Source: a bacterium (GTDB lineage Bacteria > Patescibacteriota > Minisyncoccia > UBA6257 > 2-01-FULL-56-20). Taken from it: 33,529 nucleotides of DNA. Shown one piece after another: positions 1-33,529 of the stretch. Below the pieces are notes generated by a model that was not told the DNA's origin, ran no database searches, and saw only the letters and a program-made list of their open reading frames with translations. The first letter of the stretch is position 1, and each line of letters opens with the position of its first letter. Location of the stretch: the NCBI GenBank assembly GCA_021777495.1, contig JAJYDL010000006.1, positions 1-33,529 on the forward strand, written 5' to 3'. The position numbers were made by a program, and so were the translations under genes.

Positions 1-968
1 CGATCATCACCGAGGCGGAATACGACCGCATCCAGCGGATGCTCGGCCGCGCGGGCAAGCCGCGGCCGCAGACGCACTATTTCGCTTTTACCGCGATGAT
101 CAACTGCGCCGAGTGCGGCGCGTATATCACGGCCGAGGAAAAGACAAAGCATCAGAAGAACGGCAACGTCCACCACTACACCTATTACCGCTGCACGAAG
201 CGGAAAGGTTTGCCGTGTTCGCAGATGCCGATCACGGAAAAGAACCTCGCGGATCAGATCGAGGAGAGATTGCGCGAGATCGACCTGCCTAAAGGGTTCA
301 AGGCGTGGGGCGTGCGCTGGCTCGAAAGGATGGACCAGCAGAACACCGGCTACACGGCCGAGGCCCTCGCGAACTACGAGAAGGCGCTCAAGCAATGCGA
401 CGAGAAGATCGACGCGCTGATCGATATGCGCGCGGCGCAGGAAATATCGCAGGATGAGTTTATGCGACGCCGGGCAGCGGCTACCGCCGAGAAGCACCGC
501 GTCGAGGGTTTAATCGCCAATATGGAAGATCGCAAAAAGAAATGGCTGATGAAAGCCGACGAGATTCTGGACTTCGCGACCGCGGCGCCCAAAAAATTCG
601 TCAAAGGCGACATTGAGACCCGAAAAAAGATGTTTCGCAAACTCGGTTCGAACCTCCTCTTGAATAACAAAATCCTAACGATTTCAATGGAAAAACCGTT
701 TGTGCCTCTGAAAATCATCGCCGCCGAAGTGAGGTCGATTCATAAGCGGTTAGAACCTGCGGAAACATCTGAAAAATCAGAGGATTATGAGCCATTGTAC
801 GCTCAAAATCCAGTAGTGTTGCGGGGGCAGGACTCGGACCTGCTTCGGAAGCTTATGGGGCTTCCCGGAAAACCTTTCCCAACCCTCCCGCGCCATAATG
901 GGTTCGGGGATATCATACCACCGGAAGACCCCAACCGCAATATGCGCCGGCCCCGCACTGCTCTATAA
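1..968 (+). CDS. Serine recombinase, C-terminal part (recombinase zinc beta-ribbon plus coiled coil); 5' truncated by window edge
   Basis: ORF includes INCAECGAYITAEEK...YYRCTKRKGLPCSQ (zinc beta-ribbon) followed by a coiled coil typical of large serine recombinases. The ORF is open upstream of the first listed ATG at 39. The 3' end may stop being real protein near the tRNA-like sequence at 821-891. Confidence 0.75.
   Translation, partial: IITEAEYDRIQRMLGRAGKPRPQTHYFAFTAMINCAECGAYITAEEKTKHQKNGNVHHYTYYRCTKRKGLPCSQMPITEKNLADQIEERLREIDLPKGFKAWGVRWLERMDQQNTGYTAEALANYEKALKQCDEKIDALIDMRAAQEISQDEFMRRRAAATAEKHRVEGLIANMEDRKKKWLMKADEILDFATAAPKKFVKGDIETRKKMFRKLGSNLLLNNKILTISMEKPFVPLKIIAAEVRSIHKRLEPAETSEKSEDYEPLYAQNPVVLRGQDSDLLRKLMGLPGKPFPTLPRHNGFGDIIPPEDPNRNMRRPRTAL
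821..891 (-). tRNA. tRNA-like sequence, anticodon CAT (Met/Ile2-like), atypical or degenerate
   Basis: Minus strand GCGGGAG...GAAGC-CCCATAA-GCTTC...GCAGG-TCCGAGT-CCTGC-CCCCCGC: acceptor 6/7 paired, anticodon stem 5/5, T-stem 5/5. D-arm is weak, C at position 33, and the T-loop deviates from TTCRANN. Confidence 0.45.
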
Positions 969-975
969 TAGTGGC

Positions 976-2436
976 ATGCACAGGGACGCGCCGCATTCCG
1001 CCAAGAAGATCGCGATACTCGGCTTCGACCGGGAAGGACGGTCCACCTACCAGCACCTCATGCACGCACCGGAGTTCGCCGGCGCGGAGATCTGGGTGCT
1101 CGACCGCAAAGAGGACATCGACGTGCCGAGCAGCACGCGCGCGAAGCTCGGCCCCGGATACCTCGACGGCCTCGAGGGGTTCGATATCGTCTTCCGCACC
1201 CCGGGGGCGAAATACCACATGCCGGAACTCCTCCGCGCGCGCGAGCACGGCACCGAGATCTCGAGCGCTACAAAGCTTTTCTTCGACCGCTGTCCGGGAA
1301 CGATCATCGGCGTGACGGGAACGAAGGGCAAGGGCACCACCTCGTCGCTCATCTACGAGATCCTGAAAGCCGCAGGAGAGAAGGCATTCCTCGCCGGGAA
1401 CATCGGCGTCCCCGCGCTCGACATCCTCCCCCATATGGATGCACGGTCGTGGGCGGTCCTCGAACTTTCGAGTTTTCAGCTGGTCGACCTCGAGAAAAGC
1501 CCGCACATCGGCGTGGCGCTTATGGTCACGTCGGAGCATCTCGATTGGCATGCCGATGTGGAGGAATACGCCGCCGCAAAATCGAACATCGTACGCTGGC
1601 AGAAGTCCCGCGACTTCGCGGTGCTCGCCGAGGACTATCCGCGGAGCCGGGCCTATGCGGACCTCACCGCAGGGATCGTGTTCACCTTCTCGCGCCATCA
1701 TGCCGTGGCGCGCGGGGCGTGGGTGGACAACGGCGCGTTCTGGTATTCCGCGGGCGCACCGGGACACGATTCCGGACCCCGCGGCACGGCCTCGACGCCC
1801 ATGATCGGCCCCAAAGAAAAGATATGCCCCGTCTCCGCACTCCGCATTCCCGGCGAGCATAACTGGGAGAACGCCTGCGCGGCGATCGCCGCGGGGAGGC
1901 TCGCGGGCGTATCGGCCGCGGACATCGCTTCCGCGATCGCGAACTTCCGCGGCCTCGCGCACCGGCTCGAATTCATCGCGGAAGCGGACGGGGTCCGGTA
2001 CTACGACGATTCGTATTCCACGACCCCCGACGCATCGCTCGTGGCCCTCGAAGCATTTGCCGCGCCGAAGGTCATGATCCTCGGCGGTTCGCCCAAAGGA
2101 AGCGACTTTGCGGCGCTCGGCGCCGCAGTGGCCCGTTCGACGAGCATCCGCGCGGTGATCGGCATCGGCGCCGAATGGCCCCGCATCAAGGAACAGATCG
2201 CGGCGCATGAAGATCCCCGGCATCCCGTCGCATGCATCGAAGGATGCGCGTCGATGGAAGAGATCGTCCGTGCGGCGCACGATGCGGCGAAGCCCGGCGA
2301 CGCCGTCATCCTCTCCCCCGGCTGCGCATCGTTTGGTATGTTCAAGAACTATACCGACCGCGGCAACCAGTTCGGCGCGGAAGTGCGGCGCCTCGCGGAA
2401 CGCGGCGGAGAAGCTCCGCGAACGATTGAAAAATAG
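976..2436 (+). CDS. murD: UDP-N-acetylmuramoylalanine--D-glutamate ligase
   Basis: Mur ligase motifs GVTGTKGKGTTSSLIYEIL, ELSSFQL, HNWENACAAIAAGRLAG, HRLEFIAEADGVRYYDDSYSTTPDAS, ILGGSPKGSDF. ATG at 976 lies 7 nt after TATAAT. Confidence 0.92.
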   Translation: MHRDAPHSAKKIAILGFDREGRSTYQHLMHAPEFAGAEIWVLDRKEDIDVPSSTRAKLGPGYLDGLEGFDIVFRTPGAKYHMPELLRAREHGTEISSATKLFFDRCPGTIIGVTGTKGKGTTSSLIYEILKAAGEKAFLAGNIGVPALDILPHMDARSWAVLELSSFQLVDLEKSPHIGVALMVTSEHLDWHADVEEYAAAKSNIVRWQKSRDFAVLAEDYPRSRAYADLTAGIVFTFSRHHAVARGAWVDNGAFWYSAGAPGHDSGPRGTASTPMIGPKEKICPVSALRIPGEHNWENACAAIAAGRLAGVSAADIASAIANFRGLAHRLEFIAEADGVRYYDDSYSTTPDASLVALEAFAAPKVMILGGSPKGSDFAALGAAVARSTSIRAVIGIGAEWPRIKEQIAAHEDPRHPVACIEGCASMEEIVRAAHDAAKPGDAVILSPGCASFGMFKNYTDRGNQFGAEVRRLAERGGEAPRTIEK

Positions 2437-2460
2437 CGTCCGCGCGGGTAGAATGGGGTC

Positions 2461-2751
2461 ATGGCATCCATAGACAAAGAGGCGCTCGCGCGCCTCGCAA
2501 AACTTTCGCGCATCGAATACGACCCCTCCGAAGAGGCAAAGCTCATCGCCGATCTCGGCGCCATCCTCGATCACTTCAAGGAGCTTCAGGGCGTCGACAC
2601 CTCCGATGTTCCCCCTATGACCGGCGGCACCGACCTGCGCGGCGTGCTCCGCGCGGACGATGCGCGGGAAAGCACGAACCGCGGCGCAGGGACAGAAGCA
2701 TTCCCCAAATCCAAAGACGGCTTCCTCGAAGTGCCCGCCGTATTCGAATAA
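2461..2751 (+). CDS. gatC: Asp-tRNA(Asn)/Glu-tRNA(Gln) amidotransferase subunit C
   Basis: Short protein MASIDKEALARLAKLSRIEYDPSEEAKLIADLGAILDHFKELQGVDTSDVPPM, immediately upstream of gatA. Confidence 0.92.
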   Translation: MASIDKEALARLAKLSRIEYDPSEEAKLIADLGAILDHFKELQGVDTSDVPPMTGGTDLRGVLRADDARESTNRGAGTEAFPKSKDGFLEVPAVFE

Positions 2752-2752
2752 T

Positions 2753-4237
2753 ATGGACAATCTCACCATCACCTCGTTCCACAAGGGACTCGTCGCCAGG
2801 GAGTTCTCCGCACGGGAGGCGGCGGAATCCTATTTCAAAAAGATCGCCGCGGGAAATCCTTCGCTCAACGCCTACCTGTCGACCGCGGAAGCGTCGGCGC
2901 TCGAGGCGGCGGCAGATGCGGATGCGCGGGTCGCCGACGCCCGTGCGCGCGGCGCGGAGGACGCGATTCCCGCGCTCATGGGCGTTCCTCTCGCCATAAA
3001 GGACAACATCCTCATCAAAGGGCTTCCCGCAACCGCCGCGTCGAATATCCTCGCGGGCTATACCGCAAGCTACGATGCGGGCGTGACCGCAAAGCTGAAG
3101 GCCGCGCACGCCGTCTTCCTCGGCAAGACGAATATGGACGAGTTTGCAATGGGGTCGTCAACGGAGACCTCGGCGTTCGGTATCGCGCATAACCCCCACG
3201 ACACCGACCGCGTCCCCGGAGGATCGAGCGGCGGATCGGCGGCGGCCGTCGCGGCCGACCTTGCCGTCGCGGCGCTCGGTTCGGATACGGGCGGGTCCAT
3301 CCGCCAGCCCGCAAGCCTTTGCGGGATCGTGGGATTCAAGCCCACTTACGGCGCGGTCTCGCGCGCGGGGCTCATCGCCATGGCATCCTCGCTCGACCAG
3401 ATCGGCCCCCTCACGAAGACCGTCGAGGATGCCGCGCTCCTCTATGAGGCCATTGCGGGCGCGGACCCTCTCGATGCCACCTCCACGGACGAAGGCGCTC
3501 TTGCCGCACGCGGCATCGCGTCGCTTCCTCCGCTCGCCGAGGTAACGCGCCTCACGATCGGCCTTCCCAAGGAATACTTCGTGGACGGCCTCGATAAGGA
3601 CGTGGCTGCCCGCGTGGAAGGCGCGATCGCGAAGCTCAAAAAGATGGGCTTCGCATTCAAGGAGATCTCGCTCCCCCACACCCGCTACGCGCTCTCCTGC
3701 TACTATATCGTGATGCCCGCGGAAGTAAGCTCGAACCTCGCCCGTTTCGACGGCATCCGCTATGCGCGCATGCCGAAGGTCGCGGAGGCGGTCGCCGTGC
3801 GCGAAGCATCGCTCATGGACATATACCTGAAGCAGCGCGGCCTCGGCCTCGGTACGGAGGCGAAGCGGCGCGTCCTTCTCGGCACGTTCGTCCTTTCCTC
3901 CGGCTACTACGACGCATACTACGAAAAGGCCCAGCGCGTGCGCACGCTCATCACGAACGATTTCGCGGCGGCATTCGAGGGCGTGGACGCGATCCTCACG
4001 CCGGTCGCGCCTTCGCCCGCCTTCAAGATCGGCGAGAAGGCGAACGATCCCCTTTCGATGTATCTCGAGGACATCTTCACCATTCCGGTGAACCTCGCCG
4101 GACTTCCCGGACTCTCCCTTCCCACCGAGCCCTATCCCCTCGGCGGCGGCACGCTTCCCGTGGGATTCCAGCTCATCGGAAAGAAATGGCATGAGGCGGA
4201 CATCCTGAACATCGGCCGCCATTACGAACGGAACTGA
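2753..4237 (+). CDS. gatA: Asp-tRNA(Asn)/Glu-tRNA(Gln) amidotransferase subunit A
   Basis: Amidase signature GGSSGGSAAAVAADLAVAALGSDTGGSIRQPASLCGIVGFKPTYG. Confidence 0.95.
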   Translation: MDNLTITSFHKGLVAREFSAREAAESYFKKIAAGNPSLNAYLSTAEASALEAAADADARVADARARGAEDAIPALMGVPLAIKDNILIKGLPATAASNILAGYTASYDAGVTAKLKAAHAVFLGKTNMDEFAMGSSTETSAFGIAHNPHDTDRVPGGSSGGSAAAVAADLAVAALGSDTGGSIRQPASLCGIVGFKPTYGAVSRAGLIAMASSLDQIGPLTKTVEDAALLYEAIAGADPLDATSTDEGALAARGIASLPPLAEVTRLTIGLPKEYFVDGLDKDVAARVEGAIAKLKKMGFAFKEISLPHTRYALSCYYIVMPAEVSSNLARFDGIRYARMPKVAEAVAVREASLMDIYLKQRGLGLGTEAKRRVLLGTFVLSSGYYDAYYEKAQRVRTLITNDFAAAFEGVDAILTPVAPSPAFKIGEKANDPLSMYLEDIFTIPVNLAGLPGLSLPTEPYPLGGGTLPVGFQLIGKKWHEADILNIGRHYERN

Positions 4238-4253
4238 TCGCGCATCCGAAAAC

Positions 4254-4291
4254 AAAATCCGCACCGCCGTTTGGGCCGTGCGGATTTTTTT
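4254..4291 (+). terminator. Rho-independent terminator after gatA
   Basis: AAAATCCGCAC ... GTGCGGATTTTTTT hairpin with T-run. Confidence 0.85.
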
Positions 4292-4314
4292 ATTGCCTTA
4301 CCCGCCGTTCGGGA

Positions 4315-5364
4315 TCACTTTCCGGTCGTCGTAGCCGTAGCGGGCGACGTGGTCGCCGCGGCGGATCCCGCCGCCGTTCCTCCCTTTGCCGCCGGCGAGG
4401 ATGTCGCCGTACTCGTCGCCGCTGCCGGTGCGGGCGGCGGCACGACCGGCGTCCCGTTCACCGAGACGAGCGTCATGCTGTCCGATCCGGGAACGTATTC
4501 CCCCGAGAACTGCGCAGGTACCGAACTCGTCGCGGTGAGCGGACCAAGGAGCGCCACGACGCGCGGGTCCTTCGAATTGGCCACCATGATCTTCGCGCCA
4601 TGCAATGCGGTGATCGCGTAGAGATATTTGCCTCCCCCCGTCACGGTGCCGGAAAGCGAGCTCACGGACGTCGTTGCCGGCGTCATCCCGGGGATGGCCG
4701 CATAGAAGGAAAGTTCGAGCATGAGCTCCGCATTGTCCGCCGTCGTCGAGGACATCTGCGCCTGGAGCGCGGAAGTTGATGCGTTGAACTGGGTCTGGAG
4801 CGCCGCGACCTGCGAAGACACCCCGCTCGACTGTCCGTTGAGCGACGAAAGCTGCGAGGCGAGCCCCTGATTTTCGAAATAGAGGAAGATCGCCGCCGCC
4901 GCGAACGCGAGCATGAGCACGCCGAGCACCGATTCGGTGACGAGCGCGCGCGATTTCTTCGCCGTTCCCATCATCATGCCCGTGGAAGGCGATGCGGCCG
5001 CCGCGGTCCCCGCGGGCTTCGCTCCCGAGGCGATCTTCGCCATCACCGCATCCGTCTTTGCCGCGGACGTGCCTCCCGCCGCCGCCGCAACCGCCGCGGG
5101 CTTGTCCGCGGGATTCGCGGAGAAACTGACCGGCCTCTGGCCTGCCGATGAGGACACGAGGTCGCTCACCCGTATCACCTGGGGCTGCGCCGGCTTTTGC
5201 GCGGCCTGCGTGCCGGCGGGCGCGGCTCCCTGCACTTTCTTCATCGTGTCATCAACGTCGGCAGCCTGCCACCCCGCGCCGAGAAGCGCGGTCCTTATGG
5301 CGTCGGCGGAAACACCGGCCTTGAGCTGGGACGTTATGTAATCGACGAGCTGATCCTGTACCAT
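4315..5364 (-). CDS. Single-TM membrane protein with Ala/Thr-rich linkers, unknown function
   Basis: N-terminal small helical domain (MVQDQLVDYITSQLKAGVSADAIRTALLGAGW), low-complexity linker, one TM (VLGVLMLAFAAAAIFLYF), coiled coil, C-terminal domain. Confidence 0.7.
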   Translation of the reverse strand: MVQDQLVDYITSQLKAGVSADAIRTALLGAGWQAADVDDTMKKVQGAAPAGTQAAQKPAQPQVIRVSDLVSSSAGQRPVSFSANPADKPAAVAAAAGGTSAAKTDAVMAKIASGAKPAGTAAAASPSTGMMMGTAKKSRALVTESVLGVLMLAFAAAAIFLYFENQGLASQLSSLNGQSSGVSSQVAALQTQFNASTSALQAQMSSTTADNAELMLELSFYAAIPGMTPATTSVSSLSGTVTGGGKYLYAITALHGAKIMVANSKDPRVVALLGPLTATSSVPAQFSGEYVPGSDSMTLVSVNGTPVVPPPAPAAATSTATSSPAAKGGTAAGSAAATTSPATATTTGK

Positions 5365-5555
5365 ATCGCTGTTGGATTAAATTATTAAATTGCTTTCCGA
5401 TGCTGTGTTCGACGCTTTAGTGGTTTTTTTATGGACGGCGAAAACGGGAAGGCCCGCCGTTCCCCTTTCCTATATTGTACATCATCGCGACCGATGCCCA
5501 TGTGGACATCTCCAAATATAGGGTTTTCCCGCAAGGATTGTGCTATAATGCCGCG

Positions 5556-6575
5556 ATGAAAGACTTCTGGGGAAAACTTGCGCGGCCGTTCTTCGTGCTC
5601 GCGCCCATGGCGAACGTCACGGACGCCGCGTTCCGGCACATGTTCGCATCCTACGGCCCCGCCGGGCGCGAAGGGTTTCCGGAACGCCCCGGAAAACCCG
5701 ATGTCCTCTATACGGAATTCGTTTCCGTGGAAGGCCTTCTTTCCCGCGGCGGAGAAAAACTCCTCCCCGACCTCTGGTTCGGCGAAGATGAACATCCCAT
5801 CGTCGCCCAGATCTTCGGCGCGCGTCCCGAACATTTCGCGCGCGCCGCGGAGATGATTGCGGCGCTCGGCTTCGACGGCATCGATATCAACATGGGATGC
5901 CCCGACCGCGCCATCGAACGGCAGGGTGCCGGCGCGGCGCTCATCAAAAATCCCGAACTCGCGCGGAAGATCATCCGCGCCGCGAAAGAGGGCGCGGGCG
6001 GTCTCCCCGTATCCGTAAAGACGCGTCTCGGCTGGGCTTCCACGGACGAGTTCGCCGCATGGGGCGCGGCGATCCTCGAGGAACATCCCGCCGCGCTCAC
6101 GGTCCACCTCCGCACCCGCAAGGAAATGTCCAAAGTGCCGGCGCACTGGGATCTTGCGCCCATGACCGCCGCGCTCCGCGACCGCCTTTCCCCCGAAACC
6201 CTCATCATCGGAAACGGCGATATCGCCTCGCTCGAGGAAGCGCGGGAAAACGCCGAATCAGGCGGCCTCGACGGGGTCATGATCGGCCGCGGCGCCTTCG
6301 GCGCGCCCTGGTTTTTCACCGGACGCACACCGGAGCTCCCCGAACGCCTTGCACGGATGGCGGAGCATACGGAGCTCTTCGAAAAGACCTACAAGAGCGA
6401 CCGCGCCAAAAAGGACGGCAAGATCAAGAACTTCGATGTGATGAAGAAGCATTACAAGGCTTATGCCTCCGGCTTCGACGGGGCCAAGGAACTCCGCATC
6501 GCGCTCATGGGCGCGCGCGACGCCGCCGAGGTGCGCGCGATCGTCGCGCGGTTCGAGGGACGCGAGGAACGATGA
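5556..6575 (+). CDS. dus: tRNA-dihydrouridine synthase
   Basis: FVLAPMANVTDAAFR, GIDINMGCPDRAI, SVKTRLGW, GNGDI, DGVMIGRGAFGAPWFF; ATG at 5556 preceded by TGCTATAAT. Confidence 0.9.
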   Translation: MKDFWGKLARPFFVLAPMANVTDAAFRHMFASYGPAGREGFPERPGKPDVLYTEFVSVEGLLSRGGEKLLPDLWFGEDEHPIVAQIFGARPEHFARAAEMIAALGFDGIDINMGCPDRAIERQGAGAALIKNPELARKIIRAAKEGAGGLPVSVKTRLGWASTDEFAAWGAAILEEHPAALTVHLRTRKEMSKVPAHWDLAPMTAALRDRLSPETLIIGNGDIASLEEARENAESGGLDGVMIGRGAFGAPWFFTGRTPELPERLARMAEHTELFEKTYKSDRAKKDGKIKNFDVMKKHYKAYASGFDGAKELRIALMGARDAAEVRAIVARFEGREER

Positions 6576-6696
6576 ATTCCGGAGGCGGACATTCCGCGCG
6601 CGATGCCTTCGCGAATCCACTGCCATGCCGCGATTAAGAAAACCTTAAGAGCGGATAGCGTTCCCGGGAGCATGGGATATACTTAAAGAAACTCCC

Positions 6697-7368
6697 ATGA
6701 GAATCCTGGTCGTTGAAGACCATGAGGAAACCGCGTCATCCCTCAAGCGGAAGCTCGAGGCGGAATACTATGCGGTCGACATCGAACGCGACGGCGACCG
6801 CGCATCCTATCGTGCGCGCACCAACGAGTACGACCTCATCCTCCTCGACAACATGCTCCCCGGAAAGAACGGGGACCAGATATGCAAGGAACTCCGCGCC
6901 GGTAAAATGGCCGCACCGATCCTTATTCTCAGCGGACAGACCGATATCGAGCGGAAAATAAGCCTTCTCGACTGCGGTGCAGACGATTACCTTACGAAGC
7001 CGTTCTCCTACCGCGAACTCGCCGCGCGCATCAAGGCCCTTTTGCGGCGGCCGAACCCCATCGAGGCGCCGCTCCTTGCGATCGGCGACCTTACGCTCGA
7101 CCGCGGATCTTTTACCGTTCGTCGCGCCGGAAAGGACGTCAAACTCACACCCAAGGAATTTTCCATACTCGAATACTTCATGAAGAACCCCGGCAAGACG
7201 CTCACGCGCGGCATGATCCTCGATCACGTGTGGAACGACAGCGCCGATCCCCTTTCGAACAGCATCGAGACCCATATTGCGAACCTCCGCAGAAAGATAG
7301 ACCGCGGGAGAGCGCAGGGCATGATCCGGACGGTGCCGTGCCGCGGATATATCTTCGGCACCCAGTAA
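6697..7368 (+). CDS. OmpR-family two-component response regulator
   Basis: MRILVVEDHEETASSLKRKLE...DLILLDNMLPGKNGD...DYLTKPFSYRELAARIKALLRR plus winged-helix DNA-binding domain (LTPKEFSILEYFMKNPGKTLTR). Confidence 0.93.
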   Translation: MRILVVEDHEETASSLKRKLEAEYYAVDIERDGDRASYRARTNEYDLILLDNMLPGKNGDQICKELRAGKMAAPILILSGQTDIERKISLLDCGADDYLTKPFSYRELAARIKALLRRPNPIEAPLLAIGDLTLDRGSFTVRRAGKDVKLTPKEFSILEYFMKNPGKTLTRGMILDHVWNDSADPLSNSIETHIANLRRKIDRGRAQGMIRTVPCRGYIFGTQ

Positions 7369-7405
7369 CATCTCCGCACCCCCGCGAATCCAGGACCCGC
7401 GTTTC

Positions 7406-8884
7406 ATGGAACACAATCGCTCCCGCACCGAACGGAGAACCTTGCCCGCGCACTGGCGCGATGCGTGGCATCGCATACTCGTCCGCCCCCTCCGGCACGG
7501 AGAAGACCTGCGCCGCCGGGAATATGTCCTCAATCTCGTGCTCATCGCATCGATCGCGGCGCTTCTTGTCCTTGATGCGCTCGCGGCGTACCATGCATTT
7601 TTCCGGGAACCCGTGCTTGCCCGCATTCCCTCACCCACGTTTTCGGTGCTCGCGGTCTTTTTCGCAGTCCTGCTCGCCCTTTCCCGCAGGGGCCATACCG
7701 AAACTGCGGCGCGCATCTTCGTCGGTGCGCTCATCCTCATGAATGCGTATGCATCCCTCCGGTGGGGCATCGACCTCCCCGTCACGCTTCTCGCATACGC
7801 GTTCGTCATATCGACGGCGGGGATCGTTCTCGGGAACGGCGCGGGGTTCACTGCGACCCTCGCGGCCGCATTCCTTGTGCCGGGAATATGGCTCCTCCAC
7901 GTGCACGGGGTTGCAATGCCACGGCATCAATATCCGAGCAGCGACGAGATTGCGATCGTCTGCGCGTTCTATTTCCTCATTATGACGGTGAGCTGGATCT
8001 CGAACCGCGAGATCACGCGATCGCTTGCGCGCGCACGAAGATCGGAACGCGCGCTCATGAAGGAGCGCGATCTCCTCGATGTCCGCATCGCGGAACGGAC
8101 GGAGGAACTGCGGCGCGCCCAGTTCGAAGAGGTCGCGAATGTCCACCGCCTTGCCGAGTTCGGCCAGCTTTCCTCGGGGCTCTTCCACGACCTCCTCGGA
8201 ATCCTTACGGCGCTCTCCCTCCGCACGGAAGGATCGGCCGGGGACGAACCCTCCCTCGCCGCCGCCTACGAAACCACGCGTCAATTGCGGCGATTCATGT
8301 GCGCCGTGAGGGAGCAGGCCGGCATGGAGAATGCATGGGGACCGTTCCCGCTCGCGGAAGGCGTGGCGCAGGCCGTGGAGCTCGTATCCTACAAAGCGCG
8401 CAGAGAGAATGTCCGCATCTCGATCGCGCCCGGCGCACCCGACCTCCTCGCGTATTCCGGCGCCGCGTTCAAATTCCATCAAATCGTCATCAACCTCCTT
8501 ACGAATGCGATCGATGCCTACCGCACGATCCCCGCGGACGATCCGCGGCGGCGCGAGGTCGTTGTGCATACGGATGTCCGTAACGGGAACTTTTCGCTCT
8601 CCGTGGAGGATTTCGGATGCGGTATTCCTTCCGCGGTCCGCGCGCGGATCTTCTCTCCGTTCTTCACGACCAAAGGAAAGACCGACGGCATCGGTATCGG
8701 CCTTTCGACCGTGAAATCGATCGTCGAAAATGATTTCCACGGAACGGTGCGCGTGGAAAGCCGCGAGGGGTCGGGGTCCGTCTTCACCGTATCATTCCCG
8801 CTGCGCCATCCCTCACCCGATGCCCCGCAATGCGGGACTCTCCGCACTCCCGCCGGAGTCGCAGCCGATGCGAACAACGCATAA
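7406..8884 (+). CDS. Membrane sensor histidine kinase
   Basis: N-terminal TM segments; ELRRAQFEEVANVHRLAEFGQLSSGLFHDLLGILTALS (H-box), FHQIVINLLTNAIDAY (N-box), VEDFGCGIP and GIGIGLSTVKSIV (G-boxes). Confidence 0.9.
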   Translation: MEHNRSRTERRTLPAHWRDAWHRILVRPLRHGEDLRRREYVLNLVLIASIAALLVLDALAAYHAFFREPVLARIPSPTFSVLAVFFAVLLALSRRGHTETAARIFVGALILMNAYASLRWGIDLPVTLLAYAFVISTAGIVLGNGAGFTATLAAAFLVPGIWLLHVHGVAMPRHQYPSSDEIAIVCAFYFLIMTVSWISNREITRSLARARRSERALMKERDLLDVRIAERTEELRRAQFEEVANVHRLAEFGQLSSGLFHDLLGILTALSLRTEGSAGDEPSLAAAYETTRQLRRFMCAVREQAGMENAWGPFPLAEGVAQAVELVSYKARRENVRISIAPGAPDLLAYSGAAFKFHQIVINLLTNAIDAYRTIPADDPRRREVVVHTDVRNGNFSLSVEDFGCGIPSAVRARIFSPFFTTKGKTDGIGIGLSTVKSIVENDFHGTVRVESREGSGSVFTVSFPLRHPSPDAPQCGTLRTPAGVAADANNA

Positions 8885-8949
8885 CGCCCGGACTTCGGAT
8901 CCCTTTCCTCGGGGGCCGTTCCCGCAGAAGATTATGATATAATGAACGC

Positions 8950-9384
8950 ATGATCAAAAAAGCGCTCGGAGGATTCAAGCAGTTCATCCTCCGCGGGAAT
9001 GTGGTGGATCTTGCGGTCGGCATCATGATCGGCGCGGCATTCAATTCGGTCGTGTCGGCACTCGTGAAGGATATCCTTACGCCGCTCATCGCCGCCATTG
9101 TGGCGCGCCCCGATTTCTCGAAATTCGCGTTCACCGTCCACGGCGCCCAATTCCTTTACGGCGACTTCATCAATAATCTCATCTCCTTCCTCATCACGGC
9201 GATCGCCGTCTATTTCTTCGTCGTCCTTCCCATCAATGAGCTCAATAAAAAAATGGGGGCCAAGGAGCCCGACGCCGCGCCCACTACCACGCAGTGTCCC
9301 GAATGTCTGAGCACGATCCCTTTGGGAGCGAGCCGCTGCGCCTATTGCACCGCAGTCATTGCGGCTGCGCCGTCGGTGAAATAA
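8950..9384 (+). CDS. mscL: Large-conductance mechanosensitive channel with C-terminal zinc-ribbon-like tail
   Basis: MIKKALGGFKQFILRGNVVDLAVGIMIGAAFNSVVSALVKDILTPLI; C-terminal CPECLSTIPLGASRCAYC. Confidence 0.93.
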   Translation: MIKKALGGFKQFILRGNVVDLAVGIMIGAAFNSVVSALVKDILTPLIAAIVARPDFSKFAFTVHGAQFLYGDFINNLISFLITAIAVYFFVVLPINELNKKMGAKEPDAAPTTTQCPECLSTIPLGASRCAYCTAVIAAAPSVK

Positions 9385-9955
9385 CCGCGGCTCCGGATTC
9401 CGCCGGAGGCGCCTCGTTCCGATCGATGCCTTTTCGTGCGTCGGTAAGAAGCCATCGCACGACGAGCGCGGATGCGATGCCGATCGCGGCCCCCGCAATG
9501 ATGTCCGTCGGCCAATGGAGGCCGGCATAGATCCTCGCCGCTCCCATCGCCGCCGTAAGGAGCAGATACCACGCTCCCCATCTCCGGTTCGCGAACCATA
9601 CCACCGTCGCAAGCGCGAAAAAGAGCGTCATATGCCCCGAAGGAAAGGACCACCCCGTCGTGCCGAAAAGAGGCGAAATGCCGTAGAACGCGAACGGCCT
9701 CTCCCGGTGATACAAGAACTGGATACCGGCCGCGATGATCCCGCGCGAAAGGATGACGGCGAGCGCTCCTTCCGTAAAGATATAGATGCGGCGGCGCATG
9801 CCCTTCCGCGTGAACAAAAACGCAAAAAAGCCCGCTCCGAGAAGATAGGCCATCCACCATCCGACCGCCATTGCGGCGATATCGGCGGCAATGTTCCTTC
9901 CTGAAAGTCCGTGGATCGCCGCAAAACCTGCAGCATCGAATCCGTTCATCGTCAT
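9356..9955 (-). CDS. PAP2-family phosphatase
   Basis: QFLYHRERPF ... GWSFPSGHMTLFFALATVV ... AGLHWPTDIIAGAAIG (PAP2 phosphatase motifs). Confidence 0.88.
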   Translation of the reverse strand: MTMNGFDAAGFAAIHGLSGRNIAADIAAMAVGWWMAYLLGAGFFAFLFTRKGMRRRIYIFTEGALAVILSRGIIAAGIQFLYHRERPFAFYGISPLFGTTGWSFPSGHMTLFFALATVVWFANRRWGAWYLLLTAAMGAARIYAGLHWPTDIIAGAAIGIASALVVRWLLTDARKGIDRNEAPPAESGAAVISPTAQPQ

Positions 9956-9974
9956 TTCATTATATCACGCACCA

Positions 9975-10006
9975 AAAAGGCGGCACCCCTGAGGATGCCG
10001 CCTTTG
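9975..10006 (-). terminator. Rho-independent terminator downstream of rpsR
   Basis: Minus strand AAAGGCGGCA...TGCCGCCTTTTTGG. Confidence 0.75.
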
Positions 10007-10028
10007 CAAAAACCGCATGCGATATGGA

Positions 10029-10232
10029 CTACTTGCGGACGTACGGAAGAAGCGCCATGAAGCGCGCTCGCTTGATCGCGGTCGAAAGCTTCCGCTGATG
10101 CTTTGCGCATACGTTCGTATGCCGCGGATCCACGATCTTCGCCTGGCTCGAAACAAAACGACGGAGAAGATCCACCTCCTTGTAATCCACGTTCTTGAGA
10201 TTCTGCGAACAGAAGAAGCACTGCTGGGACAT
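10029..10232 (-). CDS. rpsR: 30S ribosomal protein S18
   Basis: [61 protein letters not shown]. Confidence 0.95.
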
Positions 10233-10259
10233 TGGTGTTGATATGTTGATTATCTCGCG

Positions 10260-10832
10260 TTATACCTTTCTCACCTGGAGGGAATCAAGTTCGACGGCGG
10301 TATCCCTGCCGAATATCGGCACGAGCACCTTGATACTCCCCTTTTCCTCGTTCACTTCCGCAATTTTGCCGTCGTATTCCTTGAAAGGACCGTCGGTTAT
10401 TTTTACCAGATCCCCCACCTGGAGGTCAAGGTTGATCTTGCCCTCCTCCTTTCCGGAGCGGGAAAGAAGGCTTTCCACCTCTTCGCGCGAAAGCGGGGTC
10501 GGGGTCGTGTTGTCGGGACCCACGAATCCGGTGACGCGGGGCGTATTGCGCACCACGTACCAGGAATCCTCGGTGAGGATCATGTCCACAAGCACGTACC
10601 CGGGATAGATCTTTTCCTCCACGGTCGTACGGCGTCCGCCCTTCACCTTCACCTTCTTTTCCTTCGGCACGAGAACGTTGAAAATCTTGTCGCCCATCGC
10701 GAGCGATTCCACGCGCTGGCGCAGATAGCGCGCCACCGCCTCTTCGTATCCGGAGTATGTTTGGACGGCGTACCACTGGCGGATCGTCGACCGCTCGATG
10801 TGCCCTTTTGACTGAGGTGAATGCATTGCCAT
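10260..10832 (-). CDS. nusG: Transcription termination/antitermination protein NusG
   Basis: RQWYAVQTYSGYEEAVARYL...YPGYVLVDMILTEDSWYVVRNTPRVTGFVG...VGDLVKITDGPFKEYDGKIAEVNEEKGSIKVLVPIFGRDTAVELD. Confidence 0.96.
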   Translation of the reverse strand: MAMHSPQSKGHIERSTIRQWYAVQTYSGYEEAVARYLRQRVESLAMGDKIFNVLVPKEKKVKVKGGRRTTVEEKIYPGYVLVDMILTEDSWYVVRNTPRVTGFVGPDNTTPTPLSREEVESLLSRSGKEEGKINLDLQVGDLVKITDGPFKEYDGKIAEVNEEKGSIKVLVPIFGRDTAVELDSLQVRKV

Positions 10833-10856
10833 ATGAATGATAATGATTGCCTTTGA

Positions 10857-11045
10857 TTAAAGGATGACGTACGTCTTCATTATATAAGAGAAGAGATAGT
10901 CGAACGCACCGAGGAACACGGAAAGCGCGACGGCGATCCCTATGACGATCAGGGTGAGCCGCACCGCCTCCTGCCGCGTCGGCCAGTTCACGTGGCGCAA
11001 TTCCTGACGGGATTCCGCGAAAAACTTCTTGATGCTTGCGATCAT
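10857..11045 (-). CDS. secE: Preprotein translocase subunit SecE
   Basis: MIASIKKFFAESRQELRHVNWPTRQEAVRLTLIVIGIAVALSVFLGAFDYLF, directly upstream of nusG. The listed ORF extends to 11084. Confidence 0.93.
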   Translation of the reverse strand: MIASIKKFFAESRQELRHVNWPTRQEAVRLTLIVIGIAVALSVFLGAFDYLFSYIMKTYVIL

Positions 11046-11144
11046 GGTTGATGATTGAAACCCCCTTAAATAAAATACCGCCATACTCGCGGTATTCGGA
11101 GGCTTTCGAAGTATAGCACGGGATATGGCAGTGAGTCAATCTCC

Positions 11145-13253
11145 CTACACGTCGAGATTCTGCACCGTCGCCGCATGCGCCTGGATGAAATTCTTGCGCG
11201 GCTCCACGGAATCCCCCATGAGCACGTCGAAAAGCTTGTCGGCCTTCTCGGCGTCCTCGACCATCACGCGCTTCAGTACGCGGTTCTCCGGATTCATCGT
11301 TGTTTCCCAAAGCTGGTCGGGGTTCATCTCGCCGAGACCTTTGTAGCGCTGAATGTTCGGCTGCCGCTTGCCGTCCCCTTTGCCTGCGGCTCCCTCCTCC
11401 GTGCCTTCTTCACTTTCCGCACCTTCCGTCCCCTCCTCCGCCTCCTCATCCGCCTTCGCTTTCGTGGCCTTTCCGGCCCTCGCCGCCTTTGCGGGCTGCG
11501 CGGCCACAAGTTCCGCGGAAACGCGCTCCTTCTCCTCGTCGGAATACGCATACCGCACCGTCTTGCCGATCTGGATACGGTAGAGCGGCGGCTGCGCCAC
11601 ATAGATATACCCTCCTTCGACCACGTCGCGGAAGTGGCGGTAGAACAGCGTGAGAAGCAGCGTGCGGATATGCGCGCCATCCACGTCGGCATCGGTCATG
11701 ATGACGATCTTATGATAGCGGAGCTTCTCGATATTGAATTCTTCGCCGATCGCGGTGCCGATCGCGACCACGAGCGAGCGGATCTCCGCATTCGCGAGCA
11801 TCTTATCGAGCCGCGCGCGCTCCACGTTGAGGATCTTGCCCCGGAGCGGAAGGATGGCCTGCGTATGCCGGTTGCGGCCCTGTTTCGCGGAACCGCCGGC
11901 GGAATCGCCCTCCACGATGAAAAGCTCCGATTCTGCCGCGATTTTCGACGTGCAATCGGCGAGCTTGCCCGGCAGGGTAAGACCTTCGAACGCCCCTTTG
12001 CGAAGGACCGTCTCGCGTGCGGCCTTCGCCGCAAGGCGCGCCTTCGCGGTGAGGATCACTTTCGAGATGATGGCCTTCGCCTCCTGCGGATGCTTCTCGA
12101 GGAAATCTTTGAACGCCTCGTTGATGACCGCTTCCGTCGCGGTGCGGGCTTCCGGATTGCCGAGCTTCGCCTTCGTCTGTCCTTCGAACTGCGGATCGCG
12201 GAGCTTTACGGAGAGCACCACGACAAGGCCTTCGCGCACGTCATCGCTCGTGAGATTGTCGTCCTTCTCTTTGAGATAGCCTTCCGCGCGGGCATAGTTG
12301 TTGAGCGAGCGCGTGAGCGCCGACCGGAAACCCGTAAGGTGCATGCCGCCTTCCGGCGTGTAGATGTTATTCGCGAAACTCATCTCATTCATGCGCGTGT
12401 CGTCCACGTAAAGGAACGCGCATTCGATATCCATGTGCTCCATCTCCTTCTCCACATAGAAGATGTCCTCATTCAGGCGGTTCTTCCCCTGCGTAAGGAA
12501 TTTCACGAAGGAAAGCACGCCGCCTTCGAAATAAAAGCCGTAAAAGAACGGCGCCTCCGGCTTGCGGCGGTCGTAAAAATTGATGCGGATGCCCTTCGTG
12601 AGGTATGCCTGCTGGCGAAGGCGCTCCATGATCGTGTGGCTGTTGAACTCGAGCTCCGAGAATATCTGCGGATCGGGGATGAAGGACACCTTGGTGCCGT
12701 GCCGCTTCGATGCTCCCGTTTTCTTCACTTTATATTCGGGCACGCCGCGTTTGTACTCCTGTTCGAACACGCCTCCGTCGCGCTCCACTTCCACCTTGGT
12801 CCATTCGGAAAGCGCATTCACGACCGACGCGCCCACGCCGTGCAAGCCGCCGGAAACCTTGTAGCCCGCGCCGCCGAATTTGCCGCCCGCATGGAGCGTG
12901 GTCATGATCGTCTCGAGCGCGGACTTCTTCGTCTGCGGATGGATGTCCACCGGCATGCCGCGGCCGTCGTCGGTCACGGATACGACATTGCCGGGAAGGA
13001 GTTCGACGAGCACGTTCTTCGCGTAGCCCGCCATCGCCTCGTCGATCGCGTTGTCCACGATCTCCCAGATGAGATGATGGAGGCCGGAAGACCCGGTCGA
13101 TCCGATGTACATGCCCGGCCGCTTACGGACCGGCTCGAGCCCCTCAAGAACGAAAATATCCTTTGCGCTATAGGTGGCGCTGCCTTTATTGTCTTCTTTC
13201 TGGGGCTGTTTCTCCTGGGCTTTTGACGCTTTTTTAGGGTCTTTTTCGGCCAT
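11145..13253 (-). CDS. gyrB: DNA gyrase subunit B
   Basis: KRPGMYIGSTGSSGLHHLIWEIVDNAIDEAMAG, GGLHGVGASVVNALS, VEGDSAGGSAKQGRNR, MTDADVDGAHIRTLLLTLFYR, QRYKGLGEMNPDQLWETTMNP. Confidence 0.97.
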   Translation of the reverse strand: MAEKDPKKASKAQEKQPQKEDNKGSATYSAKDIFVLEGLEPVRKRPGMYIGSTGSSGLHHLIWEIVDNAIDEAMAGYAKNVLVELLPGNVVSVTDDGRGMPVDIHPQTKKSALETIMTTLHAGGKFGGAGYKVSGGLHGVGASVVNALSEWTKVEVERDGGVFEQEYKRGVPEYKVKKTGASKRHGTKVSFIPDPQIFSELEFNSHTIMERLRQQAYLTKGIRINFYDRRKPEAPFFYGFYFEGGVLSFVKFLTQGKNRLNEDIFYVEKEMEHMDIECAFLYVDDTRMNEMSFANNIYTPEGGMHLTGFRSALTRSLNNYARAEGYLKEKDDNLTSDDVREGLVVVLSVKLRDPQFEGQTKAKLGNPEARTATEAVINEAFKDFLEKHPQEAKAIISKVILTAKARLAAKAARETVLRKGAFEGLTLPGKLADCTSKIAAESELFIVEGDSAGGSAKQGRNRHTQAILPLRGKILNVERARLDKMLANAEIRSLVVAIGTAIGEEFNIEKLRYHKIVIMTDADVDGAHIRTLLLTLFYRHFRDVVEGGYIYVAQPPLYRIQIGKTVRYAYSDEEKERVSAELVAAQPAKAARAGKATKAKADEEAEEGTEGAESEEGTEEGAAGKGDGKRQPNIQRYKGLGEMNPDQLWETTMNPENRVLKRVMVEDAEKADKLFDVLMGDSVEPRKNFIQAHAATVQNLDV

Positions 13254-13339
13254 GTTCGTAAGGTGTTTCGTTTACCGCCAATATGCCAATTTTAGCATAT
13301 TTTACGGTTAAAAACCAACTATTTTCCGCTCCTTTTCCC

Positions 13340-15355
13340 TTACCAGATCTTCACGCGGTCGCCTTCGGGACGCCATAGCGCATCGCCCTCCTTCACGTCG
13401 AACGCCTCATAGAACTCCTCCATATCCGAAAGCGGTCCGTTCACGCGGTATTGCGACGGCGAATGAGGGTCCGTCTGCACCTGCAGGCGCAGGGACTCCT
13501 CCCGCACCGCACCTCGTTCCGTGATGGCATAGTTGATGAAGAACCGCTGATATGGATCGAAGTGCATGCGCGGCGCATCGGCGTGCGCCGTTCCCGCCGC
13601 TTCCGAAGGCGCTCCCCCGGACGGTGCGGGGGAATCCTTGAGCGCGAGGCGCAGAGCATCGTACGCGATCACAAGCCCGCCGAGGTCCGCGATATTCTCG
13701 CCGAGCGTCAGCTTGCCGTTCACGTGGAGGCCCGGGAGCGGTTCGTACGCATCGTACTGCGACGCGAGCTTCGCGGTCTTCGCATCGAAGCGGGCTTTGT
13801 CCTCCGGCGTCCACCAGTTCGCGAGATTGCCCCGCAGGTCGAAAAGCGCCCCCTGGTCGTCAAAGCCGTGAGTGAGCTCGTGGCCGATCACGGTGCCGAT
13901 GCCGCCGTAGTTCGCGCCGAGATCCGCATCCGGATCGAAGAACGGAGGCTGGAGGATCGCCGCGGGGAACACGATCTCGTTCATGGGCGGATTATAATAT
14001 GCGTTCACCATCTGGGGCGGCATATGCCACTCCGCGCGATCCACCGGCCCGCCGATTTTTCTCGTCTGCCGATCGAACTCGAATGCATGGGCGCGCATAT
14101 AATTCCCCGCATAGGAATCGGTGCCGATCTCGAGCGGACCGTAATCCTTCCATTTGTCCGGATATCCGAGCTTCTTCGTCACCGCCGCAAGTTTCGCCTT
14201 CGCCTTCGTCTTCGTCTCCTCCCCCATCCAGTCGAGCCGCTCGATGCGCCCGCGGTATGCGGCCGCAAGGTGTTCCACAAGGTCGGCGATCTTCCTCTTG
14301 GCATCCTCGCTGAAGTGCCGCTCCACGTAGAGCTTGCCGAGAGCCTCGTCCATCATGCCGTTCACCGTACCGAGCACCCTGCGCCAGCGGGGCTTCATCT
14401 CTTTCGCTCCCGCAAACGTGCGCCCGTAAAATTCGAACGTACGCCTGCTGAAATCCTCGCCGAGAAGATTCGCAAGATCGTCAAGCACGCGCCAGCGGAG
14501 ATACTGCTTCACATCCCCGAGCGGCATCTCTTTGAGGATCCGCTCCGTCTCTTTCATGAACTCCGGCTGGCAGACGATGGCGTATGCCGGCCGCGCCATC
14601 CCCGCCGCAGCCCAATATGCATCCCAGTCCACGGACGGAACGATTCCGGCAAGCTCTTCCGGCGACATCTTGTTGTACTGCTTTTCGATATCCCGCAGTT
14701 CGACGCGGGTCATGGATGCCGCGGCAAGCCGCGTTTCGATCGCGATGCACGTCGCGGGCACGGGTGCGCCCGGAATACCGCCTACCGAGGGCGCGGCAGC
14801 GATCATTCCCTCCGCAAAGCGCGCATATCCCTCGCGGATCGCCGCGCTCGTTCCGTCGTCCTTCAGATAGTAATCGCGATCGGGAAGACCAAGGCCTCCC
14901 TGGGACACGTAAAGCGCCATCACCTCGCTCCGCTTCACATCCTGATCCACCCCCGCGGTCCAAAAGGCCCCTATGCCCATGCGATGAAGCCTGCCGAGAA
15001 GTCGCGACAGTCCTCCGACATCTTCCATGGCGGCGATTTCGGCAAGCAGCGGCGCGAGCGGCGCATCGCCTTCGCGCGCGAGGCGCGCTTCGTCCATGCC
15101 GGTGCGGTAGAAATCGCGGACCTTCCTGGCCTCGGAAGAAAGCTCCCCGTCGTCGCGGCGGGAGATGTCCTCGAGGATATCCTTCAGTTTATGTTCTGCA
15201 TCCACGCGAAGCACGTAGAAGGAGCCCCACCGCGCTTCATCGGGAGGGATGGGATTCTCCGCGATCCACTTCGCATTCACATAGCCGAAAAAATCTTCGC
15301 CGGGCCGCACGCCGTCCGCCATGGATCCGGGCTCTATCGCGTAAGGAGATGACAT
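13340..15355 (-). CDS. M13-family (neprilysin-like) zinc metallopeptidase
   Basis: NAYYNPPMNEIVFPAAILQPPFF ... GGIGTVIGHELTHGFDDQGALFD (HExxH) ... GENIADLGGL. The start at 15355 is preferred over 15361 because TATAAT ends 7 nt upstream of it. Confidence 0.92.
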   Translation of the reverse strand: MSSPYAIEPGSMADGVRPGEDFFGYVNAKWIAENPIPPDEARWGSFYVLRVDAEHKLKDILEDISRRDDGELSSEARKVRDFYRTGMDEARLAREGDAPLAPLLAEIAAMEDVGGLSRLLGRLHRMGIGAFWTAGVDQDVKRSEVMALYVSQGGLGLPDRDYYLKDDGTSAAIREGYARFAEGMIAAAPSVGGIPGAPVPATCIAIETRLAAASMTRVELRDIEKQYNKMSPEELAGIVPSVDWDAYWAAAGMARPAYAIVCQPEFMKETERILKEMPLGDVKQYLRWRVLDDLANLLGEDFSRRTFEFYGRTFAGAKEMKPRWRRVLGTVNGMMDEALGKLYVERHFSEDAKRKIADLVEHLAAAYRGRIERLDWMGEETKTKAKAKLAAVTKKLGYPDKWKDYGPLEIGTDSYAGNYMRAHAFEFDRQTRKIGGPVDRAEWHMPPQMVNAYYNPPMNEIVFPAAILQPPFFDPDADLGANYGGIGTVIGHELTHGFDDQGALFDLRGNLANWWTPEDKARFDAKTAKLASQYDAYEPLPGLHVNGKLTLGENIADLGGLVIAYDALRLALKDSPAPSGGAPSEAAGTAHADAPRMHFDPYQRFFINYAITERGAVREESLRLQVQTDPHSPSQYRVNGPLSDMEEFYEAFDVKEGDALWRPEGDRVKIW

Positions 15356-15431
15356 TGCCATTATTATAGTGTACCTGCACCAAACGCGCGAACGCTATCG
15401 TATATCCATCACCCTTGGTATAATGCAACTC

Positions 15432-15920
15432 ATGAAATCATCCATCACTAAATACATCATCGGAGGTGCGGTCGTGGCGGTCGTGGCGGGGTATGCGATC
15501 TTCAATGCAAACAGCGGTGCGAACGCCGGATCGCCGGGGCTTCCCTCTTCGCTCCCTCCCGAAACGCCCCCGGGCGGTTCCGCATCGTCGACCGGTGGTA
15601 CCGGTACCGCCACCGCCGCCGCCGGCACCAGTGCCGGACAATATAAAAACGGGCGATACACGGGGCCCGTCGTCGATGCGTTCTACGGCAAGGTCCAGGT
15701 CGCCGTGGCGATCAAGAACGGCGCGATCGCGAACGTCGCGTTCCCCGTATATCCCAACAATCCCGGGCATACGATCCAGGAAAGCATGACCGCGCTTCCC
15801 GCGCTTGCAAAGGAGGCGATCGCCGCGCAGAGTGCGAACGTGAACATCGTTTCCGGCGCCACGCAGACGAGCCAGGCGTTCCAGCAGTCCCTCGCTGCGG
15901 CGCTCACCCAGGCCCAGTAA
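15432..15920 (+). CDS. FMN-binding domain protein, membrane-anchored
   Basis: N-terminal TM, then GQYKNGRYTGPVVDAFYGKVQVAVAIKNGAIANVAFP...VNIVSGATQTSQAFQQSLAAAL; SGAT flavinylation-type motif. Confidence 0.87.
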   Translation: MKSSITKYIIGGAVVAVVAGYAIFNANSGANAGSPGLPSSLPPETPPGGSASSTGGTGTATAAAGTSAGQYKNGRYTGPVVDAFYGKVQVAVAIKNGAIANVAFPVYPNNPGHTIQESMTALPALAKEAIAAQSANVNIVSGATQTSQAFQQSLAAALTQAQ

Positions 15921-15934
15921 TCCCACGCAGCGCC

Positions 15935-16714
15935 ATGAAAGAGACCCGTATGCTCATGGGGATGCCGATCTCCGTGGAAATCGCGGATGCGCGCGGCGGC
16001 GGCACCGCCGAAGAGGCGCGGCGCGCGGCGGCGATAAAGGAAGCGTTCGACTACTTCATCCACGTCGACGAAACATTCAGCACCTACAAAGAGACAAGCG
16101 AGATAAGCGCCGTGAATGCCGGACGCCTCCCCCGGGAGGAATGGAGCCCGGAAATGGAAGTGGTGTTCGCGCTCTCGGAAGAGACGAAGCGCGCCACCGG
16201 CGGCTATTTCGATATCAAAAAACCCGATGGGACCTACGATCCCTCGGGGCTCGTGAAGGGCTGGGCTATCTGGAACGCGGCCCAGCTCATCATGAAAAAA
16301 GGGTTCTCCGATTTCTATGTGGATGCGGGAGGCGACATCCAGACGCATGGCGTGAACGGCGAAGGCGATCCGTGGTCGGTGGGCATCCGGAATCCTTGGA
16401 ACATCCACGAGAACGTCCAGGCGGTGCGCGCGGCGCATAACGAAGGGATCGCCACCTCCGGCACCTACATCCGCGGCACGCATATCTACGATCCCCACAC
16501 CGGCGCACCCGCCGATGCGATCGTATCGCTCACCGTCATCGGTCCGAACGTGTACGAGGCCGACCGCTTCGCCACCGCCGCATTCGCCATGGGCAAGGAC
16601 GCCCTCCGCTTCATCGGATCCCTTCCCGGCTTCGAAGGATACATGATCGATGCCGCCAAGACGGCGACCAAGACCGCCGGCTGGGATGCATATCGGATCG
16701 AAGATGCCGCGTAG
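15935..16714 (+). CDS. apbE: FAD:protein FMN transferase (ApbE-like)
   Basis: YDPSGLVKGWAIWNAAQLI, FYVDAGGDIQTHG, WSVGIRNPW, ATSGTYIRGTHIYDPHTGAPADAIVSLTVIGPNVYEADRFATAAFAMG. Confidence 0.92.
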   Translation: MKETRMLMGMPISVEIADARGGGTAEEARRAAAIKEAFDYFIHVDETFSTYKETSEISAVNAGRLPREEWSPEMEVVFALSEETKRATGGYFDIKKPDGTYDPSGLVKGWAIWNAAQLIMKKGFSDFYVDAGGDIQTHGVNGEGDPWSVGIRNPWNIHENVQAVRAAHNEGIATSGTYIRGTHIYDPHTGAPADAIVSLTVIGPNVYEADRFATAAFAMGKDALRFIGSLPGFEGYMIDAAKTATKTAGWDAYRIEDAA

Positions 16715-16739
16715 TAAAGATGAGCCCCATCCATACCCC

Positions 16740-18410
16740 ATGAACATCATTGACGGATTTCTCAATAAAATCACGATGTACCGCCTCGTGCTGTACTACC
16801 TTGCCGGGCTCGTCGCGATCGCCGCGATCTTCGGCGCACTCGGATGGCTCCCCTACGGCCCCACCGATCTCCTCTTTGAAGCGATATTCTTCCTCGTCGC
16901 CTGCTGGGCGGCGAACGGGATCCTCGCGGGGATCTTCGGGGCGCACCCGAACAGCGAATCGGCGTATATCACGGCCCTCATCCTCACGCTTATCATCTCC
17001 CCGCAGCCTCCGCTCAGCAGCAACTACATCATCTTCCTCATCGTGGCCGCCGGTACCGCCATGGGGGTCAAATACATCGTAGCGCTCAATAAGAAGCATA
17101 TTTTCAATCCCGCCGCCTTCGCGGTCGCCGCGAGCGCCCTCCTTTCGGGACCTGCGGCAAGCTGGTGGGTTGGCGGCAATATCCCCCTTATGGCGTTCGT
17201 GATTGCCGGCGGATTCCTCGTCGTCCGCAAGATCCAGCGGTTCGACCTCGCGCTCTCGTTCCTCGCCGCGGCATTCATCGGCGACATCCTCACCCATCCC
17301 GCAGACAACCCGCTCATCACGGTCGAAAAGGCGGTTCTCCACACCCCGCTCTTCTTCTTCGCGTCGATCATGATCACGGAACCCCTCACGACGCCTCCCA
17401 CGCGGCCCTGGCGCATCGAGTACGGCGCGCTCGTCGGCCTTCTCTTTTCCCCCGCGATCCATTTCGGCCCTTATTACTCAACGCCGGAGCTCGCCCTCCT
17501 TGCGGGCAACATATTCTCGTATGCCGTCAGCCCGAAAGGGACCCACGTACTCACCCTCAAGGGAGCGCGGGAGTTCGGCGAGAACGTCGCCGATTTTTCG
17601 TTTGCCACGGAAGGAAGCGCCCCCCTCGCCTTCGCACCGGGACAATATCTCGAATGGACGCTCGCCCACGAGCGGAACGACGGACGGGGAAACCGCCGGT
17701 ATTTCACGATCGCCTCGTCGCCCACCGAACGCGACGTGCATCTCGGCGTGAAGTTCTACGAACCCTCGAGTTCGTTCAAGAAGCGCCTCCGCGCGATGCG
17801 GCCGGGCGATACCATCGTCGCAGGACATCTTGCCGGCGATTTCACCCTTCCGCGCGATCCTTCGGAGAAGCTCGCGTTCGTGGCCGGCGGCATCGGCATC
17901 ACGCCGTTCCGCAGTATGGCGAAGTATATGACGGACACCTCGACGAACGGAGGGCCGAAGCGCGATGCGGTGCTCCTCTACTCGAACCGCACCCCCGAAG
18001 GCATCGCATATGCGGAGGTGTTCGACGAGGCCGCGGAAAAGATCGGCATGAGGACCGTCTACTCCTTCACGAGAAGCGGCGGCGCGGAGCGGGGGGCACG
18101 CAGAGAGGCGCACATCGGGGCGCGGAGCGGGGGGCACGCAGAGAGGCGCACATCGGGACGCGGACCGGGGGGCACGCAGAGAGGCGCGGACAAACCGGAA
18201 CGCACCGAGAGGCAGGAACCCGTATACGGCACCTTCCACGAAGGACGCATTACCGCGGACCTCATCCGCCAGGAGGTTCCCGACTGGAAGGAACGCACGT
18301 TCTACGTTTCGGGAACGCGCGCCATGACGACCGGCATCGAACGGATCCTCGCCGACATGGGAGTTTCCCGCGCCCGCATCAAGATCGACTTCTTCCCCGG
18401 ATTTGCATAG
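16740..18410 (+). CDS. RnfD/NqrB-like membrane domain fused to a ferredoxin-NAD(P)+ reductase-like FAD/NAD domain
   Basis: N-terminal multi-TM region with NKKHIFNPAAFAVA; C-terminal RRYFTIASSPTERDVHL, FVAGGIGITPFRSMAKYM, ERTFYVSGTRAMTTGIERIL. Confidence 0.85.
   Translation: MNIIDGFLNKITMYRLVLYYLAGLVAIAAIFGALGWLPYGPTDLLFEAIFFLVACWAANGILAGIFGAHPNSESAYITALILTLIISPQPPLSSNYIIFLIVAAGTAMGVKYIVALNKKHIFNPAAFAVAASALLSGPAASWWVGGNIPLMAFVIAGGFLVVRKIQRFDLALSFLAAAFIGDILTHPADNPLITVEKAVLHTPLFFFASIMITEPLTTPPTRPWRIEYGALVGLLFSPAIHFGPYYSTPELALLAGNIFSYAVSPKGTHVLTLKGAREFGENVADFSFATEGSAPLAFAPGQYLEWTLAHERNDGRGNRRYFTIASSPTERDVHLGVKFYEPSSSFKKRLRAMRPGDTIVAGHLAGDFTLPRDPSEKLAFVAGGIGITPFRSMAKYMTDTSTNGGPKRDAVLLYSNRTPEGIAYAEVFDEAAEKIGMRTVYSFTRSGGAERGARREAHIGARSGGHAERRTSGRGPGGTQRGADKPERTERQEPVYGTFHEGRITADLIRQEVPDWKERTFYVSGTRAMTTGIERILADMGVSRARIKIDFFPGFA
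18082..18188 (+). repeat. 38-bp tandem repeat, about 2.8 copies, inside the reductase gene
   Basis: Units starting at 18082, 18120 and 18158: GCGCGGAGCGGGGGGCACGCAGAGAGGCGCACATCGGG (with few substitutions). Confidence 0.92.
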
Positions 18411-18440
18411 GACCCGCGATCGCGCGCCATGCGGCAACAA

Positions 18441-18470
18441 AAAAGGGGAAGGATTTTTTCCTTCCCCGCA
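18441..18470 (-). terminator. Rho-independent terminator of the downstream minus-strand gene
   Basis: Minus strand GGGGAAGGA...TCCTTCCCCTTTTTTG. Confidence 0.85.
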
Positions 18471-18482
18471 TGATTCTCCCGA

Positions 18483-20330
18483 TTACTTCCTGTCGATCTC
18501 CTTCTTGAGCTTCAGGAGATCGCTGTCGCTCATGTGCTCCACCTCGGAACGCACGGTATGCGCATCCTCCGCGGACTCCTGAGCATTGCGGACCTCCTGC
18601 ACGTCGGCCCGCACCTTCGCCTGATCCTTGCTCTCCGAGAGCGGGAGGGAAAGGTCGTCGAAGTCGTGGACCGGCACCACATCGCGCGGAGAATCGTAGT
18701 ACGCGATCCGGACCCTGTCCCCTTTTTCCGTCACGGGCAGCTTCGGAGAGTCGCCCACGCCGGCAGTGAAGAGGTGTGGTACTCCCGCAAGGTGGATATA
18801 GTAGAGGCTCCCGGTGCTCGTCGCATCGGCATTGATGCGATCGACCGTACCTTCGATGGTTGCGAGGCTGCGGTCCTTGCCAAGCGCCGTCCTGACGCCC
18901 TTGTCCGAGAGGAATTTCTCGTACTGCTCAAGGGCATCGTACTGCGTGGCCCCTACGGCGACCTCCTGGACGTTGTCGATCGGTACGATCGCCACGCCCT
19001 GGAATGCCGAGCTGTCGTTGAAGAGCGGCACCACGCACGCCATGGTGCCGTCCACGTTGTAGAGCTGCGGATCGGACCCATGGAGCTTCCTAAAGTTGAT
19101 CTTCGGATTGTTCTTCACGGCGTCGAGCACCGCGGAGTTCGTGGCGCCGCCGGGAACGGCATAGTACACCGACTTCCCCGTACGGGAATTCGTGTACATG
19201 ACCCCCACAAGGGAATCATCCTTGCCGTTCGAAGACGTGATGTCCGTCACCCACTCCGGCTGGCCGTCTTCGCCGTAGATGAGGGACGTATCGCCGGGTT
19301 CGACGATATTCTTCTTCCCCCACCAGCTGTTCAGCCATCCGTCGCGGTATTCGCCCCACCACGTGATATAGCTCTTCACGTAGCTATCCGGCACGACGCG
19401 GTCCACCCATTCCGGCACGGAGCCGATGGGATAGAACGTGCTCGCACCGGACGCGGGATCGACGATCGCGACGCCCTCCACCTTCTCCGCATCCCACCAG
19501 ATGGCGGGTTTGAAGACGGTGACGATCCACCATGCCTTTCCGTGTTCGTCCACCTCGAAGTTCGTGTCCTCGATGCCCTTGTCGAGATAGCCGTTCTCCC
19601 GGAGATGGCGCGTGAGGTCGTACCCGAAGTATGCAGACGGGGAATACCGCATCCCCTGCCCTTCGGGGAACTTCACGAGCCTCGGCTCTTCGTTCTGGTC
19701 CTCCGCGGAGATCATGACATATCCCGGCGAAGTGCCGTTCGCGCTCCAGGTCGAATATCCCCGGAACTCGAGAGGCGCCACATACCAGAGCTTTCCGTTC
19801 ACGAGCTGAAGCGTCACTTCCCCGTTCTCGACCTCGAACTGGCTTCCGATCGTCCCGTCCTGACCGATCGCTTTTTGCGCAAGATACAGCGCATTATCTT
19901 CGTTGGCCATGCGCATGTGATCGGGATTCTTCGGCTGGATGTCCTGCGTCCAGGTCCTTGTTTCCACCGGACCGATCATCCCTTGATACTCGGAGGTGTT
20001 CATGAACTCCGACCCGAAGAACATGCTCCCTGCGTAGATCACGAGAAGGAACGCGACCGGCACCCACGCAACGAAATAGCGCCAGATTTCTCCATCCTCA
20101 TCCCCGAGCAGGGATATGAGTATCCCCGCGATCACCCAGAGGATCAGCACATAGAACCCCATCACCCCGAAAAGGGGCCATACGGTCGACGGCGTCCCCC
20201 AGTACAGGAACCACCAGAGGATAAGGAACGACGATGCTCCCTGCACGATCGCCGCAATCGGTTTCCGGCAGATCGCAAGCGGTGCGATCCCTATCGCGGC
20301 GCATACAAGCGCCACCAATGAATAGTACAT
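18483..20330 (-). CDS. Large membrane-anchored extracytosolic protein of unknown function
   Basis: N-terminal TM segments (MYYSLVALVCAAIGIAPLAICRK..., FLILWWFLYWG, VLILWVIAGILISLLG, VAFLLVIYAGSMFF) then a long soluble domain. AGGAGG Shine-Dalgarno upstream of ATG at 20330. Confidence 0.8.
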   Translation of the reverse strand: MYYSLVALVCAAIGIAPLAICRKPIAAIVQGASSFLILWWFLYWGTPSTVWPLFGVMGFYVLILWVIAGILISLLGDEDGEIWRYFVAWVPVAFLLVIYAGSMFFGSEFMNTSEYQGMIGPVETRTWTQDIQPKNPDHMRMANEDNALYLAQKAIGQDGTIGSQFEVENGEVTLQLVNGKLWYVAPLEFRGYSTWSANGTSPGYVMISAEDQNEEPRLVKFPEGQGMRYSPSAYFGYDLTRHLRENGYLDKGIEDTNFEVDEHGKAWWIVTVFKPAIWWDAEKVEGVAIVDPASGASTFYPIGSVPEWVDRVVPDSYVKSYITWWGEYRDGWLNSWWGKKNIVEPGDTSLIYGEDGQPEWVTDITSSNGKDDSLVGVMYTNSRTGKSVYYAVPGGATNSAVLDAVKNNPKINFRKLHGSDPQLYNVDGTMACVVPLFNDSSAFQGVAIVPIDNVQEVAVGATQYDALEQYEKFLSDKGVRTALGKDRSLATIEGTVDRINADATSTGSLYYIHLAGVPHLFTAGVGDSPKLPVTEKGDRVRIAYYDSPRDVVPVHDFDDLSLPLSESKDQAKVRADVQEVRNAQESAEDAHTVRSEVEHMSDSDLLKLKKEIDRK

Positions 20331-20524
20331 ACTGCCTCCTTGCCCACGATAGGTGCGCGTTCTTCCGCGCATCGCTTCTCAAGGGACTGGGGAATATTAT
20401 AATATATATTATTGATAATGTCCATTATCCCTTTCCGCTTCCTTTCTTATAACTTCCCCGCATCATCGCCGCATCCGATATCGCCATACCGTGCGGATGG
20501 TTATATAATGGAATAAATTTCCCG

Positions 20525-21778
20525 ATGTCCACATCCCCCCGGAAGCACACCTGTCCCGACTGCGGCGAATACCCCGTGAACCACATCGCACAGAAGACGC
20601 TCGCCGTCATGGACACCTTCACCGCGGCGGTCTTCGGTCCCGTGGACCGCGTCGCACAATGGGTCCACCCCCTCGTCGCGCGCCTCCATGCGGAACGCAT
20701 CGCACTCCCCTTCTACCGCATGCTTGCCGCCCTCCATGTCGGCACGCTCCTCACCGATGCGGACCCCGAGAACGCGCCGCGCACCCATCTCCTCTGGGCA
20801 GCAGCCCGGCGCAAGGGAATACGGATGTGGCAGTTCCAGCCTCTCGACGATCCGAGCGGCATCAGCTTCTTCGTCGCCGAAAAGGACGGGCGCATCAAGG
20901 CGTTCGAAGGGTTGCCCCGGCCCGGCGACGGAACGTCGCGTTCGATAAACTGGATGGACAACAAAGCGGTCCTCAAAAAGAAATTTGTCCCCGCGGGGAT
21001 CCCCATGGCGAAAGGGCGCTCCTGCTTCACGTTCGGCGCGGCGCTCGCAACGATGCGCGCCGTAGGAACTCCCGTCATCACGAAACCCAACCTCGGCTCG
21101 CGTTCGCGCCATTCGACCGTGCACATCACGACGGAAGACGGGCTCCGCCGGGGATTCACGATCGCAAAACAGCTCTCCCCCTGGGTCATCGTCGAACAGG
21201 AGCTCGGGGGGTTCGTCTTCCGCATCCTTCTTGTGAACGGGAAGCCGATGCATATCGTGCGGCGCGAGCCGCCCTTCGTGACGGGCGACGGTGTCCATAC
21301 GATCGCGGAACTCGTCGCCGAAGAGAACAAAAATCCCCGCAGGCACGGGGGTCTCTTCCATCCCATCCCGACGGACAACGACGTCGCGAAGGAGCTCGCG
21401 CATCAGGGGCTCACGCTCGATTCGGTTCCCGCCAAGGGGGCCATGCAGGTGCTCAGCACGCACGCATCGCGCTTTTACGGCGGTTCGACGACGGACATGA
21501 CCGCCGCCGCGCATCCGGACAATATCGCCCTCTTCCGGAAGATCGGCGACGTGCTCGGGGATCCGCTCGTCGGCGTCGATTTCATCATCCCCGACATGAC
21601 GCGCTCGTGGCGCGAACAGCTTCCCTGCGGCGTCATCGAATGCAACAGCCTTCCGAACACCGATCTTCATCACGAGGTGCTCTTCGGCAAAGGATTCGAT
21701 GCGTCAGGATATCTTTTCGATCTCGCGTTCCCCCCGAGGGGCGCCGATGGGGACCACCCAATCGCCCAGGAACGATAG
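20525..21778 (+). CDS. Cyanophycin-synthetase-like ATP-grasp protein with N-terminal CxxC motif
   Basis: Zinc-binding-like HTCPDCGEYP; ATP-grasp-like PVITKPNLGSRSRHSTVHITT, WVIVEQELGGFVFRILLVNGKPMHIVRREPPFVTGDGVHTIAELV, VGVDFIIPD...GVIECNSLP. Confidence 0.7.
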   Translation: MSTSPRKHTCPDCGEYPVNHIAQKTLAVMDTFTAAVFGPVDRVAQWVHPLVARLHAERIALPFYRMLAALHVGTLLTDADPENAPRTHLLWAAARRKGIRMWQFQPLDDPSGISFFVAEKDGRIKAFEGLPRPGDGTSRSINWMDNKAVLKKKFVPAGIPMAKGRSCFTFGAALATMRAVGTPVITKPNLGSRSRHSTVHITTEDGLRRGFTIAKQLSPWVIVEQELGGFVFRILLVNGKPMHIVRREPPFVTGDGVHTIAELVAEENKNPRRHGGLFHPIPTDNDVAKELAHQGLTLDSVPAKGAMQVLSTHASRFYGGSTTDMTAAAHPDNIALFRKIGDVLGDPLVGVDFIIPDMTRSWREQLPCGVIECNSLPNTDLHHEVLFGKGFDASGYLFDLAFPPRGADGDHPIAQER

Positions 21779-22225
21779 AAACTCCTCGCGGCGCGCCTCC
21801 TGGCCGCGCTTGTAATAGTGCTTGAACGGATGCGATTCGGGCGTGAGCTCGAAATGGCCGCGCACCTCGCCATCTTTGAAGACGCGCAGATGGTACTGCC
21901 ACTTGAAATCCACGAGCTTGCGGAGGCTCGCCACCTGGCCGTCGTCCTGCCACGCAATGAAGTGATTCGCGAAACCGACGCTTTCAAGATACTTCAGGAA
22001 TTCCCCCATTTTCCTCCCGCGGCGCACGCGCCCCAGCACATAGTTCTGACGGTAGATATAGGGGGGATGCAGCATTCCCGCTCTTAAAAGCACGTCGCGG
22101 ACGCCGTTATGAAACGGATATGCGAACTTCCAGAAGTGGTATTTTACCCGGTCCCAGGCTCCGTCCGGATACGGCAGGACGGAGTCCGGAAGTATCGGGG
22201 TTATATCTGCGGATGATGCGTCCAT
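21704..22225 (-). CDS. Conserved-looking hypothetical protein, convergent and overlapping the ATP-grasp gene
   Basis: ORF rich in aromatic residues (WDRVKYHFWKFAYPFHNGVRDVLLRAGMLHPPYIYRQNYVLGRV). Overlaps 20525-21778 by 75 nt. Confidence 0.65.
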   Translation of the reverse strand: MDASSADITPILPDSVLPYPDGAWDRVKYHFWKFAYPFHNGVRDVLLRAGMLHPPYIYRQNYVLGRVRRGRKMGEFLKYLESVGFANHFIAWQDDGQVASLRKLVDFKWQYHLRVFKDGEVRGHFELTPESHPFKHYYKRGQEARREEFLSFLGDWVVPIGAPRGEREIEKIS

Positions 22226-22312
22226 GGGAAACGAAAATTCGCACTTACCATCCTTTCATTATAGCATATCCCTAAAATTCGAGGTATAATGAGGCATATT
22301 CCGCGTATCTCC

Positions 22313-23347
22313 ATGAAAAAGCGCCGTACAGACCTCAACCGCAACGAGATCGTGCAGGGCCCATCCCCCGCCGCCGTCAAGGCCCTCCGCACCTTCCCCG
22401 TGGAAGGGATGAACTTCTATTACGACGGCTACAACGGGTCCGCGCTCGTGCCGGAACTCTCGAAGAAGTTCGGCGTGCCCCGCGACCGCATCATCGTCGG
22501 CTACGGCGCCGAGGATATCCTCCGCACGATCTTCGACCGCCTCGATCCCGCCCGCGACGTCGTTCTCCTGAACGAGCTCCACTTCGATTACTACCATATC
22601 CATCTCCATGCGCGCGGAGTCCGGTTCCATGAGTTCCGCCTCATTCCCGAAGAGCGCGAGTTCCGTTTCGACGTGGACGACTGCATCGAAAAGATGCGCG
22701 CGCTCCGCCCGAAGCTCGTGCTTGTGACCTCCCCCAACAATCCGACCGGCAACGTACTCTCGTCGCGCGACCTTGCCCGCATCCTTGCCGCCGCGCCGAA
22801 GGATACGCTCGTCGCGATCGACGAGGCCTATTACGGGTTCGATGACCGCTATGAAGCCGCCCAGTTCCTTGCCCTCCTCCGCCGCCACGGCAATCTCGTG
22901 TTCATCCGGACATTCTCCAAACTCTATGCCCTTGCCGGACTCAGGGTCGGATATGCGCTCTGCGGCAGGAACGTCATCCCGATGCTCGGCTATCAGGGAC
23001 GACGCCTCGGAGGAAGCAGGGTGATCGAGGAGGTCGCCGTCGCGGCCCTCCGCTCTTCCGCATATTACCGGAACCTTGCGCGCACGATCGCAAAGGAGCG
23101 CGACAGAGCGATCTTTGCCGTGAACAAATTCGCGCATTTCCGGGCGTTCGAATCCCGGGCAAACCTCTTCGCCGTCAAAGTGTCCCCCGGGGCCAAGGCC
23201 GCCGTCGAAAAGGAGATGGCCCGCATGCCCTCGCTCGTGTGCAAATTCTACGCACCCCACCTCCTCCGCGTATCCGTGGCCACGCGGGCCGATATGGACG
23301 ATTTCATCGCCATGATGGCGCGCGCCGACCGCAACGCGGAGCGCTGA
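22313..23347 (+). CDS. Histidinol-phosphate aminotransferase-like class I/II PLP-dependent aminotransferase
   Basis: LNRNEIVQGPSPAAVKAL, GYGAEDILRTIF, LVTSPNNPTGNVLS, IDEAYYGF, FIRTFSKLYALAGLRVGY. Confidence 0.85.
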   Translation: MKKRRTDLNRNEIVQGPSPAAVKALRTFPVEGMNFYYDGYNGSALVPELSKKFGVPRDRIIVGYGAEDILRTIFDRLDPARDVVLLNELHFDYYHIHLHARGVRFHEFRLIPEEREFRFDVDDCIEKMRALRPKLVLVTSPNNPTGNVLSSRDLARILAAAPKDTLVAIDEAYYGFDDRYEAAQFLALLRRHGNLVFIRTFSKLYALAGLRVGYALCGRNVIPMLGYQGRRLGGSRVIEEVAVAALRSSAYYRNLARTIAKERDRAIFAVNKFAHFRAFESRANLFAVKVSPGAKAAVEKEMARMPSLVCKFYAPHLLRVSVATRADMDDFIAMMARADRNAER

Positions 23348-23368
23348 ACCGCTTCTTCCGATCACGCG

Positions 23369-23402
23369 ATCCCGCCGGACCTCAGGCGGGATTTTTTATT
23401 TT
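23369..23402 (+). terminator. Rho-independent terminator after the aminotransferase gene
   Basis: ATCCCGCC-GGACCTCA-GGCGGGATTTTTTATTTTTT. Confidence 0.85.
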
Positions 23403-24805
23403 TTCTTCGATCCCCAGATACGCTCCGCGACGTGCAATTTCTCCGGCAGGCGGTTCAAATACGGGATATAGGGGAAAAGTATGAAGATCATCGCAAGCAG
23501 GCCCAGGATCATCGCCCCGTCACGGTCGCCGTTCGGATCGTTCGCAAGCACCGTATGGTCGAGGATGCCGAGCGGCGCAAGCCACCATGCACCCGGAGGA
23601 ACCGCCCCGTTCTCCTCGCGCAGCATGCCCCATTGATCGGTCGTGATATGGAGCTGGGACGCCTCGTCATCGAGGATCCCGGTGTCGGCGAGGAACCGCA
23701 GGGAATACGTCGGACGGATCGCCTGGTTCTCGCCGTCGATCACGGACCCGTACAGCCCGCTCTTCGCCATCGCGACAAGCGAGTTCACCGCGGCAATGAG
23801 GGGATCCGCGGCCGTCGATGTCGTCGCGGGCGCTCCGCCGGAAAAATAGGAGGTCGCGAGGGCGATGTCCGCCTGCTGCGCCGAAGGGTCTTCGGCCGCG
23901 AAGGCGGCAAGCTCATCGATCCCGCCCGTCGCCGCAATGTAATCCTCATACGGCACCGTAACGTACACCTCGCGCGTGTCGTACGTGTACGGATCGATCG
24001 AATCCATATAATTTGCCGTGTCCGAGGTTCTCGTGAATTCCTGCATCAGCGTCTGGGCGATGAGCGGGGAATTGTCCTCCGCCACGCTCCCGATGGTGGC
24101 CGGCTCGAGGAACGGCGAAGGGAACACGACCGCAAGCACGACGATGAGCGCCGCAAGCGTTCCGCCGCGCAGAAAGAGCTTCACATGGTTCGCCTTCTCC
24201 ATCGTGTACGGGAAATCCTGGCGGTACGGCTTCGCGATCCCCTTCGCCTTCACAAGGAGGTAGTGGATGAAGATCAGCGCGAAAATGGCGAGCGGAATAT
24301 CGATGATATGGAGTCCGTACACCTGGGCGTAGTTCAGGGCGTTCACGAATCTTCCGAGATATGCGCCGTTCCAGAAATCCGCGGCCTGGAGCGCGCGGTA
24401 CTGCGACGAAAAATCCCCCCGGAGCCCGTATCCGAACTCCGCCTCCATGAACGCAAGAATGAACGTGGTCGCCCCGAGCACCCAGATGAACCTCCGCGGC
24501 GCCTTGAACCCGCTCGTCGAGAAGACGACGAGGATGTGGAGGATGATGATCAGGAAGAACGCCTGCGCGGCCCACAGGTGGACGCTCCGGAAGAATATCC
24601 CCCATCGTGCGGTAAGCCACCAATTCGATCCGAAAAAGACCATGACCGTGCCCGTCGCAATAAGGAGCGCAAGGCAGGTGAGCGCGAGGAATCCGAGCGA
24701 ATAGAATATCGTATTGCCGTACGAGGGCACCTCCTCTATATAGAGGGCTTTCATTACCGCTCCCACAATCCCCTGTTTTTGGGGCTGTTCTTCGACCGTT
24801 GCCAT
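23396..24805 (-). CDS. Cytochrome b (bc-complex b-type, N-terminal domain)
   Basis: RSVHLWAAQAFFLIIILHILVVFSTSGFKAPRRFIWVLG ... EAEFGYGLRGDFSSQYRAL ... VYGLHIIDIPLAIFALIFIHYLLVKAKGIA: paired His on two helices at cytochrome b spacing. Confidence 0.85.
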   Translation of the reverse strand: MATVEEQPQKQGIVGAVMKALYIEEVPSYGNTIFYSLGFLALTCLALLIATGTVMVFFGSNWWLTARWGIFFRSVHLWAAQAFFLIIILHILVVFSTSGFKAPRRFIWVLGATTFILAFMEAEFGYGLRGDFSSQYRALQAADFWNGAYLGRFVNALNYAQVYGLHIIDIPLAIFALIFIHYLLVKAKGIAKPYRQDFPYTMEKANHVKLFLRGGTLAALIVVLAVVFPSPFLEPATIGSVAEDNSPLIAQTLMQEFTRTSDTANYMDSIDPYTYDTREVYVTVPYEDYIAATGGIDELAAFAAEDPSAQQADIALATSYFSGGAPATTSTAADPLIAAVNSLVAMAKSGLYGSVIDGENQAIRPTYSLRFLADTGILDDEASQLHITTDQWGMLREENGAVPPGAWWLAPLGILDHTVLANDPNGDRDGAMILGLLAMIFILFPYIPYLNRLPEKLHVAERIWGSKKK

Positions 24806-24856
24806 TATTAATTACCAGTATACACCATAATCCCCGCCGGTGCGGCCTGCGGAAGC

Positions 24857-25888
24857 TCAGGATTCCTGCCGACCGGAGAAGTCTTCCCGATAGATGCGTA
24901 CAAGGGCGTAGAGGAAACTCACCGCAAGGGGTCCGATAAGGATGCCCGATACGCCCAGGAACGATGCGCCGCCGAGCACGGCAAAAAGCACGACAAGCGG
25001 CGGCAGTTCGATCCGTTTGCCGACAATGATCGGCGTCAGAAAATTATCGATCGTACCCACGAGGACCGCCGCCCAGACGGCAAGGCCGATTGCGGAACCC
25101 ATGCGATCCGCAAAAAGAAGATACAGCACCGAAGGCACGGAAACGAGCGCGGTCCCGAACGTGGGGATCATCGATGCCGCGGCGGCGAGGAGCCCCCAGA
25201 GCGCCGGATTGGGAACGCCGAAGATCCACAGGCCGATCCCGAGGAGGGTACCCTGGATCGCCGCGATGAGAATATATCCGGCAAACACGCCGTTCACCGC
25301 GCGGGCTACCACGCCAATGAGCTTTTCGTTGCGCCCTCGGGAAAGCGGCGAAATTTCGACGGCATATCCGAGCCATCGATCGCCGTCCTTGAGAAAATAA
25401 TACAGGGCAAGGATAATAAGGACCGCATCGAACACCGTGGCAAGCGTCGCGGTGAAGACATTCGCAAGACCGTTCGCCATGAACGCCGCCACGACGTCGA
25501 AGCGGCCCGCCGCATCGGCGAGGGACGCGCCGGGAAGAAACTCCTGGATGTGCACAAAGGCCGCGGTCGTCATTTGGGCCGCTCCGCCGCTCAAAAGGAA
25601 TCCGTAAAGCGTGCGCGCCTCATCGGCGATCCGGATGCCCAAAAACGCAAGCGGGATGGCAAGCACGACGACAAAAATGAATACGGTGATTGCGGCGGCG
25701 GCCCCTTTCGCGGGTCCGGGAAGATGCTTCTCGATCCACAGATAAGGCCGGCGCAGGACGACGGCGAACGCGGCGGCGAGCACGATCACCGCAAGAAAAG
25801 GCCAGAATATGAACGCACAGAACACCGCCGCCGCGCCCAGCAGTCCATAGAGGAAATGCTCTTCCTTTATCTTTGTTCGAAACTCCAT
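24857..25888 (-). CDS. AI-2E family transporter-like membrane protein
   Basis: Multi-TM protein with C-terminal ELPPLVVLFAVLGGASFLGVSGILIGPLAVSFLYALVRIYRED. Confidence 0.88.
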   Translation of the reverse strand: MEFRTKIKEEHFLYGLLGAAAVFCAFIFWPFLAVIVLAAAFAVVLRRPYLWIEKHLPGPAKGAAAAITVFIFVVVLAIPLAFLGIRIADEARTLYGFLLSGGAAQMTTAAFVHIQEFLPGASLADAAGRFDVVAAFMANGLANVFTATLATVFDAVLIILALYYFLKDGDRWLGYAVEISPLSRGRNEKLIGVVARAVNGVFAGYILIAAIQGTLLGIGLWIFGVPNPALWGLLAAAASMIPTFGTALVSVPSVLYLLFADRMGSAIGLAVWAAVLVGTIDNFLTPIIVGKRIELPPLVVLFAVLGGASFLGVSGILIGPLAVSFLYALVRIYREDFSGRQES

Positions 25889-25977
25889 CACCCCCTCATT
25901 GTATTCTCGTTTCGAAAAAATGGAACCGAGCCATCCGGTTGGAGCACACAGCATTTCCGGCCCTCTCCGCAGGATCC

Positions 25978-26571
25978 TTAATTGATCCGACGCACTTCCG
26001 CGACCCGAAGAGGCGCGAGCATTCTATGTTCCGCCGGCGACCGTTGCTCGAAAAATGCCTGCGTGATCTGCAGAATATCTCCGTGCGAAACAAGAAGAAT
26101 ACTCCTGCCCTCGTAACGCCCTTCGAGATCCTCTATCAATCCCCTTACGCGGTCGCGCACCTCCGCCGCGCTCTCCACGTTCGCAGTCTTGTGGCGGGGA
26201 TCAAGGGCATCTCCCTCCCACACCTTGGGGTAATTCGCATTGCTCGTGCCCTCCCAATCGCCGAACCATCGTTCGCGCAGCCGGTCGTCGAACACGATCC
26301 GCTCCCTCACCCCGAGGATCGTCCGCGCGATCTTCGCGGTCCGCACACACCGTGAAAACGGGGATGAATATATCACCGCGGTTCCATCGAGCATCCCGGC
26401 ATCCCTTGCTTCCCGCACGGATGCCGCCACCTGATCTCTTCCGTTCTTCGTGAGCGTATTCCGCCATTTTTTCCCGTCGCGCAATCCGCTGAGGATCAGC
26501 CCGCGCACATTCGGCCTGCTCTCGCCATGGCGGAGGGCGAAATAGGTATTTCTGAATCCCATAGGACCCAT
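25978..26571 (-). CDS. Histidine phosphatase (phosphoglycerate mutase-like) family protein
   Basis: RNTYFALRHGESRPNVRG, YSSPFSRCVRTAKIA, RERWFGDWEG, LLVSHGDILQI. Confidence 0.88.
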   Translation of the reverse strand: MGPMGFRNTYFALRHGESRPNVRGLILSGLRDGKKWRNTLTKNGRDQVAASVREARDAGMLDGTAVIYSSPFSRCVRTAKIARTILGVRERIVFDDRLRERWFGDWEGTSNANYPKVWEGDALDPRHKTANVESAAEVRDRVRGLIEDLEGRYEGRSILLVSHGDILQITQAFFEQRSPAEHRMLAPLRVAEVRRIN

Positions 26572-26623
26572 GGTAGCACGACACCCAGAAAAACGTTCAC
26601 TGATTTCCGGAATATATTCGCTG

Positions 26624-26644
26624 CCGGCGTCCGAATCCCATCCT
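26624..26644 (+). repeat. Left copy of a 21-nt direct repeat (partner at 32207-32227)
   Basis: CCGGCGTCCGAATCCCATCCT; 20/21 identical to CCGGCGTTCGAATCCCATCCT. Confidence 0.85.
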
Positions 26645-26687
26645 TTTTCTTGTTGGCGGGGGCTTCTACGGGACGTCAGGACTTACT

Positions 26688-27771
<1,084 letters not shown>

Positions 27772-27958
27772 GGATGGAAATGCGAACGACACCCTTGGCT
27801 CTGCGGGAGGGCGCATTCCGCGCGATCCCACAGAGGAACGGATGATATTTTCCCTTTCGGGAAGGAAGAGGGGCAGTAGCCGTCTTGGCGCAGACATGCG
27901 CGCGATGCGCGCAGGGATCCGTGAATCCCCTGTTCGGGCCAATGCATTCGATGATGAA

Positions 27959-28073
27959 TACCGGGCACAGCGGAATCCGATGTTGTTGTTCGTGTTGCCG
28001 GGAGTATTGTTCAGGTTGAGTGTCTCCACCCCCGCATTCGCGCCATTGTTCCAATTGCCGCCGCGGATGAAAC
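27959..28073 (-). repeat. DGR template repeat (TR)
   Basis: Aligned to the VR at +598 offset: 17 mismatches, all at coding-strand adenines. Encodes FIRGGNWNNGANAGVETLNLNNTPGNTNNNIGFRCAR with AAY-rich codons. Confidence 0.97.
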
Positions 28074-28097
28074 TCCACTGTGGTGCACCCCTGTCCC

Positions 28098-28116
28098 TGC
28101 CCGGCGATGCCGGGCA
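28098..28116 (-). other. Perfect 8-bp hairpin (3-nt loop) immediately 5' of the TR
   Basis: TGCCCGGC-GAT-GCCGGGCA. Confidence 0.8.
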
Positions 28117-28133
28117 TCTTCCATTCTACCGCA

Positions 28134-28484
28134 TCACGCCGCGTTCGGCCGGGGAAATCGCGCCATCCATCCCGCGAGCATCCGGCCGATCTCGTTCATG
28201 CGCTCCGCCGCGAGGCCGTATTGCCGCACACTCATGAACCGGAGGTCTTTCGCGAGGCGGACAAGCATGCGGAGCTCGTCGAGATTCACGCTCGCGGCGG
28301 CGAGTAGGGTATGTTTCTCCCGCGCGGCGTTCGCGACGATGAACGCGTGGATGAGGTCGATGGTCTTATTCTCAATGCGCTGGCCGAGCACGAACCGCTG
28401 GCTCTTGGGGAATTTGTTCACGACGGGATGCAACCACAGCATGAAGTCGTAGGTCTTTTGGTAGATGGCAAGGTCGTCCAGCAT
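28134..28484 (-). CDS. avd: Four-helix-bundle protein, DGR accessory variability determinant (Avd)-like
   Basis: LAIYQKTYDFMLWLHPVVNKFPKSQRFVLGQRIENKTIDLIHAFIVANAA...LDELRMLVRLAKDLRFMSVRQYGLAAERMNEIGRMLAGWM; lies between target and TR. Confidence 0.92.
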   Translation of the reverse strand: MLDDLAIYQKTYDFMLWLHPVVNKFPKSQRFVLGQRIENKTIDLIHAFIVANAAREKHTLLAAASVNLDELRMLVRLAKDLRFMSVRQYGLAAERMNEIGRMLAGWMARFPRPNAA

Positions 28485-28555
28485 GGCGGAAGGAGGCAGA
28501 GGCAGAAAGAAAAAATGCGAAGATAGATTGCAGATTTCAGATGGCTACGCGGCGG

Positions 28556-29989
28556 CTACCGGGCACAGCGGAATCCGAGGCCGTAGGTCGTGTAGCCGGG
28601 AGTACCGCCCAGGTAGAGTGCCCCCACCCCCGCAACCGCGCCATAGCTCCAATTGCCGCCGCGGATGAAACCATAGACGGTGGTATTGCCCGAGGTGCCG
28701 TCGGAATATATTTCGCCGATGCCTTGTGTAGAGCTCCATGCGTTGTTGAGAGGCCCCGCGGTCTGCTGAGTCATCGTGCCCCAGTTCGTGATCGCGGTAT
28801 ATTGGCGCCAGGTGAAGCCCGGGCTGCCGCCATACGGCTCGTTCTGTCCCTGGATCGTGTCGCTCGTCCACTGCCAGAGGTTGCCCGCCATGTCCCAAAC
28901 GACACTGCCATTACTGAGGGTGAGGGTGCGGATCTGGGAAATGTTGGTTCCCGTGCCGCCGCAGGAGGAAGGGCCGTCGGTGCCCACGCAGCTTTGGGAA
29001 TCGTTTGCAGAAGGGAGGCTTGCGTTTGCGGGAATGTTGTCGTTGTGTCCCGAATACACATAGTTCGTGCCCACCGTGCCGCCGTACCAGTTTGATCCCT
29101 GCCCTTCCGTATTCCACGCAATCGTCTGCCATTCGTTGTTCGTCATGAGATGGGCGCCGATCGAGGCGCAATAGCTTGCGGCCTGGTTCTGGGATACGTC
29201 CACGATCGGGTAGCCCGCGGCGATCGAAACAGGAATGTAACCGTTCGCGATGGAGCAGTTCTGGGAACTATTGTTGTACCCGTTCACCGCGGTACCGTCG
29301 AGGGGCGACGTCAAAGGCGTTCCTCCCGTCGTCTCGCAGGAGGCGTCGTACTTCATCACCATGAAATTGCCGGTGCCGAACTGGCTGTTGCCGGGAACGG
29401 GTACCCAGGTGCCCGTGAGGTTTGCAGCGGAGCCCACCGTGAACGCGAGGGGGTTCTGGACAAGCATGGTTTGGTACTTTTGGGACTCGGGGACGGCCGT
29501 GACGCGGAAGGTGCTTCCGAAAGATTCATAGGTGTAATAGAGGTTGGAAGAGGTGCTGTTCACGGGATCGACAGGGAGGGAGCCGAAGGGACTTCCAGCG
29601 CTAATACTGTTGAAATTGATCGGCAGCCAGCCGGTGGTCGAAGCGTTGCGATAGGTGCTTGATGCGGCGCAGTGGAAAGATCCGCCTGCGAGGAAATTGC
29701 CGCTCATAAGGGAGCAGTCCGTGCCTGCGGTCGAGGTGGCATTCGGATCGGGAATGGAAACGTAGGTGACGGATGAGGTGCCGAGGGAGAAATTGGAAGC
29801 GCCCCCTTGGTCGGTGGTATACAAATTGATCGCCGAGTTCAGGGTGGCAAGGTCGGAGAGGCGGTTCGCATCCCTCGATTGGGCGAGAAGCTGGGCGGGA
29901 TTGAGGGTCAAGACGACGACCACCGCCAAAATGGCGATGATCGCGATCACGACGAGAAGCTCGATGAGGGTGAAGCCCTTATCGAGCAT
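28556..29989 (-). CDS. DGR target protein: type IV prepilin-like N-terminus plus formylglycine-generating-enzyme/C-type-lectin-like variable C-terminus
   Basis: MLDKGFTLIELLVVIAIIAILAVVVV (prepilin signal, cleavage after G). C-terminal EWQTIAWNTEGQGSNW...VWDMAGNLWQWTSDTIQG...GFIRGGNWSYGAVAGVGALYLGGTPGYTTYGLGFRCAR. Confidence 0.93.
   Translation of the reverse strand: MLDKGFTLIELLVVIAIIAILAVVVVLTLNPAQLLAQSRDANRLSDLATLNSAINLYTTDQGGASNFSLGTSSVTYVSIPDPNATSTAGTDCSLMSGNFLAGGSFHCAASSTYRNASTTGWLPINFNSISAGSPFGSLPVDPVNSTSSNLYYTYESFGSTFRVTAVPESQKYQTMLVQNPLAFTVGSAANLTGTWVPVPGNSQFGTGNFMVMKYDASCETTGGTPLTSPLDGTAVNGYNNSSQNCSIANGYIPVSIAAGYPIVDVSQNQAASYCASIGAHLMTNNEWQTIAWNTEGQGSNWYGGTVGTNYVYSGHNDNIPANASLPSANDSQSCVGTDGPSSCGGTGTNISQIRTLTLSNGSVVWDMAGNLWQWTSDTIQGQNEPYGGSPGFTWRQYTAITNWGTMTQQTAGPLNNAWSSTQGIGEIYSDGTSGNTTVYGFIRGGNWSYGAVAGVGALYLGGTPGYTTYGLGFRCAR
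28557..28671 (-). repeat. DGR variable repeat (VR) at the 3' end of the target gene
   Basis: Homologous to TR 27959-28073 with 17 adenine-site substitutions; ends at the target stop codon. Confidence 0.97.
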
Positions 29990-30004
29990 GGCCGCAGGTG
30001 GAAT

Positions 30005-30040
<36 letters not shown>

Positions 30041-30114
30041 GCGATTGTTCCGAATAAAAGCGGGGGCGCCCATAGAAATATCATACCATATACCGATGAA
30101 ATCCCTGTGTAAAA

Positions 30115-30333
30115 CTAAGATTCCGCCACCTTTATTCCCCGCATCACCTCCGCCGCCACCTGCGGCACGATGGCGTTCCCAAGTGCTTTTATCCGCTCGA
30201 TCAGGTGCCCTTTTGCGGTGAGCTCGCATCCGTCCAGCCGGGCGGGAAGCCCATCATCCACTCCACAAAGAGCGGCTGCAGCCTCATGCCAGCCGATCCA
30301 GGTTAGGACTTCCGAAAAATCAATCACCACCAA
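30115..30333 (-). pseudogene. Truncated C-terminal fragment of a C5-cytosine DNA methyltransferase
   Basis: GVDDGLPARLDG...LIERIKALGNAIVPQVAAEVMRGI matches the expected C-terminus of phage/Dcm-type methyltransferases. No upstream catalytic domain present. Confidence 0.75.
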
Positions 30334-30408
30334 TCAAATATGCGATTTGTCCCGAAAATTTCTCATACTGCGGGGGCTCCTGAACGACGCTCGAGCCGCT
30401 CATTAATC

Positions 30409-30437
30409 TTGACAATACATTATTTTTGTAGTATTAA
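30409..30437 (+). promoter_or_regulatory. Near-consensus sigma70-type promoter TTGACA-N17-TATTAA
   Basis: TTGACA 30409-30414, 17-nt spacer, TATTAA 30432-30437; strong SD GGAGGAG 30444-30450. Confidence 0.85.
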
Positions 30438-30455
30438 AACACTGGAGGAGATCAT

Positions 30456-30671
30456 ATGAATCTCTTGCAGAAACGATTCTGGAACCGGGTACTTGCAGGA
30501 ATCTGTGCACTTACCATCGTCGCAGGAACGATGGGCGGAGACGCCTATCTCGCCTCGCACCTTGGAATCGCGAAAGATGCCGTCACTTTCTACCGCAGCT
30601 CGATCTGTCTCGCCGTGGTCATCGCGTGCTCCGTCGGCATTCTCTCCATTGCGAAATCGCTGCGATCCTAG
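30456..30671 (+). CDS. Small two-TM membrane protein, unknown function
   Basis: MNLLQKRFWNRVLAGICALTIVAGTMGGDAYLASHLGIAKDAVTFYRSSICLAVVIACSVGILSIAKSLRS with strong promoter, SD and terminator. Confidence 0.8.
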   Translation: MNLLQKRFWNRVLAGICALTIVAGTMGGDAYLASHLGIAKDAVTFYRSSICLAVVIACSVGILSIAKSLRS

Positions 30672-30702
30672 CAAGCCAATAGGTCCACGCCTTCCCATCC
30701 TT

Positions 30703-30729
30703 CAGCCCCGCTCTCGTGGGGCTTTTCTT
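30703..30729 (+). terminator. Rho-independent terminator of the small membrane protein gene
   Basis: AGCCCC-GCTCTCGT-GGGGCTTTTCTTT. Confidence 0.85.
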
Positions 30730-30768
30730 TATGGCGGGCAGTATGGGACGATGTTCGAATTTGACCGC

Positions 30769-31479
30769 CTAATTTCTAAATTTCCTCGCCAAAAATGACG
30801 CAACTTTGTCATGCGGATCAATAGCAATCAGGCTGCGACGCAGAAATTCCCGCAAACCCTTCTTAATAGCCGCGGTCGACGCGCTCTTTAAGGATTCGGG
30901 AAATTCGTATGCTCTGATGAGTTTTTCGTAATGAGATGATCGATTACGCAGCAATTCCTCTGCGGTGACCGATAAGGATTCATTAAAAGCTATCCCCTGT
31001 TCAGCCAAAACGTTTTTTAAAAGCTGCTCCGAACGTCCCATATGATATTCATTTGTTTCGAGCAAAAATTTCTTGATACCTTGCCCTTCGAGCATCGGTA
31101 AGACATTTTCCAGACTGCTGCTCGTATTAATGGAGTTGGTTTCAATTATAATATCCTCCTCCGGTGCGCCGTGAGCCATCAGATACTCTTTCATAACTTC
31201 GGAAATAGGCGGAACTGGCCCTTCTATTCTCACGCCTTTGCCGCCGGCAAGCACAATCTTTTTAATCTTGCCATGCTCCCAAAGTTCAAGAGCCCCAAGC
31301 GCCCGCATTTTTGATTCAATATCGAGAACTACACGATCGCCCCTTTTCTCCAGGCCACCAGCGAGGACAAGCACCGCATCCGAATCGGGTATCTCATCAA
31401 AAAACTTTTTTTCTTCCGCAGCCTCGTCATCGCCTTGTTCCGGCGGTACACGAAACTCAAAATTTCCTTCCGATTTCAT
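30769..31479 (-). CDS. YdcF/DUF218-like protein
   Basis: DAVLVLAGGLEKRGDRVV...KIKKIVLAGGKGV...VMKEYLMAHGAPEEDIIIETNSINTSSSLENV...KKFLLETNEYHMGRSE. Confidence 0.78.
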   Translation of the reverse strand: MKSEGNFEFRVPPEQGDDEAAEEKKFFDEIPDSDAVLVLAGGLEKRGDRVVLDIESKMRALGALELWEHGKIKKIVLAGGKGVRIEGPVPPISEVMKEYLMAHGAPEEDIIIETNSINTSSSLENVLPMLEGQGIKKFLLETNEYHMGRSEQLLKNVLAEQGIAFNESLSVTAEELLRNRSSHYEKLIRAYEFPESLKSASTAAIKKGLREFLRRSLIAIDPHDKVASFLARKFRN

Positions 31480-31536
31480 AATTTCAGTTCACCACAACCG
31501 GACTGGCGGGCGTGTGGGACGGTGTTCGAACAGGAT

Positions 31537-31974
31537 TTATCCCTCCTGCGCTTTCCGCTCCGCATCATATTTGAGCACCTCAAGTCGTCGCTGAGCCTCT
31601 GTCCACGCTACGCCATCTTTCGTGAAATACGGCAGCATGCCTTCAATATTATCTTCTACCTCCTTTACATATCCCTTCCCTTCTAAAGAAAGTGTTTCGT
31701 TCAATATACCCCCCAAGATGATGAACGGAGCCGCCCCAGCGAGAGTAAGCCTGGTGAGGTATTGTTTTGCCTTGTCCATGCCCTCAGGGCCTTCTGCCGC
31801 AAGCCGCTTTAACTCTTCAAGCTCTTGCAGGGCCTCATCATAATCTTCCGGAGTGGCTTCTTTGCGCTGCCTCTCCATATTCAACCGCAGCATATTGGCT
31901 TCTTCGTGAGCATCCTCGCTGTTCAAGCGGGCATCTTCCTGCTCGATAGAATTATTCTCCTGTTCAAATTTCAT
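31537..31974 (-). CDS. Hypothetical coiled-coil protein
   Basis: ORF with Glu-rich coiled coil and a short hydrophobic stretch (LTLAGAAPFIILGGIL); TAAAAT 7 nt upstream of the ATG. Confidence 0.6.
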   Translation of the reverse strand: MKFEQENNSIEQEDARLNSEDAHEEANMLRLNMERQRKEATPEDYDEALQELEELKRLAAEGPEGMDKAKQYLTRLTLAGAAPFIILGGILNETLSLEGKGYVKEVEDNIEGMLPYFTKDGVAWTEAQRRLEVLKYDAERKAQEG

Positions 31975-32065
31975 ATTTGTAATTTTATCCTACAAGAATA
32001 TATTCCCATTTATAGTTTTGAAAGTCAATACGGAGAGGGAGGGATGAGCGAATAAGAATTCGCTA

Positions 32066-32122
32066 CGCTGGTTCGCTCGTCGAAAATGAGAATAAATTCT
32101 TATTTTCGTCTCGCTGCCAGCG
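32066..32122. repeat. Imperfect long hairpin
   Basis: CGCTGG...CGAAAATGAGAAT-AA-ATTCTTATTTTCG...CCAGCG. Confidence 0.8.
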
Positions 32123-32177
32123 TTCGCCCGCGGCTCTTGCTCGCGCCGTCGCGCTCGCAAGGCCTGGGCACCGCCTC

Positions 32178-32205
32178 GGAATATTTTTCAGCTGAAAAAT
32201 ATTCC
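32178..32205. repeat. 28-nt perfect palindrome
   Basis: GGAATATTTTTCAGCTGAAAAATATTCC equals its reverse complement. Confidence 0.95.
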
Positions 32206-32206
32206 T

Positions 32207-32227
32207 CCGGCGTTCGAATCCCATCCT
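32207..32227 (+). repeat. Right copy of the 21-nt direct repeat (partner at 26624-26644)
   Basis: CCGGCGTTCGAATCCCATCCT. Confidence 0.85.
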
Positions 32228-32233
32228 ATTCAG

Positions 32234-32273
32234 ATGACAAAAAAGGAGGCGCTATGGCCTCCTTTTTTGTCAT
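32234..32273. terminator. 17-bp A/T-flanked hairpin, probable bidirectional terminator next to tRNA-Ser
   Basis: ATGACAAAAAAGGAGGC-GCTATG-GCCTCCTTTTTTGTCAT. Confidence 0.85.
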
Positions 32274-32275
32274 GC

Positions 32276-32361
32276 GGAGAGGGAGGGATTCGAACCCTCG
32301 GTGCCATTTCTGACACACAGTCTTTCCAGGACTGCCGTTTCAACCGCTCACGCACCTCTCC
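32276..32361 (-). tRNA. tRNA-Ser(GGA)
   Basis: GGAGAGG...CAGTC-CTGGAAA-GACTG...long variable arm...GAGGGTTCGAATCCCTC-CCTCTCC. Confidence 0.95.
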
Positions 32362-32394
32362 AGATGCACACCGGGCGCCCCAGGGCGTCCGGCA

Positions 32395-33087
32395 CTACCC
32401 GATGATGGTACCCTCAAACTCCTTTCCGTTCAAGAGCGCACGGAAATTCACGAGGTCCCGCCCGTCCACAATGATGGCTTTCACCTTCTCCTTGGCGCCG
32501 AGCGCCGCAGCCACGGGATCGACGGGAGCATGGAGGCCCGGCTTCCACTTCCCCGGGATCAGCTTCCGGTACGCGGACCATTCCATTGCATCGAAGCGCT
32601 TTGCCTTTGGAAACTTCGCGGGATCCTTCTCGTAGACATGGGACGGCTTGCCCGCGATCACCGCCTCGTCCGCGCCGATGTCCGCCGCGATCCGCATCGC
32701 AACGTAATCGGTGGACCATCCGGGCCGCCACCCCGAGGCGATCGCCACGGGATACGCCGGCCGGGAGACCTTCTCCCGCGCATCGATCACGACGGGATCC
32801 GCCGCATCCCTGAAGGCGGTGCGCAGCAGATGCGCATTGAGGCGCGTCGCATGGATGCCGAGCCAATCTTTGTCCTCGTCCGTCACGCGCGTCACCTTGG
32901 CCGCCGCATCCTGGAAGCGCCGCGAGAGCGTCCCTCCCCCAACGACAATAATGAACCTCGTCCCCTTCCGGAGGAACGGATCAAGGAACGCTTTGAACTT
33001 CTTGAGATAGACGGCATCGATGCCGTCCGGATGGACGATGGAGCCTCCAAGTGCGACGACGACGGTGTTATTGAAACGATGGTTCAT
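32395..33087 (-). CDS. pyrH: UMP kinase
   Basis: NTVVVALGGSIVHPDG...FIIVVGGGTLSRRFQDAA...IGADEAVIAGKPSHVYEKDPAKFPKAKRFD...VDGRDLVNFRALLNGKEFEGTII. Confidence 0.85.
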   Translation of the reverse strand: MNHRFNNTVVVALGGSIVHPDGIDAVYLKKFKAFLDPFLRKGTRFIIVVGGGTLSRRFQDAAAKVTRVTDEDKDWLGIHATRLNAHLLRTAFRDAADPVVIDAREKVSRPAYPVAIASGWRPGWSTDYVAMRIAADIGADEAVIAGKPSHVYEKDPAKFPKAKRFDAMEWSAYRKLIPGKWKPGLHAPVDPVAAALGAKEKVKAIIVDGRDLVNFRALLNGKEFEGTIIG

Positions 33088-33100
33088 GCGAGGCGATCGA

Positions 33101-33529
33101 TTATGCGCGGGCCGGCCCTTCTGCCGGAAGCCCCGCCATATCGCGAAGCGCTTTGATCCGCTCCTCGATCGGCGGATGGGTCATGAACATCGTATGCCAC
33201 CACGACGTCCCCTTGCCCTTGAACGGCGTGTCGAGCCACATGTGCGCGGTGGAATCCCTCGCGGTGCGCATCGGCGTATCGTCCCCCGCGATCTTCTCGA
33301 GTGCGGAGATGAGGCCTTCCGGATAGCGGGTGAGGAGGACCCCCGACGCATCCGCGAGCGCCTCGCGGCGGCGCGAGATCGCAAGCTGGATCAGCATCGT
33401 GCCGATCGGTGCAAGGATCGAGAGGGCGATCGCAAGGATGAAGAACGCCTCCTGCGCCTCGCCGTTGCCGCGGCCCCTTCCCCCGCCGAAACCGAACATG
33501 AGCGAGCGGAGGAACACGTCCGCGATGAG
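33101..33529 (-). CDS. htpX: HtpX-like M48 family zinc metalloprotease, C-terminal part; runs off the window edge
   Basis: FILAIALSILAPIGTMLIQLAISRRREALADASGVLLTRYPEGLISALEKIAGD...HMWLDTPFKG...MFMTHPPIEERIKALRDM. Confidence 0.88.
   Translation of the reverse strand, partial: LIADVFLRSLMFGFGGGRGRGNGEAQEAFFILAIALSILAPIGTMLIQLAISRRREALADASGVLLTRYPEGLISALEKIAGDDTPMRTARDSTAHMWLDTPFKGKGTSWWHTMFMTHPPIEERIKALRDMAGLPAEGPARA

Follow-up and report, generated by a model that had tools for sequence, protein, structure and literature searches.

Three consecutive genes of a CPR bacterium raise the question of whether so small a set could suffice to pass electrons from NAD(P)H in the cytosol to the outside of the cell. 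The genes lie in a stretch of 33,529 nucleotides that was analysed as a whole (the window) and that forms contig C12 of a metagenome-assembled genome (MAG) of 40 contigs and 700,290 bases, 75.6% complete. The host is a CPR/Patescibacteria bacterium of the Paceibacteria type, and its nearest relatives with a name are MAGs of Candidatus Parcubacteria. The initial annotation proposed a three-gene path from NAD(P)H to the outside, and this is still the best reading, given that RnfA/E-NqrD/E (PF02508) was found neither in the genome nor in 60 relatives and that the FAD, NAD, SGAT and ApbE residues are conserved. We consider it quite likely that the cluster is a CPR module of the NQR/RNF-like type for extracytosolic electron transfer, in which flavins alone would conduct electrons from NAD(P)H outward.

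Organization of the gene cluster

The three genes occupy positions 15432-18410 of the + strand and encode, in this order, an FMN_bind protein, an ApbE protein and a fusion of an NqrB/RnfD-like membrane domain with an FNR-type reductase. The gaps between them are 14 nt (FMN_bind/ApbE) and 25 nt (ApbE/fused gene). On one side the cluster is flanked by a divergent gene for an M13-type peptidase, an identity read from its sequence alone, and on the other by a convergent gene for a membrane protein of 629 aa (18483-20372, - strand), which stays beside the cluster in close relatives. A promoter scan gave no match. The arrangement is far beyond chance, because the order recurs in approximately 50 contigs and the families co-occur among 61 related genomes.

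The first gene (15432-15920, + strand; ATG at 15432, stop at 15920) encodes 162 aa, consisting of an N-terminal transmembrane anchor (MKSSITKYIIGGAVVAVVAGYAIF), a low-complexity Pro/Ser/Thr/Ala linker and a C-terminal FMN_bind domain of the NqrC/RnfG-like type (Pfam FMN_bind, PF04205, E = 1.8e-7). A profile of its homologues matches PDB 8p2a, a solved single FMN-binding domain, with E = 6e-24. The flavinylation motif SGAT lies at 15852-15863 (+), with the predicted FMN-carrying Thr encoded at 15861-15863, and is kept in most of 70 FMN_bind homologues. The start codon at 15432 is also kept in the related locus L008, and an in-frame ATG lies further upstream at 15423.

The second gene (15935-16714, + strand) encodes a compact ApbE FAD:protein FMN transferase of 259 aa (Pfam E = 2.8e-40) that has neither a signal peptide nor a transmembrane segment. 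The third gene has its ATG at 16740, a start shared among 81 homologues (MxxxIDxFLNKITMY), and its stop at 18410. The ORF finder called longer starts at 15369 and 16650; these have less in their favour, as the homologues start with MKSSITKY or MxxxIDxFLNKITMY.

The fused membrane protein and reductase

Residues 1-263 of the fused protein (16740-17528, + strand) form the NqrB/RnfD-like membrane domain, and the FNR/NqrF-type FAD and NAD(P)H reductase domain follows from about residue 268 (17541-18410, + strand). Pfam finds NQR2_RnfD_RnfE (PF03116; E = 9.3e-9, 35.5 bits) and NAD_binding_1 (PF00175; E = 6.6e-10, 40 bits), both with scores above the cut-off, and no 2Fe-2S family in the NqrF-like part. 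The AlphaFold model, based on 81 homologues, has a pLDDT of 90.4; it is all-helical to approximately residue 263 and of mixed alpha/beta structure thereafter. Its Foldseek matches are flavohemoglobin, FNR, NqrF and the Streptococcus NADPH oxidase. By sequence, the C-terminal part resembles the FAD domains of NqrF (7qty) with E = 1.7e-19. Within it, the FAD-binding motif RRYFTIASSP of the RxYS/T type (17694-17723, +) includes R319 and R320, and the NAD(P)-binding motif GGIGITPF (17886-17909, +) includes G383, G384, G386 and P389; all these residues are invariant across the 81 homologues.

The initial annotation described three consecutive genes on one strand, among them an SGAT-bearing protein and an ApbE, with the membrane and NAD(P)H-reductase parts apparently collapsed into one polypeptide. 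The coordinates and Pfam families agree with the former, and PF03116 together with PF00175, AlphaFold and Foldseek bears out the latter. It also proposed modelling the fused protein, and it would have been contradicted by a lack of conserved flavin and FAD/NAD sites in alignments; the model matches the fold of FNR/NqrF, and RRYFTIASSP, GGIGITPF, SGAT and the catalytic residues of ApbE are conserved over 50-81 homologues.

The membrane domain matches RnfD (PDB 8ahx_D) with E = 2e-5 and E. coli RsxD with an hhalign probability of 93.8. A point against the proposed path is that this sequence match to RnfD/RsxD is confined to the second half of the membrane domain or thereabouts. The spacing from FNPA to GGFLVVRK is 35 aa in the window protein and approximately 108 aa in E. 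coli RsxD, where the loop between them holds the motif SQAT, whose Thr is known to carry FMN. A loosely similar flavinylation motif occurs anywhere in the membrane domain in only 2 of the 81 homologues. The NqrB/RnfD-type FMN-Thr site is not conserved in this domain, which agrees with Huang et al. 2024 (PMC10979944), who modelled the NQR/RNF-like complex and report that its subunits do not keep the flavinylation site of NqrB/RnfD.

Inside the coding sequence of the NAD domain, at 18081-18187 (+), TRF finds a tandem repeat of 38 bp in 2.8 copies that match at 97%. It encodes an Arg/Gly-rich, disordered surface loop with pLDDT below 50 at residues 465-478. The loop is 56 aa long in the window protein and 11 aa on average in homologues; close relatives have long but unlike loops of 27-38 aa, and others have approximately 10 aa. 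We rejected the idea of a dispersed element, as the repeat occurs at a single place in the genome.

Proposed electron path

Our proposal starts from features that the sequences show, namely their order and families, the cofactor motifs, the orientation bias of the anchor and the absence of other Rnf/Nqr subunits. In the path that we infer, NAD(P)H would be the donor, oxidised via FAD by the cytosolic FNR-type domain, and the fused NqrB/RnfD-like domain would carry the electrons outward across the membrane, probably via a non-covalently bound flavin. The neighbouring ApbE is predicted to load FMN covalently onto the Thr of SGAT in the membrane-anchored FMN_bind protein. This protein would then take electrons at the outer face and hand them to an acceptor; candidates for this role include metal ions, a copper protein and an oxidant. 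No acceptor gene is encoded near the window cluster, which counts against the path.

The same reconstruction has been proposed before. According to Meheust et al. 2021 (PMC8238504), 127 "NQR/RNF-like" clusters, chiefly in Actinobacteria and CPR, are defined by the fusion of PF03116 with PF00175, and the authors propose a one-way flow in which NAD(P)H gives electrons to an extracytosolic FMN_bind protein. The fusion is therefore not new, being the published hallmark of a system already reported from CPR, and the path put forward in the initial annotation matches that proposal. The window cluster shares with this system the fusion, the FMN_bind partner, an ApbE in the cluster, the CPR host group and a membrane subunit without the FMN-Thr site, and we see no architectural difference. 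We found no biochemistry of an NQR/RNF-like system in CPR in the literature searched.

Search for other Rnf and Nqr subunits

The membrane domain and the FMN_bind protein are homologous to RnfD/NqrB and RnfG/NqrC, so the cluster genes might instead belong to a complete Rnf or Nqr complex, as subunits that have strayed from it or are shared with it. A full operon elsewhere in the genome would favour this explanation, and the initial annotation accordingly suggested looking for further Rnf/Nqr subunits. RnfA/E-NqrD/E (PF02508) was found in none of 61 genomes, comprising the window genome and 60 relatives; 51 of the 61 have a completeness of 90% or more and a contamination of 5% or less. Controls matched in 4 of 14. 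Absences in the window MAG are weak evidence alone because the MAG is incomplete, and the 60 relatives give stronger evidence. Since RnfA/E-NqrD/E was found neither in the genome nor in its relatives, the genes do not appear to be strays; the missing FMN-Thr loop of RsxD in the membrane domain also argues against this explanation, which we regard as extremely improbable.

RNF (RsxABCDGE) and Na+-NQR share with the window cluster the RnfD/NqrB, RnfG/NqrC and NqrF-like domains and the ApbE-dependent FMN. The window cluster differs from them in that RnfA/E-NqrD/E is absent, the NqrB and NqrF parts are fused, the membrane domain is without the covalent FMN loop, the proposed flow is one-way and no 2Fe-2S family is matched.

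ApbE and the order of flavinylation

The AlphaFold model of the window ApbE (pLDDT 95.3) has as its best Foldseek match Listeria FmnB (7esb; E = 8.7e-19, TMq 0.83). The invariant residues are K108-G109, G133-D134, H183, D210 and T214. Compared with E. coli ApbE, approximately 50 residues are missing from the middle of the protein, and the KG, GGD, H183, D210 and T214 are kept. The window protein thus has the ApbE fold and the catalytic and Mg residues.

By hydropathy and inspection, none of the ApbEs in 55 complete cluster copies has an N-terminal export signal. These 55 begin directly at the core strand, with the consensus MKxTRxIMGMPITVEI, from which the sequences of three divergent copies depart. 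We rejected the possibility of an overlooked signal, as the few N-terminal extensions are short and non-hydrophobic and the hydrophobic windows correspond to the core strand IMGMPITVEI. The ApbE of a Mesorhizobium plasmid cluster (L119) is also without an export signal (MRDTRILMGMPITV), as is that of a cluster of actinobacterial type whose record names a Pseudomonas plasmid (L120).

The usual scheme of extracytosolic flavinylation has no place for an ApbE without a signal, and this is a further point against the proposed path. It might seem that the FMN domain lies on the cytosolic side, where a cytosolic ApbE could load it, and that no electrons leave the cell. We consider this unlikely. The N-terminal side of the anchor is the more positive in 60 of 71 homologues, so by the positive-inside rule an N-in/C-out orientation, with the FMN domain outside, is predicted. 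The low-complexity linker after the anchor also argues against a cytosolic FMN domain, as does the published model of a homologous complex, which places an anchored FMN subunit on the extracytosolic side of the membrane (PMC10979944).

Export signals are typical of the ApbE family but are neither universal nor defining. An ApbE that has been studied genetically requires export for its function, and the known signal-less ApbEs have cytosolic targets (PMC12052999). The cytosolic ApbE of Klebsiella pneumoniae, which serves a soluble fumarate reductase, also has no signal peptide (PMC12052999); its target is cytosolic, whereas that of the window ApbE is membrane-anchored and is predicted to face outward. 

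The extracellular electron transfer system FmnB/PplA of Listeria shares with the window an ApbE-type transferase and a surface FMN-domain protein. The NADH-side membrane protein of the Listeria system belongs to another family than the fused protein of the window. FmnB is described as extracytosolic (PMC9973259), in contrast to the window ApbE with its missing export signal.

The initial annotation held that ApbE flavinylates SGAT. The conservation of the motif and of the ApbE residues agrees with this, but attachment outside the cell is doubtful because the window ApbE has no export signal. Flavinylation might precede Sec export, ApbE might have an export route that is not yet recognised, or the topology might be unlike the prediction; we tentatively favour the first. 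TatC was found in none of the 61 related genomes (a control search matched in 11 of 14), and we therefore rejected a Tat route for an FMN protein already loaded in the CPR cytosol, although the actinobacterial-type homologue L120 carries a twin-arginine-like lipoprotein signal. Given a signal-less ApbE, an FMN domain with a predicted outside location and the missing TatC, flavinylation may precede export by Sec, and the window FMN protein is probably flavinylated in the cytosol before or during this export. The broader idea that, in NQR/RNF-like systems, a signal-less ApbE loads the FMN subunit inside and Sec then threads the flavinylated chain outward is tentative, and we judge its chances to be slightly less than even.

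The available parts of Meheust et al. 2021 and Huang et al. 2024 contain no mention of signal-less ApbEs in NQR/RNF-like clusters. One analysis in the former kept only genes with a predicted signal (PMC8238504), and signal-less ApbEs may be visible in its figures or supplements.

Possible electron acceptors

The genes near the fused gene in relatives offer hints about the acceptor. MsrA/MsrB lie within a few genes of it at L012, L034, L045, L052, L064, L065, L069, L074 and L078. Upstream of the cluster at L015, L022, L026, L052, L065, L074 and others is an ECF sigma factor with an anti-sigma-like membrane protein of short N-terminus, for which a Pfam search gave no match.

In L034, L040, L049 and L064, a membrane-anchored cupredoxin adjoins the fused gene and FMN_bind/ApbE are absent within three genes. 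Pfam scores for these cupredoxins are weak to moderate (weak for L049), and the four loci need at least two origins on the tree. Both cupredoxin and FMN_bind/ApbE are present in L037 and L054. A quick-HMM label at L045 was rejected, as Pfam identifies the protein as FKBP; some other "FMN" and "cupredoxin" labels of this kind were matches to transmembrane segments only. Cupredoxin neighbours of the fused gene are not mentioned in the available parts of Meheust et al. 2021 and Huang et al. 2024.

The module could thus be a metal or oxidative-stress reductase, as opposed to a respiratory outlet; its electrons would reduce Cu(II)/Fe(III), a cupredoxin or some oxidant and so help the cell to handle metals or oxidative damage. 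This specifies an acceptor and is compatible with electron export. In addition to the cupredoxins that stand in place of FMN_bind/ApbE, it is favoured by MsrA (nine loci) and MsrB (six), ECF sigma factors, SOD, Nramp and membrane cupredoxins near the fused gene in relatives, by the VIT and cytochrome b genes adjoining the Mesorhizobium cluster, and by VIT1 in six published clusters (PMC8238504). However, no such gene adjoins the window cluster, Cupredoxin_1 was not found in the window genome (75.6% complete), and neighbours vary widely among loci. We therefore hold this role to be possible, with the balance leaning somewhat against it. For some CPR, the window cluster not included, there are hints of copper proteins as partner or acceptor. 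A search for a terminal oxidase (COX1) or a cupredoxin found neither in the incomplete window MAG. The window genome has one VIT1-like gene, on a different contig and not adjacent to the cluster.

Distribution and related copies

Among the 61 related genomes, PF03116 occurs in 18, ApbE in 17 and FMN_bind in 16, and 15 genomes have both ApbE and PF03116. Each of the eight genomes of the window's genus carries all three families. The best 80 of 103 relatives from a collection scan were kept, nearly all of them titled as CPR or from MAGs without a lineage name. Most loci have the order FMN-ApbE-fused or FMN-fused. Some relatives have a fused gene with no FMN_bind at a distance of three genes or less, which is a point against the proposed path.

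A second FMN_bind and fused NqrB-F pair, without ApbE, lies on contig C25 of the window genome (L106:5694-8187). In the tree, a quick search with SH-aLRT support only, this copy falls in a different, mostly ApbE-less branch, so the pair is not a recent duplicate. The single ApbE found in the genome presumably serves both copies. The L106 pair is followed by a small transmembrane protein with an Ala/Ser/Pro-rich tail, which adjoins this paralogue in five genomes of the genus (106-124 aa); for the copy at L106, a Pfam search gave no match.

The full three-gene cluster on plasmid pB2-1-1 of Mesorhizobium sp. B2-1-1 (L119) is nested within the CPR tree (SH-aLRT 99), which suggests transfer between CPR and Alphaproteobacteria; genes for VIT, cytochrome b and PepSY proteins lie around it. 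The cluster L120 is from a record of a Pseudomonas sp. DR48 plasmid (NZ_CP081947) whose gene content looks actinobacterial, and the record may be a misassigned contig.

Implications

The signal-less ApbE poses the question of whether covalent flavin is added before export and whether Sec is able to carry a flavinylated chain. If this is the case, the accepted sequence of extracytosolic flavinylation would be reversed, in a lineage without detectable Tat, and loading in the cytosol would spare the cell both the export of FAD and the placing of ApbE outside. CPR bacteria are mostly without respiratory chains, and for this reason a two-protein electron outlet for NAD(P)H would bear on their redox balance and on how they deal with oxidants and metals.
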